The translations under genes were made by a program, and so were the position numbers. This document shows, one piece after another, positions 1 through 64,000 of a stretch of DNA of 64,000 nt (positions are counted from its first letter, which is position 1; every line of letters begins with the position of its first letter). This DNA comes from Agromyces sp. ISL-38 (GTDB lineage: Bacteria > Actinomycetota > Actinomycetes > Actinomycetales > Microbacteriaceae): positions 1-64,000 of the forward strand of contig NZ_JAGGPF010000001.1 of the NCBI RefSeq assembly GCF_018613935.1, given 5' to 3'. The notes beneath the pieces are model-generated. The model worked only from the letters and a program-made list of their open reading frames with translations. It searched no databases and had not been told where the DNA came from.

Positions 1-1288
1 CGGGCGGCGCGGGCGGCGTGGCAGGCTCAGGCCACGCGGGCAACGCAGTAGGCGCGGCGGGCGCGGCAGGCTCAGGCCACGCGGGCAACGCAGTAGGCGG
101 CAATGAGGGGGGTGACGGCGGAGACGCAGCAGGCGGTGCCGGGGCCAGGGGCGGCACCGCGGGCGCAGATGGCGAGGTCGCCCCAGCGGGATCGGGCTCG
201 TTGAGCGCCGACCAGAGCTCGGCATCGTAGTTCGGCAGTTGCGACCGTCGGGCCGCACGCTCCTCCCAGCTGGGAGGCGCGGTATCGGGTGTGGTCGGAT
301 GCTGCACCGGCGTGAACGACTGCCGGGCGACGGGCGGCGGCGTGTAGTCGGCGAACGGCGCCTCGGGAAGCACGCGCTCGGCGGGAGCGACGGGCGGCAC
401 CGCGGGCGGGTCGGCTGTCAGGGGAGTCGCAGGCGTGGAGGAGTCGGGCGAGGGAGCCGAAGGGGTCAACGGCTGCGACAGACTGCGGAATGCAGCCCGG
501 ATTGCATCTTCCGACTCGAGTTCGTTCGATCCCCACGTGAGGGCGAACGGCGCCGCGGGCGTGACCGGTCCGGGCGGCGTCTCCGGTGGGTGCGAAACCG
601 GCGGTGCCGGCGGTGCCGGCGGTGTCGCTGCCTGAGGTGGTGCAACGGGCGGCGTCTGCGACGCGGGCGGCGTCTGCGACGCGGGCGGCACCGGAGCCGG
701 CGTGTACGGCGGCGTCTGCGCCGCGGGCGTCACCGAAGGCGACGCGACGGGCGGCGTCTGCGGATCCGCTGCCCGGCCCACGGGAGGCTCGACCTCGGTC
801 AGGTAGACGGGAGTGGCCGGCGGTGCGACCGGGGGGATCGGCGGCGTCGCGGGCGGCGGCACGGCCGCAGCGGCGGGTCGCCCGACCGCGAACGGCGGTG
901 TCCACGACGGCAGAGCGGTGGGAGCGTACGGCGCGGATTGCGCGGGCGGTTCCTCGGGTGCGGGCGGATCGGCTGCGGGGCCGCGATCAAGGGGGCCGCC
1001 GACGACCGGCAGTGCGCGCGTCGCGGCATCCGTCGCCGATGGAGCCGAGTCGGCGAGCGAGAACCAGTCGAGCACCTCTTCACGGCGCGGGGCGGGAGTG
1101 CGCACCGGTGCCTCCGGCGGGGGCGGCACCGCCGGCGGTGGCGACGCCGAGGGGGTCACCGAGGGCGCAGAGGGAGGCGGCGTGACAGGCGGCTCGTTTC
1201 GGGCGGACGGGCGACCAGCGGCGAGTTGGGCGAGCAGCCAGTCTGCTCCCCCTTCGTTGCCGCTCTCGTCGCGCCCGTCAGCGTTCAT
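1..1288 (-). CDS. Proline/alanine-rich protein of unknown function (3' part beyond the window edge)
   Basis: The reading frame is open from an ATG at 1288 to the window edge, so about 429 codons are visible and the C-terminus is missing. The ATG overlaps the pyrE stop as ATGA, so the two are translationally coupled. The N-terminus (MNADGRDESGN, then DWLLAQLAAGRPS) looks folded or amphipathic. Most of the remainder is Pro/Ala/Thr-rich linker, broken by short acidic-aromatic islands (EEVLDWFSLAD, TWGSNELESEDAIRAAFRSL, LPNYDAELWSALNEPD). No signal peptide or membrane segment is visible in this part; a membrane or catalytic domain may lie beyond the edge. A 45-base tandem repeat near the edge encodes TALPAWPEPA twice. 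I do not recognise the family. The frame is supported by its length, the coupling to pyrE and a sensible composition; the competing frames in this GC-rich stretch are arginine-rich and unconvincing. Confidence 0.72.
   Translation of the reverse strand, partial: MNADGRDESGNEGGADWLLAQLAAGRPSARNEPPVTPPPSAPSVTPSASPPPAVPPPPEAPVRTPAPRREEVLDWFSLADSAPSATDAATRALPVVGGPLDRGPAADPPAPEEPPAQSAPYAPTALPSWTPPFAVGRPAAAAVPPPATPPIPPVAPPATPVYLTEVEPPVGRAADPQTPPVASPSVTPAAQTPPYTPAPVPPASQTPPASQTPPVAPPQAATPPAPPAPPVSHPPETPPGPVTPAAPFALTWGSNELESEDAIRAAFRSLSQPLTPSAPSPDSSTPATPLTADPPAVPPVAPAERVLPEAPFADYTPPPVARQSFTPVQHPTTPDTAPPSWEERAARRSQLPNYDAELWSALNEPDPAGATSPSAPAVPPLAPAPPAASPPSPPSLPPTALPAWPEPAAPAAPTALPAWPEPATPPAPP
21..99. 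repeat. 45-bp tandem duplication inside the Pro-rich gene
   Basis: Bases 21-54 are repeated exactly at 66-99, a period of 45 bases (15 codons). In the minus-strand gene this gives two copies of ALPAWPEPA. An in-frame period points to expansion of a coding minisatellite. Further copies may lie beyond position 1. Confidence 0.85.
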
Positions 1289-1860
1289 CAGGCCAAGCCC
1301 AGGTCTTCCAAGCCGATCGCGTAGAGGTAGGGCACGCCGGTGGCCTCGATCACTTCGCGCGCGCCAGTGGCACGGTCGACGACGACGGCGACCGCGACGA
1401 CTTCGGCTCCGACCTTCTGCAGGGCCTCGATCGCCTTGAGGGGCGAGCCGCCGGTGGTCGACGTGTCTTCGAGCACGATTACTCGCTTGCCCTCGAGGTC
1501 GGGGCCCTCGACCTGCTTGCCGCGCCCGTGGTCTTTCGGCTCCTTGCGCACGACGAACGCATCGTAGGCGAGGCCGCGGGCCGCGCCCTGGTGCAGGATC
1601 GCCGCGGCGATCGGGTCGGCGCCCATGGTCATGCCGCCGACGGCGGAGACGCCGGGCACATCGCGGATGAGGTCGAGCATGACCTGCCCGATGAGCGGAG
1701 CGACCCGGTGGTCGAGGCTCACCTTGCGCAAGTCGACATAGTACGAGGCCTTCTTGCCGCTGGTCAGGGTGAAATCACCGTGGAACACTGCGAGGGCCGA
1801 GATGTGGTCGATGAGCTGCCGACGTGCGTCGGTGATGTTCAGGGGCTCTCGAATGGTCAC
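1288..1860 (-). CDS. pyrE: Orotate phosphoribosyltransferase
   Basis: PyrE transfers phosphoribose from PRPP to orotate, giving orotidine 5'-phosphate in de novo UMP synthesis in the cytoplasm. The 190-residue product has the usual length. Visible features are the N-terminal substrate region (FTLTSGKKASYYVDLRK), the mobile catalytic loop (RKEPKDHGRGKQVEG) and the PRPP-binding motif VIVLEDTSTTGGS at about residues 128-140. The start is a GTG. TAGAGT lies exactly six bases upstream, which indicates a leaderless transcript beginning at the start codon. The Pro-rich gene follows with an ATGA overlap. Assignment is secure. Confidence 0.96.
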   Translation of the reverse strand: MTIREPLNITDARRQLIDHISALAVFHGDFTLTSGKKASYYVDLRKVSLDHRVAPLIGQVMLDLIRDVPGVSAVGGMTMGADPIAAAILHQGAARGLAYDAFVVRKEPKDHGRGKQVEGPDLEGKRVIVLEDTSTTGGSPLKAIEALQKVGAEVVAVAVVVDRATGAREVIEATGVPYLYAIGLEDLGLA

Positions 1861-1866
1861 CCGAAT

Positions 1867-1872
1867 ACTCTA
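1867..1872 (-). promoter_or_regulatory. -10 box of a leaderless pyrE transcript
   Basis: On the minus strand TAGAGT is followed by six bases (ATTCGG) and then the GTG start of pyrE. This fits a TANNNT box with transcription starting at the first base of the start codon. No convincing -35 element is seen. Confidence 0.6.
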
Positions 1873-2014
1873 CGGCCCGCACGCCGTCAGAGCAGGATCG
1901 GATGTCTCGGGCGTGATGAAACCTCACGTCGACGACGAAGGGCCGCCCCGCGGAGTGTCCCTCCCCCGCGCGGCGGCCCTGCGCTCGGGGATTGCGACCC
2001 CGGGCTCGCGGCGC

Positions 2015-2137
2015 CTAGACGGTGCGCGCGAACGCCTCCTTCGGCAGGCGACGGTAGCCGTCGCGCACGGTGCTGAAGATGGAGCCGGAGACGGCGGCGG
2101 CAGAGACGACGACGATGAGCAGGATGGCGGTGAACAC
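2015..2137 (-). CDS. Small single-span membrane protein (40 aa) ending in an RDGYRR motif
   Basis: A GTG at 2137 is preceded at good spacing by GAAAGGAA and opens a 40-codon frame. The product has one hydrophobic span (FTAILLIVVVSAAAVSGSIF) followed by a basic cytosolic tail containing TVRDGYRRLP. Small actinobacterial proteins with this span-plus-VRDGYRR layout are common as hypothetical proteins; no function is known to me. It is divergent from the LysR gene and tandem with pyrE. A longer in-frame start at 2236 is less likely because it adds a non-hydrophobic leader and lacks a ribosome site. Confidence 0.7.
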   Translation of the reverse strand: MFTAILLIVVVSAAAVSGSIFSTVRDGYRRLPKEAFARTV

Positions 2138-2262
2138 GGTGATTCCTTTCGAAGATGAAACGAGGCTGGTCGAGCGACCGTTGCGCCGTTGCACGTGTTC
2201 GACTCCCCTATTGAACCTCGAAAAACCATTCAGCACAATCGCACAGTTCTACATGAATAGTT

Positions 2263-2268
2263 TAGACT
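2263..2268 (+). promoter_or_regulatory. -10 box of a leaderless LysR-gene transcript
   Basis: TAGACT lies six bases (AACTAC) before the ATG at 2275, and there is no Shine-Dalgarno sequence. The surrounding 2220-2274 stretch is AT-richer than its neighbours and also carries the divergent control region of the small membrane protein. Confidence 0.6.
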
Positions 2269-2274
2269 AACTAC

Positions 2275-3192
2275 ATGGATGTGAACCGACTCGACCTCTT
2301 GCGCGAACTCTCCGAGCGCGGCAGCGTCACGGCAGTGGCCGAAGCGACCGGTCGAACCCCTTCGGCCGTCTCGCAGCAGCTCAAAGTGCTCGAACGCGAG
2401 GCCGGGATGCCGCTGACCGCACGCAGCGGGCGGGGCATCGTGCTCACGAGCGCGGGCCAAGCGCTTGCGCGCAGTGCCGCCGACGTCGCGATCGCCTTGG
2501 AGCGCGCCGCAGCCCTGTGGGACGAGTTCCGCAACCACCCGAGCGGCGAGGTGACCCTGCTCACCTTCCCCACGATCGGCGCGGCACTACTGCCGAGCGT
2601 GCTCACCGACCTGGCACAGGTCGCCGGGCTCAACGTGCTCTGCACCGACCTCGACCCCGAGCTCGAGGAGTTCGCCGATCACACCGGCGACTACGACATC
2701 GTGCTCGCCCACACGATGCCCGGCGTACTCCCCTGGGGCGGGCGGGGCCTGCGCGCCATCCCGCTCCTCACCGAGCCGCTCGACATCGGCCTGCCCGCCG
2801 ACCACCGCCTCGCCGGCCGTGCGCACGTCACCGCGGCCGACCTCGTCGACGAGACGTGGCTCGGGGTACCCATGGGGTATCCGTTCGAGCGCATCCTGCA
2901 CGAAGTCGAGCAGCAAGCAGGAACGCGCATGCACGTAAGCCAGCGGTTCAGCGACATGCGCATCATCGAGGCGTTCATCGAGGCGGGTCTCGGCATCGCC
3001 TTCGTGCCGCGCTACACGTCGGGCCCCGTGTCGGCAGGCGTCGTGCTGAAGCCGTTGCGGGGCGTGGCATCCGCTCGCCAGATCGTGGCGCTCGTGCGAC
3101 CGGATGTCGCGGAGCGCCTCGCCGTGCGCACGGTGCTCGATGTGCTCGTCGATCGTGCCGCGCGGCTCGAGTCCGCGCGCGCGGCCGCATGA
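2275..3192 (+). CDS. LysR-family transcriptional regulator
   Basis: The 305-residue length is typical of LysR regulators. The N-terminal winged helix-turn-helix spans about residues 1-60 (LDLLRELSERGSVTAVAEATGRTP, then SAVSQQLKVLEREAG). A linker helix and a two-lobed effector domain follow (about 90-290), with the usual PMGYPFERIL and EAFIEAGLGIAFVPRY segments. It probably regulates itself or a nearby gene; the divergent neighbour is only the 40-residue membrane protein, and the downstream lipoprotein has its own promoter. The ligand cannot be read from the sequence. The ATG start is supported by a -10 box six bases upstream (leaderless). Confidence 0.93.
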   Translation: MDVNRLDLLRELSERGSVTAVAEATGRTPSAVSQQLKVLEREAGMPLTARSGRGIVLTSAGQALARSAADVAIALERAAALWDEFRNHPSGEVTLLTFPTIGAALLPSVLTDLAQVAGLNVLCTDLDPELEEFADHTGDYDIVLAHTMPGVLPWGGRGLRAIPLLTEPLDIGLPADHRLAGRAHVTAADLVDETWLGVPMGYPFERILHEVEQQAGTRMHVSQRFSDMRIIEAFIEAGLGIAFVPRYTSGPVSAGVVLKPLRGVASARQIVALVRPDVAERLAVRTVLDVLVDRAARLESARAAA

Positions 3193-3224
3193 CGACGCGG
3201 CCGTATAACGATCGGGGTACATCG

Positions 3225-3248
3225 GGGCTGTCCCTGAGGGGCCAGCCC
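3225..3248 (+). terminator. Possible weak terminator after the LysR gene
   Basis: GGGCTG (3225-3230) and CAGCCC (3243-3248) form a six-pair stem with a 12-base loop between the LysR gene and the lipoprotein promoter. There is no T-run. The evidence is modest. Confidence 0.35.
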
Positions 3249-3260
3249 TGTCCTCGTCAG

Positions 3261-3266
3261 TACAGT
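3261..3266 (+). promoter_or_regulatory. -10 box of a leaderless lipoprotein transcript
   Basis: TACAGT is followed by CGAGCC and the ATG at 3273. The spacing is the same as at pyrE and the LysR gene. Confidence 0.55.
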
Positions 3267-3272
3267 CGAGCC

Positions 3273-4019
3273 ATGAATCTCCGCCGGCGCCGTATCGCCG
3301 CTTCGCTGCTTGTCGCCGGGTCCCTCGCACTGCTCACGGCGTGCGTGCCGGAACCCGTCGTGCCCACGCCGCGACCGACCGCCTCATCGACACCCGCACC
3401 GACTGCGACAGCGACCCCGGCCCCCACCGAGGAGCCCGTGGCGGCCCCGCCGGCGGCCGCCCAAGTGGAGCGCATTGTGATCGGAGCCGAGTGGATCACC
3501 GTCATCGCCGACGACGACACCGAACTCGCGAGGTTCGACTACTTCCAGCCCACCGCCGAGGTCCTCGCCGGGTTGACGCAGTATCTGGGAACACCCGTCG
3601 ACACGTGGTTCGAAGGACGTGGCGACGCCCCGGCGGCGACGTACTACGACTGGGGCGGTCTGCGACTCGCCGATACCGTTCCGGCGGGAAGAGCACCATA
3701 CGACCCCGAGCACTGGGTGCGCCTCACGTCCGACGACGCGAACGGCGTCGTCGTCACTGCAGTCGGCGATGTCGCCGTCGGGGATCCGTTCGCGTCACTC
3801 GAAGCCTCGCCCGAGAGCGACGAGGTGTACCGCTGGACCTCGCCGGAGACGAACCAGTCGTCGGTCTCCTTCAGGTACGACCTCGTCGAGCTCCCGCCGA
3901 TGCCCGGTACGGAAGACGCGGGCGACTGGTCACCGTCGTTCGGCGTGAGGGTCTACGGCGACGACGCCACCGGTGCCGTCCGATCGCTCTCGGCACCGGG
4001 AGCGAACTTCGGCGCCTGA
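3273..4019 (+). CDS. Putative lipoprotein of unknown function
   Basis: The 248-residue product starts with a basic region (MNLRRRRIAAS), a hydrophobic segment and the lipobox LLTAC, with the lipidated cysteine at about residue 25. A Thr/Pro/Ala-rich linker of about 35 residues follows, typical of surface lipoproteins of Gram-positive bacteria. The remaining domain of about 185 residues is acidic (for example IGAEWITVIADDDTELARFDYF and a C-terminal VRVYGDDATGAVRSL); I do not recognise its fold. TACAGT sits six bases before the ATG, so the transcript is probably leaderless. Earlier in-frame codons would read through the LysR gene and are rejected. Confidence 0.85.
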   Translation: MNLRRRRIAASLLVAGSLALLTACVPEPVVPTPRPTASSTPAPTATATPAPTEEPVAAPPAAAQVERIVIGAEWITVIADDDTELARFDYFQPTAEVLAGLTQYLGTPVDTWFEGRGDAPAATYYDWGGLRLADTVPAGRAPYDPEHWVRLTSDDANGVVVTAVGDVAVGDPFASLEASPESDEVYRWTSPETNQSSVSFRYDLVELPPMPGTEDAGDWSPSFGVRVYGDDATGAVRSLSAPGANFGA

Positions 4020-4067
4020 CACCGGATGCCGCCCGCCGCGACGTCGCTCGAACTAAACTCCACGATC

Positions 4068-4889
4068 ATGAGCGATGACGCGATCCTGTTCGAGGTGTCC
4101 GACGGGCTGGCCCACATCACCCTCAACCGCCCCTCGCGACTGAACGCGGTCGACCCCGTCGCGATCCACCTGTGGCGATCCATCGCGCACGAGATCGCCG
4201 AGCGCGACGACATCGGCGCCGTGCTCTTCGATGCGAACGGCCGTGCGTTCTGCGCCGGGGGCGACGTGCTCGCGATGTCGCAACTCGCGGCGGGGCAGCC
4301 CGATGCCGGCGTCGTGATCACCGACCTCGCCGACGTGATCCACGAGGGCCACCGCGTGCTCCGCGGGAGCACGAAGCCCATCGTCGCGGCCGTGCAGGGC
4401 CCCGTCGCCGGAGGCGGGCTCGGCTTCATGCTCGTCGCCGACCTCGTCATCGCCTCCGAGCGGGCGACGTTCGCGAGCCGGTACGCGGATGTCGGGCTCA
4501 CCCCCGATTGCGGCGTCAGCACCCTGCTGCCCGAGGCCGTCGGCACCCGTCGCGCGCTCGAGCTCACCCTCACCTCGCGCACCCTCTCGGCCGCGGAGGC
4601 ATTCGACTGGGGACTCGTGACCGAGGTCGTGGCCCCAGAGGCGCTCGACGCTCGCGCCCGTGAGATCGCCACGTCGTGGCTCGACGGGGCGACCGACGCG
4701 TTCGGGCAGACGAAGCGACTCATGCGGGCCGGACTCGCTCGCTCCTTCCGCGAGGCGCTCGACGACGAGGCCCGCACGATCGGGGCAGCGTTCGAGACGC
4801 CGTACGCGCGCGACGCGGTCGCCGCGTTCGCCCGGGGCGCATCAGCGCGCGCGCCGGCGCCGACCGAGGCCTCGTCCGAGCGGGAGTGA
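4068..4889 (+). CDS. Enoyl-CoA hydratase/isomerase (crotonase) family protein
   Basis: The 273-residue product has the crotonase signature: HITLNRPSRLNAVD near the N-terminus, the oxyanion-hole stretch AFCAGGDV (about residues 61-68) and GPVAGGGLGFMLVADLVIASE. In the region of the second catalytic acid it reads VGLTPDCGVSTLLPEAVG, with Asp where hydratases usually have Glu. That layout is closer to PaaG-type CoA isomerases than to classical enoyl-CoA hydratase. The substrate is probably an acyl-CoA; which one cannot be said. The start chosen is the ATG before SDDAILFEV, because upstream codons are not family-like. No partner beta-oxidation genes are nearby. Confidence 0.88.
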   Translation: MSDDAILFEVSDGLAHITLNRPSRLNAVDPVAIHLWRSIAHEIAERDDIGAVLFDANGRAFCAGGDVLAMSQLAAGQPDAGVVITDLADVIHEGHRVLRGSTKPIVAAVQGPVAGGGLGFMLVADLVIASERATFASRYADVGLTPDCGVSTLLPEAVGTRRALELTLTSRTLSAAEAFDWGLVTEVVAPEALDARAREIATSWLDGATDAFGQTKRLMRAGLARSFREALDDEARTIGAAFETPYARDAVAAFARGASARAPAPTEASSERE

Positions 4890-4983
4890 CGTCGTCGCGC
4901 GGGAGTGCACGGAGCGGATGCCTCCACACCGACAACCTCACTCCGGTGCGGTACGCAGAACAGATCGAGACGAGGAGGGGCCG

Positions 4984-5466
4984 ATGCAAGATCCGGCAGA
5001 GCAGTTCGCGAATGTCGCCGCAGAGATCGCGCGGCGCGCGAAGGCCGCGGGCATGACGATCGCAGCGGCCGAGTCACTCACGAGCGGGGCGCTCTCGAAC
5101 GCGCTCGGCGCGGGGAATGACGCATCCGACTGGTTCCGCGGAGGCGTCGTCGCCTACGCCGAGGGCGTGAAGCGCGAACTCCTCGGCGTGACCGCGGAGT
5201 CGGTCACGTCGGCGCAGTGCGCGCGCGAGCTCGCGACGGGCGTCGCGCGCGTGCTCGGCGCCGATGCGGCCGTCGCCGTGACCGGTGTGGGCGGCCCCGA
5301 GTCCGCCGACGGCCAGCCGCCAGGCACGGTCTTCGCCGCCGTCACCGTGCGCGGCACCACGAATGACACCCGCCTCGAGTTCCACGGCGACCCGTCGGAG
5401 GTCGTGCACCAGACGGTGCGCGCCGCGCTCGAACTGCTGCGCGACGCGCTGCCGCCGTCAGCGTGA
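4984..5466 (+). CDS. pncC: CinA C-terminal-type nicotinamide-nucleotide amidohydrolase (PncC)
   Basis: This 160-residue stand-alone CinA-C domain is expected to deamidate NMN to nicotinate mononucleotide in NAD salvage. The conserved AAESLTSGALSNAL (about residues 26-39), the GGVVAYAEGVKRELLGV segment with the conserved lysine, and VTGVGGPESADGQPPGTV are all present. A GAGGAGG ribosome site lies just before the ATG. The N-terminal CinA domain is absent, as in PncC of many bacteria. The gene is convergent with the next one, 31 bases away. Confidence 0.93.
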   Translation: MQDPAEQFANVAAEIARRAKAAGMTIAAAESLTSGALSNALGAGNDASDWFRGGVVAYAEGVKRELLGVTAESVTSAQCARELATGVARVLGADAAVAVTGVGGPESADGQPPGTVFAAVTVRGTTNDTRLEFHGDPSEVVHQTVRAALELLRDALPPSA

Positions 5467-5497
5467 GCTTCGTTCCGAATCAACCTGGTTCGACCTC

Positions 5498-6241
5498 TCA
5501 TCGAGCAGCGGAGTGGCGCCTTCCCTGAAGGAGGAGGACGACGGAGACGGCAGCGATCCACAGGAACGTCGGCTGGAACAACACGATGAACAGCGGCACG
5601 TCGGTGATGAACGCTGGCCGCACGATGGTCACGATGCCGGCGATGACACCGAACCACGCGAGCCACCGCGGCAGCCCACCAGCGCGCAGCGAGACCGCGC
5701 TGACGGTGATGATGACGACGCCGAGAGCTACCTGCCCTTGAGCGATCGCGGTCGACCACAGGCCCTGGAGGAGGAGGGCGGCGTCGACGTCGAGATGGTA
5801 GTCGGGGGTCGAACGCAGCACCACGGCGATACCCGTGGAGAGCGTCTCAGACAACAGCCCGCCCGCCAGGAAGATCGCCGAGCCGATCGATACGACGCCG
5901 CTCACCCAGTCTGAGAGGGCTGATTGGCTGACAACGCGTCGAAGGCCTGCGAAGAACCCGATCGCGAAGACGAAGATGAGGTTCGATAGGGCGAAGAACA
6001 CGAGCATCTGGTCGACGTTCCCGTCGTCGTGCAGGTAGGTGGCGAGCTCATCGCCCGCGCCCGCGTTCCAGTAGCTGGGCACTCGTTGCAGCGCTTGCGA
6101 CAGTGGGCCGTTCACCACGATGGCTGCCACCATCCCGATGCCGCACCAGCCGGTCAGAAGCCGCGCCGTGCCATCGAGGGAGCGCCGTCGGTCGATCGCG
6201 GGAGCCGTCGCGTCGGCCTTCCTCGCGGTGAGTTTCGACAT
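5498..6241 (-). CDS. Multi-pass membrane protein of unknown function
   Basis: The 247-residue protein has a basic N-terminal tail (about 25 residues) and about six hydrophobic spans, including LTGWCGIGMVAAIVV, MLVFFALSNLIFVFAIGFF, VVSIGSAIFLAGGLL and FLWIAAVSVVLLLQ. No catalytic motif is visible. The arrangement resembles small DUF4386-like membrane proteins, but I cannot place it in the family. It is divergent from a TetR regulator across a 77-base AT-richer spacer containing an imperfect palindrome. It is the obvious candidate target of that regulator. Confidence 0.8.
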   Translation of the reverse strand: MSKLTARKADATAPAIDRRRSLDGTARLLTGWCGIGMVAAIVVNGPLSQALQRVPSYWNAGAGDELATYLHDDGNVDQMLVFFALSNLIFVFAIGFFAGLRRVVSQSALSDWVSGVVSIGSAIFLAGGLLSETLSTGIAVVLRSTPDYHLDVDAALLLQGLWSTAIAQGQVALGVVIITVSAVSLRAGGLPRWLAWFGVIAGIVTIVRPAFITDVPLFIVLFQPTFLWIAAVSVVLLLQGRRHSAAR

Positions 6242-6257
6242 GTTCTTCTCCTCATTA

Positions 6258-6288
6258 GAGTGTTACTCGGCTGAACATAGTTCTACTC
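6258..6288. promoter_or_regulatory. Imperfect inverted repeat, candidate TetR operator
   Basis: GAGTGTTAC (6258-6266) and GTTCTACTC (6280-6288) are inverted copies matching at 6 of 9 positions. They lie between the divergent membrane-protein and TetR genes, just upstream of the TATACT box of the regulator. Position and symmetry suit an autoregulatory operator; the match is imperfect. Confidence 0.4.
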
Positions 6289-6306
6289 TCTTTAATGGAT
6301 TATGGC

Positions 6307-6312
6307 TATACT
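6307..6312 (+). promoter_or_regulatory. -10 box deciding the TetR start
   Basis: TATACT is followed by CACATC and then GTG at 6319. Transcription would begin at that GTG, which rules out the in-frame ATG at 6295 as the start because it lies upstream of the -10 box. Confidence 0.6.
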
Positions 6313-6318
6313 CACATC

Positions 6319-6990
6319 GTGAACTCTGATTCCCCGCGGCCCACGCACCGACAGCGTCAGGCCCAGGAGACCAAGGACCGGGTCATCGCCGCCGCCCGGG
6401 CGCTGATGGCACGCAACGGCTGGGCCGGCACCACCATCGACGCGATCGCGACGGAGGCCGGCGTCGCCCCTCAGACGATCTACGCGGCGTTCGGCAACAA
6501 GCGAGCGCTCCTCGAAGGCATGCGCAGCGTCATGCTGCGGGACTCGAACATCCCCGAGTTGATGGCCCAAGCCGCGGCCGAGTCAGAGGCCCCTCACCGC
6601 CTGGAGTTGTGGGCGCGCCTCGTACGCCGGCAGATGGAGACGAGCTTCGATGTGATCTCCATCCACCGACAGGCCGCCGCGTCCGACCCGAAGGTCGCCG
6701 CCGACTACCGCAAGGTGCTCGACAGCCGCGCCCGGGTCTTCGCGGAGTTCATCCACGACCTGCATGCCGATCTTGCCCCCGGTGTCAGCGAATCAGCCGC
6801 GACCGACCTCCTGTGGTGCTTCTCCAATGAGGAGATCTACCGGGAGCTCGTCGAGGAACGCGGCTGGTCGGCCGACCGCTACGAGCGATGGCTCGGTGAA
6901 ACCCTGGTCGCGCAATTGATCACGACACCGTCAGTCGTGCTGCGGGAACCCGAGGTTCAGGCCGCCGTGGCTCGGGTCGAGCCAGCGTGA
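6319..6990 (+). CDS. TetR-family transcriptional regulator
   Basis: The 223-residue protein has a TetR N-terminal domain (about residues 10-60): DRVIAAARALMARNGWAGTT, then IDAIATEAGVAPQTIYAAFGNKRALLEGM, which is the classical helix-turn-helix. The C-terminal ligand domain is not specific enough to name an effector. The start chosen is the GTG because the -10 box lies six bases upstream. The 3' end overlaps the convergent mmsA coding region by 60 bases. The likely target is the divergent membrane protein. Confidence 0.9.
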   Translation: MNSDSPRPTHRQRQAQETKDRVIAAARALMARNGWAGTTIDAIATEAGVAPQTIYAAFGNKRALLEGMRSVMLRDSNIPELMAQAAAESEAPHRLELWARLVRRQMETSFDVISIHRQAAASDPKVAADYRKVLDSRARVFAEFIHDLHADLAPGVSESAATDLLWCFSNEEIYRELVEERGWSADRYERWLGETLVAQLITTPSVVLREPEVQAAVARVEPA

Positions 6991-8463
6991 GGTGATCGCC
7001 TTCTCCTGCGTGTAGAAGTCGAAGCCCCGCGGACCGTAGGCCTTGGCATCGCCGAAGAGCGAGTCCTTCCAGCCACCGAACGAGTGGTAGGCCACGGGAA
7101 CGGGGATCGGCACGTTGATGCCGATCATGCCGACCGTCACCTCGCGCTGGAAGCGCCGTGCAGCGCCGCCGTCGTTCGTGAAGATCGCCGTGCCGTTGCC
7201 GTAGGGCGACTCGTTGATGACGCCGACGCCCTCTTCGTAGCCGTCGACGCGCACGACCGAGAGCACGGGGCCGAAGATCTCGTCGCGATACACCTTCGAC
7301 GAGGTCGGCACCTTGTCGACGAGCGTCGGGCCGAGCCAGAAGCCGTCGGGCTCCCCGTCGATCTCGACGCCGCGTCCATCGACCACGAGCGAAGCGCCGT
7401 CGTCGACGGCGACGTCGAGATAGCCGGCCACCTTGTCGCGATGCTCGCGCGTGATGAGCGGGCCCATGTCGCAACCGCGGGTTCCGTCGCCGATCGTGAG
7501 CCGCGACATCCGCTCGGCGACCTTCTCGACGAACTCGTCGGCGATCGTGTCGACGGCGAGCACGACCGAGACGGCCATGCAGCGTTCGCCCGCCGAGCCG
7601 AAGCCGGCGTTCACGGCGGCGTCGGCGGCGAGGTCGAGGTCGGCGTCGGGGAGCACGAGCATGTGGTTCTTCGCGCCGCCGAGCGCCTGCACGCGCTTGC
7701 CGTTGCGCGCCGCCGTCTCGTAGATGTACTTCGCGATCGGCGTCGAGCCGACGAAGGAGATCGCACGCACGGTGGGGTGCTCGAGCAGCGCGTCGACGGC
7801 GACCTTGTCGCCGTGCACGACGTTCAGCACGCCGTCGGGCAGGCCCGCCTCCTGCATGAGCCGCGCGAGCCAGATCGCCGCGGAGGGGTCTTTCTCGGAG
7901 GGCTTCAGCACCACGGTGTTACCCGTGGCGATCGCAAGCGGGAAAAACCACAGCGGCACCATCGCCGGGAAGTTGAACGGGCTGATGATGCCCACCACCC
8001 CGAGCGGCTGCTTCGTGGAATAGACGTCGATGCCCGTCGAGACGTTCTCGGAGTGCTCCCCCTTCGTGTAGCCCGGCATCGCGCATGCGAGCTCGACGAC
8101 CTCGAGGCCGCGTGCGATCTCACCCGCGGCATCCGAGAGCACCTTGCCGTGCTCGCTCGTGAGGATGGCCGCGAGCTCGTTGCTGCGGGCGTTCAGCAGC
8201 TCCCGGAACGTGAACATCACCTGCTGGCGTTTCGCGATCGAGGTGTCGCGCCAGCCGGGGAACGCGCGAGCTGCCGCCTGCACGGCGGTGTCGACGTCGT
8301 CGGTCGACGCGAAGCGCACGCGCTTCTGCTCGACGCCCAGGGCCGGGTTGTAGACGGGGCCGGTGCGGTCGGAGTCGCCGGCGACGGATGCCCCGTCGAT
8401 CCAGTGCTCGACCGTGGTCGCCTCGGCGACCTTCTGCTGGGATTCAGTCAATGTCTGGCTCAT
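6931..8463 (-). CDS. mmsA: CoA-acylating (methyl)malonate-semialdehyde dehydrogenase
   Basis: The 510-residue aldehyde dehydrogenase has the MmsA hallmarks: IISPFNFPAMVPLWFFPLAIA, FVGSTPIAKYIYETAA, ALGGAKNHMLVLPDAD and the catalytic cysteine at about residue 295 in SAGERCMAVSVV. Family members oxidise methylmalonate or malonate semialdehyde to propionyl- or acetyl-CoA with NAD and CoA. As the last gene of the pyrimidine operon, three bases after the aminotransferase, it would convert malonate semialdehyde made from beta-alanine into acetyl-CoA. Its 3' end overlaps the opposing TetR gene by 60 bases. Confidence 0.94.
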   Translation of the reverse strand: MSQTLTESQQKVAEATTVEHWIDGASVAGDSDRTGPVYNPALGVEQKRVRFASTDDVDTAVQAAARAFPGWRDTSIAKRQQVMFTFRELLNARSNELAAILTSEHGKVLSDAAGEIARGLEVVELACAMPGYTKGEHSENVSTGIDVYSTKQPLGVVGIISPFNFPAMVPLWFFPLAIATGNTVVLKPSEKDPSAAIWLARLMQEAGLPDGVLNVVHGDKVAVDALLEHPTVRAISFVGSTPIAKYIYETAARNGKRVQALGGAKNHMLVLPDADLDLAADAAVNAGFGSAGERCMAVSVVLAVDTIADEFVEKVAERMSRLTIGDGTRGCDMGPLITREHRDKVAGYLDVAVDDGASLVVDGRGVEIDGEPDGFWLGPTLVDKVPTSSKVYRDEIFGPVLSVVRVDGYEEGVGVINESPYGNGTAIFTNDGGAARRFQREVTVGMIGINVPIPVPVAYHSFGGWKDSLFGDAKAYGPRGFDFYTQEKAITSRWLDPSHGGLNLGFPQHD

Positions 8464-8466
8464 GAG

Positions 8467-9807
8467 TCAGCTCTCTCCTTCGAGTGCGATGCTCAGTACT
8501 TCATCGTAGATCGCCATCGCCTCGGCCACCTCATCGGACGTGACGACGCATGGCGGCACGACGTGGATTCGGTTGTCCTGCACGAACGGCAGGAGCCCTC
8601 GCTCGACGAGCGCGGACTTGATTCGGCCCATGGCCGACGCCGGCAGCGGCTCCCGGGTCTCAGCGTCGGCGACGAGCTCGAGCGCCCAGAAGACGCCCTC
8701 GCCGCGCACCTCGCCGATGACCGCGTGACGTTCGGCGAGATCGTCGAGCGCCGGGGCGATCACCGTGTCGCCGATGTCGCGCGCGTTCGCGACGATGCCC
8801 TCGGACTCCATCGTGTCGAGCGCCGCGACGATCGAGGCCATGGCGAGCGGATGCCCCGAATACGTGAGCCCGCCGGGGAACACCCGCTCGTCGAACGTCG
8901 CGGCGATCGGGTCGGAGATGAGCACGCCGCCCACGGGCACGTAGCCCGAGTTCACGCCCTTCGCGAAGGTGATGAGGTCGGGACGCACGTCGTAGCCGTC
9001 GAAGGCGAACCAGCGTCCGGTGCGGCCGAAACCGCACATCACCTCGTCGAGGATCAGCAGGATGCCGTGCCGGTCGGCGAGCTCGCGCACGCCCGCGAGG
9101 TACCCGGGCGGGGGAATCAGGATGCCGGCGGTGCCCGGGATCGTCTCGAGGAGGATCGCCGCGATCGACGACGGCCCCTCGGCGAGGATCACGCGCTCGA
9201 GGTGGTGCAGTGCGCGCTCCGACTCCTGCTCGGGCGACTCGGCCCAGAACTCCGAGCGGTAGAGGTAGGGGCCGAAGAAGTGCACGTGCCCGCGGGCGAA
9301 CTCGTTCGGGATGCGCCGCCAGTCGCCCGTCGCGACCACGGCCGCGCCCGTGTTGCCGTGGTACGAGCGGTAGGTCGAGAGGATCTTGTCGCGGCCGGTG
9401 TGCAAGCGGGCCATGCGGATGGCGTTCTCATTGGCATCCGCACCGCCGTTGGTGAAGAAGACCTTGTGGAATCCGGATGGCGCGTGCGAGACGATGCGCT
9501 TGGCCGCTTCGCCGCGCGCGAGGTTCACCGTCGCCGGGGCGATCGTCGTGAGCAGCGCGGCCTGCTCGCGGATCGCCTGCACGACCGCCGGGTGCTGGTG
9601 GCCGATGTTGACGTTCACGAGCTGGCTCGCGAAGTCGAGGTACTCCCGGCCGGCGTGGTCCCAGACGCGGCATCCGAGGCCGCTCGCCACGACGAGCGAC
9701 GACGGCTGCGCCTGCGCGGACCAGGAGTGGAAGACGTGCGCGCGGTCGAGCTCGCGGGCGAGCTCATCGAGGCTTTCGGTGAGGTTCTCGGTGACGTTGT
9801 CGGTCAT
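8467..9807 (-). CDS. Class III PLP aminotransferase, probably beta-alanine:pyruvate type
   Basis: The 446-residue fold-type I aminotransferase has the class III landmarks: HKVFFTNGGADANENAIRMA, TYRSYHGNTGAAV, the cofactor Asp in LLILDEVMCGFGRTGRW and the PLP lysine near residue 283 in ITFAKGVNSGYVPVGG. Omega-amino-acid aminotransferases of this class move the amino group of beta-alanine, GABA or putrescine to pyruvate or 2-oxoglutarate. Beta-alanine is the best-supported substrate here: the operon makes it upstream (beta-ureidopropionase) and removes its keto product downstream (mmsA). The ATG at 9807 has a GAAAGG site. A palindromic repeat separates it from the binding-protein gene. Confidence 0.92.
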   Translation of the reverse strand: MTDNVTENLTESLDELARELDRAHVFHSWSAQAQPSSLVVASGLGCRVWDHAGREYLDFASQLVNVNIGHQHPAVVQAIREQAALLTTIAPATVNLARGEAAKRIVSHAPSGFHKVFFTNGGADANENAIRMARLHTGRDKILSTYRSYHGNTGAAVVATGDWRRIPNEFARGHVHFFGPYLYRSEFWAESPEQESERALHHLERVILAEGPSSIAAILLETIPGTAGILIPPPGYLAGVRELADRHGILLILDEVMCGFGRTGRWFAFDGYDVRPDLITFAKGVNSGYVPVGGVLISDPIAATFDERVFPGGLTYSGHPLAMASIVAALDTMESEGIVANARDIGDTVIAPALDDLAERHAVIGEVRGEGVFWALELVADAETREPLPASAMGRIKSALVERGLLPFVQDNRIHVVPPCVVTSDEVAEAMAIYDEVLSIALEGES

Positions 9808-9839
9808 GGCGTCGGTGCCTTTCGTGTTGTCGTCTCTGC

Positions 9840-9910
9840 GGGTCGAGGAGCGCGAAGCGCGTTTCGAGACCTGGGAAGGTTTCGGTGGCCGCTTCGCGGC
9901 TCCTCGACCC
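9840..9910. repeat. REP-like palindrome between binding-protein and aminotransferase genes
   Basis: GGGTCGAGGAGCGCGAAGCG (9840-9859) and its inverted copy at 9890-9910 form a stem of about 20 pairs with one bulge. The sequence belongs to the GGTCGAGGAGCG family of intergenic palindromes typical of Microbacteriaceae. Lying inside an operon, it may act as a processing or attenuation hairpin that sets the ratio of transporter to enzyme mRNA. Confidence 0.75.
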
Positions 9911-9919
9911 GCGGCGTCG

Positions 9920-11071
9920 CTAGTTGCCGCCCTCGGTGAGCTCGACCTCGATGGGTTCGAAGTTCTCGCCGGTGAGGTCGAGACCTTCGCCCTCGAGCTC
10001 GTCGAGCGCCTGCTGGATCCACTCGTTCGACCACGCTGATGCCGGCGGCTCCTCGGTGATCGGGCTTGCACCCGACTCGTTCACCGCGGAGAGCGCGCCC
10101 GCGACGGTGGCGTCCCAAGCAGCCTCATCCATGACGCCGATGCCGTTCGGCGACGGCCAGATGAGCTTGTTCGTCTCGTTGACCATCCAGAGCTCGTGGC
10201 TCGGACCCCAGCCGGAGCCCTCGCCGATCGTGATCTCCGATGCCTTCTCGGGGTTCTCGGCGGCGTAGACCCAGCCCCGGATGACGGCCTTGAGGAACTT
10301 GACGGTCGTGTCCTGGTACTCATCATCGGACTCGAGTCGCTCGGTGTCGGCCCAGATCGCGTCTTGCAGCATGGCGCCGACGGTGTCCTGGTAGCTGATG
10401 ACGTTGAAGTCGTCGGGCTGGTAGAGCTCGCCCGTGTCGGGGTTCGCCGTCTCGAGGAGCTGCGCGTACTCGTTGTAGGTCATCGCCTGGGCCGCGTCGA
10501 TGTCACCCTGCAGGAAGGCGTTCATGTTGAAGTCCTGCGTGATGATCTGCACGGTCGAGGAGTCGAGGCCCTCTGCGGCCATGGCCGCGAAGATCTCCCA
10601 CTCGTTGCCGAAGCCCCACGAGCCGATCTTCTTGCCCTCGAAGTCGGCGACCGAGTCGATGCCCGAGTCGGCGAAGGACACCTGCAGGGTGCCCGAACGC
10701 TGGAAGATCTGGGCGATGTCGGTGAGGTTCGCGCCCTGCTCGATCGAGCCGAGCACCTTCGGCACCCAGGCGATCGCGTAGTCCACGTCGCCGTTGGCGA
10801 GCGCGTCTTGAGGAACGATGTCGCCACCTGACGGGATGATCTCGACGTCGAGGCCCTCGTCCTCGAAGTAGCCGAGCTCCTGCGCGGCGAAGTACCCCGC
10901 GAACTGGCCCTGCGGCAGCCATTGCAGCTGGAGCTTCACTTGCGTGAGCTCGTCACCGCCGTCGCCGCCGTCGCCATCCCCGTCGCCGGGTGCCGCGCAT
11001 GCGGTGAGTGCGAGCGCCGCCGACAGGGCGATGGCGCCGATCGTCGCGAAGCGACGTCTGCTGTGGTTCAT
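9920..11071 (-). CDS. ABC transporter substrate-binding lipoprotein, NMT1/THI5-like
   Basis: The 383-residue protein has a signal peptide with lipobox ALTAC (lipid-modified Cys25), a Gly/Asp linker and an NMT1/THI5-type binding domain. That domain shows LQWLPQGQFAGYFAAQELGYF, VEIIPSGGDIVPQ and KKIGSWGFGNEWEIF. Members of this family bind pyrimidine-like ligands such as the thiamine precursor HMP, and several are encoded with hydantoin or pyrimidine catabolism. Between the permease genes and the aminotransferase, it should capture the pyrimidine-type substrate of the operon (uracil, dihydrouracil, thymine or hydantoin); the exact ligand is inferred. Confidence 0.9.
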   Translation of the reverse strand: MNHSRRRFATIGAIALSAALALTACAAPGDGDGDGGDGGDELTQVKLQLQWLPQGQFAGYFAAQELGYFEDEGLDVEIIPSGGDIVPQDALANGDVDYAIAWVPKVLGSIEQGANLTDIAQIFQRSGTLQVSFADSGIDSVADFEGKKIGSWGFGNEWEIFAAMAAEGLDSSTVQIITQDFNMNAFLQGDIDAAQAMTYNEYAQLLETANPDTGELYQPDDFNVISYQDTVGAMLQDAIWADTERLESDDEYQDTTVKFLKAVIRGWVYAAENPEKASEITIGEGSGWGPSHELWMVNETNKLIWPSPNGIGVMDEAAWDATVAGALSAVNESGASPITEEPPASAWSNEWIQQALDELEGEGLDLTGENFEPIEVELTEGGN

Positions 11072-11140
11072 GTCGGTCCTTTCGTGTTGCGGTGCGGTGT
11101 TGGTGCGGTCCGCCAGGCCCGGGGCCGTGGTGGTCTGGCG

Positions 11141-11946
11141 TCAGGGGCGTCGTCGCGCCTGCGGGGCGTGGCGCTGCAGCATCCGTTCGAGGCCGAGCGT
11201 CACGAGGTAGAAGAGGAGGCCGAGGGCGATGGATGCCACGACGTACGCCCATGCACGGGCGTAGGCGCTCGACGCGGCCGACGTGGAGATGAGCCCGCCG
11301 AGGCCGCCGCGCGGGCCGCCGAAGTACTCGGCGACGAGCGCGGAGATCACGGCGAGGGAGGAGGCGATGCGGATGCCGGTGAGCATGAAGGGCCTCGCGG
11401 TCGGCAGTGTGAGCGTGCGCAGCACCTGGCCGGAGCTCGCGGCGTACGCCTTCATGAGGTCTCGGTGCACGGGCGCGGTCTGCCGGAATCCGCGCAGCGT
11501 GTTGATGAACACGGGCACGAACGAGGCGAGCGCGGCGATCGCCTGCCGGCCGAACTGGCTGTCGGCGCCGTACATCGAGTTGAGCACCGGCGCGAGCGCG
11601 ACGATCGGGATGACGGCGAGCGAGGCGACCACGGGGGCGCTCATCTGGTCGACCGCACGCCAGCGGGCGGCGATCGCGGCGAGCGCGATGCCGACGAGCG
11701 AGCCCACGACGAGGCCGATGAGCGCATTCGTGCCGGTGAGGATCGAGGCCGACAGGATCGACTCCCAGAACTGGATGAACTCCTCGATGATCGACGCCGG
11801 GCTCGGAAGCAGGTAGTCGGAAACGCCCACGACGGTCACGAGGAACTGCCAGACCCCGAGCACGATGACCCCCACGGCGACCGGGGCGAGGACCCGGAAC
11901 GTCGTCTCGGTCTTCGGGCCCATGCGCGTCGCGGTCGCGATGGCCA

Positions 11947-11947
<1 letters not shown>
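11141..11947 (-). CDS. ABC transporter permease (pyrimidine-type importer)
   Basis: The 268-residue inner-membrane permease of the SsuC/TauC/ThiX class has about six spans. The ABC-interaction loop lies around LMKAYAASSGQVLRTLTLP, matching the usual EAA motif. The start ATG overlaps the ATPase stop as TGATG. It forms a heteromeric importer with the second permease, the ATPase and the NMT1-like lipoprotein. Confidence 0.9.
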
Positions 11948-12761
<814 letters not shown>

Positions 12762-12765
<4 letters not shown>

Positions 12766-13757
12766 GCGTGTTCCTCGTTTCGTCGGTAGTTCGAGAGGAT
12801 GACCCCGAGCAGGGCCACCGAGCCTGCGGCGACGAGGCCGAGCACGATGGCGCCGAAGATCGGTCCCCATGCCTTCGCCGGGTCGCCCGAGGCCTGCCCG
12901 GCGAATTGGATGAGGATGCGCCCGATGCCGCCCTGCAGCCCCGTCGACACCTCGGCGACCACGGCGCCGATGACGGCGTTCGCCGCTCCCAGCCGGAGGG
13001 CGGGCAGGAGGTAGGGCACCGCAGCCGGGAAGCGCAGCTTCACGAGGGTCTGCCAGTAGCCGGCGGCGTAGGTCTCCATGAGCTCGGTGTGGATGCGATC
13101 GGGTGACTGCAGCCCCTTCAGGGCGCCGATCGCGATCGGGAAGAAGGCGAGGTAGCTCGCGATGAGCGCCACCGACATCCAGTCCTGCCATTCGAACGCG
13201 CCGATCTCGACGCGCGAGCCCCAGCTCTTCACGATCGGCGCGAACGCGATGAGCGGCACGGTCTGACTGAGCACGATCCAGGGGAGGAGCCCCCATTCGG
13301 CGATGCGCCAGCGCTGCATGACGAGGGCGAGGCCGATGCCCACGACGACGCCGACGAGCCAGCCGGCCGCGGCGATGCCGAGGGTCGTGAGTGCGGCGAG
13401 CGCGACCGCCGCCCAGAGCGGCAGCGCGTCATCCGCTCGCGTGACCGGCTCGAAGAGGCGGCCGAGCATCTGCCACACGTGCGGCATCGCGAGGTCGGTC
13501 GTGCGCGGCATGATGCGCAGGTCGCCGACCACGACGCCGTCGGCCGGACCGAGGAGCTTGTAGCCCTCCCAGATGAGGGCGATCGTGAGGATGCCGACGA
13601 GGCCCCAGATCCACGCGGCGAACCCGCGACCCGCACGACCGCCGCGGCCGGCGCCCGGACGGCGCGGCGGTGCAGCGCGAGCACCGGCGTCGCCGGGCGC
13701 GACGACGGCCGCGGCATCCGTCACCGCGTTGGCCTCTCGCGCGCCGACCTCGGTCAT
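12762..13757 (-). CDS. ABC transporter permease, second subunit (pyrimidine-type importer)
   Basis: The 331-residue permease has an unusually long N-terminal cytosolic tail of about 50 residues rich in Ala, Pro, Gly and Arg. Six or so spans follow, with the EAA-like loop ELMETYAAGYWQTLVKLRFP. Two distinct permeases in one importer are usual for this ABC subclass. The start overlaps the stop of the F420-type oxidoreductase gene (ATGA), linking uptake to metabolism. Confidence 0.9.
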
Positions 13758-14770
13758 GCCTTCGCCGTGATGTGCTCGGAGAGCGCCGGGATCACGGTCT
13801 CGCCGTAGACCCGGAGCGTCTCCTCCTTGTTGTCGTGCTGCAGGTAGCCCGCGAACTGGTCGACGCCGAGCGCCTTCAGCTGCTCGAGCTTCTCGATGTG
13901 CTGCCCGGCCGTGCCGAGCACGCAGAAGCGGTCGACGATCTCGTCGGGAACGAACTGCGTGTGCACGTTGCCCGCGCGCCCGTGCTCGTTGTAGTCGTAG
14001 TCTTCGCGGCCCTTGATGTAGTCGGTGAGCGCCTCGGGCACGTCGCCATGCTCGCCGTACTTCGCAACGATGTCGGCCACGTGGTTGCCGACCATGCCGC
14101 CGAACCAGCGGCACTGGTCGCGCATGTGCTCCCAGTCGTCGCCGATGTACATGGGCGCGGCGACGCAGAACTTCACCGACATCGGGTCGCGCCCGGCGGC
14201 CTCGGCCGCGTTCCGCACGGTCGTGATCATCCACTTCGCGATGTCGACGTCGGCGAGCTGCAGGATGAACCCGTCGCCCACCTCGCCTGCGAGCTTGAGC
14301 GCGAGCGGGCCGTAGGCGGCCACCCACACTTCGAGCTCGGAGCCGCGGCTCCACGGGAACTGGATCGTCGAGTCGTGGTACTGGACGGGCCGGCTGTTGG
14401 CGAGCTCGCGGATCACGTGGATCGCCTCGCGCAGCTCTTTCAGGGTCACGGGCTTGCCGTTCGTGACGCGCACCGCCGAGTCGCCACGGCCGATGCCGCA
14501 CACGGTGCGGTTGCCGTACATCTCGTTGAGCGTTGCGAACACGGATGCCGTGACCGTCCAGTCGCGAGTGGCCGGGTTGGTGACGAACGGGCCGACCTTG
14601 ATGCGCTGGGTCTGCGCCAGGATCTGGCCGTAGATGACGTACGGCTCCTGCCAGAGGATGTGCGAGTCGAACGTCCAGACGTGCGTGAACCCGTGCACCT
14701 CGGCGAGTTTCGCGAGCTGCACCGTTCGGGAGGCAGGCGGGTTCGTCTGCAGTACCGCTCCGAATTCCAT
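13754..14770 (-). CDS. Luciferase-like (LLM) F420-type oxidoreductase of the pyrimidine operon
   Basis: The 338-residue LLM-family TIM barrel starts MEFGAVLQTNPPASRTVQLAK, with FTHVWTFDSHILWQEPY, KVGPFVTNPATRDWTV and GIGRGDSAVRV, all in the pattern of Mer-like F420-dependent reductases. I recall this subfamily (TIGR03842 type) as one often found next to dihydropyrimidinase. It sits between dihydropyrimidinase and the permeases, overlapping the latter by four bases. Because the operon lacks a recognisable dihydropyrimidine dehydrogenase, it is the candidate for reducing uracil to dihydrouracil with F420H2. It could instead oxidise or reduce another imported ring, and FMN use cannot be excluded. 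Confidence 0.88.
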   Translation of the reverse strand: MEFGAVLQTNPPASRTVQLAKLAEVHGFTHVWTFDSHILWQEPYVIYGQILAQTQRIKVGPFVTNPATRDWTVTASVFATLNEMYGNRTVCGIGRGDSAVRVTNGKPVTLKELREAIHVIRELANSRPVQYHDSTIQFPWSRGSELEVWVAAYGPLALKLAGEVGDGFILQLADVDIAKWMITTVRNAAEAAGRDPMSVKFCVAAPMYIGDDWEHMRDQCRWFGGMVGNHVADIVAKYGEHGDVPEALTDYIKGREDYDYNEHGRAGNVHTQFVPDEIVDRFCVLGTAGQHIEKLEQLKALGVDQFAGYLQHDNKEETLRVYGETVIPALSEHITAKA

Positions 14771-14795
14771 GCGTGCTCCTTAGGTCAGGACGGTG

Positions 14796-16232
14796 TCAGA
14801 TCAGATACTGGCTGAGGCCGCGCTTGAGGAAGCGCCCGTCGCCCTTGGCGCCGAGATAGGCGTTGTCGTCGACGATGACCTTGCCGCGAGAGAGCACCGT
14901 GTCGACGTGTCCGTCGATCTCGAAGCCCTCCCATGCTGAGTGGTCCATGTTCATGTGGTGGGTCTTGCCCATGCCGATCGACGTGTGGCCGTACGGGTCG
15001 TAGACGACGACGTCGGCGTCGGCGCCCGGCTGGATGACGCCCTTCGTGCCGTAGAGGCCGAACATGCGGGCGGGCGTGGTGCTCGTGAGCTCCACCCAGC
15101 GCTCGAGGGTGATCTCGCCGGTGACGACGCCCTGGTACATGAGGTCCATGCGGTGCTCGATCGAGCCGATGCCGTTCGGGATCTTGCGGAAGTCGCCGAC
15201 GCCGAGCTCCTTCTGATCCTTCATGCAGAACGGGCAGTGGTCGGTGGAGACCATCTGCAGGTCGTTCGTGCGCAGCGCCTGCCACATCGCGTCTTGGTGG
15301 CCCTCTTCGCGGCTCCGCAGTGGTGTGGAGCACACCCACTTCGCGCCCTCGAAGGAGCCCCACTCGCCGCTCTTCGCGCCGAGCTGCTCCTCGAGGCTCA
15401 GGTAGAGGTACTGCGGACAGGTCTCGCCATAGACGTTCTGGCCCTTGTCGCGAGCCCACGCGAGCTGCTCCACGGCTTGCTTCGCCGACACGTGCACGAC
15501 GTAGAGCGGGGCACCCGTGAGCTTCGCGAGCATGATCGCGCGGTGCGTCGCCTCCTCCTCCATCTCCCAGGCGCGGGCGATGCCGTGGTAGTACGGGTCG
15601 GTCTTGCCCTGGTCGACGAGCTGCTGGGCGAGCACGTCGATCGCCGGCCCGTTCTCGGCGTGCATCATCGTGAGCATCCCGGTGTCGCGGGAGACCTGCA
15701 TGGCCTTCAGCACTTGCGCGTCATCGGAGTAGAAGACGCCCGGGTAGGCCATGAAGAGCTTGAAGCTCGAGACGCCCTCGTCGGGGAGCGAACGCATCGC
15801 CGCGAGCGAGTCGTCGTCGACGCCCCCGACGATCTGGTGGAACCCGTAGTCGATCGCGCAGTTGCCCGCCGCCTTCTCATGCCAGGCGGCCAGCCCGTCT
15901 TGCACGCGCTCGCCGTAGCGCTGCACCGCGAAGTCGATGATCGACGTCGTGCCGCCCCATGCCGCAGCGCGCGTTCCGGTCTCGAACGTGTCGATCGCCG
16001 CGGTGCCGCCGAACGGCAGCTCCATGTGCGTGTGCGCGTCGATGCCGCCCGGGATCACGTACTTGCCGGTCGCGTCGATCACCCGGTCGACGGATGCCGC
16101 GACATCCGTGCCGAGAAGCTGACTGCCGGGCTCGAGCACGCCGACGATGCGCTCACCGTCGATGAGCACGTCGGCCGGCGCCCGGCCCGTGGAGCTCACG
16201 ACGGTGCCGCCGGTGATGAGAGTTGTCGCCAT
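14796..16232 (-). CDS. hydA: Dihydropyrimidinase / D-hydantoinase
   Basis: The 478-residue cyclic amidohydrolase opens dihydrouracil to N-carbamoyl-beta-alanine. Metal ligands are visible: His67 and His69 in IDAHTHMELP, the carboxylated Lys158 in SSFKLFMAYPG, later histidines in VVHVSAK, and the Asp of the barrel in CSTPLRS/STDHCPF. Length and motifs fit the dihydropyrimidinase/hydantoinase subgroup better than allantoinase. The ATG at 16232 has a GAAGGAG site; an upstream in-frame ATG gives an unrelated N-terminal extension. Between it and the beta-ureidopropionase gene is a palindromic intergenic repeat. Confidence 0.94.
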   Translation of the reverse strand: MATTLITGGTVVSSTGRAPADVLIDGERIVGVLEPGSQLLGTDVAASVDRVIDATGKYVIPGGIDAHTHMELPFGGTAAIDTFETGTRAAAWGGTTSIIDFAVQRYGERVQDGLAAWHEKAAGNCAIDYGFHQIVGGVDDDSLAAMRSLPDEGVSSFKLFMAYPGVFYSDDAQVLKAMQVSRDTGMLTMMHAENGPAIDVLAQQLVDQGKTDPYYHGIARAWEMEEEATHRAIMLAKLTGAPLYVVHVSAKQAVEQLAWARDKGQNVYGETCPQYLYLSLEEQLGAKSGEWGSFEGAKWVCSTPLRSREEGHQDAMWQALRTNDLQMVSTDHCPFCMKDQKELGVGDFRKIPNGIGSIEHRMDLMYQGVVTGEITLERWVELTSTTPARMFGLYGTKGVIQPGADADVVVYDPYGHTSIGMGKTHHMNMDHSAWEGFEIDGHVDTVLSRGKVIVDDNAYLGAKGDGRFLKRGLSQYLI

Positions 16233-16276
16233 GGTTCGCTCCTTCGTTGGACCCGGTGATCGAGTAGCGCTCATCC

Positions 16277-16314
16277 GGTGGTTGAGTAGCGACGAAGTCG
16301 CGTATCGAAACCAC
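16277..16314. repeat. REP-like palindrome GGTGGTTGAGTAGCG...
   Basis: The element runs from GGTGGTTGAGTAGCGAC through GAA to GTCGCGTATCGAAACCAC. The inner arms GCGAC/GTCGC and the outer GGTGGTT/GAAACCAC are inverted. This is the commonest short intergenic repeat type I know from Microbacteriaceae. It lies between the first two operon genes and could be a processing hairpin. Confidence 0.7.
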
Positions 16315-16338
16315 TCCGCCGCCGCTACTCCCCTACCG

Positions 16339-17187
16339 CTACGGCTTGGGGATGGAGGTGTACGAGTCGGGCCGGCGGTCGCGGTAGAACTGCCACGTGT
16401 TGCGCACCTCGCGGATGAGGTCGAGGTCGAGGTCGCGGATCACGACCTCCTCGTGCTCGTCGGAGCCGTATTCGCCGACGAGGTTGCCTCGCGGGTCGAC
16501 GAACTGGCTCGAGCCGTAGAAGGTGACGGCGAGGTCGCCGTACTCGTTGTCTTCGGTGCCGACGCGGTTCGGTGCGGCGACGAAGTAGCCGTTCGCAGCA
16601 GCCGCGGCCGGTTGCTCGATCTGCCAGAGGCGGTTCGAGAGGGCGGGCTTCGTGGCGTTCGGGTTGAACACGATCTGCGCGCCGTTCAGGCCGAGCTCGC
16701 GCCATCCCTCGGGGAAGTGCCGGTCGTAGCAGATGTACACGCCGATCGGCCCGACCGCCGTGTTGAACACCGGGTAGCCGAGGTTGCCGGGGCGGAAGTA
16801 GAACTTCTCCCAGAACTTGTCGAGGTTCGGGATGTGGTGCTTGCGGTACTTGCCGAGGATCGTGCCGTCGGCATCGACGACGACGGCCGTGTTGTAGTAG
16901 ACGCCCGGCTGCTCCTCTTCGTAGATCGGCAGGATCATGACCATGCCGAGCTCCCTCGCGAGCGCCGCGAAGCGCTGCACGATCGGGCCGTCGGCGGGCT
17001 CGGCGTAGTCGTAGTACTTGACGTCTTCGGTGATGCCGAAGTACGGACCGTAGAACAGCTCCTGGAAGCAGATGACCTGGGCGCCCTGCTCCTTGGCCTG
17101 CCGTGCGAAGTCCTCATGCTTCTGGATCATCGACTCCTTGTCGCCGGTCCAGGTCGTCTGCGTGATGGCCGCCCTGACGATCGTCAT
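16339..17187 (-). CDS. N-carbamoyl-beta-alanine amidohydrolase (beta-ureidopropionase), nitrilase superfamily
   Basis: The 282-residue nitrilase-fold protein has the catalytic triad Glu43 (CFQELFYGPYFG), Lys116 (GKYRKHHIP) and Cys153 (VYICYDRHFPEGWRELGL). The close match of these blocks to beta-ureidopropionases, and the dihydropyrimidinase gene just downstream, support hydrolysis of N-carbamoyl-beta-alanine to beta-alanine, CO2 and ammonia. It is the first gene of the minus-strand operon; the promoter should lie in the AT-richer spacer shared with the MocR regulator. Confidence 0.94.
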   Translation of the reverse strand: MTIVRAAITQTTWTGDKESMIQKHEDFARQAKEQGAQVICFQELFYGPYFGITEDVKYYDYAEPADGPIVQRFAALARELGMVMILPIYEEEQPGVYYNTAVVVDADGTILGKYRKHHIPNLDKFWEKFYFRPGNLGYPVFNTAVGPIGVYICYDRHFPEGWRELGLNGAQIVFNPNATKPALSNRLWQIEQPAAAAANGYFVAAPNRVGTEDNEYGDLAVTFYGSSQFVDPRGNLVGEYGSDEHEEVVIRDLDLDLIREVRNTWQFYRDRRPDSYTSIPKP

Positions 17188-17337
17188 AGTGCCTCCTGAG
17201 TCGGTCGGCGTCGTTGCCGCCGCACGGTGTGCCCTGGGCGTGGAACTCAGTGCTCAGTGCTCACCGGGCGAATGCTGTGATGCCGAGGGTGGTGCCGATG
17301 GGAAGTGCCGAACGGGACTCGCGACCCGTTCTGTTAT

Positions 17338-17352
17338 TGTTCGGCGTGAACA
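17338..17352. promoter_or_regulatory. Perfect inverted repeat, candidate regulator site
   Basis: TGTTC-GGCGT-GAACA is a perfect 5+5+5 palindrome in the 237-base spacer between the pyrimidine operon and the MocR gene. The spacer from about 17330 to 17410 is markedly AT-richer than its surroundings, as expected of a control region. It is a candidate site for the adjacent regulator. Confidence 0.45.
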
Positions 17353-17424
17353 TTTCTCTTTTGTTTCACTCTGTGACGCTGTGGTTACTTATCTTGTCTC
17401 TTGCTTCGTGAGGAGGCAATGGTC

Positions 17425-18864
17425 ATGTCAGGTATTCATATGGCAGGTGCTCATCTGACCGGCGTTCGCGTCGACGTCCCGGCGCTGATCGCGCTCGCCG
17501 AGTTCCCCGATACGACGCCGCGCGCCATCGCAGGAGTGCTCGCGCGGCTCATCAACACGGGTGAACTGCCGCAGGGCGCCCGGCTGCCGACCGTGCGGGA
17601 GCTCGCGAGCGAGCTCGCAGTGAGCCCCGCCACCGTGAGCCAGGCGTGGCAGGCACTGTCGCGTGCCGGCCTCATCGAGTCGCGCGGCCGTGCCGGCAGC
17701 TTCGTGCGCGAGAACTCGCCGGCATGGCTCGCGCCGCGCATGCGCGGCATGGCGCCGCCGAACGATCCGGTTCGCCTCGACCTCTCGCGAGGAACGCCCG
17801 ACCCGCTCCTGCTGCCGGCCCTCGGCCCCGCGCTCTCCCGCGTCTCGGTTCGCGCCGAGACGGACAGCTACCAGGACGAGCCCGTGATCCCCGCGCTCGC
17901 CGCGGTGCTCGCCGACTCGTGGCCGTCGGAGGCCGAGTCGATCATGGTCGTCGACGGCGCCCTCGACGCGATCTCGCGCACGCTCGGACAACTCGTGCGA
18001 TTCGGCGATCGCGTCGTCGTCGAGAGCCCGGGCTTCCCGCCGTTCCTCGACCTGCTCGACGTGCTCGGCGCCGAGGCGGTGCCCGTGCGCCTCGACGAGC
18101 ACGGGATGGTGCCCGAGGCGCTCGCCCGGGCGCTCCTCCGCCGGCCCGTCGCCGTGCTGCTCCAGCCTCGCGCCCAGAATCCGACCGGCGCGTCGATGAC
18201 GGCTTCGCGCGCGACCGAACTGGCCCGCGTCATCCGCTCGGCGAACGACGTCGACGAGCTCATCGTCATCGAGGACGACCATTCGGGGCTCATCTCGACC
18301 GAAGGCGACGTGACGCTCGGGAACTCCCTGCCCGGTCGCGTCGTGCACGTGCGGAGCTTCTCGAAGTCGCACGGACCCGACCTCCGCATCGCCGCGGTCG
18401 GCGGCCCGCGCGAGCTCATCGAGCGGATCACCGCCCGGCGCATGCTCGGGCCGGGCTGGACCTCGCGGATGCTGCAGACGATCCTGCTCGACCTGCTGAC
18501 CGACGGCGCGTCGATCGACGCGGTCGCAGAGGCACGTCGCCAGTACTACACACGCCAACGCGCGCTCGGCGACGCGTTGCGCGCGCGTGGCGTCGCGGTC
18601 GCACCCGCCGACGGCATCAACCTGTGGATGCCGGTGCTGAGCGAACGCTCGGCGCTCGTGCAGCTCGCGGCCGCCGGCATCCGTGTGGCTGCTGGTACGC
18701 CGTTCCTCGCGGCGGCGGATTCGACGGATGCCTCGAACGCCGGGCGCGTGCGGCCGGGCGACGAGTTCGTGCGGGTGACGGTCGGCGTGCTGCGCGAGGG
18801 CGCCGAGGAGGTCGCCGACGCGCTCGCGACGGCGGCGCAGCATATTGCGGCGGGCGGATATTGA
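17425..18864 (+). CDS. MocR-type (GntR/aminotransferase fusion) transcriptional regulator
   Basis: The 479-residue protein fuses a GntR winged helix (about residues 35-100: GELPQGARLPTVRELASELA, then SPATVSQAWQALSRAGLIESR) to a fold-type I aminotransferase domain. The PLP lysine is retained in VRSFSKSHGPDLRIA, so cofactor binding is likely. Such regulators sense amino compounds through PLP; beta-alanine, the amine made by the divergent operon, is a reasonable guess. Of three nearby ATGs the one at 17425 is chosen, because AGGAGG ends eight bases upstream of it but only two before 17419. Confidence 0.92.
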   Translation: MSGIHMAGAHLTGVRVDVPALIALAEFPDTTPRAIAGVLARLINTGELPQGARLPTVRELASELAVSPATVSQAWQALSRAGLIESRGRAGSFVRENSPAWLAPRMRGMAPPNDPVRLDLSRGTPDPLLLPALGPALSRVSVRAETDSYQDEPVIPALAAVLADSWPSEAESIMVVDGALDAISRTLGQLVRFGDRVVVESPGFPPFLDLLDVLGAEAVPVRLDEHGMVPEALARALLRRPVAVLLQPRAQNPTGASMTASRATELARVIRSANDVDELIVIEDDHSGLISTEGDVTLGNSLPGRVVHVRSFSKSHGPDLRIAAVGGPRELIERITARRMLGPGWTSRMLQTILLDLLTDGASIDAVAEARRQYYTRQRALGDALRARGVAVAPADGINLWMPVLSERSALVQLAAAGIRVAAGTPFLAAADSTDASNAGRVRPGDEFVRVTVGVLREGAEEVADALATAAQHIAAGGY

Positions 18865-18875
18865 GGGTGGAGTCT

Positions 18876-18975
18876 GCGGGTTGAGGAGGCGGTCCACGGC
18901 CGTCTCGAAGCCCTCCTCGCGGGAAGCAGGGTTTCGAGACGCTTCCTCCTTCGTCGGACGCTCCTCGACCCGCAT
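18876..18975. repeat. REP-like inverted repeat between MocR and RraA-like genes
   Basis: GCGGGTTGAGGAGGCG near 18876 is inverted at the end of the spacer (CGCTCCTCGACCCGC, ending at about 18974), with TTTCGAGACG-type inner sequences. It is the same family as the 9840-9910 element but more decayed. It separates convergent genes and may serve as a terminator for both. Confidence 0.6.
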
Positions 18976-19673
18976 CACGTCTCGACGGCGCCGCCGCGGG
19001 CCTTGAGGTGATCACGCAGCGAGTACGTCGGATTCGTCGCCCGTTCTGCGAGGTAGTCGGCGAAGCCGATCTGTTCGCGCAGTGAGGCACCATCGAGCAT
19101 CCGCTGCGATTGCGCCAACTCTGTCTGCATGATGGATGCCGCCGACTCACGAACCGCATCGGCCGATGCCCTGGGCACGAAGAGGACGCCGTCGTCGTCG
19201 GCGATGACCCAGTCGTCGCGCAGCACCGGGATCCCGTCGATGATCGCAGTGCGCATCGACGGGCCCGCGGGAGGAATGCGGATCGGCCCGCGGGGGTAGG
19301 CGCCGAGGCTGAAGACGGGGAGGCCGATGTCGACGAGCTGTGCCGTGTCGCGATGGCATCCCCAGATGACGATTCCGGCGAGGCCGGCCATCTTGGCCTC
19401 GAGCGTCAACAGGTCGCCGACGCACGCTTCGTCATGACGCCCGCCGTTGTCGACGACCATGATGGCTCCCGGCGGCGCCTCGGCGATCGTCTCGAGCAGC
19501 ACGTCGACGCTGCCGAGGTGCGTGATCGGCATCGCCGGGCCGCTCACAGGCGCGCCGGGAACCACCGGCCGGAAGCCGAAGGAGGCGGTGTTCGCCGGGA
19601 GACCGAGGCGCACGAGTGCGTCGGCGGCTGCTGCCGTGCTGATCTGGAGTGCTGCCGTGCTGATCTGGGCCAT
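18975..19673 (-). CDS. RraA-like protein (HMG/CHA aldolase or RNase E regulator fold)
   Basis: The 232-residue protein has the RraA fold motifs: ITHLGSVDVLLETIAEAPPGAIMVVDNGG, VGDLLTLEAKMAGLAGIVIWG, the RD-type loop CHRDTAQLVDIGLPVFSLGAYPRGP, and a C-terminal DDDGVLFVPRASADAV. In actinobacteria such proteins are more often metal-dependent 4-hydroxy-4-methyl-2-oxoglutarate/oxaloacetate aldolases than RNase inhibitors. The N-terminus carries a 21-base tandem duplication giving QISTAAL QISTAAA. The start is the ATG with AGGAAGG about 11 bases upstream. A link to the pyrimidine operon is possible only by proximity. Confidence 0.85.
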   Translation of the reverse strand: MAQISTAALQISTAAAADALVRLGLPANTASFGFRPVVPGAPVSGPAMPITHLGSVDVLLETIAEAPPGAIMVVDNGGRHDEACVGDLLTLEAKMAGLAGIVIWGCHRDTAQLVDIGLPVFSLGAYPRGPIRIPPAGPSMRTAIIDGIPVLRDDWVIADDDGVLFVPRASADAVRESAASIMQTELAQSQRMLDGASLREQIGFADYLAERATNPTYSLRDHLKARGGAVET

Positions 19674-19736
19674 GGTGGGCAGGACCTTCCTGGAGACGGT
19701 GGCGTATCGCCTGCCCAGACTAGGGCTGGCCGGTGA

Positions 19737-20030
19737 CTCTGACCACCACACCCGGCCACCGGCCGCCGGACACCCGACAGCCGACACCGGCCACCCGACA
19801 CCACCACCCGACACCCACACCGCCATCCCATACCCGCCATCCCCACGCCACCACCCGCCCCGCCCCCGCCACCGCCCGCCCCGCCCCGCCATCCCCACCC
19901 CCGCCACCGCCAGCCGCCATCTGCCATCCCCACACCACCACGCGCCACCCGCCACCGCCACCGCCACCGCCATCCCCACCCCCCACCACCCGCCACCCGC
20001 GACCCGCCACCGACATCCGGCGCCCATCGA
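19737..20030. repeat. C-rich low-complexity tract (CCACC/CCGCC microsatellite-like)
   Basis: About 295 bases are almost free of G on the plus strand and built from imprecise CCACC, CCGCCA and CACCCG units. Frames through it give only Gly/Trp or Pro/His runs, so I regard it as non-coding. On the minus strand 19974-20005 holds four or more G-runs with short spacers, a canonical G-quadruplex pattern. The tract lies between the RraA-like gene and the HNH gene. Confidence 0.8.
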
Positions 20031-20139
20031 CTTGTCCTCCACAGGGCAGCATTCGTGCGATCTATCCACAGGAGATCCGCTGATCAGGCCATATTTCTTG
20101 CTCCGTTCGAATGTCAGTGGGTGGGTGCATGATCGAAGT

Positions 20140-21528
20140 ATGCAGCGGCCCATACACACTCTCGAGCGAGACCTCGAGGCGCTGCGCGCGGCGTGGGCCG
20201 ACTCGATGCCGGCGTTCGGGGCGAGGCTCGGCGGCGCCCAGACCGAGATCGAGCAGATGAGCGACAGCGGGCTCGTGCGCGTGACCGACCTGCTCGCTCA
20301 GGTGCGACGCGATGCCGAGGCGCTGCTCGCCCGCGCGGCCGCCGAGGTCGCGAACCGGTCGGGTCAAGATTTCGGCGACACCGGGCTGGCGAAGACCCAA
20401 GGCTTCCACAGCCCTCAGCGACTCATCGCGGCATCCACCGGGGCGTCCCGCAGCGATGCCGCGAAGCTCATCGCGGTCGGCACTGCGACGGCAGAACGGC
20501 AGACGTTCGGCGGCGAGCGCCTGCCATCGCGGCATCCGCATGTCGCAGCTGCTCTGCAGGCTGCCGATCTCAGCCTCGAGGCGGCATCCGCGATCACCTC
20601 CATGCTCGATCGCGTGGCGGTGCGGGCCGACCCGGCAAGGGCTGACATCGCCGAGGCCGGGCTCGTGGGGCTGGCATCGCAGGTGTCGCTCGAGATACTC
20701 CTGCGCGGGGTGCGAGAAGCCGAGGCACGACTCGACCAAGACGGCGTCGAGCCCCGCGAAGAGGAGCTCCACCAGGAGCGCTGGCTCACGATGCGCGAAG
20801 ACGGCAACGGCATGGTGCACCTCCACGCGCGACTCGACCCGGAGAGCGCCGCCCCCGTGAAGGCCGCGATCGAGGCACTCGTAAGCGACGTGCTCCGCCG
20901 GCGTGAGCCTCAGCCCTGCGGGGAAGGTCCGGTGCTCGAAGACCCGCGGTCGATCCCGCAGATCCAGGCCGACGCACTCGCCGCGCTCGCTCGTCACACG
21001 CTCGGCTGCACGCAGACCCTCACTCCGCTCGCGAAGACCACGGTCGTGGTGCGGATGAACCATGAGACGCTCGTCGACGGCATCGGCCATGCTCGCATCG
21101 ACGGCATCAACCAGCCGATCTCCGCCTCGACCGCGCGGCGCATGTCCGCCGACGCCGACCTCATCCCGGCGGTCTTCGGTCGCGACAGCCTTCCGCTCGA
21201 CCTCGGGCGAGCGGCGCGGTTCTTCACTCGCGCACAGCGACTCGCGCTTGCCGAGCGCGACGGCGGCTGCGCAAGTTGCGGCCAGAACATCGGGTACGTC
21301 GAAGCCCACCACATCGACTGGTGGGAACGCGACCGGGGCCCTACAGACCTCGCCAACGGCGTGATGCTGTGCAGCTTCTGTCACCACACCGTGCATCGAG
21401 AAGATTGGCGCATTCGGGTGACGGCCGGTGAGGTCTGGTTCATTCCGCCGTCGCACGTCGATCCGCAACAGGTTCCGAGGCTCGGCGGTAGGGCACGATT
21501 CGAGCTGCGCGCGGATGCCGCGGCCTGA
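20140..21528 (+). CDS. DUF222 / 13E12-type HNH endonuclease-domain protein
   Basis: The 462-residue protein has an N-terminal alpha-helical DUF222 region (about residues 30-300; RRDAEALLARAAAEVANRSGQ, EAASAITSMLDRV). A C-terminal HNH domain follows with CASCGQN, the HHIDWW stretch and the CSFCHHTVHRED zinc-type motif. The 13E12-repeat family is multicopy in actinobacteria and its role is unclear; DNA cleavage is inferred only from the intact HNH residues. The start is the ATG at 20140; longer frames run through the low-complexity tract. The 3' end is tandemly repeated downstream. Confidence 0.9.
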   Translation: MQRPIHTLERDLEALRAAWADSMPAFGARLGGAQTEIEQMSDSGLVRVTDLLAQVRRDAEALLARAAAEVANRSGQDFGDTGLAKTQGFHSPQRLIAASTGASRSDAAKLIAVGTATAERQTFGGERLPSRHPHVAAALQAADLSLEAASAITSMLDRVAVRADPARADIAEAGLVGLASQVSLEILLRGVREAEARLDQDGVEPREEELHQERWLTMREDGNGMVHLHARLDPESAAPVKAAIEALVSDVLRRREPQPCGEGPVLEDPRSIPQIQADALAALARHTLGCTQTLTPLAKTTVVVRMNHETLVDGIGHARIDGINQPISASTARRMSADADLIPAVFGRDSLPLDLGRAARFFTRAQRLALAERDGGCASCGQNIGYVEAHHIDWWERDRGPTDLANGVMLCSFCHHTVHREDWRIRVTAGEVWFIPPSHVDPQQVPRLGGRARFELRADAAA

Positions 21529-21760
21529 TGCGTGGCCGTGAGCGGTGCGCCGAGCCGCGCGGATGCCGCGGCCTGATGCGTGGCCGTGAGCGGTGCGTCG
21601 AGCCCGCGGATGCCGCGGGCTGGATGGGTGGCCGTGAGGAGCGGGCCGAGCCGCGCGGATGCCGCGGGCTTGATGGGTGGCCGTCGGGGAGCGGGTCGAG
21701 CCGTGCGATGCCGCGGGCTTGATGGGTGGCCGTCAGGGGCGCGTCGAGCGGATGCCCCTG
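21509..21760. repeat. Tandem repeat (47-50 bp, about five units) founded on the 3' end and stop of the HNH gene
   Basis: Units begin with GCGCGGATGCC or a variant at 21509, 21557, 21604, 21653 and 21703, and each continues through GCGGCCTGATG or a decayed form and GTGGCCGT. The first unit contains the last codons and TGA of the DUF222-HNH gene; the second copies this TGA exactly and later units degenerate. No gene is visible in 21529-21794, which is otherwise only this array. Confidence 0.85.
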
Positions 21761-21794
21761 GCTGAACGCCGCGGCCTGAACGAGCGACCCCAGC

Positions 21795-23885
21795 TCATGC
21801 CTTGACCGAGTTCGGCGCCTTCGCATACCGGTCGGGCGCGATCGTCAGCTCCGCCTGCCCGCCGGTCATCGACCGCAGGTCGAGCACGTATCGGCTCAGT
21901 TCCACGTCGGGAACACTCGCCACGACGCGCGTGCGACCCTCATCGGCGGACTCCGTCGCGCTCACGTGTCCGCGACGACCCGACAGGTCGGTCAGCACCG
22001 TGCCCTGCAACTCCGACGGCACGGTGACGGTCACGACCGACAGCGGCTCGAGTATCACGGTGCCCGCCTCGGCCAGTGCAGCCTTGACGCCGAGCGACCC
22101 CGCCGTGCGGAAGGCCATCTCAGACGAATCGACCGAGTGCGACTTGCCGTCGTAGAGCTCGACGCGCACGTCGACGACCGGGTGGCCCTGCGGCCCTCCC
22201 GCGGCGAGCGCATCGCGGGCACCCTTCTCGACGGCCGAGATGTACGCCCTGGGCACCGCGCCACCCACGACCTTGTCGACGAACTCGAAGCCATCGCCCG
22301 TCGGAAGCGGCGAGACGCGAAGCTGCACGATGGCGAACTGCCCATGACCACCCGATTGCTTCTTGAGCTTTCCTTCGGCTTGCGCCGGTCTCGCGATCGT
22401 CTCGCGATACGCCACCGGCGCCGGACCCGTCGTCACGTGCACGCCGAACACTCTCGCGAGGCGCTCCACCGCGACCGCGACATGCACGTCGCCGAGACCG
22501 CGCAGAATCGGTGCACCGGCGACGCGATCGACGACGAGCGTCGGGTCCTCCGCGACGAGCCGGGCGAGCGCGGTCGACAGCTTCTCGTCGTCGGACTGGG
22601 AAGCCGGTGCCAGGGTCACCGCGAACACCGGCGCCCGCCTCGGCAGGGGTGCGGGTCGCGCGACGCCACTGCTGCGTGACCAGAGCAGCGAGCCCGACGG
22701 CGAACCCGTCAGCTTTGCGACCGCGCCCACCTCGCCGGCACGCAGCGTGTCGACCGGCAGGTGCTCCGCGCCGCGGAGCAGGAAGAGTCCGTGGATGCGC
22801 TCGTCGGCGCCGGTGGTGGCGTTGTGCAGCCGGTCACCCATGCGCACGACGCCCGACAACATCTTGAGCATCGACACCTGCCCGACGAACGGGTCGGCTA
22901 CCGTGCGGAACACGTGCACGAGCGGCTCGCCATCGGGATTGGGAGCGACCCCGAGCTCACTGCCCGCCGCGCCGCGACCCTCGTCGCCGCTGTCGGCTGT
23001 CGAGCCCCCAATGACGATCCGGCCATCATGCTCGAGGGCTGACGGCGCCAGCGCGCACAGCAGGTCGGCGACACGGTCGACCCCGGCGCCCGTCACCCCA
23101 GAGCACACGATCACCGGCACCGCGTCGCCAGTCGCAACCTCCCGAGCGAGCGTACGCTCGAGTTCCTCGGCGGTCGGCTCCCTCCCCTCGAGATAGGCCT
23201 CGAGCTGCTCGTCGTCGTGCGAGACGATCTCCTCGGTCACGTCGACGTGCATCCGGTGCTCCTCGGCCTCAGCCTCGGGCGGCAACGGCGCGTTCTTGTG
23301 GCCGCCGGCGTCGTCGTAGACGAGCGCCTGCTCGCTGAGCACGTCCGCGATCGCGCGGAACGCCTGCTCCTCCCCGAGCGGCAGCTCGACCGCCCACAGG
23401 CGGTCGCCGAACGCCGCGTGCAACTCGCCGAGTACCCGGCGGAAGTCGGCTCGGGCCTTGTCCTCCTGCGTGATCACGACCATGCGCGGCACGCCAGCCG
23501 CCTCCACAGCGGCCCACACGGCACGGGTGCCCGCCGTGACGCCGTCGACCGCGCTCACCACGACCATCGCGACATCCGCCACCGACAGCGCAGTGTCGAC
23601 GCCGCCGACGAAGTCAGGATGTCCCGGGGTGTCGGCCAGCGTGATGGCATGCTCGGTGCCGTCGGGACCGGTCCAGGTGAAGGTGGCGAGTGAGAGCCCG
23701 AGGGTCGTGCCTCGCGCGATCTCCTCGGGGTCATGGTCGCCGACCGTCGTGCCGTGCTCGACGTCGCCGACTCTCGAGATCGCGCCGGCGCGAAACAGCA
23801 ATGCCTCGGCGAGCGTCGTCTTGCCCGAACCTGTGCCGCCCACCAGGGCGACGGTCCGGTGGGTCGGGATCGATGCCGAGTTCAT
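21795..23885 (-). CDS. EF-G-like translational GTPase (EF-G2 type)
   Basis: The 696-residue protein has all EF-G domains. G1 is VALVGGTGSGKTTLAEALL, G3 ITLADTPGHPDFVGG, and domains II-V follow with GLGDVHVAVAVERL and a C-terminal EF-G IV/V region. The G4 motif, normally NKxD, reads TQED (VVITQEDKARADF), as in divergent secondary EF-G proteins, so nucleotide recognition may be altered. It is probably an accessory EF-G (mycobacterial FusA2 type), not the main elongation factor, whose gene normally sits with rpsL/rpsG. Start: ATG at 23885 with GGGAGG just upstream. Confidence 0.9.
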   Translation of the reverse strand: MNSASIPTHRTVALVGGTGSGKTTLAEALLFRAGAISRVGDVEHGTTVGDHDPEEIARGTTLGLSLATFTWTGPDGTEHAITLADTPGHPDFVGGVDTALSVADVAMVVVSAVDGVTAGTRAVWAAVEAAGVPRMVVITQEDKARADFRRVLGELHAAFGDRLWAVELPLGEEQAFRAIADVLSEQALVYDDAGGHKNAPLPPEAEAEEHRMHVDVTEEIVSHDDEQLEAYLEGREPTAEELERTLAREVATGDAVPVIVCSGVTGAGVDRVADLLCALAPSALEHDGRIVIGGSTADSGDEGRGAAGSELGVAPNPDGEPLVHVFRTVADPFVGQVSMLKMLSGVVRMGDRLHNATTGADERIHGLFLLRGAEHLPVDTLRAGEVGAVAKLTGSPSGSLLWSRSSGVARPAPLPRRAPVFAVTLAPASQSDDEKLSTALARLVAEDPTLVVDRVAGAPILRGLGDVHVAVAVERLARVFGVHVTTGPAPVAYRETIARPAQAEGKLKKQSGGHGQFAIVQLRVSPLPTGDGFEFVDKVVGGAVPRAYISAVEKGARDALAAGGPQGHPVVDVRVELYDGKSHSVDSSEMAFRTAGSLGVKAALAEAGTVILEPLSVVTVTVPSELQGTVLTDLSGRRGHVSATESADEGRTRVVASVPDVELSRYVLDLRSMTGGQAELTIAPDRYAKAPNSVKA

Positions 23886-23964
23886 GGGGCCTCCCGCGGC
23901 GATGCGGATCTGTCCGTCCATCGTGGACCGATCGGGCCGGGAATGCCAGAGGCACGAGTCTCCG

Positions 23965-23970
23965 TAGGCT
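23965..23970 (+). promoter_or_regulatory. -10 box of a leaderless cofD transcript
   Basis: TAGGCT is followed by GGGTTC and the GTG start of cofD. The 91-base spacer to the divergent EF-G-like gene holds both promoters. Confidence 0.6.
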
Positions 23971-23976
23971 GGGTTC

Positions 23977-24987
23977 GTGCGAATCACGGTGCTGGCTGGC
24001 GGAGTCGGAGGGTCGCGCTTCGTGCGCGGCGTGCGCGAAGAGTGCGCGCGGCGGTGGCCCGACGGAAACGGCGGCACGACGGCATCCGTCACCGTGATCG
24101 TCAACACGGGCGACGACCTGTGGCTCGCGGGTGTTCGTCTCTCGCCCGACTTCGACTCGCTGCTCTACTCGCTCGCCGGCGTGAACGACACCGAGCGCGG
24201 CTGGGGCCGCGCAGGTGAGAGCGAGCGGGTCGCCGCCGAGTTGCGCGAGTGGGGCGTCGGCTGGCCGTGGTTCACCCTCGGCGACCTCGACCTCGGCACG
24301 CACCTCGCCCGCACCTCGTGGCTGCGCGAGGGCGCGACCCCCTCAGAGGTCGCGGCCCGGTTGCAGTCGCGGTGGCCGCTCGGAGTCCGGCTCATTCCCG
24401 CGACCGACACCGAGGTCGACACCGACGTCGATGTCGCCGACGCCGACGTGCCCGGCGGTGAGCGCACGATGCACTTCCAGGAGTGGTGGACGAGATATCG
24501 CGCCGCCCTCCCCGCGATCGCGTTCCGGCAACGGAACATCGAGCGGGCACTGCCCGCTCCCGGCGTCGTCGAGGAGATCCTCGGCGCCGACGTCGTGCTC
24601 GTCGCGCCGTCGAACCCCGTCGTCTCGATCGGCACGATCCTCGCCGTTCCCGGCATGCGCGAAGCCCTCGCCGAGACCTCCGCGCCCGTCGTCGGGATCT
24701 CGCCGATCATCGGCGGCAAGGTCGTGCGCGGCATGGCCGACGCCTGCCTCAGCGCCATCGGCGTGGCGACGAGCGCCGAAGCCGTGGCGCGTCACTACGG
24801 CGCACGTGCGAGCGGCGGCCTGCTCGACGCCTGGCTCGTCGACGAAGCGGATGCCGCAGCGGTGGCCTCGCTCGAGGCATCCGGCCTGCACGCGGCATCC
24901 GTCCCCCTCTGGATGCACGACCTCGACACCTCGGCCGCCCTCGCCGGCGCGGCCCTCGACGTGGGGACGTCGCTGCGCGCGCACTGA
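23977..24987 (+). CDS. cofD: 2-phospho-L-lactate transferase (F420 biosynthesis, CofD/FbiA)
   Basis: CofD/FbiA joins FO to the phosphoenolpyruvyl or lactyl-phosphate moiety of the GPP-activated intermediate to make (dehydro-)F420-0. The 336-residue protein shows the N-terminal nucleotide loop ITVLAGGVGGSRFVRG, VTVIVNTGDDLWLAGV, YSLAGVNDTERGWG and WFTLGDLDLGTHLART, all CofD hallmarks, and VLVAPSNPVVSIGTIL near residue 210. The start is a GTG with a -10 box six bases upstream (leaderless). cofC and cofE lie 12-15 kb away and the F420-0 importer genes begin 775 bases downstream. Confidence 0.95.
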   Translation: MRITVLAGGVGGSRFVRGVREECARRWPDGNGGTTASVTVIVNTGDDLWLAGVRLSPDFDSLLYSLAGVNDTERGWGRAGESERVAAELREWGVGWPWFTLGDLDLGTHLARTSWLREGATPSEVAARLQSRWPLGVRLIPATDTEVDTDVDVADADVPGGERTMHFQEWWTRYRAALPAIAFRQRNIERALPAPGVVEEILGADVVLVAPSNPVVSIGTILAVPGMREALAETSAPVVGISPIIGGKVVRGMADACLSAIGVATSAEAVARHYGARASGGLLDAWLVDEADAAAVASLEASGLHAASVPLWMHDLDTSAALAGAALDVGTSLRAH

Positions 24988-25016
24988 TCGGACGGTGCGC
25001 GAACGCCGGCGCCGGC

Positions 25017-25046
25017 GCCGGCGCCGGCCACGCGGCCGGCGCCGGT
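25017..25046. terminator. Bidirectional terminator hairpin between convergent genes
   Basis: GCCGGCGCCGGCC (25017-25029), loop ACGC, GGCCGGCGCCGGT (25034-25046): 13 pairs, all G-C except a terminal G-T. It lies between the ends of cofD and the convergent secreted-protein gene. The hairpin grows out of a GCCGGC repeat run beginning at 25005. Confidence 0.8.
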
Positions 25047-25061
25047 CGGTCGCGTGGCCTC

Positions 25062-25532
25062 TCAGTGCGAGGCCGGGACCGGGATCACCGGGCACTCGAA
25101 CGAGGCGGCCGCGCTGCCGATGGTGAGATCGCCGGCCGTGACGGCCGCCCAGATCTCATCGCTCGAGTCGAGGACGCCGTCGTTGTCGAGATCGCCCGAC
25201 GCGAGCGCTGCCGCATACCCGTCTGGCAGCGCGACCGGATACACCTGCCACCGCCCGCCGCGATAGTCGGCGTCGCCCGGAGCGGCCGTCGCGACGTTGG
25301 GCTGCGTCCCCTCGGGGAACGCGTAGATCGGCTGGTAGGAACTCGCCGGTGCGCCCGTTCCGGTGAGGTCGGTCGGCGTTCCCACGGTGCGGTACAGCGC
25401 ACCGTCGACGTAGAACGAGGGACCGCTGACGCCCGCGGCCCGCGCGGCCGGCGCGCCCACGAGCACGGCACCCAGGGTGAGCGCGACGGCCGTCGCCGAG
25501 CCCAGGGCAATTCGGATTCGAGTGGATTCCAT
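25062..25532 (-). CDS. Small secreted protein with a calcium-loop-like motif
   Basis: The 156-residue product has a Sec signal peptide (MESTRIRIALGSATAVALTL, cleavage near ARAA-GVSG). The mature part of about 120 residues contains DLDNDGVLDSSDE, which matches the DxDxDGxxxxxDE pattern of dockerin or EF-hand calcium loops. Other blocks are FYVDGALYRTVGTPTDL and RGGRWQVYPVALPDG. I do not recognise the family. GAAGGAG lies upstream of the ATG. It is convergent with cofD and shares its terminator. Confidence 0.8.
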   Translation of the reverse strand: MESTRIRIALGSATAVALTLGAVLVGAPAARAAGVSGPSFYVDGALYRTVGTPTDLTGTGAPASSYQPIYAFPEGTQPNVATAAPGDADYRGGRWQVYPVALPDGYAAALASGDLDNDGVLDSSDEIWAAVTAGDLTIGSAAASFECPVIPVPASH

Positions 25533-25761
25533 GTCGCTTCATCTCCTTCGCCGTCGGGTTTCGACGGCCTTCCGGAAGTCAAGCTCCGCCGTGCCCCTGC
25601 CACTACCGGGATACCTTACGATTCGCGGACATCGGGGGGCGACGCCTCACTAGACTGGACTCGACCCGCCGGTCTGGATCTGACCGGTGAGTGTGGCCCG
25701 GGATTGGGCCGCGAGTCGCCGACCTCGTCGGATTCCGATTGCTCACCGTCCCGGAGGCCTC

Positions 25762-26808
25762 ATGCCCGAAATCCCGTCGCTCGCGCGGTCCAGCGCGAAC
25801 GCATCCCCCCGTCGCGCCCGCACGGCGCTGCTCGCCATTCCCGCGCTGGCACTCCTGCTCGCGGGCTGCGCGGCCGCCGGCACCGCGACGCCGAAGAGCG
25901 ACGACGCCTCCGCCGGGGGTGGCGACGCGGCATCCGGCTACCCGCTCACGCTCGACAACTGCGGCACCGAGGTGACCTTCGAGTCCGCACCCGAGCGCGT
26001 CGTGACGATCAAGTCGTCGACGCTCGAGCTGCTCCTCGCCCTCGGACTCGAGGACCGCATCGTCGGCACGGCCTTCACTGACGGCCCCGTGCCCGACGAG
26101 TACGCCGACGCGGCATCCGGCCTGGAGACGCTCTCCGACAAGGTGCCCTCGCAAGAGGTGACGCTCGCGGCCGAGCCCGACCTCGTCTTCGCCGGATGGG
26201 AGTCGAACCTCACCGCCGAGGGTGCGGGCGACCGTGACGCCCTGGCCGGCCTCGGCGTCGCGACCTACGTGGCGCCCGCCGCCTGCAAGGGCGAGGGCTA
26301 CATGCCGAACCCGCTGACGTTCGACGAGGTCTTCCGCGAGTTCGAGGAGGCGGGTGCGATCTTCGGAGCGACGGATGCCGCAGCCGAGCTCGTCGCGTCG
26401 CAGCAGGCCGCCCTCGACGCGATCGAGCCCAGCACGGCCGGCCTCACCGCCCTCTGGTACAGCTCGGGCGACGACACCCCGTACGTCGGCGCCGGCATCG
26501 GCGCGCCGCAGATGATCATGGCCGCCGCCGGACTCGAGAACATCGCGGCTGACGTCGAGGACACGTGGACCTCGATGGGCTGGGAGGCCATCGTCGAGGC
26601 GAACCCCGACGTCATCGTGCTCGTGGATGCCGCCTGGAACACCGCGGATCAGAAGATCGCCCATCTCGAGTCGAACCCGGCGACGGCCGCACTCCCCGCG
26701 GTGCAGCAGCGGCGGTACCTCATCGTCGACTTCCCCGCGACCGAGGCCGGCGTGCGGAACGTCGGCGCGGTGGCCTCGCTTGTCGAGCAGCTCGAGGAGC
26801 TCGGGTAG
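25762..26808 (+). CDS. Substrate-binding lipoprotein of the proposed F420-0 ABC importer
   Basis: The 348-residue protein has a signal peptide with lipobox LLAGC (about residue 38), then a cobalamin/siderophore-type (class III) binding domain: PERVVTIKSSTLELLLALGL, DLVFAGWESNLT, and a C-terminal VRNVGAVASLVEQLEEL. Adjacent permease and ATPase genes form a three-gene cassette. I recall comparative genomics proposing this actinobacterial cassette as an importer of F420-0, based on its co-occurrence with cofE and F420 enzymes. The setting here, between cofD and fgd-cofC-cofE, supports that. Start ATG with GGAGG five bases upstream. Confidence 0.88.
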   Translation: MPEIPSLARSSANASPRRARTALLAIPALALLLAGCAAAGTATPKSDDASAGGGDAASGYPLTLDNCGTEVTFESAPERVVTIKSSTLELLLALGLEDRIVGTAFTDGPVPDEYADAASGLETLSDKVPSQEVTLAAEPDLVFAGWESNLTAEGAGDRDALAGLGVATYVAPAACKGEGYMPNPLTFDEVFREFEEAGAIFGATDAAAELVASQQAALDAIEPSTAGLTALWYSSGDDTPYVGAGIGAPQMIMAAAGLENIAADVEDTWTSMGWEAIVEANPDVIVLVDAAWNTADQKIAHLESNPATAALPAVQQRRYLIVDFPATEAGVRNVGAVASLVEQLEELG

Positions 26809-26810
26809 CG

Positions 26811-27983
26811 ATGCCGCTCCCTCCCCACCCCGACGCCGACGAACGCGTCACTTCGCGACAACCAGGCGACGAATCCGCCCCGGTTCGGCGCAATGTGACG
26901 CGTCCGACGAGCGACGCGGACATTGGGAGGCAGGAGAGGCAGGAGAAGTGGATTGCACGCGGGCGCGCGGGAGACGGCGGCGTGCGCACAGGTGCGTGGG
27001 CCGTCGGGCTCGCGGTGCTGCTCGCGGCATCCGTCGTCACCGCCGTCGCGATCGGACCGGCGGGCCTCAGCCCCGTCGACGTGTGGTCGAGCGTGCTCGC
27101 GCACCTCGGCATCGGCGAGCCCACCCTCAGCCCGCTGCGCGACGGCATCGTGTGGCAGCTCCGGATGCCGCGAGTGCTCACCGCCGCGGCGGTCGGTGCA
27201 GGGCTCGCGCTCTGCGGTGCCGTCATGCAGGCCCTCACCCGCAACCCGCTCGCCGACCCCTACCTACTCGGCCTCTCGTCGGGCGCGTCGGTCGGTGCCG
27301 TCATCGTGATCGTGCTCGGCGCGGGCCTCCTGCTGCCGTTCGCGGCGTTCGCCGGCGCGCTCGTCGCCCTCGTCGCGACCCTCGCCCTCGCGAACGCGGC
27401 CGGCTCGCTGAGCCCCACGCGCACGGTACTCGCCGGCCTCGCCGTCTCCGCAGTCTTCAGCGCCATCACGAGCCTCGTCATCTTCTGGAGCGCGACGGGC
27501 GACAGCTACCGCGAGATCCTCAACTGGCTGCTCGGGTCGCTCGCCGGCACCGACTGGACCTCGGTCGCCATCGCAGGCGGCGCGGTCATCGTCATCGGCG
27601 TGCCGCTGCTCACGAGTGCAAGCACGCTCGACGCCTTCGCCTTCGGCGACACGGCCGCGGCGGCGCTCGGCGTGCACGTCGGCCGCACCCGCGCCCTGCT
27701 CCTCACCGGCACGGCCCTCCTCACGGGCGCGCTCGTCGCGGTGAGCGGGTCGATCGGCTTCGTCGGGCTCGTGCTGCCGCACGCCGTGCGCCTCATCGTC
27801 GGCTCACGCCACCGCGCGCTGCTGCCGCTGTCGGCGCTCGCCGGCGCGATCTTCCTCGTGTGGGCCGACACCGGCGCGCGCACCCTCTTCGACCCGCGCG
27901 AGCTGCCCGTCGGCATCCTCACCGCCCTCATCGGCGGCCCCGTGTTCGCGACCATCATGCTGCGCAACCGGAGGCTCACGTGA
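26811..27983 (+). CDS. Permease of the proposed F420-0 ABC importer
   Basis: The 390-residue BtuC/FecCD-family permease has about ten membrane spans. Landmarks are LRMPRVLTAAAVGAGLALCG, MQALTRNPLADPYLLGLSSG (the coupling helix) and FVGLVLPHAVRLIVGSRHRALLPL. A charged N-terminal tail of about 60 residues precedes the first span, longer than in typical FecCD proteins. The gene begins two bases after the binding-protein stop and ends in a GTGA overlap with the ATPase. Confidence 0.9.
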   Translation: MPLPPHPDADERVTSRQPGDESAPVRRNVTRPTSDADIGRQERQEKWIARGRAGDGGVRTGAWAVGLAVLLAASVVTAVAIGPAGLSPVDVWSSVLAHLGIGEPTLSPLRDGIVWQLRMPRVLTAAAVGAGLALCGAVMQALTRNPLADPYLLGLSSGASVGAVIVIVLGAGLLLPFAAFAGALVALVATLALANAAGSLSPTRTVLAGLAVSAVFSAITSLVIFWSATGDSYREILNWLLGSLAGTDWTSVAIAGGAVIVIGVPLLTSASTLDAFAFGDTAAAALGVHVGRTRALLLTGTALLTGALVAVSGSIGFVGLVLPHAVRLIVGSRHRALLPLSALAGAIFLVWADTGARTLFDPRELPVGILTALIGGPVFATIMLRNRRLT

Positions 27984-28813
27984 GCGGGACCCTCCACACC
28001 GACCGCGTGCGTTTCTCCCGCGGACGCGCCCTCATCATCGACGACGTCGACTGCACGGTGCCGGCCGGCACGGTGGGTGCGCTCCTCGGCCCGAACGGCG
28101 CCGGCAAGAGCACCCTGCTCCACCTCATCGCGGGCATCGAGCGAGCGGATGCCGGAACCGCACACTTCGGCAACCGCGATCTCGCCGCGATGCGTCGCCG
28201 CGAACGAGCACGGGTCATCGCCCTCGCCGAGCAGGACGTGCAGGATGCCCCGGGGCTGCGCGTCGCGGAGGTCGTGGCGCTCGGTCGCACCCCGTACCTC
28301 GGGGCGTTCGCCGGACCGGGCGAGCTCGACCGCGCAGTCGTGCGCCGCTGCATCGAGGACGCCGGGCTCGTCGAGCTCGCCGATCGGGAGTACGCGTCGC
28401 TCTCGGGCGGCGAGCGCCAGCGCGTGAACATCGCACGTGCCCTGGCGCAGGAGCCCGAGCTGCTGCTGCTCGACGAGCCGACGAACCACCTCGACGTGCG
28501 TGCGCAGCTCACGATGCTGCGACTGCTCCGCGAGCTCGCTCACGGTGGGCTCACGGTGCTCGCCGCGCTGCACGACCTCTCCCTCGCCGCGGGCTACGCC
28601 GACCACGTGATCGTGCTCGCGATCGGCCGCGTGGTCGCCGCCGGCGAGCCGCGCACGGTGCTCACGCCCGAACTCATTCGCGCCGTGTGGGGCGTCGAGG
28701 CCGTGGTGCTCGCGCATCCGGTGAGCGGGCGGCCGCTCATCGCCTACTCGGATGCCGCCGGCGAGCGGATGCCGCACACACGACCCGTCCCGGCGGGCCG
28801 ACCTGAGGCGTAG
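27980..28813 (+). CDS. ATP-binding protein of the proposed F420-0 ABC importer
   Basis: The 277-residue ATPase of the FecE/BtuD class has Walker A LLGPNGAGKSTLL, Q-loop ALAEQDVQD, signature YASLSGGERQRVNIARAL, Walker B ELLLLDEPTNHLD and switch His in ALHDLSLA. GTG start overlapping the permease stop. The three genes form a complete class III importer; the coenzyme precursor is inferred from neighbourhood and family knowledge, as the sequence itself would also allow a siderophore or cobalamin ligand. Confidence 0.9.
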   Translation: MSGTLHTDRVRFSRGRALIIDDVDCTVPAGTVGALLGPNGAGKSTLLHLIAGIERADAGTAHFGNRDLAAMRRRERARVIALAEQDVQDAPGLRVAEVVALGRTPYLGAFAGPGELDRAVVRRCIEDAGLVELADREYASLSGGERQRVNIARALAQEPELLLLDEPTNHLDVRAQLTMLRLLRELAHGGLTVLAALHDLSLAAGYADHVIVLAIGRVVAAGEPRTVLTPELIRAVWGVEAVVLAHPVSGRPLIAYSDAAGERMPHTRPVPAGRPEA

Positions 28814-28823
28814 CCTTGAGCGC

Positions 28824-29297
28824 GTGAACGTGCTGAGCGAGGTGAGGCGAGAACTGCTCGACTCGATGGCACGGGAGTTCCTGCACAACTCGCCACGCGG
28901 CCGGCGACTCCTCGCCGTCGAGGGCGAGACCGATGCCCTGGCCGCCCGTTTCGCCGACGACCTGGCCGCCACGCTCGTCGACCTCGGGCAGCCCGCGGTG
29001 CGGGTGTCACTCGGCGATGTCGACGAGGCGACGCTGCGCGCGGCCACCGTCGAGCCCTTCCGCGCCGGCACGCTGACCGCCGCAACAGACCCCGACACCG
29101 TGCTCGTCGTCGAGGGGCGCAGGCTGCTGAACCTGTCGGTCCGCGGCATCTGGCACTTCTCCGTGTGGGTACTCGCCGGCGAGGAGCTGCCGCACGCGTT
29201 CGTGAACGTGATCGTCGACGCAACCGACGAGGCAGCGCCGAAGCGATACTTCTACGACCTCTGCAAGCTGCCGCCGAGCGTGGGCGAGCGCCGCTGA
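28824..29297 (+). CDS. Uridine-kinase-like protein with a degenerate P-loop
   Basis: The 157-residue protein aligns by eye to the nucleoside-kinase type P-loop fold (LLAVEGETDALAARFADDLAATL, VRVSLGDVDEATLRA, VLVVEGRRLLN, FVNVIVDATDEAAPKRYFYD). Where a GxxxxGK(S/T) loop should be it reads EGETDALAA, so ATP binding is probably lost. GTG start with TAGCCT seven bases upstream (leaderless), 10 bases after the importer ATPase. Role unknown; a binding or regulatory function is more likely than kinase activity. Confidence 0.75.
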   Translation: MNVLSEVRRELLDSMAREFLHNSPRGRRLLAVEGETDALAARFADDLAATLVDLGQPAVRVSLGDVDEATLRAATVEPFRAGTLTAATDPDTVLVVEGRRLLNLSVRGIWHFSVWVLAGEELPHAFVNVIVDATDEAAPKRYFYDLCKLPPSVGERR

Positions 29298-29310
29298 GTC
29301 GCGGCTTCCG

Positions 29311-30183
29311 TCACGACAGCACGTCCTTCGTGAGGAACCGGCTGACGGCGAGCGCCCCGAACACCACGAGGTAACCGGCCTGCAACACCGCGTTGTCGGC
29401 GAACGAGTCCCACACGACCGGCTCGCGCATGAGATCGCCGAAGCCGAGCCAGTAGTGCGTGAAGAGCCACGGATGCAGCCACTCGAGCTGCGGGAGCGCG
29501 TCCATGATCTGCGACACGACCGCGAGGATCGCCGTCGCGGCCATAGCCCCGACCGGCACCGTCGTGAGCGTCGAGAGGAAGAGCCCGATCGCCGACATGC
29601 CGAGGAGCGAGACGGTCACGTACGCGGCGATCGCGAGCAAGCGCAGGAGCGCGTCGCCGATGCCCACCGTCGCCCCCGAGAGGAGCGTGACCGGCCCGAT
29701 CGGGAACAGCGCCCAGCCGATGAGCGTGCCGACCACCACGACGGTGAGCGGCGCGGCCACGCAGAACACGGCGGCGGCGAGGTACTTCACGAGGAGCAGC
29801 CGGATGCGACCCGCCGGCGCGATCAGCAGGTAGCGGAGGGTGCCGTGGCTCGCCTCACCGGCGATCGCGTCGCCTGCCACCACGCCGATGGTGAGCGGCA
29901 GGAAGAGCGGGATGGCGACGAGGATCGCGGTGACGCCGACGAAGAACCCGTTGTTCGTGATCTGGTCGAGGAACGCCGGCCCGCGCCCGGTCGGCGGCCC
30001 GCCCGAGAGGCGGACCGCCACGGCGATGAGGATCGGGATGAGCGCGAGCGCGCCGAGGAGCGCCCACGTGCGCCGGCGGCGGAAGAGGGTGAGCAGCTCG
30101 GAGCCGAGAAGGGAGAGCGTGCCGCCGCCGCCGCCGCGCGCGTCGAGCACCAGAGGCCCGTCGTGCACCTCACGCGACGACAT
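29311..30183 (-). CDS. ABC-2-type exporter permease
   Basis: The 290-residue protein has a short cytosolic tail and about six spans in ABC-2 arrangement: TWALLGALALIPILIAVAV, FVGVTAILVAIPLFLPLTIG, then AGEASHGTLRYLLIAPAGR, a typical ABC-2 loop. It overlaps the preceding ATPase gene by 14 bases, forming an exporter or membrane-remodelling ABC pair. The substrate is unknown; DrrB/NatB-like systems are related. Confidence 0.88.
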   Translation of the reverse strand: MSSREVHDGPLVLDARGGGGGTLSLLGSELLTLFRRRRTWALLGALALIPILIAVAVRLSGGPPTGRGPAFLDQITNNGFFVGVTAILVAIPLFLPLTIGVVAGDAIAGEASHGTLRYLLIAPAGRIRLLLVKYLAAAVFCVAAPLTVVVVGTLIGWALFPIGPVTLLSGATVGIGDALLRLLAIAAYVTVSLLGMSAIGLFLSTLTTVPVGAMAATAILAVVSQIMDALPQLEWLHPWLFTHYWLGFGDLMREPVVWDSFADNAVLQAGYLVVFGALAVSRFLTKDVLS

Positions 30184-31234
30184 CGAATCCCTCGCCGGTG
30201 AGGTCGACGAAGCGCTGCTCGAGGCTCGCCCGCTCGATCTCGAATCCGCGCACCCGCACGCCGGCATTCACAAGTGCGGTGACGATCGACTCGGGCGCTG
30301 CAGTCGCCGAGCCGCCATCCGCCGAGCCGCCATCCGCCGAGCCGTGATCGGTAGAGCTGCCATCCGCCGAGGTGCCATCCGCCGAATGGCGCTCGATCTC
30401 GCCGCCGAGCCGGGCCGTGACGAGCTCGTCGTCCGAGGCATCCGTCGCCGATCGGATGCCGCCCACCGTCGTCTGCTCGATCGGCAGGCCGAGCGCCGCG
30501 AGCACGGCACGAGCCCGGCCCGGGTCGGGCGTTCGCACGAGCACCCTGGAGCCGCGGCCGCGGAGCTCGTCGATCGTGCCGTGCGCGACGAGGCGCCCCA
30601 CGCTCATCACGGCGGCGTGCGTGCAGACCTGCTCGACCTCGGCGAGGAGGTGGCTCGACACGAACACCGTCGTGCCGCCCTCGGCGAGCGATCGGATGAG
30701 CGAGCGCACCTCGCGCGTGCCCTGCGGATCGAGCCCGTTCGTGGGCTCGTCGAGCACGAGGAGCTCCCGGCGCATCAGCAGGGCGTTCGCGAGCCCGAGC
30801 CGCTGCTTCATGCCGAGCGAGTAGGCGCCCACCTTCTTCTTCGCGGCGTGCGAGAGCCCGACGCGCTCGAGGGCCAGGGCGACGCGGTCCGACCGGGTGC
30901 CGCGCGGCGCGTGCCGGTCGGCGGCGTCGAAGCGGCGCAGGTTCGCCTCACCCGAGAGGTACGGCGAGAAGGCCGGCCCCTCCACGAGCGCGCCGACGCG
31001 CGGCAGCACCGAGTCGACGTGGTGCGGCATGTCGGCACCGAGCACGCGGGCGTCGCCGGCGGTCGCCGCGACGAGGCCGAGCAGCATCCGGATCGTCGTG
31101 GTCTTTCCCGAGCCGTTCGGACCGAGGAATCCGAAGACCGAGCCCTCGGGCACGGCGAGGTCGAGCCCGTCGACGGCGACCTGCGAGCGGAAACGCTTGG
31201 TCAGGCCGTGTGTCTCGATCGCGAGGTCGGGCAC
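30170..31234 (-). CDS. ABC-2 exporter ATP-binding protein with a repeat insertion
   Basis: The 354-residue DrrA/NatA-like ATPase has Walker A FLGPNGSGKTTTIRMLLGL, signature YSLGMKQRLGLANALL, Walker B LLVLDEPTNGLDPQG and switch His in FVSSHLLAEVEQ. After the usual C-terminal DrrA-like region begins, a 25-residue insert SADGT-SADGS-STDHG-SADGG-SADGG interrupts the domain before the final IVTALVNAGVRVRGFEIE part. GTG start at 31234, 11 bases after the stop of the LolA-like gene: probably one transcript from 32487. Confidence 0.9.
   Translation of the reverse strand: MPDLAIETHGLTKRFRSQVAVDGLDLAVPEGSVFGFLGPNGSGKTTTIRMLLGLVAATAGDARVLGADMPHHVDSVLPRVGALVEGPAFSPYLSGEANLRRFDAADRHAPRGTRSDRVALALERVGLSHAAKKKVGAYSLGMKQRLGLANALLMRRELLVLDEPTNGLDPQGTREVRSLIRSLAEGGTTVFVSSHLLAEVEQVCTHAAVMSVGRLVAHGTIDELRGRGSRVLVRTPDPGRARAVLAALGLPIEQTTVGGIRSATDASDDELVTARLGGEIERHSADGTSADGSSTDHGSADGGSADGGSATAAPESIVTALVNAGVRVRGFEIERASLEQRFVDLTGEGFDVVA
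30311..30385. repeat. Five 15-bp coding repeats in the exporter ATPase
   Basis: Five consecutive 15-base units of GCCGCCATCCGCCGA type (30311, 30326, 30341, 30356, 30371) encode five-residue Ser-Ala/Thr-Asp units on the minus strand. The exact period of five codons points to replication-slippage expansion within a linker. Confidence 0.85.
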
Positions 31235-31245
31235 TGCGGCTGCCG

Positions 31246-32487
31246 TCAGCGCCCGGTTGCGGCGGCGTCGAGCAGGCGATCGGCGGTCACCGCGCCGGCG
31301 AGCACGCGGCCGTCGTCGGTGATGAGCACGGTGACGAGCGAGGTGGAGAGGATGCGTCCGCCGTCGACGCGCTCGGTGAGCGAGCCGAGCATCGCGGCCG
31401 CCTCGCCGTCGAAGCCGGCCGCGCCGACCGCCGCAGCGGGCAGCTCGACGACGGCCGACCAGCCATCGCCGTGCACCACGGGCCGCGGCGTCTCGCCGCC
31501 GGACTCCGCCTCCGCCTGGGCCTTTCGCTGCTCGAGCTCTGCGGCGGTCGGGATCGGCACGACGTGCTCGCTCACCTCGGTGCCCTCGGGCGGGGTGAAC
31601 GCGAAGACCGACGCATCGGGCGCTTCGAAGGAGACGTCGGTGAACTCGACGCTGAACGCCGGCTCGTCGGCGCCGCGAGCGGTGACGGATGCCGCGAGCG
31701 CGACGCCCGTGTCGCCGTCGATCGCCACGGTGATCTCGCCGATGAGCGTCTCGGCATCGCGCGGTTCGAGCACGAGCTCGTAGACCTCGCGGCCGGCGAC
31801 CCGCCCATCGGTGCCGACGGAGACGTCGGTCGTCTGATCGAGCTTCGCGAGCGCCTCGTCGAGCACCTGCTCGGGCGTCGGCAGCGGTGCGCCGAGCTCG
31901 GCCTCGAGCTGCTCACGTGCCTCGTCGGCGTGCGCCTGCGCCTCGGCTTCGAGCGCGTCGAGGGCGGCTTGGTCGACGGTGAGGTGGGTCGCCGCCTTCT
32001 CGGCGGAGTCGTAGATCCACGCGCCCTCCTCGGAGAGGTACACGTTGCGCTCGGCGAGCCGATCGAGCACCTGCAGGCGCGCGTTCGAGCCGTCGAGGTA
32101 GACCTTGGCCGTGTGGGTTCCGGTCGCGAGCGAGATGAGGTCGTCGAGATCGGTGGCGGATGCCGCGGCGTCGCCACCGCCACCGTCACCGTCACCCTGG
32201 CCGAGATCTCCACTGCCGCCGGTGCTGCCGCCGCCCATCGTGCCGGTGAGTCCGGACAGGTCGGGGATGCCGAGCTCGGAGCGCTGCTCGATCGTGCCCG
32301 AGAGTGCCTCGACCTCGCTCGACGCGGCGAACTCGAGGAGCTCGGCGGGCGTGAGATCGGGGAGGTCGACGGCCGCATTCGCCTGCATCGGCACGAGCAC
32401 GACGCCGACGCCGATCGCGATCGGCGCGGCGATCGCGGGGATCCAGCGGATGAGCCTTCGGGAGGCCCCGGTGTCGCGGGCGCGCAT
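31246..32487 (-). CDS. Secreted LolA-like / DUF2092-type protein
   Basis: The 413-residue protein has an N-terminal membrane anchor or signal (RLIRWIPAIAAPIAIGVGVVLV, cleavage near ANA-AVDL). A LolA-like beta-domain follows: LLEFAASSEVEALSGTIEQ, HTAKVYLDGSNARLQVLD, GAWIYDSAEKAATHL, GREVYELVLEPRD. A Gly/Asp linker interrupts it near residue 85. In Gram-positive bacteria such proteins are usually encoded with ABC-2 exporters, as here, and may carry a lipid or lipoprotein. TAGCCT lies six bases before the ATG (leaderless). Confidence 0.85.
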   Translation of the reverse strand: MRARDTGASRRLIRWIPAIAAPIAIGVGVVLVPMQANAAVDLPDLTPAELLEFAASSEVEALSGTIEQRSELGIPDLSGLTGTMGGGSTGGSGDLGQGDGDGGGGDAAASATDLDDLISLATGTHTAKVYLDGSNARLQVLDRLAERNVYLSEEGAWIYDSAEKAATHLTVDQAALDALEAEAQAHADEAREQLEAELGAPLPTPEQVLDEALAKLDQTTDVSVGTDGRVAGREVYELVLEPRDAETLIGEITVAIDGDTGVALAASVTARGADEPAFSVEFTDVSFEAPDASVFAFTPPEGTEVSEHVVPIPTAAELEQRKAQAEAESGGETPRPVVHGDGWSAVVELPAAAVGAAGFDGEAAAMLGSLTERVDGGRILSTSLVTVLITDDGRVLAGAVTADRLLDAAATGR

Positions 32488-32493
32488 GAGTTC

Positions 32494-32499
32494 AGGCTA
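32494..32499 (-). promoter_or_regulatory. -10 box of a leaderless LolA-like transcript
   Basis: On the minus strand TAGCCT is followed by GAACTC and the ATG at 32487. This is probably the promoter of the three-gene exporter operon. Confidence 0.55.
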
Positions 32500-32617
32500 C
32501 GCCTGCCCGTGGCATCCGGGACCTGGTCAGTGGGAACACTCAGGATCACCGCCGCCGCCGCTTGCCGGCGCCGGGCGGGGACGGCGCGCACCCCGAATTG
32601 GGGAGAGTCAGGCCTGT

Positions 32618-33211
32618 CTAGGGCGCGAGTGAAGGCGACGTGAGGAGGATCACCACTCCCGCAAGCAGGGTGATGACGTGGAAGAAGAACGGGGGCATGT
32701 CCCGGAGGACGATCGTCACGACGATCAGCAGCGCCGTGCCGACGATCACGACCCACCCGAGCCAGTCCGGATACGGGCTGAACACGAGCGCGACGCCGAA
32801 GATCGCCAGGCCGATCTCGGTCAGCGCGGCGTAGAGCAGGAAGAGCCAGGCGGGCAGCCTCCCCTCGGCGAACGCGGCCGGATTCGCAGCACGTGCGTAC
32901 AGGTGTCCGAGCCACGGAACCAGGCCGAGCGTCAGGAGCGCCGTGCTGGTCAGCATGAGCCAGGCGAATGACCCGTCGCGATCGTCGGGGGCGAGGAGGC
33001 CGATCCCGATGACCGTGACGAGCGATCCGACACCGAACAGGACCTGCGACGCGATCCAGGCCCTCGGCGAATCGGTGATGCGCTCCAGCTTCTTCGCCGG
33101 GGAAGCCTCGGGAAACACCCGGGCGGAGATGGGCATGAAGGCTGCGACGAGGAAGAGCACCGAGCCCAGGATCATCACGGCGCCGCTCACCTGGTTCAGA
33201 CCGACATTCAT
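32618..33211 (-). CDS. Multi-pass membrane protein of unknown function
   Basis: The 197-residue protein has about six spans: MILGSVLFLVAAFMPIS, VLFGVGSLVTVIGIGLL, LMLTSTALLTLGLVPWL, and a C-terminal IVGTALLIVVTIVLRDMPP followed by ITLLAGVVILLTS. No catalytic motif is seen. The start is probably the ATG at 33211 behind GGGGGC; a second ATG at 33223 would add four residues. Divergent from the gamma-glutamyltranspeptidase gene. I do not recognise the family. Confidence 0.75.
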   Translation of the reverse strand: MNVGLNQVSGAVMILGSVLFLVAAFMPISARVFPEASPAKKLERITDSPRAWIASQVLFGVGSLVTVIGIGLLAPDDRDGSFAWLMLTSTALLTLGLVPWLGHLYARAANPAAFAEGRLPAWLFLLYAALTEIGLAIFGVALVFSPYPDWLGWVVIVGTALLIVVTIVLRDMPPFFFHVITLLAGVVILLTSPSLAP

Positions 33212-33302
33212 CGCAGCCCCCATGACCAACCATTGCCCCCGCCCGCCGCCCGGGTCTAGCGTGAGGCACCAAATGGTCTGTACCCAGTTCGGGGGGAATC
33301 CT

Positions 33303-35171
33303 ATGGTCAGCTTCGTCGCCCACGACCGCTCAACGCTCCGTCGCCTGGCACTCGGTCTCGCCGCCGCACTCGCGGCCGGAGCCGTCGCCACGGCCGCGCC
33401 TGCGTCCGCACAGTCGCTCGCTGCTCCGCCGGCCGCCGCCTCGACCGGTCGCCCGACGCCGCCGGCGCCGTCCACCTCGACCGGGTACGGGGGTGCCGTC
33501 TCGTCGGTGGACGCCTCGGCCAGTGCGATCGGCATCGACGTGCTCCGCGACGGTGGCACTGCGGCGGATGCCGCGGTGGCCACTGCGGCTGCGCTCGGCG
33601 TGACCGAGCCCTACAGCGCCGGGATCGGCGGCGGCGGATACTTCGTGTACTTCGACGCGGCGACCGGCACGGTGAGCACGATCGACGGGCGCGAGACGGC
33701 GCCGGCGGCCATGCCGAGCGATGCCTTCATCGACCCCGCAACCGGCAAGCCCTACCGATTCACGCCCGAGCTCGTGTCATCCGGTGTCTCGGTCGGCGTT
33801 CCCGGCACCCTCGCCACGTGGGACGCCGCACTCGACCGCTTCGGCACGAAGCCGCTCTCGGCCGTGCTCACCCCCTCGATCCAGCTCGCGGCGAAGGGGT
33901 TCACGGTCGACCAGACCTTCCGCAACCAGACCCTCGACAACAAGGCGCGATTCGCGGCGTTCCCCGACACCGCGAAGCTGTTCCTCCCTGGCGGCGATGC
34001 ACCGCAGGTCGGCTCGAGGTTCAAGAACCCCGACCTCGCGCAAACGCTCGCACTCATCGCCGCGCAAGGCCCCGACGCGTTCTACTCGGGCCGGCTCGCA
34101 TCGGAGATCGCCGAGGTCGTGCAGCATCCGCGCAAGGATCCCGCCTCGGCGCTGCCCGCGCCGCCCGGCACGCTCACCACCGACGACCTCGCGGCGTACT
34201 CGGTGCTGGAGCAGGAGCCGACGCACGTGGAGTACCGGGGCCTCGACGTCTACGGCATGGCGCCGTCGTCGTCGGGCGGCACGACGGTCGGCGAGGCGCT
34301 CAACATCCTCGAGAACCACGAGCTCTCCTCCGACGATGCCGGCGCGAGCCTGCACCTCTACCTCGAGGCGTCGGCTCGGGCCTTCGCAGACCGCGCCGCG
34401 TACGTCGGCGACCCGGCGTTCGTCGAGGTTCCGACCGAGACCCTGCTCAGCCAGGAGTTCGCCGACGCCCGGGACTGCACGATCGACCCGACGACGGCAT
34501 CGACGCGGCCGGTGCCCGCCGGAGCCCTCGACTCCGTGGGCTGCGCAGCCGCCGCCCTCGAGGAGCAGCTCGACACCGAGAACGTCTCGACCACCCACCT
34601 CTCGGTCGTCGACAAGTGGGGCAATGCCGTCGCCTACACGCTCACGATCGAGCAGACCGGCGGTTCGGGCATGACGGTGCCCGGACGCGGCTTCCTGCTG
34701 AACAACGAGCTGACCGACTTCAGCACCGTGTTCAACCCCTCCGACCCGAACCGCATCGAGCCCGGGAAGCGGCCGCGGTCGTCGATGTCGCCCACGATCG
34801 TGCTCGACGACGGGGCGGTGCGGTTCGTGGTCGGCTCACCGGGTGGGTCGACGATCATCACCACCGTGCTGCAGATCCTCATGAATCGCATCGACCTCGG
34901 CATGACGCTTCCCGAGGCGGTCGCGGCCCCGCGTGCCGCGCAGCGGAACACCGTGGCGACGACGGCCGAGCCCGAGTTCATCGCCGCCTACCAGGACGCG
35001 CTCACGCCGTACGGGCAAGTGCTCGTGCCATCGGGGGACCAGTTCACCTCGGCCGCGCAGATCGGGGCCGCCGCCGCGATCGAGGTCGACCAGAGCGGCC
35101 TCATGACCGCCGCGGCCGAACCGGTGCGCCGTGGCGGGGGCACGGGTCTGGTCGTCGAGCCTGCTGGCTGA
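33303..35171 (+). CDS. ggt: Secreted gamma-glutamyltranspeptidase
   Basis: The 622-residue precursor has a signal peptide (LALGLAAALAAGAVATAAPA). It has the Ntn-hydrolase architecture of GGT, which self-cleaves before Thr430 (VSTTHLSVVDKWGNAVAYTL); that threonine becomes the nucleophile of the small subunit. Family motifs SSGGTTVGEALNILE, SSMSPTIVLDDG and GSPGGSTIITTV are present. GGT hydrolyses or transfers gamma-glutamyl groups, usually from glutathione or poly-gamma-glutamate. Actinobacteria mainly use mycothiol, and coenzyme F420 carries a gamma-glutamyl tail, so its place between the F420-0 importer and fgd-cofC-cofE is suggestive. Start: ATG after GGGGGGAATCCT. Confidence 0.94.
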   Translation: MVSFVAHDRSTLRRLALGLAAALAAGAVATAAPASAQSLAAPPAAASTGRPTPPAPSTSTGYGGAVSSVDASASAIGIDVLRDGGTAADAAVATAAALGVTEPYSAGIGGGGYFVYFDAATGTVSTIDGRETAPAAMPSDAFIDPATGKPYRFTPELVSSGVSVGVPGTLATWDAALDRFGTKPLSAVLTPSIQLAAKGFTVDQTFRNQTLDNKARFAAFPDTAKLFLPGGDAPQVGSRFKNPDLAQTLALIAAQGPDAFYSGRLASEIAEVVQHPRKDPASALPAPPGTLTTDDLAAYSVLEQEPTHVEYRGLDVYGMAPSSSGGTTVGEALNILENHELSSDDAGASLHLYLEASARAFADRAAYVGDPAFVEVPTETLLSQEFADARDCTIDPTTASTRPVPAGALDSVGCAAAALEEQLDTENVSTTHLSVVDKWGNAVAYTLTIEQTGGSGMTVPGRGFLLNNELTDFSTVFNPSDPNRIEPGKRPRSSMSPTIVLDDGAVRFVVGSPGGSTIITTVLQILMNRIDLGMTLPEAVAAPRAAQRNTVATTAEPEFIAAYQDALTPYGQVLVPSGDQFTSAAQIGAAAAIEVDQSGLMTAAAEPVRRGGGTGLVVEPAG

Positions 35172-35330
35172 CCGATCGAGGCAGCGCCCCTACAACCACC
35201 GACGGCGCTTGAACGTCACGTAGACGATCACGTCGATGATCACGATCGCGGCGCCGACCACGATCCGGCCATGCCTGATGGTACGCCCACCGGTCTCGCG
35301 AGCGTCGGGAATGAGCCGTCGACGCCGCCG

Positions 35331-36353
35331 TCAGGCGTCGAGCGCCCGCAGGCGCGGCGCGAGATCGCGCTCGAACAGCTCGAGGAAGCGGCGCTGGTCG
35401 TGGCCGGGCGCGTGGAACACGAGGTGATTGAACCCGGCGTCGACGTACTTCTTGACGTCGGCGACGACCTGATCGGGGTCGCTGCCGACGATCCAGCGCT
35501 TCGCGATCTCCTCGATCGGCAGCGCGTCGGCCGCCCGCTCCATCTCGACGGGGTCGGTGATGTCGTGCTTCTGCTCCTTCGAGAGCGAGAGCGGCGACCA
35601 GAAGCGGGTGTTCTCGAGCGCGGCCTCCTCGGTCTCCTCGTACGAGAGCTTGATCTCGATCATGCGGTCGATCGCGTCGTACGAGCGGCCCGCGGCATCC
35701 GCCCCCTCCTTGACGGCCGGGATGAGCTGCTCGGTGTAGAGCTCCATGCCCTTGCCCGAGGTGCAGATGAACCCGTCGCCCGCGCGGCCCGCGTACTTCG
35801 CGACGACCGGCCCGCCCGCCGCGATGTAGACCGGAACGCCCCCCGCGGGGCGATCGTAGATCGACGCGTCGTGCGTCGAGTAGTACTCGCCCTCGAAGTT
35901 CACGCGATCCGCGGTCCAGAGCTCGCGCATGAGCCGGATCGACTCGCGCAGCCGCCCGAAGCGCTCCTTGAACTCGGGCCAGTCCTGCGCGCCCGCTCCG
36001 CGGAACCCCGTCGCGATCTCGTTGAGCGCCTCGCCCGTGCCGACACCGAGGATGATGCGGTCGGGGTAGAGGCAGCCGAGCGACGCGAACGCCTGCGCGA
36101 GCACGGCCGGGTTGTAACGGAACGTCGGCGTCATCACCGAGGTCCCGATGCGGATGTTCGAGGTGCGCTCGCCCACCGCGGCGATCCACGTGAGCGAGAA
36201 CGGCGCATGCCCGCCCTCGTGCCGCCACGGCTGGAAGTGGTCGCTCGTGAACACCGACTCCATGCCGTGCCCCTCGGCCGCGACCGCGATCTCGACGAGC
36301 TCCCGGGGGGCGAATTGCTCGGCCGAGGCCTTGTATCCGAGTGTGAGCGTCAT
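35331..36353 (-). CDS. fgd: F420-dependent glucose-6-phosphate dehydrogenase
   Basis: FGD oxidises glucose 6-phosphate to 6-phosphogluconolactone and reduces F420 to F420H2, the main source of F420H2 in actinobacteria. The 340-residue TIM barrel resembles mycobacterial FGD1 closely throughout: [71 protein letters not shown]. Active-site residues equivalent to FGD1 Glu13, His40, Trp44 and Glu109 are Glu12, His39, Trp43 and Glu108. A small insertion (RGAGAQD) follows the last. Start ATG overlaps the cofC stop (ATGA). Confidence 0.95.
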
Positions 36354-37024
36354 AGTGTTCCCTTTCGGTCGGCGAGGCGCGCGACGGCTTCGGCGGTGTG
36401 GTCGCCCACTCCATGGTGCAGCACGGCCTCGAGTCCGTCGACGGTGTCGACGTCCCGGCTGAGACCGGGGACGGCGGATGCCTCGAGCTCGACGAACCCG
36501 GCCGCCGCGTGCTGTGCCGCCGAACCGGGCCCGAATCGCGGCTCGAACGGCACGCCCGGTGCGGCGGTCGCGAGCGTCGTGCCCGTGCCGTCGGCGTCGC
36601 GCACGAAGGCGAGCGGATGCCGCGCCGCAGCCTCGAGCGCCGCGTCGAGCTCATCGGGGTGCAGCCCCGGCAGGTCGCCGAGCAGCACGGCGACGGCGCT
36701 CGGCCCCGCGGCCCGCGCGTGCGCGATGCCGTGTCGGATCGCCGGCAGCAGGCCGCGCTCGTCGCCGGCCGGCTCGGCGAGGAACTCCGCTCCGTCGGCG
36801 AGGGAGGCGTCGTCGCCCACGACGATCACCCGTTCGACCGAAGCGGCCGCGAGGGCGGCGGCGATCGTGTCGAGCGCGAACGCCCGGGCGAGCAGCGTGC
36901 GAGCGTCGTCGGCGAGCGCCGGCGAGAGCCGCGTCTTGCCGACCGCGGGCGCCTTCACGGGGATCACGACGGTCCAGCGAGCGATGGCGGAGTGCCGGTG
37001 TTCCGGCGGAGGCACCGCGTTCAT
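36350..37024 (-). CDS. cofC: 2-phospho-L-lactate / phosphoenolpyruvate guanylyltransferase (CofC/FbiD)
   Basis: This enzyme activates 2-phospho-L-lactate or phosphoenolpyruvate with GTP for CofD. The 224-residue MobA-like nucleotidyltransferase has [19 protein letters not shown] at about residues 17-35, [31 protein letters not shown] with the metal Asp, and [24 protein letters not shown]. Overlap with fgd (ATGA) makes the two co-translated, tying cofactor synthesis to its main reductase. An N-terminal extension of about 15 residues before the barrel is not informative. Confidence 0.93.
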
Positions 37025-37085
37025 GCCCTCCTCCGCAACACGGTCACTCCAACCGGGTCGAGGGCACGCATCAGCGGCAACGAGC

Positions 37086-38084
37086 TCATGCGCGGAGCGC
37101 CGGCAGCACGTCGCGGCCGAAGACCTCGAGGAACTCGGCCTGGTTGCGGCCGACGTTGTGCAGGTAGATGCGGTCGAAGCCGAGGTCGAGGTGCCGCTGG
37201 ATGTCGGCGCGATGCACGTCGGGATCGGCCGAGACCACCATGCGGCCTTCGAAGTCCTCTGCCCGCACCATGCGGGCGAGCTGCTCGAACTCGAACGGCG
37301 ATCGGATGTCGCTGCGCGCGAAGCGCATGCCGCCGTTCGGCCATTCCACGAGGGCGTTGCGCATCGCCTCCTCGTCGGTCGCGGCCCACGAGAGGTGCAG
37401 TTGCAGCACCTTCGGCATCTTCGAGGGATCGCGCCCCGCCTCGCGAGCGCCCTCGCCGAAGCGGGTGAGGAGCGCAGCGAGCCGATCGGCGGGTGCACCC
37501 GTGGTGATGAGCCCGTCGACGTTGCGTCCGGCTCGGCGGGCGGTCACGGGTCCGGATGCCGCGACGAAGATCTGGGGCGCGACCGCGGGCATCGTCCAGA
37601 GCCGCGTGGACTCGAGCTTGAAGTACTGGCCCGAATGGCGCACGTCACGGCCGGCGAGCGAGCCCGCGAAGAGCTTCTTGATCACGTCGACAGCCTCGAA
37701 CATGCGGTTGATGCGCTCGTGAGCCTCGGGCCAGTAATTGCCGACGACGTGCTCGTTGAGGGCCTCGCCCGAGCCGATGCCAAGCCAGTGCCGGCCCGGG
37801 TAGAGCGCGCCGAGCGTCGCGCTCGCTTGCGCCACCATGGCCGGATGCCACCGGAACGTCGGCGTCGTCACGCCCGGGCCGAGGTCGCCCGCGGTGCGCT
37901 CGCCCATCGCGGCGAGCACGCTCCACACGAACGACGACTGCCCCTGCGCCGGAAGCCACGGCTGGAAATGATCGCTGGCCATGACGCCCGTGAAGCCGTG
38001 CGACTCGGCGAGCGCGGCGAGCGCCACCGCTTCGGCGGGCGGAAACCGTTCGAGCATCGCGGCGTAGCCGATGTGCACTGGCAT
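37086..38084 (-). CDS. FGD-like F420-dependent oxidoreductase (LLM family)
   Basis: The 332-residue protein is an FGD paralogue: GYAAMLERFPPAEAVALAAL, ASDHFQPWLPAQGQSSFVW, GIGSGEALNEHVVG, FVAASGPVTARRAGRNVDGL. Residues matching FGD1 Glu13, His40, Trp44 and Glu109 are conserved (Glu12, His39, Trp43, Glu107), so F420 binding is expected. The phosphate-binding part differs from the neighbouring fgd, and the substrate is probably not glucose 6-phosphate. It lies 61 bases before cofC and likely shares its transcript. Start ATG with GGAGG upstream. Confidence 0.9.
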   Translation of the reverse strand: MPVHIGYAAMLERFPPAEAVALAALAESHGFTGVMASDHFQPWLPAQGQSSFVWSVLAAMGERTAGDLGPGVTTPTFRWHPAMVAQASATLGALYPGRHWLGIGSGEALNEHVVGNYWPEAHERINRMFEAVDVIKKLFAGSLAGRDVRHSGQYFKLESTRLWTMPAVAPQIFVAASGPVTARRAGRNVDGLITTGAPADRLAALLTRFGEGAREAGRDPSKMPKVLQLHLSWAATDEEAMRNALVEWPNGGMRFARSDIRSPFEFEQLARMVRAEDFEGRMVVSADPDVHRADIQRHLDLGFDRIYLHNVGRNQAEFLEVFGRDVLPALRA

Positions 38085-38163
38085 CCCCCTATCCTCCCGC
38101 GTTCGCGGCGAACCCGCTCGCCTCCTCCGCGGAATGCGCGACCGCACTCGCTGCGCCTTCCGA

Positions 38164-38227
38164 AGGACATTCGCAGGTTGGGAGGACGTCTGCGAACGCA
38201 AGCGTCCTACGAATCGGCGAATGTCCT
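38164..38227. other. Nested inverted repeat in the cofE-downstream spacer
   Basis: AGGACATTCGC (38164-38174) and GCGAATGTCCT (38217-38227) are perfectly inverted, enclosing a second inverted pair AGGACG/CGTCCT (about 38183-38207). The 180-base spacer 38085-38264 between cofE and the FGD-like gene otherwise holds no gene. It could be a terminator, mRNA processing site or operator. Confidence 0.55.
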
Positions 38228-38264
38228 CCCAAAGCCGATGCACGTGAGCGCATTCCGGCAGGGA

Positions 38265-39047
38265 TCATGCCGAATCGAGCGGCCCCTCGGCCTGCGACTC
38301 GTCGAAGCCGTCGCGATACCCCTCGTTGTACGCCTCATCGGCGCCGATGCGGAACAGGTCGCGGTCGGCGGGGCGCTGGATGCTTCGCGCACCCGGCAGG
38401 TCGAGGTCGCCGACGAACCGGCCGAGTCCGCGCACCACCGCGACCGGCACCCCCGAGCTCTTGCCCTTCACGAGCTCGGCGGCGCCGGCGAGCTCGTCGG
38501 CGACGCACGGCATCGTGACGGCGAGCGGCTTGCCCGCGGCATCCGTCGACCCGCGAAGGTCTTCGAAGACGTGCACGCCCGCGGCGCCGATCGCGATATC
38601 GGTCTGCCCCTCGCGCCATGGCCGGCCCAGGGTGTCGGAGAGGATGACACCGACGGCCGCACCGGTGAGCGCACGGATGCCGGTGGCGAGCGCGCGCGCC
38701 GAGGCATCGGGGTCGACCGGAAGCAGCAGCACCGTGCCGTCTGGGGCGTTGGACGCATCGACGCCCGCTGCCGCACCGATGATGCCCTGGCGGTTCTCGA
38801 CGATGCGGGTGATGCCACCGTCGAAGACGCGCGTCGCGACGACCCGCACGGTCTCGTCGGTGATCGCCTGCTCGCGATCGACGGCCTGCACGAAGCGCCC
38901 TTCCGCCTTCGAGACGATCTTCGACGTGATGACGAGGATGTCGCCGTCGGCGAGGTCGACCGCGTCGACGATGAGCGCGGCGAGGTCGTGCCCGCGCACG
39001 ATCTCGGGGAGCCCCTCGACGCCTTCGATGCTGAACTTCACGGCCAC
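38265..39047 (-). CDS. cofE: Coenzyme F420-0:L-glutamate ligase (CofE)
   Basis: CofE adds gamma-linked glutamates to F420-0 using GTP. The protein of about 260 residues has [79 protein letters not shown] and [24 protein letters not shown], the conserved CofE core. The C-terminal nitroreductase-like domain that makes mycobacterial FbiB bifunctional is missing; a dehydro-F420 reductase must be encoded elsewhere if it is needed. Start is a GTG at 39047 or 39041; no ribosome site separates them. First gene of the cofE - FGD-like - cofC - fgd series. Confidence 0.93.
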
Positions 39048-39270
39048 CCCCAGCTCGTCGATACTCCTCGATCTTGGCAGCATCCGTGCGCCCCTGCCAG
39101 AATGCGGTTGCGGGCCTGCCGGAATGCGGGATTCCGGTCGCCGAAGCCCGCGGCGAGGGAGGCCTGGAGCGCGAGCCTGCCTGTCGCTGCCTCGATCCGG
39201 CCGCCGCCCCATCGGATGGCGACCGCGCAAGGGCTTGAACCCGCCTCCCTCCTCGTGGCTACGATCGAGC

Positions 39271-39843
39271 ATGAACCGTCGCCACGTCAGGCCGATCGTC
39301 CGTGCCGGCCCCGCCGGCCCCGCGACCCCCCGAGGCGACGACGGACGCAATGAGACGCCCAACGAGCGCAGCGACCGCAACTGGAACGACATCCTCCAGG
39401 AGCTGCGCGTGGCGCTCACGGGAACGCAGCTCATCGGCGGCTTCCTGCTCGCGGTCGCGTTCCAGCCGCGGTTCGAGCAGCTCGACGACTACCAGCTCAC
39501 GCTCTACCTCGTGCTCGTCGGCCTCGCCGGACTCGCGACCGTGATCGGGCTGGCACCGGTGACCCTGCACCGAACGCTGTTCCGAAGGCAGGCCAAGGAA
39601 CGGGTGGTGCGCACCGGCAACCGGCTGCTCATCGCCGACCTCGTCGTCGTCGCCCTGCTCGTCATCGGCGTGACGAGCCTGGTCTTCGATTTCGCGCTCA
39701 GCCGCGTCGGGGGGTTCGTGGCGCTCGGGCTCGGTGCGGTCATCCTCGCGGGCCTCTGGCTCGTGCTGCCGCGCCTGCAGCCCGCCGAGGTCGGCGAGGA
39801 CCCCGGGGTGGTCGGCGCGGCCGCCGACGACGACGAACGCTGA
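39271..39843 (+). CDS. DUF6328-type membrane protein
   Basis: The 190-residue protein has a charged N-terminal tail of about 45 residues and then the [28 protein letters not shown] block typical of DUF6328. Four spans follow ([55 protein letters not shown]). Function unknown. TACGAT lies five bases before the ATG; no ribosome site is seen. Bases 39048-39270, shared with divergent cofE, show no gene. Confidence 0.82.
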
Positions 39844-39874
39844 CCGACCGCACGGCCATGTCGCCTCGCCGTCC

Positions 39875-39880
39875 TAGGCT
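39875..39880 (+). promoter_or_regulatory. -10 box of a leaderless xthA transcript
   Basis: TAGGCT is followed by TGGAGC and the ATG at 39887. The same hexamer and spacing precede cofD. Confidence 0.6.
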
Positions 39881-39886
39881 TGGAGC

Positions 39887-40726
39887 ATGCGCATCGCCAC
39901 CTGGAACGTCAACTCGATCCGCACCCGTTTCAGCCGTGTCGTCGACTGGATGGTGCGAGAAGACGTCGACGTGCTCGCGATGCAGGAGATCAAGTGCACG
40001 CCAGAGCAGTTCCCGGCGGCGGCATTCGAGGAGGCGGGTTACGAGCTCGCGATCCACGGCTTCAGCCAGTGGAACGGCGTGGCGATCGCGAGTCGCTCGC
40101 CGATCCACGACGTGGCCACGAGCTTCCCCGGCATGCCGGGCTTCCTGAAGGGCGAGGAGGGCCCCGATCTGCCGAAGGAGGCCCGCGCGATGGGGGCGAC
40201 CGTCGACGGCGTGCGCATCTGGAGCCTCTACGTGCCCAACGGGCGCTCGCTCGGCGACCCGCACTACACCTACAAGCTCGACTGGCTCGCCGCGCTCACC
40301 GACCACACGCGAGCCGAGACCTCGTCGCGGCCCGAGCTGCCGTTCGCGCTCATGGGCGACTTCAACATCGCGCCCTTCGACGTGGACAACGGCGACCCGG
40401 CCGTCGTCGAGGGCCTCACGACGCACGTGTCGCCACCCGAGCGTCAGGCCTTCTTCAACCTCGAGAACGCCGGCGTCACCGATGTCGTGCGCCCGCGCAT
40501 CCCCGAGGGCTACACCTATTGGGACTACAAGCAGCTGAAGTTCCCGCGCAACGAGGGGCTCCGCATCGACTTCATCCTCGGCTCGGCGAAGTTCGCCGAA
40601 GCGGTGACGGATGCCTCGATCCACCGCAATGAGCGCAAGGGCGACGCGCCGTCCGACCACGTGCCCGTGCTCGTCGAGGTCGCCCTCTCCGAAAACGACG
40701 ACGACCTCCCGATGATCTTCGGCTGA
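39887..40726 (+). CDS. xthA: Exodeoxyribonuclease III / AP endonuclease
   Basis: The 279-residue exonuclease-endonuclease-phosphatase fold protein repairs abasic sites. Motifs: IATWNVNSIRTR, metal-binding Glu34 in AMQEIKCTPEQFP, LYVPNGRSLGDPHYTYKLDW, LMGDFNIAPFDVD and the catalytic His in SDHVPVLVEV. Length and order fit XthA. Isolated gene with its own leaderless promoter. Confidence 0.95.
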   Translation: MRIATWNVNSIRTRFSRVVDWMVREDVDVLAMQEIKCTPEQFPAAAFEEAGYELAIHGFSQWNGVAIASRSPIHDVATSFPGMPGFLKGEEGPDLPKEARAMGATVDGVRIWSLYVPNGRSLGDPHYTYKLDWLAALTDHTRAETSSRPELPFALMGDFNIAPFDVDNGDPAVVEGLTTHVSPPERQAFFNLENAGVTDVVRPRIPEGYTYWDYKQLKFPRNEGLRIDFILGSAKFAEAVTDASIHRNERKGDAPSDHVPVLVEVALSENDDDLPMIFG

Positions 40727-40787
40727 ACACCCGTTCAGCGGTGATTCGAGGCAGGCGCATTGCAGGTCACGGTCCATTTCACAACCC

Positions 40788-40824
40788 CCGGCTACGCTCA
40801 GGTGACCCGGCTACGCTCGGAAAC
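40788..40824 (+). promoter_or_regulatory. Duplicated -10 region before the Ser/Thr kinase gene
   Basis: CCGGCTACGCTC occurs at 40788-40799 and 40807-40818, a 19-base period. The second TACGCT (40812-40817) lies seven bases before the GTG start, fitting a leaderless transcript. The first copy would start about 19 bases earlier and give a short leader. Confidence 0.5.
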
Positions 40825-42105
40825 GTGACCACCTCTTCCGACCACGTCGTGGGCGATTCCTTCGTGGGCGCCGTCCTCGGCGCCCGATACCGCCTCGACG
40901 CGCGCATCGGCCGGGGCGGCATGGCGACCGTGTATCGCGCTGAAGATCTCACGCTCGGGCGTCCCGTCGCCGTGAAGGTCTTCGCAGAGGCCGCCGAGGG
41001 CATCGACGACGCAGAGCGCCGGCGCTCCGAGACGGCCCTGCTCGCGAGCCTCAGGCACCGGGCGCTCGTCACCCTCTACGATGCCTCGCGCGACCCTGCG
41101 AGCGGTCGCGAGTTCCTCGTCATGGAGCTCGTCGACGGCCGCGACCTGCGTGAGGCCCTGAAGCACGGACCGCTCGGCCCCGCCGATGCCGCGGGCCTGC
41201 TCGCCGACGTCGCCGAGGCCCTGCATGTCATCCACGAGCGCGGCATCGTGCACCGCGACGTGAAGCCCGCGAACGTGCTGCTCGAACCCGCGCACCTGCC
41301 GAGCCGCACGTGGAACGCGAAGCTCGCGGACTTCGGCATCGCGCGGCTCATCGACGACGCCCGGCTCACCCGCGCGGGTCTCCTCGTCGGCACCCCCGGG
41401 TACCTCAGCCCCGAGCAGGTGAGCGGCGCGGCGCCGAGCCCCGCGGCCGACATCTACTCGCTCGGCCTGCTCGTGCTCGAGGCGCGTACCGGCGTGGCGG
41501 CGTTCCCCGGCCCAGCGGTCGAGGCCGCGAGCGCCCGCCTCGTGCGCGATCCCGAGATCCCCGAGTCGCTCGGCGCGGATTGGGTGTCGCTGCTTCGCAG
41601 CATGACCGCACGCGAGCCGGGCGACCGGCCGAGTGCACTCGACGTCGCCATCGCCGCCACGGCGCTCGACACGTCGCGCGCCTCCGTGAGCAATGTCACC
41701 GCGCCGACGATCGCGTTCGCCGACGTCGCCGCCGCGCAGACCCAGCCGGCGGAGGCCGCGGCCGCGGCATCCGGTGCATCCGATGCCTCCAGCGGCTCAG
41801 AGACAGCCGCCACCCAGGTCCTGCCGTCGCCGAGCCGGTCGTTCTTCGACGCTCCCGCCGGCACGGAATCGGCGGAGTCGACGCGGCGCGCGGCCCGCGC
41901 GGCATCCGAGCAACGTTCGCGCCGCTGGGTGCGGCCGACGATCGCGATCTCGCTCCTCGTGGCGATCGGGGCCGTGGTCGCGGTGCTCCTGTTCTCGTCG
42001 CTCACCGCACAGCAGGCCGCGACGACGCCTGAGCCGCTGCCGGCCGTGCCGGGCGAGCTGGGCGTGCACCTCGAGGAACTCGACGAGGCGGTGACCGGCG
42101 GATGA
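40825..42105 (+). CDS. Membrane-anchored Ser/Thr protein kinase (PknB-like)
   Basis: The 426-residue protein has an N-terminal kinase domain (about residues 20-275): glycine loop IGRGGMATVYRAE, catalytic lysine in PVAVKVF, HRD loop IVHRDVKPANVLL, DFG in KLADFGIARL, and GTPGYLSPEQVSG in the activation segment. An Ala/Ser-rich juxtamembrane linker, one span (PTIAISLLVAIGAVVAVLLF, about 375-395) and a short extracellular tail follow. There are no PASTA repeats, so it does not look like a muropeptide sensor. GTG start with -10 box seven bases upstream. Confidence 0.93.
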   Translation: MTTSSDHVVGDSFVGAVLGARYRLDARIGRGGMATVYRAEDLTLGRPVAVKVFAEAAEGIDDAERRRSETALLASLRHRALVTLYDASRDPASGREFLVMELVDGRDLREALKHGPLGPADAAGLLADVAEALHVIHERGIVHRDVKPANVLLEPAHLPSRTWNAKLADFGIARLIDDARLTRAGLLVGTPGYLSPEQVSGAAPSPAADIYSLGLLVLEARTGVAAFPGPAVEAASARLVRDPEIPESLGADWVSLLRSMTAREPGDRPSALDVAIAATALDTSRASVSNVTAPTIAFADVAAAQTQPAEAAAAASGASDASSGSETAATQVLPSPSRSFFDAPAGTESAESTRRAARAASEQRSRRWVRPTIAISLLVAIGAVVAVLLFSSLTAQQAATTPEPLPAVPGELGVHLEELDEAVTGG

Positions 42106-42215
42106 CGCGCATCGCACCGCGTCTCCCGCGCCGGCACGCCGTGCTTCCCGCCACGGATGCCCCGGTGACGGAGACTCCCGGTACCGGTTCCACCGACGAC
42201 AGCGGCGAGGGCTGA
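42102..42215 (+). CDS. 37-codon frame overlapping the kinase stop; possible displaced kinase tail
   Basis: An ATG overlapping the kinase stop (ATGA) opens 37 codons with strong G/C third-position bias, ending DAPVTETPGTGSTDDSGEG. The composition resembles an extracellular Ser/Thr/Asp-rich tail. It may be a real micro-gene coupled to the kinase or the tail of the kinase displaced by a frameshift. It ends just before the next lipoprotein gene. Confidence 0.35.
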   Translation: MTRIAPRLPRRHAVLPATDAPVTETPGTGSTDDSGEG

Positions 42216-42220
42216 GCGCC

Positions 42221-42679
42221 ATGGCCGCAAGATCGGGTGCTCGCGCCCGTCGATCCGCTCCCCGTGCTGCCGCGGTCGCACTCGTGCTCGCGCTCGGCCT
42301 CGGCTCGTGCGCGGCGCAGGCTCCGTCGCATTCCGACGGCTTCCACGCCTCGGTCGTGAGCATCGCGGACCGCGCCGCGAACGGCGACTTCGCAGACGCA
42401 CTCGCCGCGCTCGACATCCTCGAAGCGAATGTCGCCGAAGCCAGCGCCGACGGTGACCTCGACGCGGCACGGGAGCGCGACATCCGTGATGCCATCGCGC
42501 TCGTGCGTGCCGACCTCGAGGCCGCGGCGGCGGCGGCGACACCCACCGCCACCCCCACGCCGACGCCAGTGCCCGAAGAATCCGATGACAGCGGGAATCA
42601 GGGCCCGGGCAGCAGCGACGACAAGGGCGGCGGCAAGGGCAAAGACGGCGAGAAGGGCAAGGGTTCCGGCAAGGACTGA
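42221..42679 (+). CDS. Small lipoprotein with helical domain and charged tail
   Basis: The 152-residue product has a twin-basic N-terminus, a hydrophobic stretch and lipobox GLGSC (about residue 29). A helical region (FHASVVSIADRAANGDFADALAALDIL, then AARERDIRDAIALVRADLEAA) leads to a Thr/Pro linker and a Gly/Lys/Asp-rich tail. It probably works with the upstream kinase, whose transcript it likely shares (no promoter visible in the gap). Function unknown. Confidence 0.8.
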   Translation: MAARSGARARRSAPRAAAVALVLALGLGSCAAQAPSHSDGFHASVVSIADRAANGDFADALAALDILEANVAEASADGDLDAARERDIRDAIALVRADLEAAAAAATPTATPTPTPVPEESDDSGNQGPGSSDDKGGGKGKDGEKGKGSGKD

Positions 42680-42719
42680 CGCGTGCGGCTGCCCGGCTCG
42701 CCACGCGCACCGCGTCCCG

Positions 42720-42725
42720 TACTCT
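42720..42725 (+). promoter_or_regulatory. -10 box of a leaderless hydrolase transcript
   Basis: TACTCT is followed by CGAGAC and the ATG at 42732. Confidence 0.5.
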
Positions 42726-42731
42726 CGAGAC

Positions 42732-43547
42732 ATGCCCCACCTCGCCGTCCCGGGTGCCGAGCTCGCCTACGAATCCGCCGGCCACGCGTCGGAGCCGGCC
42801 CTCGTGCTGCTGCATTCGGGAATCGCGACGATGCGCATGTGGGAGCCGCAAGTGCCGGCACTCACCGCGGGGCACCTCGTGGTGCGGCTCGACGCACGCG
42901 GCTTCGGGGCGACGCGGCACGACGGCGCGCCCTACTCCGATCGTGACGACGTGCGCTCAGTGCTCGACCACCTCGGCATCGAGCGGGCCACGATCATCGG
43001 CGCCGGTCGCGGCGGCACCACGGCCCTCGATCTCGCGCTCGAGTCCCCCGACCGCGTGGCCGGGGTCGTGACGGTGGGAGCCGGCCCGAGCGGGTTCCCC
43101 GGGCTCCCGCTCTCCGACGAGGAGCACCGCCGCATCGACGAGCTCGACGACGCATTCGCGGCATCCGACTGGCGACGACTCGCCCGCCTCGAGACCGCCC
43201 TGTGGGCTGCGGGCAGCAATCGACTCGAATCCGACCTCGATCCCGAGTTCGTCGCCATCGCCCACGGGATCGCGGCAGCGAACGTGGCGCATGCCGAGGA
43301 GGCGGCGAGCCCTGAACCGCTCGAGCCGCCCGCGTACGGCCGGCTCGGCGACATCCGGATCCCCGCGCTCGTCTTAGTCGGCGAGTACGACCTGGGGCCC
43401 ACGCGGGCCCACTACGAGCACCTGCTCGACGCACTGCCCGAGGCGACCGGGTTCAGCTTCCCGGATGCCGCACACCTGCCGAACCTCGAGCGGCCGGCCG
43501 AGTTCGAACTCGTACTGCTCGGCTGGCTCGGCGAGCGCGGGCTCTGA
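42732..43547 (+). CDS. Alpha/beta-hydrolase-fold protein lacking the nucleophile serine
   Basis: The 271-residue protein has the fold order of an alpha/beta hydrolase: oxyanion region LVLLHSGIATMRMWEPQ, VVRLDARGFGATRHDG, nucleophile elbow TIIGAGRGGTTALDLAL, acid GEYDLG and catalytic His in DAAHLPNLERP. In the elbow the GxSxG serine is replaced by Gly92 (GAGRG), while acid and His remain. It may be a pseudo-enzyme or use another residue. The related active enzymes are 3-oxoadipate enol-lactonase-like hydrolases. Confidence 0.85.
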   Translation: MPHLAVPGAELAYESAGHASEPALVLLHSGIATMRMWEPQVPALTAGHLVVRLDARGFGATRHDGAPYSDRDDVRSVLDHLGIERATIIGAGRGGTTALDLALESPDRVAGVVTVGAGPSGFPGLPLSDEEHRRIDELDDAFAASDWRRLARLETALWAAGSNRLESDLDPEFVAIAHGIAAANVAHAEEAASPEPLEPPAYGRLGDIRIPALVLVGEYDLGPTRAHYEHLLDALPEATGFSFPDAAHLPNLERPAEFELVLLGWLGERGL

Positions 43548-43583
43548 CGGGCGATCGCCGTGCCGTTCCGAGCGGCCGACCCG

Positions 43584-44423
43584 CTACGAGCGGCCGGTGA
43601 ACCGCTCCATCGAGCGGTAGACCCCGAGGGCGTCGCCCACGACGCGATCGAAGACCCGCGTCGGCAGGATACCGCGCACCGCCCGCGAAAGCCCGACGCT
43701 GCGCGGCAGCTCGACGAGGGGCTTGCCCGCGAGCATCGCGCGCCACACGCGGTCGACGACGTACTCGGGCTCGAGGATCGGAGCCAGCATCGGCGCCCGG
43801 ACGCCCGCGAACATACCCGTCGAGACATAGCCCGGCGTGACCGTGGTGACCCGCACGTTGGTGTGGTCGGCCTGCTCGAGCTCGATGCGCAGCGACTCGC
43901 TCCAGCCGATGAGCGCCGCCTTCGAGGCCGCGTACACGGCCATGCGCGGGTTGGCGAGCGTGCCGGCGGCCGAGGCGATGTTCACGATGCGCGCCGCGCG
44001 GTACGACGAGGAGATCATGCCCGGCAGGAACTCGCGGGTGATGTACATGGGCGCGAGCGCGTTGACCTGCATCGTCGGGCGGGTGTCGTCGCCGCTGTCG
44101 GTCTCCCAGAAGTAGCGATTGCCGCGCACGATGCCGGCGTTGTTGATGAGCACGTCGGGATTGCCGACGTCGCGCCGCACCCGCTGCGCGTGCTTCGCGA
44201 TCGCGCCGGGGTCGCTCACGTCGACGACGTACGAGTGCACGCGGGTGCGCCCGCGCGAGGCGGCGCCCAGCTCGTCGACCACGCGAGAGAGGGCGCTCAC
44301 ATCGCGGTCCCAGAGGGTGACGGATGTCGCGCCCTCGGCCACCGCTCGCTCGGCGAACAGGCGGCCCATGCCACCGGCCGCGCCGGTGATGAGGACCTTC
44401 GCGCCGCGCACCGTTCTCGTCAT
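43584..44423 (-). CDS. SDR-family oxidoreductase
   Basis: The 279-residue short-chain dehydrogenase has TGAAGGMG at the nucleotide loop, a conserved Asp in LWDRDVSAL suggesting NAD(H) preference, INNAGIV, the catalytic Ser in IVNIASAAG and the Tyr-Lys pair YAASKAALIGWSE. A C-terminal extension of about 60 residues (LVELPRSVGLSRAVRGILP) resembles SDRs that act on lipids. The substrate is unknown. Confidence 0.92.
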   Translation of the reverse strand: MTRTVRGAKVLITGAAGGMGRLFAERAVAEGATSVTLWDRDVSALSRVVDELGAASRGRTRVHSYVVDVSDPGAIAKHAQRVRRDVGNPDVLINNAGIVRGNRYFWETDSGDDTRPTMQVNALAPMYITREFLPGMISSSYRAARIVNIASAAGTLANPRMAVYAASKAALIGWSESLRIELEQADHTNVRVTTVTPGYVSTGMFAGVRAPMLAPILEPEYVVDRVWRAMLAGKPLVELPRSVGLSRAVRGILPTRVFDRVVGDALGVYRSMERFTGRS

Positions 44424-44526
44424 GCCCCCATTCTCGCAACCATTGCACCGGCGCCCGTGAGCGGCGCCCGACTCACTGAACCGAAAAGCTCACAGCTGAT
44501 CGCCACGCCCGTGCGAGCATGGACGG

Positions 44527-44994
44527 ATGGTGACGAACGACCTCAGCCTCGTGCCGAAGTCCATCGAGGAGACCGCGACCTGGCTGCCCATCGCGATGTC
44601 GGCCTACGAACAGGCCCGCATCGCCGCAGGCGACAGCGCCGAGGGGGCGGCGGCCGCGCGGCAGGCCTCCGAGCAGCAGTTCTTCCCCGACGGCAGCCTC
44701 ATCGACGGGCAACTCCTCTTCACGGTCGTGGCCGACGGCGAGGATGCAGGGTGGCTCTGGATCGGGCCCTCGAGCGACGCGTCGAACTGGTGGGTCTGGG
44801 ACATCCGGGTGCATGACGCCTTTCGACGGCGCGGCATCGGCCGAGCAGCGATGCAACTGGCCGAAGACGTCGCCCGCTCGCAGGGCGCGACCTCGATCCG
44901 GCTCAACGTGTTCGCCGACAACGAGGGCGCGATCCGCCTCTACGACGAGCTCGGCTACGAGACGACGGCGATCTCCAAGCAGAAGCGGCTCTGA
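44527..44994 (+). CDS. GNAT-family N-acetyltransferase
   Basis: The 155-residue protein has a GNAT C-terminal core: WWVWDIRVHDAFRRRGIGRAAM contains the acetyl-CoA RRxGIG loop, then ATSIRLNVFADNEGAIRLYDELGYETT. The N-terminal half (ETATWLPIAMSAYEQARIAAG) is typical of RimI-like acetyltransferases of unknown substrate. Stands alone between opposing genes. Confidence 0.9.
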   Translation: MVTNDLSLVPKSIEETATWLPIAMSAYEQARIAAGDSAEGAAAARQASEQQFFPDGSLIDGQLLFTVVADGEDAGWLWIGPSSDASNWWVWDIRVHDAFRRRGIGRAAMQLAEDVARSQGATSIRLNVFADNEGAIRLYDELGYETTAISKQKRL

Positions 44995-45009
44995 GAGCCG
45001 AGCTGCGGC

Positions 45010-46662
45010 TCAGTCCGCCAGGCGCACGACCTCGACGCGATTTCCCGGGCCGGCAAGCACGAGCACGCGTTTGCCGGCCACACCCTCGAGCGCACCGGCG
45101 ATCGCCGCGGCATCCGGATCTGCGCCCGGCTCGGCGCCCGGCTCGTCAAGGGAGCGCCAGACGGTGACCGAGGCGCCCGTGGCATCCGTTACGGCCTGCT
45201 CGAGTGCGACCGCGTCGCCCGCCGTCACGAGGATGACCCGGCCGATCCGGCGCGCGGGCGCGAGGCCCTCCGCGGCGATCACCGAGCGATCGCGCCGCCA
45301 GAGCGCGAAGTGGTAGCCGAACACGAGCCCGGTGGCGACGAGGAGGCCGAGCGGCGCACGCACCCGGTCGACGAGGCTCGCCGTCGTCGTGGGATCGAGC
45401 GCGAACTCGAACAGCAGGTAGCCGACCACGAGCAGGGTGATGAGCGCCACGACGGCGCTCACGCCGAACACGGCGATGAGGTACACCCGGCGGCCGGTGG
45501 AGCCGATCTCCGTCGATCCGACCTGCCGGGCGGGCTTCCAGCTGATCCACCAGACCGGTCCGCCCACAGCGAGCGCGCTGATCCCGCCGAGGAGGAGCGA
45601 GCGGGTGTCGGATGCCGCGAGGGGGCTCGCGAGCGTGGCGAGCGTCGCGTTGATGACGACGCCGATTCCCGACGCGGCCGCCACCAGGCCGAGGCCCGAC
45701 ATGACCAGCGCGCCGGCGCGGCGCGTGCCGTCGGAGCGCCCCGACGCGATGCGGTGGTGGTAGACCCACACGAGAGCGCCGACGGATGCCGCGGCGAGCG
45801 CCGTTCCCAGTGGGCGGAGGATCTCGCCCATCGGGTCGCTCGGGTCGAAGGCCAGCCTCAGCAGCACGAAGAGCGCGGTGCCGAGTCCGGCGAGCATCAC
45901 GAACCCGGCCGCCAGCACGCCGATGACGACGAGCGCCACGCGGGCGAGGCCCGTCTCCAGTCGTCGCGCATCGTCGCGGAACCAGTGCCACGACCAGATC
46001 GCCCCACCAGCCACCGCCCAGATGAGCGACTCGAGCGGCGCCTGCCACCAGGTGGTGCCGGCGATCGCCTGCTCGGATGCTCGCCGAATCGCCGTGTCCA
46101 AGAGTGAGCCGAGCGCGGTCACGCCGCCACCGATGCCGATGATGAGGCCGTACACCGTGCCGGCGACGGCGGGCACGGTGGCGAGCCTGATCGGATGCCG
46201 GACCGGGTGGCGCCACATCCATCGGTGCCAGACCCAAACGAGTGCCCAGACCGCGCCGACGGAGAGGTCTCCGGGATCCCAACGTCCGCTCACGAGCAAC
46301 GACAACGTGCCCACGAGTGCCGAGGTCGCCACGATGAGCGAGACCGTGTACATGAGGGCGAGGTAGAGGCCCCATGCAAGCGACGACCGCTCCGAGTCAT
46401 CCGTGAGCCGGCGCCACACCACCCACCAGAGCACCGCCGCGAGCGGCCCGCCGATGAGCGTGAAGGCGAGCGACAGCGCGAGGCCGGCGTTGCCGCCGAC
46501 GGCGAGTGGAGTGCCGCTCTCGAGCAGTCGCGCGAGGAGACCGCTCAGGCCGCTGGCACCGATCGTGACGAGCACGAAGAGGAGCGTGTAGACGATGAGG
46601 CGCCGCACGGTGCGCTGCGCCGAGCCCGTGACGGGGTCAGTCGGGAGCGTGGTGGCGGTCAT
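45010..46662 (-). CDS. DUF5671-type polytopic membrane protein
   Basis: The 550-residue protein is almost entirely membrane spans (12 or more), arranged as repeated four-span units of the DUF5671 pattern (RRLIVYTLLFVLVTIGASGL; VYLIAVFGVSAVVALITLLV). The final cytosolic part of about 90 residues (ARRIGRVILVTAGDAVALEQ, KRVLVLAGPGNRVEVVRL) looks like a small separate domain. Function unknown. Start chosen at the ATG overlapping the stop of the upstream gene (TGATG); the two are coupled. Confidence 0.85.
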   Translation of the reverse strand: MTATTLPTDPVTGSAQRTVRRLIVYTLLFVLVTIGASGLSGLLARLLESGTPLAVGGNAGLALSLAFTLIGGPLAAVLWWVVWRRLTDDSERSSLAWGLYLALMYTVSLIVATSALVGTLSLLVSGRWDPGDLSVGAVWALVWVWHRWMWRHPVRHPIRLATVPAVAGTVYGLIIGIGGGVTALGSLLDTAIRRASEQAIAGTTWWQAPLESLIWAVAGGAIWSWHWFRDDARRLETGLARVALVVIGVLAAGFVMLAGLGTALFVLLRLAFDPSDPMGEILRPLGTALAAASVGALVWVYHHRIASGRSDGTRRAGALVMSGLGLVAAASGIGVVINATLATLASPLAASDTRSLLLGGISALAVGGPVWWISWKPARQVGSTEIGSTGRRVYLIAVFGVSAVVALITLLVVGYLLFEFALDPTTTASLVDRVRAPLGLLVATGLVFGYHFALWRRDRSVIAAEGLAPARRIGRVILVTAGDAVALEQAVTDATGASVTVWRSLDEPGAEPGADPDAAAIAGALEGVAGKRVLVLAGPGNRVEVVRLAD

Positions 46663-47123
46663 CACTGCACCACCTTCGGGGCGCAGATCGTGAGCGGCCA
46701 CGGGGCCGACTCGATGAGCCAGCCGCCGTCGGCCGCGACGAGGTCGAACACGGCCTCCTCCTCGTACTCCGACGATCCGAACAGTCCGCCGTCGTACGAC
46801 GTGACCATGAGCACCTTCACGTCGGCCGAGTCGTCGCGTTCCGTCGTGGAGACGAGGGTGACCCGCATGCCGTCGACAGGGCCGGTCCCCGTGCGCTCGC
46901 AGGAGTCGCCGAGCTCGGGAACCAGGTACTCGATGGCCGCCGCTTCATCGCCCTCGATCACCGCCGCCGAGTAGCGCTGCACGACGCCCTCGGGCGTGGA
47001 TTCGTCGAGGAGTTCGGGCGCACCGGTCGTGAACACGACGATGAGTGCCACGATCACCATTACGGCGATCACGCCGAGGATCACGATGAGGGTGCGGTCG
47101 GGCTTCGCCACCGGGGATTCCAT
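46662..47123 (-). CDS. Single-span protein with NTF2-like extracellular domain
   Basis: The protein of about 153 residues has one N-terminal span (LIVILGVIAVMVIVALIVVF) followed by a region with the DUF4878/NTF2-like pattern TPEGVVQRYSAAVIEGDEAAAIEYLVP and a C-terminal WLIESAPWPLTIC. Coupled to the DUF5671 gene by TGATG. Two ATGs (47123, 47135) are possible; the nearer one is chosen, without strong evidence. Confidence 0.75.
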   Translation of the reverse strand: MESPVAKPDRTLIVILGVIAVMVIVALIVVFTTGAPELLDESTPEGVVQRYSAAVIEGDEAAAIEYLVPELGDSCERTGTGPVDGMRVTLVSTTERDDSADVKVLMVTSYDGGLFGSSEYEEEAVFDLVAADGGWLIESAPWPLTICAPKVVQ

Positions 47124-47180
47124 GCTCCACATCATGGCGTGGCGTGGCGGCTCGCGACAGCACGAATGCCTGACGACGAA

Positions 47181-47217
47181 CGGAGTCCCCGTCCGGCTGT
47201 GCCGGTCGGGGACTCCG
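47181..47217. terminator. Strong terminator hairpin
   Basis: CGGAGTCCCCG - T - CCGGC - TGT - GCCGG - T - CGGGGACTCCG: 16 pairs with a symmetric T/T mismatch and a three-base loop. It lies downstream of the DUF4190 gene (minus strand), ahead of the next minus-strand gene. Confidence 0.85.
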
Positions 47218-47268
47218 TGTGCGTGAAACCTCGGTGGGACCTCCCTGGAACCTCGGGAGGCGAAGGAC

Positions 47269-47556
47269 CTAGTAGGTCGTCGTGAGCTCCGGGTTGGAGG
47301 CCACGACCGCGACGACCACGATCACCCAGATGATGATGATGACGATCGACACGAATCCGATGATGATCGCGGCGAGCGCGAGGCCACGGCCGCGCTCACC
47401 GGTCTTCTTCACCTGGTTGAGGCCGATGAAGCCGAGCACGATCGCGATGACGTTGAAGCCGACGAGCGACAGCACGAAGGCGACGATCGAGAGGACATTC
47501 CACTTCTCGGTGGGCGCCGACTGAGCGGGCACGGGAGCGGGCGCGGGAGTAGTCAT
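47269..47556 (-). CDS. DUF4190-type small membrane protein
   Basis: The 95-residue product has a Pro/Ala-rich N-terminus and two spans (VLSIVAFVLSLVGFNVIAIV, LAAIIIGFVSIVIIIIWVIV) flanking GFIGLNQVKKTGERGRGLA, the DUF4190 signature. Function unknown. AAGGAATCCTCAC precedes the ATG. Monocistronic, ended by the hairpin at 47181. Confidence 0.88.
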   Translation of the reverse strand: MTTPAPAPVPAQSAPTEKWNVLSIVAFVLSLVGFNVIAIVLGFIGLNQVKKTGERGRGLALAAIIIGFVSIVIIIIWVIVVVAVVASNPELTTTY

Positions 47557-47693
47557 GTGAGGATTCCTTGCTGTGTTGGTGATCGGCGAACTGCCGAACC
47601 GCATACTGGCAGCGCACGCGAGTCGCTGTCAATGGAAAGCGGTGCCCATGCGCCGTTCAGCCAGGAGAGCATGGACGTGGGAGAGGGACGCGG

Positions 47694-48302
47694 TCACCAG
47701 GGCTCGCCGGCCTCGGGCATGAGCTCGCGCACTCCCACGGCGTCGGGGAAGCAGGCGTTCAACACCTCGGTGACGGACTGCTCGGTGCCATACGCACCGA
47801 CGAGCCGAAGGCCCACGATCGCGTTGATGAGCATGCCGTTCGCCATGAAGTCGCGAGTCTCCACCTTGGTGAATCCGGCCTCGTCGCGCACGAAGCGCCA
47901 GATCGAGTTGAACCCGGCGCGCGCGACCGGACCGATCTCGGGGTCGCCGCCGAGCGCCGTGGAGTTCGCGATGACGGGCAGCATGCCCCGCTCGACCAGG
48001 AGTCCGGCGTAGGCGGCGCCCATCCGCTTCATCCGTTCCTCGGGCGGGCCTGGCAGCACCCTGGTGAACTCGCCGAGGATCCGTTCGTACGCCCGCTCGA
48101 TCACGGCGATGTACAGCTTCGACTTCGTGCCGAAGAGCCGCACGACGTAGGGCTGACTCACGCCGGCGGCGCGGGCGACCTCATCGGTCGTCGTGCCGAC
48201 GTAGCTCTTCGCTCCGAAGACCGCGGTCGCCGCTTCAAGGATGAGCTCGCGGCGATCCGCCGCCTTCATGCGGGGCGCTGTGGTGGCTTCTTCGACCGTC
48301 AT
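47694..48302 (-). CDS. TetR-family repressor divergent from an MFS pump
   Basis: The 202-residue protein has the TetR helix-turn-helix (RELILEAATAVFGAKSYVGTTT, DEVARAAGVSQPYVVRLFGTKSKLY) and a ligand domain not diagnostic of an effector. A TAACAT box seven bases before the ATG at 48302 favours this start over 48311. A long palindrome in the divergent spacer is a good operator, so it probably represses both itself and the MFS exporter in the absence of the drug-like ligand. Confidence 0.92.
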   Translation of the reverse strand: MTVEEATTAPRMKAADRRELILEAATAVFGAKSYVGTTTDEVARAAGVSQPYVVRLFGTKSKLYIAVIERAYERILGEFTRVLPGPPEERMKRMGAAYAGLLVERGMLPVIANSTALGGDPEIGPVARAGFNSIWRFVRDEAGFTKVETRDFMANGMLINAIVGLRLVGAYGTEQSVTEVLNACFPDAVGVRELMPEAGEPW

Positions 48303-48310
48303 GCTTGACA

Positions 48311-48354
48311 TGTTATCAGTCGATTACTACAGTCCAAGTAATCATCCGATAACA
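48311..48354. promoter_or_regulatory. Two-part palindromic operator between TetR and MFS genes
   Basis: TGTTATC-AGTC-GATTAC (48311-48327) is inverted as GTAATC-ATCC-GATAACA (48338-48354): 13 of 17 positions match and the centre is 10 bases. It overlaps the -10 region of the regulator and lies just before the MFS start, the position expected for repression in both directions. Confidence 0.75.
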
Positions 48355-48370
48355 ACTAGGGAGTTTCGTC

Positions 48371-49834
48371 GTGTCGACCATCCTCGATGCACCATCCAGC
48401 CCGCTCACGCGTCGACCCAGCCCGTTGTGGCTCGTGCTCGTCGCCACCGCCCTGCCCATGTTCATGGCGACGCTCGACAACCTCGTGATGACGAACGCGT
48501 TGCCGGTGTTGCACTCGGAGTTCGGGGCATCCGTCGAAGAGCTCCAGTGGTTCATGAACGCGTACACGCTCGCCTTCGCGAGCACGATCCTCATGGCCGT
48601 CGCGCTGGGCGACCGATTCGGCCGCCGCACCCTTTTCCTCGTCGGCATCGTGGTCTTCACCCTGAGCTCTGCACTCGCGGCCCTTGCGACCGATCCCGGG
48701 CAGCTCATCGCCGCCCGCGCGGCCCAGGGCTTCGGCGCGGCCGCGATCATGCCGCTCTCGCTCACGCTCCTCGCGGGCGCCGTGCCGATCGCCCGACGGC
48801 CGCTCGCGATCGGCATCTGGGGCGGCGTCGCGGGGCTCGGCGTCGCGACGGGCCCGCTCATCGGCGGCGCCGTGATCGAAGGCTGGGCATGGCAAGCCAT
48901 CTTCTGGATCAACGTGCCCGTCGGCGTGATCTCGGTCGCGCTCGCCCTCCTCGCCCTGCCGAACAGCTTCGGCGCACGGCTCCGCGCCGACCTCCTCGGA
49001 CTCGCGCTCTCGGGGCTCGGGCTGCTCGGTCTCGTCTACGGCATCGTCCGAGGCAACGACGCGGGCTGGGACAGCCTCGAGGTGCTCGGCAGCCTCATCG
49101 CGGGTGGCATCCTCCTTCTCGCATTCGTGCTGTGGGAAACGCGCGCTACCGCGCCCCTGCTCCCGCTCCGGCTTTTCCGCGACCGGAGCTTCACGGTCGC
49201 GAACGTCGCGGGCTTCGGCTTCAGCTTCGGCGCGTTCGGGTCGATCTTCATCCTGATCCAATTCCTGCAGGTCGTGCAGGGCGCGACGCCGCTCGAGGCG
49301 GCGCTGCAGACCTCGCCGTGGACGCTCGCGCCGATGGTGGTCGCGCCCCTCGCCGGGGTGTTCGCCCCGCGGGTCGGAACGCGCGCCCTAATCGTGACCG
49401 GGTTGCTCTTGCTCAGCGGCGCACTGTTCTGGCTCACGCAACTGCTCGACGCCGGCATCGAGTACTCGGCCTACGTCGCGCCCTTCATCGTCGCGGGCGT
49501 CGGCATGGGCCTGGTGTTCGCGCCCTCGGCGACCGCGGTGCTCGCGAGGATGGCGCCCGAGGACCATGCGAAGGCGAGCGGCACGAACTCGATGCTCCGC
49601 GAGGTGGGCGTCGCACTCGGCATCGCCGTGTCGACGGCGGTATTCACGGGTGCGGGCGGAGCGCTCACGCCGATCGACTACGCCATGGGCGCACAGCCGG
49701 CGGTCGCCGTGGGCGCGGCTGTGCTGCTCGCGTCGGCGCTCGTCGCGATGCTGCTGCCGTCTGGTCGCACGGCGACGACGGCGACCCCCACCGGCGTCGC
49801 CGCTCCCGCCCGCGCGGCCGAGCTCGTGCACTAG
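48371..49834 (+). CDS. MFS drug:proton antiporter, DHA2 (14-span) type
   Basis: The 487-residue transporter has motif C-like TALPMFMATLDNLVMTNALP, motif A MAVALGDRFGRRTLFLVG, AARAAQGFGAAAIMPLSL and WRAIFWINVP-like WQAIFWINVPVGV, all typical of EmrB/QacA antiporters. About 14 spans. GTG start with GGGAG eight bases upstream. Control by the divergent TetR regulator is strongly suggested by the shared palindrome. Confidence 0.93.
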   Translation: MSTILDAPSSPLTRRPSPLWLVLVATALPMFMATLDNLVMTNALPVLHSEFGASVEELQWFMNAYTLAFASTILMAVALGDRFGRRTLFLVGIVVFTLSSALAALATDPGQLIAARAAQGFGAAAIMPLSLTLLAGAVPIARRPLAIGIWGGVAGLGVATGPLIGGAVIEGWAWQAIFWINVPVGVISVALALLALPNSFGARLRADLLGLALSGLGLLGLVYGIVRGNDAGWDSLEVLGSLIAGGILLLAFVLWETRATAPLLPLRLFRDRSFTVANVAGFGFSFGAFGSIFILIQFLQVVQGATPLEAALQTSPWTLAPMVVAPLAGVFAPRVGTRALIVTGLLLLSGALFWLTQLLDAGIEYSAYVAPFIVAGVGMGLVFAPSATAVLARMAPEDHAKASGTNSMLREVGVALGIAVSTAVFTGAGGALTPIDYAMGAQPAVAVGAAVLLASALVAMLLPSGRTATTATPTGVAAPARAAELVH

Positions 49835-49860
49835 CGGAGTACCCGACGGAAAGCGAAGAG

Positions 49861-49888
49861 GTCCCCGTCCCGCTCGACGGGCGGGGAC
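49861..49888. terminator. Bidirectional terminator hairpin
   Basis: GTCCCCG - T - CCCG - CTCGA - CGGG - CGGGGAC: 11 pairs with one bulged T, between convergent MFS and AlkD-like genes. Confidence 0.75.
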
Positions 49889-49898
49889 TCCCGGGCGT

Positions 49899-50684
49899 TC
49901 AGCGCTGCGCGCGATACGCCGCTCGCTCGTCGGGCGAGAGGTGCTCGGTCGCGTAGGAGAGCATGGTGCGCGGCATCCGCGCGGCGTACTCGTCGAGGAA
50001 CCCGCGAAGCACGCCGCGATCGACGCGCTTGCCGAGCTCGCGCAGCATCCATCCGACGGCCTTGTGCATGAGGTCTTCGCGGTCGCCGAGCAGCCGCGGC
50101 GCGAGCCGCAGGATCGGCCCGCCGTCACCGGCCCTGATGAAGGCGAACGTCGCCAGCACCGCAACCCGGCGCTCCCAGAGGGAGTCGGATGCCGCGAGCT
50201 CGTCGAGCAGCGGATCGTCGCCGCGCCCGGCCGCCCGCAGGAACTCGCCCACGAGATACTCCGCTGAGGAGTCGACGAGATCCCAGTTGTTCACGCGCCC
50301 GGCTCGCACCGCGGCGAGGTATGCCTCGTGCAGCGCCCGCCGTGCGTCGTCGTCGCGGCCGTCGTCGTCGTGGGCCTCGTCAACGCGGGTTCGCTGGCGG
50401 CTCGCGACCTGGAACTGCCGCACCATCACGAGGAGCGCGGCGAGCCGGTGCTCGTGCACGGGGCTCTCGAGGAGCTTCCTCACTTCGACCGGCGGAAGCC
50501 CGGCGAAGCCCGCGACGACCGATCGGGTCGCGGGCACGCTCACCCCGATGAATCGATCTCCCTCGCCGTACTGGCCCGGGCCCGTCTTGAAGAACCGCGC
50601 GGACACCGCAGCCCGGTCGACGGAGGCGAGCTCCGCGAGCGCGGCCTCCACCGCTTCAGCGCTGGCATCCGCAGAGAAGTCCAT
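49899..50684 (-). CDS. AlkD-like DNA alkylation repair protein
   Basis: The 261-residue HEAT-like protein shows the family landmarks FKTGPGQYGEGDRFIGVSVPATR, VNNWDLVDSSAEYLVG with the catalytic-region Trp-Asp, SLWERRVAVLATFAFIR and MHKAVGWMLRELGKR. AlkD-type glycosylases excise bulky alkylated bases such as N7- and N3-alkylpurines. An Asp-rich insert (RVDEAHDDDGRDDDARR) near residue 105 is unusual. TATCGT lies seven bases before the ATG (leaderless). Confidence 0.92.
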   Translation of the reverse strand: MDFSADASAEAVEAALAELASVDRAAVSARFFKTGPGQYGEGDRFIGVSVPATRSVVAGFAGLPPVEVRKLLESPVHEHRLAALLVMVRQFQVASRQRTRVDEAHDDDGRDDDARRALHEAYLAAVRAGRVNNWDLVDSSAEYLVGEFLRAAGRGDDPLLDELAASDSLWERRVAVLATFAFIRAGDGGPILRLAPRLLGDREDLMHKAVGWMLRELGKRVDRGVLRGFLDEYAARMPRTMLSYATEHLSPDERAAYRAQR

Positions 50685-50691
50685 GGTTCGC

Positions 50692-50697
50692 ACGATA
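50692..50697 (-). promoter_or_regulatory. -10 box of a leaderless AlkD-like transcript
   Basis: TATCGT, seven bases (GCGAACC), then ATG at 50684 on the minus strand. Confidence 0.5.
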
Positions 50698-50755
50698 CCG
50701 GGGCAGCACCGGAACGGACGCGGTGGTCGAAACGCCTGCGCCGGGGCGCACGTCA

Positions 50756-50789
50756 GTGGCCGGCGCCCGCTCGGAGGGGCGCCGGCCAC
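50756..50789. terminator. Terminator of the sugar-importer operon
   Basis: GTGGCCGGCGCCC (50756-50768), an eight-base loop and GGGCGCCGGCCAC (50777-50789): 13 perfect pairs just past the permease stop on the minus strand. Confidence 0.85.
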
Positions 50790-50793
50790 CGCG

Positions 50794-52047
50794 TCAGGCT
50801 CGACCGTGCGAACTGCGCGAGCGCCGGGCGACCGCATCGAGCGCGACCGCGATGAGCACGACGGCGCCGGTCACCATGTAGCGGATCGACGAGTCGAGGT
50901 TGAGCAGCGTCAGGCCGCTCGAGATCGACTGGATCACGAGGATGCCGAGCAGCGCCGCGAACGCCGAACCGCGCCCACCGAACAGGCTCGTGCCGCCGAT
51001 CACGGCGGCGGCGATCGCGTTGAGGTTCACATCGCCACCGCCGCTCGACTGCGCAGCCGACGCGAGGCGCCCCGCCGCGAGCAGTCCGCCGACGGCTGCG
51101 AGGGTCGTGCAGGCGATGAAGGCGGAGGTGTAGACCGCGGTGATGCGGATGCCGGAGCGCCGCGCCGCCTCCCGGTTGCCGCCGACCGCGAAGAGCGAGC
51201 GGCCCCAGCTCGTGCGGGTGAGGGCGTAGTTCGCCAGCAGCACGAGCGCGACGAAGAACACGACCATCCACCCGACCCCGCGCGCCTGGTAGAGGTACCA
51301 GACCGCGAATGCGAGCAGCACGGCGAGCAGGCCGGCGCGGATGAGGATCAGGCTGAGCGCGGGCGCGGAGAGCCCGGCATTGCGGCGCACGCGGGCGCGG
51401 AGCATCCCGCCGACGAGCAGCGCCGCGGCGGCGAGCACGGCAAGCGCGTACGCGAGCCATTGCGGCACGAAGGCGAGCTGGCCGAAGTACACGAGCGGCG
51501 AGTCGAATGGCAGGTTGATCGTGCCCTTCGGGCCGAGCACGAACAGCTGCAGTCCGAGGAAGCCGAGGAGCCCGGCGAGCGTGATGACGAACGAGGGGAC
51601 GCCGATCCGGTTGTAGATGAAGCCGTAGGCGAATCCGATCACGACCGCGATGCCCACGGCCGCGGCGATCGCGAGCGGCAGGGGCCAGCGGTTGTCGATG
51701 AAGTTGATCGCCATGATCGCGGCGGCGAGGCCGCTCACGGATCCTACCGACAGGTCGATCTCGCCGATGAGCAGCACGAACACGATCCCGAGCGCGATGA
51801 CGCCGACGGGGGCGGACTCCATGAGGAGGTTCGTGAGGTTGCCGCTCGAGAGGAAGTACGGGTTCAGGATCTGGAAGATGGTCCAGATGATCGCGAGGCC
51901 GGCGATGACGGGCAGGAACCCGAGGTCGCCGCCGCGAATGCGATCGATGCCGGCACGGATGGCGCCGCCCACTCCGGTGTCGGCACGGAGCCGCTCGTCC
52001 TGGAGGTCGGTGGGCGTGGAGGGGCTCGGAGTGGTCGTGGTGGTCAT
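50794..52047 (-). CDS. Ribose/xylose-type ABC permease
   Basis: The 417-residue permease of the RbsC/XylH class has about ten spans: LIGEIDLSVGSVSGLAAAI (the conserved GEIDLSVG block), GVPSFVITLAGLLGFLGLQL, RSGIRITAVYTSAFIACTTL, NLNAIAAAVIGGTSLFGGRG. Length and the xylose-like insertion favour XylH/FrcC over RbsC. The start overlaps the ATPase stop by four bases. Confidence 0.92.
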   Translation of the reverse strand: MTTTTTPSPSTPTDLQDERLRADTGVGGAIRAGIDRIRGGDLGFLPVIAGLAIIWTIFQILNPYFLSSGNLTNLLMESAPVGVIALGIVFVLLIGEIDLSVGSVSGLAAAIMAINFIDNRWPLPLAIAAAVGIAVVIGFAYGFIYNRIGVPSFVITLAGLLGFLGLQLFVLGPKGTINLPFDSPLVYFGQLAFVPQWLAYALAVLAAAALLVGGMLRARVRRNAGLSAPALSLILIRAGLLAVLLAFAVWYLYQARGVGWMVVFFVALVLLANYALTRTSWGRSLFAVGGNREAARRSGIRITAVYTSAFIACTTLAAVGGLLAAGRLASAAQSSGGGDVNLNAIAAAVIGGTSLFGGRGSAFAALLGILVIQSISSGLTLLNLDSSIRYMVTGAVVLIAVALDAVARRSRSSHGRA

Positions 52048-52907
52048 CGTGCCGCCTCCTCGGTGGTAATGGCGTCGGGGGTCTGGGATGCCGCGTCGCC
52101 ACGTGAGCGGCGTCGGGTGACGGCGTTATCGGTCGCGCCGGTGATGGCGGAGATGATCTCCTCGGTCGAGACGTCGCCGACGCGGAACTCGCCGTTGTTG
52201 CGGCCGAGTCGCAGCACGACGACGCGATCAGCGACGGCCTTCACGTCCTCCATGTTGTGGCTGATCAGGATGACCCCGTGTCCTCGTTCGCGCAGCCGCT
52301 CGACGAGGTTCAGCACCTCGGCGGTCTGCGCGACGCCGAGCGCCGCGGTGGGCTCGTCGAGGATGATGAGCTTCGGATCGCCGAGGAGCGAGCGGGCGAT
52401 CGCGACCGTCTGGCGCTGGCCGCCCGAGAGCGACGCGATCGGGATCCGGACCGACGGGATCTTCGCCGAGAGCTGACGCAACAGCTCCCACGCGCGCACC
52501 TCCATGCCCACCTCGTCGAGCCGGAACGGGCCCCGCTCACGGCCGAGGAAGAGGTTCTGCACGACGTCGAGGTTGTCGCAGAGGGCGAGGTCCTGGAACA
52601 CGGTGGCGATGCCGCGCTCGAGCGCGGCCATCGGCGTCGGCAGGGTCACCCGCTCCCCGCCGAAGTCGATGGTGCCCGAGTCGGGCGCGTGCACGCCCGA
52701 GAGCACCTTGACGAGGGTGGACTTGCCGGCGCCGTTGTCGCCGACGATCGCGACGACCTCGCTCGAGGAGACATCGAGGTCGATGTCGGTGAGGGCCGCC
52801 ACTGCACCGAAGCTCTTCGAGATCCCCCGCATCGAGAGCACGGTGTGGATGTTCGGGTGGGCGCCGTCCGGCGCGGCCGCGGTGTCGGTTGCGGGGCTTG
52901 CGTTCAC
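52044..52907 (-). CDS. Sugar ABC importer ATP-binding protein (single domain)
   Basis: The 287-residue protein has one ATPase domain: Walker A VGDNGAGKSTLVK, Q-loop FQDLALCDNL, signature SLSGGQRQTVAIARSL, Walker B LIILDEPTAALG, switch His ISHNMEDV. Most ribose/xylose ATPases have two fused domains (about 500 residues); this single-domain form matches FrcA-type importers, so the active form is a homodimer. GTG start at 52907 with AGAGG upstream. Confidence 0.93.
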   Translation of the reverse strand: MNASPATDTAAAPDGAHPNIHTVLSMRGISKSFGAVAALTDIDLDVSSSEVVAIVGDNGAGKSTLVKVLSGVHAPDSGTIDFGGERVTLPTPMAALERGIATVFQDLALCDNLDVVQNLFLGRERGPFRLDEVGMEVRAWELLRQLSAKIPSVRIPIASLSGGQRQTVAIARSLLGDPKLIILDEPTAALGVAQTAEVLNLVERLRERGHGVILISHNMEDVKAVADRVVVLRLGRNNGEFRVGDVSTEEIISAITGATDNAVTRRRSRGDAASQTPDAITTEEAAR

Positions 52908-52990
52908 GGTGTGACCTCTTCGTCGGTGCGGTGCTGGTGAGGTGGGGAGCGTTGCGTTGAACGGGTGGTGGTGGTGGTTTGCCGGATGCC

Positions 52991-53023
52991 GGATGCCGCC
53001 CGCGACGCGCGCGGGCGGCATCC
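52991..53023. terminator. Hairpin between binding-protein and ATPase genes
   Basis: GGATGCCGCCCGCG (52991-53004) and CGCGGGCGGCATCC (53010-53023) pair perfectly over 14 bases with a five-base loop, just after the binding-protein stop. Such hairpins usually make the first gene, the binding protein, more abundant than the ATPase and permease. Confidence 0.75.
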
Positions 53024-53029
53024 GATCGA

Positions 53030-54115
53030 TCAGGCGATGCCGAGCGCCTCGCAGGCGGAAGCGTACTCGGTGGTGCACACCTGGTCGACGGTGTAGATGC
53101 CGCCGTCGAAGATGACCTCCTTGACGTTCTCCTGCGTCACGACCTCGGGCGTGAACAACTGGGAGGGGGTGTCGAAGAGCGTCGTCTCGCCCTCGGGCGG
53201 GTTGCCCGTGAGGAAGGCGTAGGCGACTTCGGCCGCCGCCTCGGCAACGATGCGGATCGGCTTCGAGATGGTGTTGTACTGGTCGCCGGCGATGATGCGC
53301 TGGATCGCGGCGATCTCGGCGTCGTTGCCCGTGACGGGCGGCGTCGGGGTGACGCCGGCTGCCTTGAAGGCGGCGATCGATCCGCCGCCCGTTCCGTCAT
53401 TCGCGGCCACGACGCCGACGATCTGCGAGCCGAACTGCGTGATCTGGCCCGAGACCCAGTCCTGCGCCTTCTGGGGTTCCCAGCCCGGGGTGTCGAACTC
53501 GGCGAGCACGTTGAAGTCGCTCGAGTCGACGCCGGTGTGGATGCCCTTCTTGATGAGCTGGGCGGCGTCGTCGGTCGGCGAGCCGTTGACGATGAGCACA
53601 CCGCCGGTCGCGCCCGCCGCCGTGAGGCCCTCGACGAGGGAGGTGCTGATGAGCTCGCCGATGCCCTCGTTGTCGAACGACACGTAGTAGTCGGCCGGGG
53701 TGTCGACGATGGGCCGGTCGTACGTGATGACCGGGATGCTCTGCGACTGGGCGTTCACGACGATGGATGCCGCTGCCTTCGTGTCGACCGCGTCGAGCAC
53801 GATGACCTTCACGCCCTGCGCGATCGCCGAGTCGGCCTGCTGCTGCTGCTTCGCGGGATCGGAGTCCGCGTTCTGGTAGATGACCTCGCAGTCGGGGCAG
53901 AGCTCCTCCATCTTCGCCGTGAAGAGCGGGCTGTCCTGCTGCTCGTACCTGGTCGACGCGAGGTCGGGCATGAGGAACGCGATCTTGCCGGATGCCGCGC
54001 CGTCTCCGGCGCCGTCGCCGCCTGCGGTGGCGCCTCCGGGCGAACACGCCGCGATCGCCGTGGCGAGCGTGATCGACCCGAGTACTGCTGCGAGTCGCAC
54101 GTGGGATTTCTTCAT
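53030..54115 (-). CDS. Sugar-binding lipoprotein (XylF/ChvE-like)
   Basis: The 361-residue protein has a signal peptide with lipobox AIAAC (about residue 24) and a periplasmic-binding-protein type 1 fold: KIAFLMPDLASTRYEQQDSPLF, YQNADSDPAKQQQQADSAIAQG, IPVITYDRPI, GSQIVGVVAANDGTGGGSIAAFKAAG, FLTGNPPEGET. The closest class is the D-xylose/multisugar binder. GAGGAG precedes the ATG. First gene of the minus-strand importer operon, divergent from the DeoR regulator. Confidence 0.93.
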   Translation of the reverse strand: MKKSHVRLAAVLGSITLATAIAACSPGGATAGGDGAGDGAASGKIAFLMPDLASTRYEQQDSPLFTAKMEELCPDCEVIYQNADSDPAKQQQQADSAIAQGVKVIVLDAVDTKAAASIVVNAQSQSIPVITYDRPIVDTPADYYVSFDNEGIGELISTSLVEGLTAAGATGGVLIVNGSPTDDAAQLIKKGIHTGVDSSDFNVLAEFDTPGWEPQKAQDWVSGQITQFGSQIVGVVAANDGTGGGSIAAFKAAGVTPTPPVTGNDAEIAAIQRIIAGDQYNTISKPIRIVAEAAAEVAYAFLTGNPPEGETTLFDTPSQLFTPEVVTQENVKEVIFDGGIYTVDQVCTTEYASACEALGIA

Positions 54116-54209
54116 TGAATCTCCTCGGTGAGTCCCCGGTGCGGGGAACGGGTGGTGCAGGGGGGCGGCTCGGCGGTGTCGCGACGCATCTACCGAACCG
54201 TTGCCGGGA

Positions 54210-54240
54210 ACTCTACCAAACATGACGTTAGAACTGTCAA
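54210..54240 (-). promoter_or_regulatory. Promoter of the sugar-importer operon
   Basis: On the minus strand TTGACA (54240-54235) and TAGAGT (54215-54210) are separated by 19 bases, slightly long but otherwise consensus. The 54116-54329 spacer is AT-richer than its surroundings and holds GGTAAA repeats near 54249 and 54300 that may be DeoR sites. Confidence 0.5.
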
Positions 54241-54329
54241 CTTCTGTGGTAAACCTTAGTTCCATCCTGGCTCCACGCTGGTCGTTCTCCCGATCAGCTT
54301 GGTAAAGTTCGGCAACTCGAAGGAGACCC

Positions 54330-55136
54330 ATGAGTTCGAACGCCAATGGCCCGTCCACACGCAGCGCCAGGCAACGGATGATCCTCGATCACGTGCTCGC
54401 CGCCGGATCCGCCACCGCGGCGGAGCTCGCCGAGCTCACGGGACGCAGCCTGATGACCGTGCACCGCGACCTCGAGGACCTCGCGGCCCGCCAGCTCGTG
54501 CGAAAGTTCCACGGCGGCGTCTCGGCCCTGCCGACGAGCGTGTTCGAGTCGAGCTCCGAGTTCCGCCTGCATCGCCGTGCCGAGGAGAAGGCGGCGCTCG
54601 CCCAGGTCGCCCAGTCGTTCGTCGAGCCGGGGATGGCGATCATGCTCGACGACTCCACGACGGTGCTCGCTCTCGCCGGCCTCGTGAAGGACAAGGCGCC
54701 GCTCACGGTCGTCTCCAACTATCGGCAGGTGCTCGAGTCGCTCCGTGAAGCGCCCGACGTGCACCTCATCATGATCGGCGGCGCGTATTCGCGCACCCAC
54801 GATTCGTTCATCGGGCCGCCTGACCAGACGAACCTCGAGGCGTACGCGGTCGACGTCGCGTTCCAGTCGACGTCGACCATGGACGAACGCATGACGTACC
54901 ACCAGGAGCAGGACGTCGTGAGCATGAAGCGCGTGATGCTGCAGAGCGGCCGGCGCCGGGTGCTCATGATGGACGGCTCGAAGGTCGGGCACACCTCGCT
55001 CCACCGATTCGTGCCGATCGCGGAGTTCACGGATGTGATCCTCACCGACGATGTCGACCCCGCCATGGTCGAGCGCATCGCCGACCACGCGACCGTGCAT
55101 GTCGCGGCGATCCCCTCGCGCGGCGGCATCCGCTGA
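54330..55136 (+). CDS. DeoR-family transcriptional regulator
   Basis: The 268-residue protein has the DeoR helix-turn-helix (RQRMILDHVLAAGSATAAELAELTG, SLMTVHRDLEDLAARQLVRKFHGG) and the sugar-phosphate-sensing C-terminal domain (RRAEEKAALAQVAQSFVEPG, IMLDDSTTVLALA, LMMDGSKVGHTSLH). It probably controls the divergent importer and the downstream kinases in response to a phosphorylated intermediate. AAGGAGA lies before the ATG. Confidence 0.93.
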   Translation: MSSNANGPSTRSARQRMILDHVLAAGSATAAELAELTGRSLMTVHRDLEDLAARQLVRKFHGGVSALPTSVFESSSEFRLHRRAEEKAALAQVAQSFVEPGMAIMLDDSTTVLALAGLVKDKAPLTVVSNYRQVLESLREAPDVHLIMIGGAYSRTHDSFIGPPDQTNLEAYAVDVAFQSTSTMDERMTYHQEQDVVSMKRVMLQSGRRRVLMMDGSKVGHTSLHRFVPIAEFTDVILTDDVDPAMVERIADHATVHVAAIPSRGGIR

Positions 55137-55251
55137 CCCTCGATCAGAAGGCCCAACACCACGACTGGTAGAAGTAACATTCTGCGTGTTACGCTCGGCT
55201 CGACTCGACCGATGCACCAGCACGGTCTGCTGCACTGCAGGAAGGCGCGCA

Positions 55252-56319
55252 ATGACGCACATCTTGATCGCGGGCGACCACTTCGTCACGCCTGGACTGT
55301 TCCGGGCCGCGCTCGACCGTGAGCTGCCCGACACCGAACCGCGGCCGCGCTATCGCGAGCTCACCCTTCCCTGGCCGCACGAGCCCTTCGGTGACGTCGC
55401 AAGCGTGCACGAGGCGAGCGGCACCATCGATGAGACGATCGCCGCACTCGACGGCGTCGACATCGCCGTGACGCAGATGGCGCCGTTCACCGCAGAGGTG
55501 TTCGCCGCCAGCCCCGAACTCCGCTTCATCGGCGTGTGCCGCGGCGGCCCCGTCAACGTCGACCTCGACGCGGCGACGGATGCCGGGGTGCTCGTGACGT
55601 TCGCGCCGGGACGGAACGCCCAGGCGGCGGCCGAGTTCACCATCGGCCTCATCCTCGCGGCCATGCGCGGCATCCCGATGACGGATGCCGCGCTGAAGCA
55701 GGGCGACTGGCGCGGCGACCACTACGCGTGGGAGAACGTCGGCGGGGAGCTCGGCGGTGCCACCGTGGGGCTCGTGGGGTACGGCGCGATCGGACGCATC
55801 GTGGCCCGGATCCTCCGCGCGTTCGGCGCCCACGTGCTCGCGTTCGATCCGTACGCCGACCCGGCGGCCCTCGCGGCCGACGGCGTGGCGACCGTCGAGC
55901 TCGATGATCTGCTCCGGCGCAGCTCGGTCGTGAGCCTGCACGCCCGGCTCACCGAAGAGACCCGCCACCTCATCGACCGGCGCGCACTCGACCTGATGCC
56001 CGAGGGCGCCGTGCTCGTGAACTCGGCCCGCGGCGGCCTGCTCGACTACGCCCCACTCCCCGACCTGCTGCGATCCGGGCGCCTCGGAGCGCTCGCCCTC
56101 GACGTGTACGACGTCGAGCCGCCCCCCGCGGACTGGCCGCTCTTCGGCGCACCCAACGTGGTCGTGTCGCCGCACCTCGCCGGCGCCACCCGCCAGACGG
56201 CCATGCGCGCGGCCGACATCGTCGCCGGCGACGTCGCCGACTTCCTCGCAGGCCGCACTCCCGAGCACCTCGCCAATCCCGCGGTGCTCGAGCGGCTGCG
56301 GCCCGGAGTCGCGCGATGA
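55252..56319 (+). CDS. D-2-hydroxyacid dehydrogenase
   Basis: The 355-residue NAD-dependent enzyme has the Rossmann loop VGLVGYGAIGRIVARIL, Asp acceptor region AFDPYAD, and the catalytic Arg (NSARGGLLDY), Glu (VYDVEPPPADWPLF) and His (SPHLAGAT). The N-terminal part has an unusual WPHEPFGDVASVHEASGTIDE stretch compared with phosphoglycerate dehydrogenase. With two kinases following it, it probably oxidises or reduces a sugar acid or its phosphate. The start is preceded by AGGAAGG; its stop overlaps the next start (ATGA). Confidence 0.92.
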   Translation: MTHILIAGDHFVTPGLFRAALDRELPDTEPRPRYRELTLPWPHEPFGDVASVHEASGTIDETIAALDGVDIAVTQMAPFTAEVFAASPELRFIGVCRGGPVNVDLDAATDAGVLVTFAPGRNAQAAAEFTIGLILAAMRGIPMTDAALKQGDWRGDHYAWENVGGELGGATVGLVGYGAIGRIVARILRAFGAHVLAFDPYADPAALAADGVATVELDDLLRRSSVVSLHARLTEETRHLIDRRALDLMPEGAVLVNSARGGLLDYAPLPDLLRSGRLGALALDVYDVEPPPADWPLFGAPNVVVSPHLAGATRQTAMRAADIVAGDVADFLAGRTPEHLANPAVLERLRPGVAR

Positions 56320-57818
56320 CCACCGGAACCACGGCCACCCTCTGCGTCGACGCGGGCACCACGCTCATCAAGGCAGTGGTCTTCGACGATGCCGGCCGGG
56401 AGCTCGTCGTCACGCGCCGCACCACCGCGATCCGCTCCCCGCACCCGGGCTGGTCGGAGCAGGACATGCACGAGGTGCTGGCCGCGGTGCTCGGGTGCGT
56501 CGCCGAAGCCGCCGACCAGTCGCCCCTGCCTATCGGCGCGCTCGCCCTCACCGCCCAGGGCGACGGCGCCTGGATGCTCGATGCCGACGGTCGCCCCGTC
56601 GGGAACGCCGTGCTGTGGAACGACGCGCGCGCCCACGAGGTCATCGATCGATGGACTCGCGACGGCGTGCTGGAGGCGGCGTTCCGCCTCAACGGCTCAC
56701 TCGGCAACCTCGGACTGCCGCACGCGATCCTCGCGTGGACCCGCGCGAACGATCCCTCCGCGCTCGACGGCGTCGCCGAGGTCACGACGTGCGGCAGCTG
56801 GATCTTCGGTTCCCTCACCGGCACCCACGGGCTGCACGCGTCGGAGGCATCCGCGCCCTGGCTCGACATCACCACCGGAACGATCTCCGACGACCTCCTC
56901 GAACGCTACGGACTCTCCGACCTGCGATCGCTCGTGCCCGCCGTGATGCACGACGACGAACTCACCCAGCCGCTCCGGCCCGACGTCGCCGAGCGACTCG
57001 GCCTCCCCGCGGGCATTCCCGTCACCCTTGCCGCCTACGACGTGGTCTCGACGGCCTTCGGCGGCGGCTCGGTGGCACCCGGCTCGGCGTTCTGCATCCT
57101 CGGCACGACGCTCTGCACCGGCATCCTCCTCGACGCCCCCGACACGACGGTCGAACCCTCGGGGCTCACCCTCCTCGGCGGTCGCGACGGCGCCGTCGTG
57201 CGCGCATTCCCGACGCTCGCCGGCACGGGCGTCATCGAGTGGATGCGCGCGCTCCTCGGTCTCGCGGATGCCGCAGAGCTCACCGCCCTGGCGGGCGAGG
57301 CGGAGCCCGGGGCATCCGGCGTGCGCGTCTGGCCGTACTTCTCCCCGGCCGGCGAGCGCGCACCCTTCCTCGACCCGGCGGCGCGCGGCGTCATCGCGGG
57401 CATGTCGTTCGAACACACCAGGGCGGACCTCGCGCGCGCCACGGTGGAGGGGCTCGGCCACGTGATCCGCGATTGCCTCGCGGCATCCGGAGCATCGCCG
57501 TCGGAGCTCGTGCTCTCGGGCGGAGGCTCGGCGAGCGAACTGTGGTGCCGGAGCATCGCCGACATCACGGGCGTGACGACGAGGCGCGTCGACGGCACCC
57601 AGGTGGGCGCGAAGGGGGCGCTGCTCGCCGCGCTCGTCGCCTCGGGCCGCTACTCTTCGCTCGCCGAGGCGGCGGATGGGCTCGTCGCGACGAGCGGCAC
57701 CTTCGAGCCGGATGCCTCCCGCCGGGCGTTCTTCGACGAGCGCCACCAGGACTTCCTCGCAACCCGCACCGCACTGGCTGAGCGGTGGACCGCATGGGCC
57801 GCGGAGCCGCGCCGGTGA
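56316..57818 (+). CDS. FGGY-family carbohydrate kinase, first copy
   Basis: The 500-residue kinase has the FGGY N-domain start LCVDAGTTLIKAVVFDDAG, GWSEQDMHEV, the substrate and catalytic region TLAAYDVVSTAFGGG with the base Asp, ILGTTLCTGILL, and the ATP-domain motif LVLSGGGSASELWCRSIADI. The closest relatives are xylulokinase, ribulokinase and LsrK; the substrate cannot be told. It overlaps the preceding dehydrogenase and the following kinase by four bases each. Confidence 0.92.
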   Translation: MTTGTTATLCVDAGTTLIKAVVFDDAGRELVVTRRTTAIRSPHPGWSEQDMHEVLAAVLGCVAEAADQSPLPIGALALTAQGDGAWMLDADGRPVGNAVLWNDARAHEVIDRWTRDGVLEAAFRLNGSLGNLGLPHAILAWTRANDPSALDGVAEVTTCGSWIFGSLTGTHGLHASEASAPWLDITTGTISDDLLERYGLSDLRSLVPAVMHDDELTQPLRPDVAERLGLPAGIPVTLAAYDVVSTAFGGGSVAPGSAFCILGTTLCTGILLDAPDTTVEPSGLTLLGGRDGAVVRAFPTLAGTGVIEWMRALLGLADAAELTALAGEAEPGASGVRVWPYFSPAGERAPFLDPAARGVIAGMSFEHTRADLARATVEGLGHVIRDCLAASGASPSELVLSGGGSASELWCRSIADITGVTTRRVDGTQVGAKGALLAALVASGRYSSLAEAADGLVATSGTFEPDASRRAFFDERHQDFLATRTALAERWTAWAAEPRR

Positions 57819-59323
57819 GCGAGCCGGCCTGGGTGGGCATCGACCTCGGCACGCAGAGCGTGCGCGCGATCGCACTCGACGACCACGGTCGCAGCCTCGC
57901 CATGGCGTCGTCGCCACTGCACAGTTCGAGGCACGGCGACCGGCATGAGCAAGACCCTGGGGAGTGGTGGTCGGCCGCAGTGGCGGTGCTCCGCGACGTG
58001 ACCTCGCAATTGCCGCCCGGGGTGGAGGTGCGGGCGCTCGCCGTCTCGGGAACCTCGGGCACCGTCGTCCCCGTCGACGCCGCCTCCGGCCGGGCGACCG
58101 GGCCTGCGGTGATGTACGATGACCGCCGGGGTGCAGCGCACCTCGAGCGGGTCGCCGCCGCGGGATCCGCGGTCTGGACACGACTCGGCTACCGCATGCA
58201 GGCGTCGTGGGCACTCCCCAAGCTCCTGTCACTGCTCGACGAGGGCGTGCTGCCGTCGGCGAGCGCGGTCGCCCACCAGCCCGACGTGATCACGAGTCGG
58301 CTCGCCGGGCGCCGCATGCCGAGCGATCTCAGCTCGGCGCTGAAGTCGGGCGCCGATCTCGACACGGTCTCCTGGCCGGTCGCCGTGTTCGAGGAGCTCG
58401 GCCTCGCGGGCGAGCGGATGCCGCAGCTCGCGCCCTCGGGAGCGCTGATCGGCGAGGTGAGCGACGCCGCCTCGCGCGAGACCGGCCTGCCCGCCGGGTG
58501 CGCGATCGTGGCCGGCATGACCGACGGCTGCGCCGCCCAGATCGCGGCCGGAGCACTCGGGCCGGGCGCCTGGAACTCCGTGCTCGGAACGACGCTCGTG
58601 CTGAAGGGCGTGGCGCACGAGCGCCGGGTCGACCCGAGCGGTGCCGTGTACTCGCACCGCGCCCCGTTCGGCACCGGGTGGTACCCGGGCGGCGCGTCGA
58701 GCACGGGCGCGGGAGCGATCTCGGCGTGGCTGCCCGGCCGGGACCTCGACGCGCTGACCCGCGGCTTCGACGCCGCTGCTCCGCCGCCGGTCGCCTACCC
58801 GCTCGTCGGGCGCGGCGAGCGGTTCCCGTTCGTCTCCTCCGACGCCGAGGCGTTCCTGCCGGGTGCCGGCGACGACGCCTCGATGTTCGCCGCGATCCTG
58901 CACGGCGTCGCGTACGTCGAGCGCCTCGCCTTCGATCTCCTCGCCGCAACGGGCTACGACGTCAGCGGGCCCGTGCTCGTCACGGGCGGGGGCGCACGCA
59001 ATCCCGTGTGGACGCAGCTCCGCGCCGACGTGCTCGGCCGGCCCGTGCATGTGCCCGAGCACGGCGAGGGGGCTGCCGGAATGGCCGTGCTCGCAGCCGC
59101 CGGTGCGGGCGCGGGCGTTGGCGCGGCGGCGGGTGCGGCCAACGTCGACCCGCTCGCGACGGCAGCGGCGCGGATGCTCCCTGCGCCACGCATCGTGCCC
59201 GCCGATGCAGAGCGGCACGAGCGCCTGATGCCCACGTACGTCCGGTTCGTCGACGAGCTCGACGAGCGCGGCTGGATCGGCGCCGGGCTCGCGGCATCCG
59301 CTCGGGAACGGAGCACCCGATGA
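57815..59323 (+). CDS. FGGY-family carbohydrate kinase, second copy
   Basis: The 502-residue kinase is not a recent duplicate of its neighbour. It starts WVGIDLGTQSVRAIALDDHG, with DPGEWWSAAVAVLRD, GTSGTVVPVD, the catalytic Asp in VAGMTDGCAAQIAAGAL, VLGTTLVLKG, and VLVTGGGARNPVWTQLRADVLG. It is xylulokinase-like. GTG start overlapping the previous stop. Two different FGGY kinases in one operon suggest two sugars, or two steps of one pathway. Confidence 0.92.
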   Translation: MSEPAWVGIDLGTQSVRAIALDDHGRSLAMASSPLHSSRHGDRHEQDPGEWWSAAVAVLRDVTSQLPPGVEVRALAVSGTSGTVVPVDAASGRATGPAVMYDDRRGAAHLERVAAAGSAVWTRLGYRMQASWALPKLLSLLDEGVLPSASAVAHQPDVITSRLAGRRMPSDLSSALKSGADLDTVSWPVAVFEELGLAGERMPQLAPSGALIGEVSDAASRETGLPAGCAIVAGMTDGCAAQIAAGALGPGAWNSVLGTTLVLKGVAHERRVDPSGAVYSHRAPFGTGWYPGGASSTGAGAISAWLPGRDLDALTRGFDAAAPPPVAYPLVGRGERFPFVSSDAEAFLPGAGDDASMFAAILHGVAYVERLAFDLLAATGYDVSGPVLVTGGGARNPVWTQLRADVLGRPVHVPEHGEGAAGMAVLAAAGAGAGVGAAAGAANVDPLATAAARMLPAPRIVPADAERHERLMPTYVRFVDELDERGWIGAGLAASARERSTR

Positions 59324-59949
59324 CGACCGTGCACCTCGCTCGCCACGGCGAGACCACATGGCACGCGGAGAACCGCTACGCGGGCTCGAGCGACGTGCCG
59401 CTCACCGCCCGCGGCCGGGAGCAGGGGAACGCCCTCGCCCGGTGGGCCGCGGGAGCGGGCGTCGACGTGGTGGCGACCTCAGACCTCTCGCGAGCGGTCG
59501 AGACGGGGGACGCGGCGGCGAAGCTGCTCGGCGTCGAGCTCGTGATCGATGCCCGCTTGCGCGAGGTCGACTTCGGTTCGGGCGAGGGCCGCACCCGCGC
59601 CGAGATGGCCGCGATCTTCCCCGAGCAGCTCGCAGCGTTCGTCGCCACGCCGGCCTCGTCGCCGCTCCCGGGCGGCGAACCCGGCACGACGGCGGTCGCG
59701 CGCGGGCTCGAGTCCCTCGCCGACCTCACGCGAGTCGCCGGAGCCGACGGCACCGTGCTCGTGGTGGCGCACTCGACGCTCATCCGGCTCGTGCTGTGCC
59801 GGGTGCTCGGGCTGCCGCTCGACGAGTACCGGCGCCGTTTTCCCGGGCTCGCGAACACCGCAGTGACCACGGTCGAGCTTCCGTCGGCCGCAGATGCTGC
59901 CGCGCTGGTCGAGCGAGGGGCGCTCATCCGGTTCAACGCGGCCCTGTGA
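59320..59949 (+). CDS. Histidine phosphatase (phosphoglycerate-mutase-like)
   Basis: The 209-residue protein has the catalytic LARHGETTWHAENRYAGSSDV block (phospho-His in RHGE), a second Arg in TSDLSRAVETG, Glu in LREVDFGSGEGRT and the second His in VVAHSTLIRLVL. Length and sequence fit broad-specificity cobC/GpmB-like phosphatases. As the last gene of the operon, overlapping the kinase stop, it may dephosphorylate an intermediate or a dead-end sugar phosphate. Confidence 0.92.
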   Translation: MTTVHLARHGETTWHAENRYAGSSDVPLTARGREQGNALARWAAGAGVDVVATSDLSRAVETGDAAAKLLGVELVIDARLREVDFGSGEGRTRAEMAAIFPEQLAAFVATPASSPLPGGEPGTTAVARGLESLADLTRVAGADGTVLVVAHSTLIRLVLCRVLGLPLDEYRRRFPGLANTAVTTVELPSAADAAALVERGALIRFNAAL

Positions 59950-60000
59950 GGCGAGCCGGGAACCGCCGCTCGGCGATACGACGGATCGCACGGCACGTGA

Positions 60001-60037
60001 ACGGGCGCGATGGTCGTTGTCGACTCATCGCGCCCGT
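60001..60037. terminator. Bidirectional terminator hairpin
   Basis: ACGGGCGCGATG (60001-60012) and CATCGCGCCCGT (60026-60037): 12 perfect pairs with a 13-base loop between convergent genes. Confidence 0.8.
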
Positions 60038-60060
60038 GAGGGGAGATTCCCGGTGGCCGG

Positions 60061-60681
60061 TCAGCGGTCGCCTCCCAGTGGCGAGAGGTCGTCGTCGACC
60101 GTGTCAGGGGTGGGGGCGGGGCGTGTTCCGTCGCGAAGCGGCGAGAGGTCGTCGTGAACGGCGACGGCCGCGTATGCCTCGGCGAACGCGCTGAGGCGCG
60201 TGCCCTGCATGTCTGCAGCACTCACGGCGACCGGTGCGCTTCCCTTCAGCTCGCGCTTCGCGGCATCGCTGAACGGGTGCTCGACCGTGGCCGGCGCGGT
60301 GCCCTTCAGCTCGCGCTTCGCGGCATCGCTGAACGGGTGCTCGACCGTGGCCGGCGCGGTGCCCTTCAGCTCGCGCCATACCTCGGCGCTGAACGGCTGC
60401 TCGACCGTGACCGACAGCACCGACTGCGCGTGGAACTCACGTCGCTCGTCAGCGCTCCAGGGGCGGGATGCGTCCGCCTGCTGCGCGATCGTCTGCGGGC
60501 GCGTCGGCGAGAGGTCGTCCTTGACGATGACGCGGCCGCGGGCGAGACCGATCGCAACGGAGTTGGCCAACGGCTTGAGATCGTCGTTGACCTGGCTCTG
60601 CGCCGCCGCACCGGCGCAACCGCTCAGGAGTACTGCAAGCGACGCGGTGATGACCGCCGCGGCCGCTGTCTTTCTGTTCAT
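60061..60681 (-). CDS. Repeat-containing lipoprotein of unknown function
   Basis: The 206-residue product has a lipoprotein signal (lipobox LLSGC, about residue 22). A central array of 20-residue repeats starts SAEVWRELKGTAPATVEHPF and is followed by two near-identical copies of SDAAKRELKGTAPATVEHPF. Four short acidic motifs (NDDLKPL, KDDLSPTRP, HDDLSPLRDG, DDDLSPLGG) flank the array. No known family. AAAGGAATGGAGCC precedes the ATG. The acidic DDLSP motifs could be binding sites; this is conjecture. Confidence 0.8.
   Translation of the reverse strand: MNRKTAAAAVITASLAVLLSGCAGAAAQSQVNDDLKPLANSVAIGLARGRVIVKDDLSPTRPQTIAQQADASRPWSADERREFHAQSVLSVTVEQPFSAEVWRELKGTAPATVEHPFSDAAKRELKGTAPATVEHPFSDAAKRELKGSAPVAVSAADMQGTRLSAFAEAYAAVAVHDDLSPLRDGTRPAPTPDTVDDDLSPLGGDR
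60242..60360. repeat. 60-bp tandem repeat, two almost perfect copies plus a decayed one
   Basis: Bases 60242-60300 and 60302-60360 are identical over 59 positions. The unit continues in decayed form at 60362-60420. The exact period of 60 keeps the frame. The near identity implies recent duplication or ongoing homogenisation. Confidence 0.95.
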
Positions 60682-61022
60682 GGCTCCATTCCTTTCCGAG
60701 TGGGGATGCCCTGAAGGTATGCGGCGCGCAGCGGCGCCGGATCAGTACCTCCACGCCCTCGCCCTCGGAATAGTCCTGAGAATTCCTCAGTGAAGTTCGC
60801 TCCGCGGATGCTCCGAACGGAGGCTCGCCGCACGAATCGGCCCCACTCGCACGGGTCGGGGGAGTGCGGCGAAGTTCGCTGCGATATCGCGCGCGGACGC
60901 GGGAATCTCGCGCAGGACTGCAAGCAATCGCGGACACTTGCCTCGTAGCCTTGATGCGAGCGGCGATTTCCCGCTGCCGGCAGCGTGCCGATCGGCACCG
61001 ATCCCGAGGAACGGAGGTTCAC
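60682..61022. other. 341-base intergenic region with promoter candidates
   Basis: No credible gene is seen here. It separates divergent lipoprotein and DUF6421 genes. TAGCCT at 60946-60951 is a reasonable -10 box for the DUF6421 gene with a leader of about 65 bases. GAAGTTCGCT occurs twice (near 60791 and 60871), a possible operator or promoter repeat. Confidence 0.4.
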
Positions 61023-62480
61023 ATGTCGAACACCAGCGTCGACGCCATCATCGGCGAACCCGAGGTTCTCGAAGACGAGATCACGTCCGCGCAGCTCGCC
61101 CTCGCCGACGGCGTCGAGCACGACCCGGCGTGGCTCCGCCTCAAGGAGTCGGCGACGAAGCTCCAGTCGCTGCAGGCGAAAGACGGTTCGGTCCCCGAGC
61201 CCGGCGACCGGCCCGCGGCATCCGATCTCGTCGACGCCATCGTCGAATCGATCGAGGCGCTCGCGCCGCGGTTCCCGCACGAGGCGGCGTACCTCGCGGC
61301 ATCCGTTCATGACTTCCGGCGCTGGCAGGCAGAGGATCTCGGCGTACCCGACTTCCTCGACTCGCTCCAGGAGTTCCAGCCGCAACGGCATCGCGTCGAC
61401 GGCATCCGTCATCTCGTGGTCTTCCCCATGTACACGCAGAACGGGTCGACCGACCGGCACGTCGAGGCGCTCGTGGTCGAGACGATCTGGCCCGAGTTCA
61501 TCGCCGCGCTCGAGGCGGGCGACTACTCGAACAAGCTGTTCGTGAGCCTGCGCTTCGTGGACTTCACGCCGGGATACGACACGAACTCGGCGGTGCTCTT
61601 CCCCGAGACCGTCGCGATGCGCGAGGTCCCGTCGTTCACGTGGGGGGCGATCTTCCAGGATCGCGAGGCCGCGCGGTACCGTACCGTCGTGCGCGCGGCA
61701 TCCGGCATCACCAAGCTCGACCTGCCCGACGACGCTGCGCGCCTGCTCGACGACCAGGAGCTCGCCGAGCGCACGTTCGTGATGTGGGACATCATCCACG
61801 ACCGCACCCACATGCGCGGCGACCTGCCGTTCGACCCGTTCATGATCAAGCAGCGCATGCCGTTCTTCCTCTACTCGCTCGAGGAGCTGCGGTGCGACCT
61901 CACCGCGTTCCGCGAGTCGGTGAAGATCACCCGGGCCCTGCGCGCCGGCGCCGCCGCGGGCGAGACGCTCAGTGCCCTCGAGACCGAGACGCTGCACCAC
62001 GCGACGCTCGTGCAGTATGCGGTGATCTTCGATCGCATCTTCCGGTTCGCGATCACGGGCTCGCGCGTGCGCAACTACGACGGGCTCGGCGGGCAGCTGC
62101 TCTTCGCATGGCTGCACCAGAAGGGCGTGCTCGAGTGGACGGATGTCTCGCTGAGCTTCGACTGGGACGCCGTGCCCGACGCCGTCGTGGCGCTCGGCGA
62201 TGCGATCGACGAGCTGTACTGGAAGTCGATCGACCGTCCGAAGACCGCGCACTGGCTCGCGGCGTACGAACTGGTGCGCGGCGTACTCACGCCGAACCCG
62301 GCGTCGGTGTGGGCCGCCGGCCTGCCTCGCGAGGTGCTCGCCGGCCCGCCGAAGGGCTACACCGACCTCGTGATGGACGACGAGTTCCCGCTCTCGATGT
62401 TCTACGAGGCGCTCGACAAGAAGATGAAGCCCGTCATCGAGTCGACCGTCGGCATCACGGGCTCGCAGGGCGATGGCTGA
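61023..62480 (+). CDS. DUF6421-type protein
   Basis: The 485-residue cytosolic protein matches the actinobacterial DUF6421 pattern as I recall it: RHLVVFPMYTQNGSTDRHVEALVV, TVAMREVPSFTWGAIFQDREAARY, FVMWDIIHDRTHMRGDLPFDPFM, FFLYSLEELRCDLTAFRES. The His/Asp/Glu-rich HDRTHMRGD and EELRCD blocks look like metal ligands, suggesting a metalloenzyme. Function unknown. Good GGAGG site before the ATG. The SDR gene overlaps its last eight bases. Confidence 0.85.
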   Translation: MSNTSVDAIIGEPEVLEDEITSAQLALADGVEHDPAWLRLKESATKLQSLQAKDGSVPEPGDRPAASDLVDAIVESIEALAPRFPHEAAYLAASVHDFRRWQAEDLGVPDFLDSLQEFQPQRHRVDGIRHLVVFPMYTQNGSTDRHVEALVVETIWPEFIAALEAGDYSNKLFVSLRFVDFTPGYDTNSAVLFPETVAMREVPSFTWGAIFQDREAARYRTVVRAASGITKLDLPDDAARLLDDQELAERTFVMWDIIHDRTHMRGDLPFDPFMIKQRMPFFLYSLEELRCDLTAFRESVKITRALRAGAAAGETLSALETETLHHATLVQYAVIFDRIFRFAITGSRVRNYDGLGGQLLFAWLHQKGVLEWTDVSLSFDWDAVPDAVVALGDAIDELYWKSIDRPKTAHWLAAYELVRGVLTPNPASVWAAGLPREVLAGPPKGYTDLVMDDEFPLSMFYEALDKKMKPVIESTVGITGSQGDG

Positions 62481-63144
62481 GCCGGGTGTGGCCGGCCGCA
62501 CGGTGCTCGTCACCGGTGCGACCGGATCGGCCGGCCGCGTCGTCGTTCGCGCCTTGCTCGAAGCGGGCGCTCGCGTGGTCGCCGTCGGCAGCGACGAAGA
62601 CCGCCTCGACGCCCTCGAGGCCGAGCTGCCCGGCGCCGTCGGCGAGCGCGCCGACCTCGCCGACGGCGACGACGTGCTCGAGCTCGCGATGCGCGTGCAC
62701 GCCAGGGTCGGCGACATCGACGGAGTCATCCATCTCGTCGGCGGCTGGCGCGGCGGAGGTGGCATCCCCGGCCAGAGCGACGAGGACTACCGGTTCCTCG
62801 AGCGCTCGTTCGCGGCGCTGCGGCACGTGAGCCGCGCTTTCTGGGACGACCTGCTCGCCTCCCACGCGGGTCGCATCGCGATGGTCTCCTCGACGACGGT
62901 CGCCGCTCCCACCGCGGGCGGGGCGAACTACGCCGCCGTCAAGGCCGCGAGCGAGACGTGGATGCGGTCGCTCGCTCACGGGTTCACGACGGCGGGGGCC
63001 ACGGCAGGTGCGACGGCCGCGGCGGTCACGTTCCGCGTGCGCGCGCTCGCGGGGCTCGAAGGCCGGCTCGCGGCATCCGTCGTCGACCTGTGGCGAGCGG
63101 ATGCCGCGACGCTCAACGGAACCGTGACGGAGCTCACCGCCTGA
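62473..63144 (+). CDS. SDR-family oxidoreductase coupled to DUF6421
   Basis: The 223-residue short-chain dehydrogenase has TGATGSAGRVVVRALLEAG, the HLVGGWRGGGG block in place of the usual NNAG, IAMVSSTTVAAP and the catalytic Tyr-Lys NYAAVKAASE. It overlaps the DUF6421 gene by eight bases, which implies a shared pathway. The substrate is unknown. Confidence 0.9.
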   Translation: MAEPGVAGRTVLVTGATGSAGRVVVRALLEAGARVVAVGSDEDRLDALEAELPGAVGERADLADGDDVLELAMRVHARVGDIDGVIHLVGGWRGGGGIPGQSDEDYRFLERSFAALRHVSRAFWDDLLASHAGRIAMVSSTTVAAPTAGGANYAAVKAASETWMRSLAHGFTTAGATAGATAAAVTFRVRALAGLEGRLAASVVDLWRADAATLNGTVTELTA

Positions 63145-63165
63145 CCCGGGAGTCGTCGCGGCGGC

Positions 63166-63837
63166 TCAGCTCGCGCCGGCCGCAACGTGCACGGCGTAGC
63201 CCCAGCAGCCGGCGTCCTCCCAGCGGTAGTCGGCGCCCGTTCCGGTATTGCCGTCGAGCGCGAGCTCCCAAGCGGCGGCCTGCGCGTCGGTGAGGCCGGC
63301 CGGCATGCCGGGGTGGGTGCCGGCCGACGGGTCGTTGTTCCACCATTCCCACATCACGTAGCCCTGGCCGGCTTCGGCCATGCAGTCGCGCACGACCTGC
63401 TGGAACGCGCGCCACGCCTCCTGTTCGGCCGCGGTCGGTGCCGCGGTGGCATCGGGGGTGGCATCGGGGCTCGGCGCGCCGTCGGGACCGGGCGTGGGAG
63501 TCGGAGTGGGAGTCGGGGTGGGAGTCGGCTCCGGCGTCGGAGTGGGAGTCGGCTCGGGAGTCGGGGCCGGGGCCGGCGTCGGCTCCGGAGCCGGCGCGGG
63601 GCTCGGCGGTGTGTTCGCGTCGGAGCCCGCCTCGTCGACGGGCGCAGGCGCGCCGGGAGCAGCCCCGCCGTCATCGCCCTCGACGACGCCGAACCTGTCG
63701 GGCCCCCCGGGAGGCGGCTGCACGTAGCGGGCGTCTTCACGGATCGGGGCGCCCGTCGTGGCGGCGGCGACGCCCATGAACACCGCGCCGATGAGCAGGG
63801 CCACCGAGGCGACGCTCGCCAGCATGACCTTTCGCAC
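63166..63837 (-). CDS. Membrane-anchored protein with Pro/Thr linker and Cys-containing C-domain
   Basis: The protein of about 223 residues has an N-terminal span ([23 protein letters not shown]) and a long Pro/Thr/Ala/Glu linker of PTP and PEP units (about residues 65-115). A C-terminal domain of about 85 residues with two Cys follows ([39 protein letters not shown]). The linker would carry the domain across the wall. The start is taken as GTG 63837 after GGGGG; ATG 63828 is the alternative. I do not recognise the domain. Confidence 0.75.
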
Positions 63838-63943
63838 CGCGCACCCCCAGCTCGCCTGCACCGCTCAGCCCCTCGGCCTTCCGGCGTGTCCGGTCATGTT
63901 ACACGTCCGACCCGCGAACGGGGGCCTTGACGATGACGCGGAG

Positions 63944-64000
63944 GTGAACGGCGACGGTCAGGAGGGTGACGCGGGCGGCACCCCTGGAGCGGCATCGGGT
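63944..64000 (+). CDS. Possible 5' end of a gene cut by the window edge
   Basis: A GTG at 63944 directly preceded by CGGAG opens 19 codons (VNGDGQEGDAGGTPGAASG) to the edge. The composition, Asp/Gly-rich with third-position G/C, suits an actinobacterial N-terminus, but the stretch is too short to identify. Bases 63838-63943 otherwise hold only the control region of the PT-rich gene. Confidence 0.3.
   Translation, partial: MNGDGQEGDAGGTPGAASG

Follow-up and report, generated by a model that had tools for sequence, protein, structure and literature searches.

A probable FO salvage locus in Agromyces sp. ISL-38, with a gamma-glutamyltranspeptidase as a likely bystander

F420 is usually regarded as a cofactor that is made by each organism that uses it. 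NCBIfam lists a putative F420-0 ABC transporter, made up of a binding protein (TIGR03868), a permease (TIGR03869), and an ATPase (TIGR03873), all three with the status 'hypoth_equivalog'. We take the name of this family to rest on five genomes, four of which carry cofE alone. The closest solved relative of the binding protein described here is the periplasmic binding protein of Jonesia denitrificans (PDB 4mlz; 52 per cent identity, rmsd 1.4). Other described relatives of proteins from this locus are the phosphoenolpyruvate transferase FbiA/CofD (PDB 6uvx) and a Bacillus-type gamma-glutamyltranspeptidase (GGT; PDB 4y23).

Gene content of the locus

The DNA analysed is a stretch of 64,000 nucleotides (hereafter the window) from the soil bacterium Agromyces sp. 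ISL-38, whose assembly is 92.9 per cent complete. An initial annotation had listed an importer, a secreted-looking GGT, fgd, cofC, and cofE, and matches to family profiles confirmed all of them in the sequence (Table 1). The profiles also identified cofD (TIGR01819) just upstream of the importer, outside the region that the annotation covered and unmentioned there.

The importer lies beside cofE and fgd, as the described transporter does. Its three subunits match TIGR03868, TIGR03869, and TIGR03873, with only the ATPase under its curated cut-off. Import of iron or B12 was rejected, since these are the best-matching families and an Rfam scan of the window gave no match at the gathering score. 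Previously described as class III, the importer belongs to the FecCD/BtuC kind, usually called type II, and scores 302 bits against Pfam FecCD. The permease starts 2 bases past the stop of the binding-protein gene, and the permease stop and ATPase start share the overlap GTGA. A model of the binding protein has a mean pLDDT of 86, and the protein scores 329 bits against 4mlz.

No cofG or cofH (FO synthase) was found in the window genome. Because of this, the proposal that the locus serves salvage is very probably right, and the bacterium would have to obtain its deazaflavin core from outside.

Table 1. Features of the Agromyces sp. ISL-38 locus, with profile scores and curated cut-offs where available.
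Feature	Position	Strand	Match
cofD (FO + activated phospho-organic acid -> (dehydro-)F420-0)	23977..24987	+	TIGR01819, 313 bits (cut-off 257); 310 bits to FbiA 6uvx
Importer binding protein, read as FO type	25762..26808	+	TIGR03868, 491 bits (cut-off 392)
Codon of binding-protein residue 291: Ala in window, Ser in most genomes without cofD	26629..26631	+	
Codon of binding-protein residue 298: Gln in window, Lys/His in most genomes without cofD	26650..26652	+	
Importer permease (start picked by eye)	26811..27983	+	TIGR03869, 507 bits (cut-off 437)
Importer ATPase	27980..28813	+	TIGR03873, 359 bits (slightly below cut-off 372)
GGT, secreted-looking, judged outside the salvage route	33303..35171	+	TIGR00066, 437 bits
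fgd, F420-dependent glucose-6-phosphate dehydrogenase	35331..36353	-	TIGR03554, 638 bits (cut-off 420)
cofC (scanned frame; start provisional)	36350..37051	-	TIGR03552, 143 bits (cut-off 105)
LLM-class oxidoreductase, Fgd-like family	37086..38093	-	TIGR03557, 285 bits (cut-off 210)
cofE, single-domain F420-0:gamma-glutamyl ligase (start provisional)	38265..39053	-	TIGR01916, 236 bits (cut-off 181)

Cargo of the importer

The initial annotation had taken F420-0 to be the imported molecule. This was not supported: the genome retains cofC and cofD, and the operon partner of the importer in relatives is cofD, a combination that points to FO. Since CofD consumes FO, this would be the likeliest cargo, favoured over F420-0 by gene content and by the binding-protein residues described below. 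On balance, we think it probable that the locus serves FO salvage and that the GGT takes no part in it. The binding protein, permease, and ATPase would import FO leaked by producers; excerpts of PMC3012119 and PMC11104420 place FO in culture fluid. As judged from their families, CofC and CofD would then attach the linker to FO to give F420-0, CofE would add gamma-glutamates, and Fgd would reduce the cofactor. The GGT would stand outside this sequence of steps.

We compared the locus with a family sample of 150 genomes (49 with the importer, 101 without; FO synthase in 32) and an order sample of 396 genomes (106 with, 290 without), with cofE sought in the family set only. All 49 importer genomes of the family have a strong match to cofE. 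Thirty-three of them keep cofD and cofC, and cofD is absent from the other 16, as it is from 39/80 importer genomes of the order. They were the first 80, in order of handle, among 97 genomes new to testing (17 omitted) and were used for both cofD and the binding protein. Across family and order, cofD is present in 74 of the 129 importer genomes tested. The gene is under purifying selection, with a dN/dS of 0.105 between the window and A. albus and of 0.10-0.27 in three pairs of family genomes lacking cofH. Named loci with a match to the ATPase number 78; in 23 of them the reading frame of cofD begins on the stop codon of the ATPase gene (ATGA or GTGA), and 20 of these 23 overlapping frames have normal length. 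Against FO as the cargo, the Agromyces loci themselves show no fusion of cofD to the importer operon: the gene is upstream in 14/31 and outside the flank in 15/31.

For the binding protein, residues are numbered from position 25759, and the window sequence has Ala at 291 and Gln at 298. A pre-stated rule for these letters fits 36/39 genomes without cofD but also 10/41 genomes with it (P = 2.5e-10, kinship ignored); the remaining 3/39 carry the reverse letters, those of cofD-bearing genomes. Residue 298 is basic in 44/54 genomes without cofD versus 3/74 with it, where the inclusion of His was added post hoc. The best column of the binding protein scores above all of 300 simulated traits. With kinship allowed for, however, the signal is weaker: independent contrasts on well-supported branches run 5.2 to 0 over eight pairs (median P = 0.06). 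This split suggests two cargo classes, FO and F420-0, and by our reading of the sequence the window protein would be of the FO type. In relatives without cofC and cofD, with which Ser291 and a basic letter at 298 are associated, the importer appears to have been retuned to anionic F420-0.

A different reading is that F420-0 is the cargo in all species, that cofC and cofD serve FO diffusing in without a carrier, and that the cluster is merely an F420 regulon. The NCBIfam name fits this, as do the importer genomes without cofD, in which FO cannot be the sole cargo. Moreover, an excerpt of PMC8498797 says that FO crosses membranes unaided, so a carrier for it may be unneeded. However, import of F420-0 would leave cofC and cofD without a use for the imported molecule, yet cofD is translationally coupled in the 23 loci noted above, and the letters of the binding protein differ between genomes with and without cofD. 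We regard a universal F420-0 cargo as unlikely.

A single broad importer could also accept FO and F420-0 equally, with loss of cofC and cofD as neutral drift. A tree of the binding protein is consistent with this, since it requires at least seven changes between genomes with cofC and cofD and those with cofE only, five of them forced by well-supported branches, among importers that are all orthologous. (The tree takes in 48 of the 49 importer genomes; G022, whose gene is divided over contigs, was omitted.) Against it, letters 291 and 298 change repeatedly along with the loss of cofC and cofD, and we think drift under a broad importer quite improbable.

The gamma-glutamyltranspeptidase

The GGT had been given a central role, in which it trims F420-n to F420-0 outside the cell before uptake by the importer and re-elongation by CofE. 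No other GGT was found in the window genome, and the N-terminus of this one resembles a signal peptide as judged by eye. The catalytic Thr430 of the initial annotation is correct when counted from the Met at 33303 (432 in the frame from 33297).

In F420-n, the alpha-amine of every glutamate is acylated. Alignment to 4y23 and 2e0w shows that the nucleophile Thr and all donor-pocket residues are present in the Agromyces enzyme, including the three for a free alpha-amino group; the donor-pocket contacts were taken from an excerpt of PMC8062742. The chemistry thus speaks against trimming, because the pocket appears built for a group that F420-n does not have.

The distribution of GGT gives no support either. 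It occurs in 22/49 importer genomes and 41/101 other genomes of the family (P = 0.72). GGT is commoner in genomes with cofE (45/84) than in others (18/66; P = 0.0015), which would suit trimming, but the excess sits more with FO makers (22/32) than with importer genomes (22/49; P = 0.04), the opposite of what the idea predicts. Eighteen family genomes have a GGT without importer, FO synthase, or a strong cofE match, and two genomes of the window's genus (G079, G142) have the importer without a GGT.

Among the 22 genomes with both GGT and importer, only the window has the pair within 20 kb on one contig; none of the 21 others does. The pair is at least 83 kb apart in ten and on different contigs in 11, three of which are short-contig assemblies and uninformative. 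By chance, about 0.13 GGT would be expected within 10 kb of the importer across those 21 genomes, and the proximity in the window alone, as a single case, is not beyond chance.

Within Agromyces the arrangement is conserved rather than a one-off, GGT adjoining fgd in 19/27 loci (window included), which favours the trimming scheme. On the tree, GGT changed at least five times in Agromyces while the importer and fgd stayed. Outside the genus, GGT is near F420 genes in 0/49 named loci, some of them shortened by contig ends. The neighbourhood enrichment in relatives on which the scheme had been staked is therefore lacking outside Agromyces. With co-occurrence, linkage, pattern of change, and pocket all against it, we rejected GGT as a component of salvage and consider the trimming scheme very improbable; the enzyme is most likely a bystander.

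FO synthase, the importer, and related systems

FO synthase was found in 0/49 importer genomes versus 32/101 other genomes of the family (Fisher's P = 7e-7, kinship ignored). Restricted to the 84 family genomes with cofE, the exclusion has a P of 4e-20 (kinship again ignored). In the order, FO synthase is present in 5/106 importer genomes versus 57/290 others (P = 1.4e-4, kinship ignored); the five, which count against the salvage reading, are G342, G425, G443, G471, and G493, the last from the window's own genus. We called cofH at an E-value of 1e-30, with weaker matches assessed on the length of their frame and, in some cases, on their proximity to cofD; only 9/32 family and 32/62 order matches pass the curated cut-off. 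Several weak matches in the order set are short frames in two importer-less genera and could represent other radical SAM proteins, which would inflate the comparison group. Three family genomes (G016, G027, G053) carry cofC, cofD, and cofE but neither importer nor FO synthase, which also speaks against the reading; a search there for a second kind of importer found no transporter among ten proteins neighbouring these genes in G053 and G016.

That the window genome has an FO synthase missed in its incomplete assembly, the importer merely topping up the supply, has a precedent in G493 but is extremely improbable, given that nine of the ten further members of the genus in the order sample, which are 99-100 per cent complete, also lack cofH and that no importer genome of the family has an FO synthase.

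More broadly, and more tentatively than for the locus itself, FO might be traded among actinobacteria as a vitamin, with many of the Micrococcales that carry the importer being auxotrophic for deazaflavin. Within the one importer family there would have been repeated switches of cargo class, Ala291 with a neutral or acidic residue at 298 marking importers of FO and Ser291 with a basic one marking those of F420-0, and these two letters would tell which intermediate is taken from neighbours. If FO is imported, many Micrococcales rely on their neighbours to supply it, the public family name of the transporter is incorrect for roughly half of the members (the 74/129 importer genomes with cofD), and the number of F420 makers is overestimated wherever surveys deduce it from cofC, cofD, or cofE. 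The solved relative and the two residues named here allow the claim to be tested directly in vitro.

Compared with known systems, the Agromyces GGT scores 325 bits against 4y23, shares its nucleophile Thr and donor-pocket letters, and differs only in its siting beside F420 genes. The window CofD matches FbiA 6uvx over near-full length, though FbiC, the usual partner of FbiA, is missing from the window genome. The Jonesia protein 4mlz has Ser291 and Lys298, the letters of genomes without cofD, whereas the window protein has Ala291 and Gln298. Finally, in contrast to what the F420-0 transporter name implies, the window and 33/49 importer genomes of the family keep cofC and cofD, which FO as the cargo would fit better.

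An importer in genomes without FO synthase

The F420 genes and the gamma-glutamyltranspeptidase (GGT) named in the initial annotation are all present at the locus. Its gene description holds, except that the importer was assigned to the wrong class and cofD was left unmentioned.

Genes of the importer locus, from left to right
Gene	Position	Strand	Remarks
cofD
Importer binding protein (SBP)	25762-26808	+	TIGR03868
Importer permease		+	TIGR03869
Importer ATPase		+	TIGR03873
ABC exporter pair	29311-31234	-	ABC2 membrane protein and ATPase
Two predicted proteins	31246-33583	-	No Pfam match; one secreted-looking
GGT
fgd		-
cofC		-
Fgd-like LLM oxidoreductase	37086-38093	-	TIGR03557 family
cofE		-

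The importer genes lie close together, with the permease start (as chosen) 2 bases past the SBP stop and the permease stop and ATPase start overlapping as GTGA. The closest named locus is that of Agromyces albus (SBP identity 94%), which makes it very probable that the window comes from Agromyces (Microbacteriaceae). Of the 80 named loci, 20 likewise have an exporter pair between importer and fgd: 16 in Agromyces, 3 in Leifsonia and 1 in Microterricola. Importer loci from several genera often have an LLM oxidoreductase of the TIGR03557 family next to cofE.

Searches of the window genome (assembly 92.9% complete) found no match to cofG or cofH, the genes for synthesis of FO, the deazaflavin core of F420. 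The first committed step is absent, with cofC, cofD and cofE present. In the order sample this genus has ten other genomes, each 99-100% complete, and nine of them likewise lack cofH. The exception, G493, has cofH. This genome carries both importer and FO synthase (loci L147, L148); they share a 3.2 Mb contig and are separated by about 0.4 Mb or 2.8 Mb, depending on direction. The genome may have regained FO synthesis.

Our family sample comprised 150 genomes, of which 137 had a completeness of 90% or more and a contamination of 5% or less. The importer was counted in 49: 46 passed the SBP cut-off, and to these were added G119 (328 bits) as well as G049 and G022, in both of which the SBP is split into two pieces. 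cofH matches, taken at E 1e-30, occurred in 32 genomes, 9 of these above the curated cut-off. cofD was found in 67 genomes, cofC in 68, and a strong cofE match in 84, including every importer genome and every cofH genome. No family genome had both importer and cofH (Fisher's test, uncorrected for relatedness: P = 7e-7 across all 150, 4e-20 across the 84 with cofE). Two genera each contain one importer species and one cofH species (G021/G101 and G037/G111). Three genomes (G016, G027 and G053; loci L133, L134 and L132) have cofC, cofD and cofE with neither importer nor cofH, and their FO source is possibly passive or of an unrecognised kind. Across the order (n = 396), the SBP matched in 105 genomes at E 1e-85 (106 counting G049) and cofH in 62; five had both, against about 17 expected (P = 1.4e-4).

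The gamma-glutamyltranspeptidase

The initial annotation proposed that a secreted GGT trims F420-n to F420-0 for import. The gene counts do not support this hypothesis: GGT occurs in 63 of the 150 family genomes, 22/49 with the importer and 41/101 without. It is more frequent in cofE genomes (45/84 vs 18/66, P = 0.0015), an excess that sits with the FO-synthase genomes (22/32). Among the 80 named loci it lies near the importer in 19, all within the 31 Agromyces loci, where it stands tail to tail with fgd. On a tree of 27 Agromyces loci, the window included, it is present in 19, with at least five changes; we read this as a single insertion into a stable neighbourhood followed by several losses. 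The exporter pair is spread across more genera than GGT in the named loci.

As with folate polyglutamates, the glutamates of F420-n have no free alpha-amine, all of these amines being acylated; the enzyme to expect for such a substrate would therefore be a gamma-glutamyl hydrolase or a carboxypeptidase rather than a GGT. The window's enzyme, which looks secreted, is Bacillus-type (match to 4y23, 325 bits). Excerpts of PMC8062742 assign binding of the donor alpha-amino group in B. subtilis GGT to E423, E442 and D445; the matching residues of the window's enzyme are the glutamates in TIEQ and NNEL and the aspartate in LTDF. The role of this enzyme at the locus might, as a guess, be scavenging of gamma-glutamyl peptides.

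cofD and the imported compound

cofC and cofD are kept in 33 of the 49 family importer genomes, and 16 have cofE alone. In the order, our cofD search covered 80 of the 97 importer genomes outside the set tested earlier and found it present in 41 and absent from 39; family and order combined, 74 of 129 importer genomes tested have cofD.

CofD couples FO to the linker. It is under purifying selection, with dN/dS of 0.105 between the window and A. albus and of 0.13, 0.10 and 0.27 in three pairs of family genomes in which the cofH search found none (G102/G025, G141/G078 and G063/G129); for cofC the maximum over 17 pairs was 0.44. In several genera outside Agromyces, cofD is the fourth gene of the importer. 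The ATPase was matched in 78 named loci, a set with some species present twice and one weak match (L076); in 23 of them the cofD frame starts on the ATPase stop (ATGA or GTGA). These 23 comprise 15 Cellulomonas, 3 Leifsonia, 2 Cryobacterium and one each of Cellulosimicrobium, Gulosibacter and Microterricola; cofD is of normal length in 20 and has an N-terminal extension in three. Elsewhere among the 78 it is upstream (14, all Agromyces), adjacent (2), on the opposite strand (5), farther downstream (3), absent from the flank (30) or edge-cut (1).

F420-0 is the cargo of the proposal that reportedly began with Selengut and Haft in 2010. Imported F420-0 would leave cofC and cofD idle, yet cofD is under purifying selection; the data thus support a salvage locus whose cargo would most likely be FO. 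Excerpts from the literature place FO in the culture fluid of an FbiC overproducer (PMC3012119) and in Mycetohabitans supernatant (PMC11104420). Unaided diffusion of FO across membranes, described in a FEMS review of F420 (PMC8498797, in part), counts against the need for an FO importer. The same portions report no F420 or FO importer, just a supposed exporter. Phrase searches of the available literature found no paper naming an F420-0, F420 or FO transporter, an F420 importer or an F420 auxotroph, and none of the titles listed was on carrier-mediated FO uptake, though FO may have been proposed before.

Binding-protein residues 291 and 298

A tree of the SBPs from 48 family genomes shows at least seven changes between presence and absence of cofC/cofD, five of these forced by well-supported branches. 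A column scan linked Ser291 and Lys298 (numbered from window position 25759) to the cofE-only genomes (phi 0.81, exceeding all 300 simulated traits). The rule that either residue predicts absence of cofD was fixed before 80 further SBPs were examined. It fitted 36/39 genomes without cofD, against 10/41 with it (P = 2.5e-10, uncorrected for relatedness). Counted over well-supported branches, eight independent pairs gave 5.2 to 0 in the predicted direction (median P = 0.06), and the best SBP column reached 0.79 against a largest value of 0.74 among 300 simulated traits. With His added post hoc, Lys or His at 298 occurs in 44/54 SBPs without cofD and 3/74 with it (128 SBPs). Four genomes of one genus (G162, G209, G334 and G427; loci L153, L162, L192 and L220) keep cofD far from the importer and have Ser291 and Tyr298, contrary to the rule.

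Since the F420 linker and tail carry negative charge and FO is uncharged (PMC8498797, in part), a basic residue at 298 would fit F420-0. The SBPs may therefore fall into two cargo classes, one for FO and one for F420-0, with the window SBP probably in the FO class. The solved relative from Jonesia (4mlz), 52% identical to the window SBP, has Ser291 and Lys298, whereas the window SBP has Ala and Gln at these positions.
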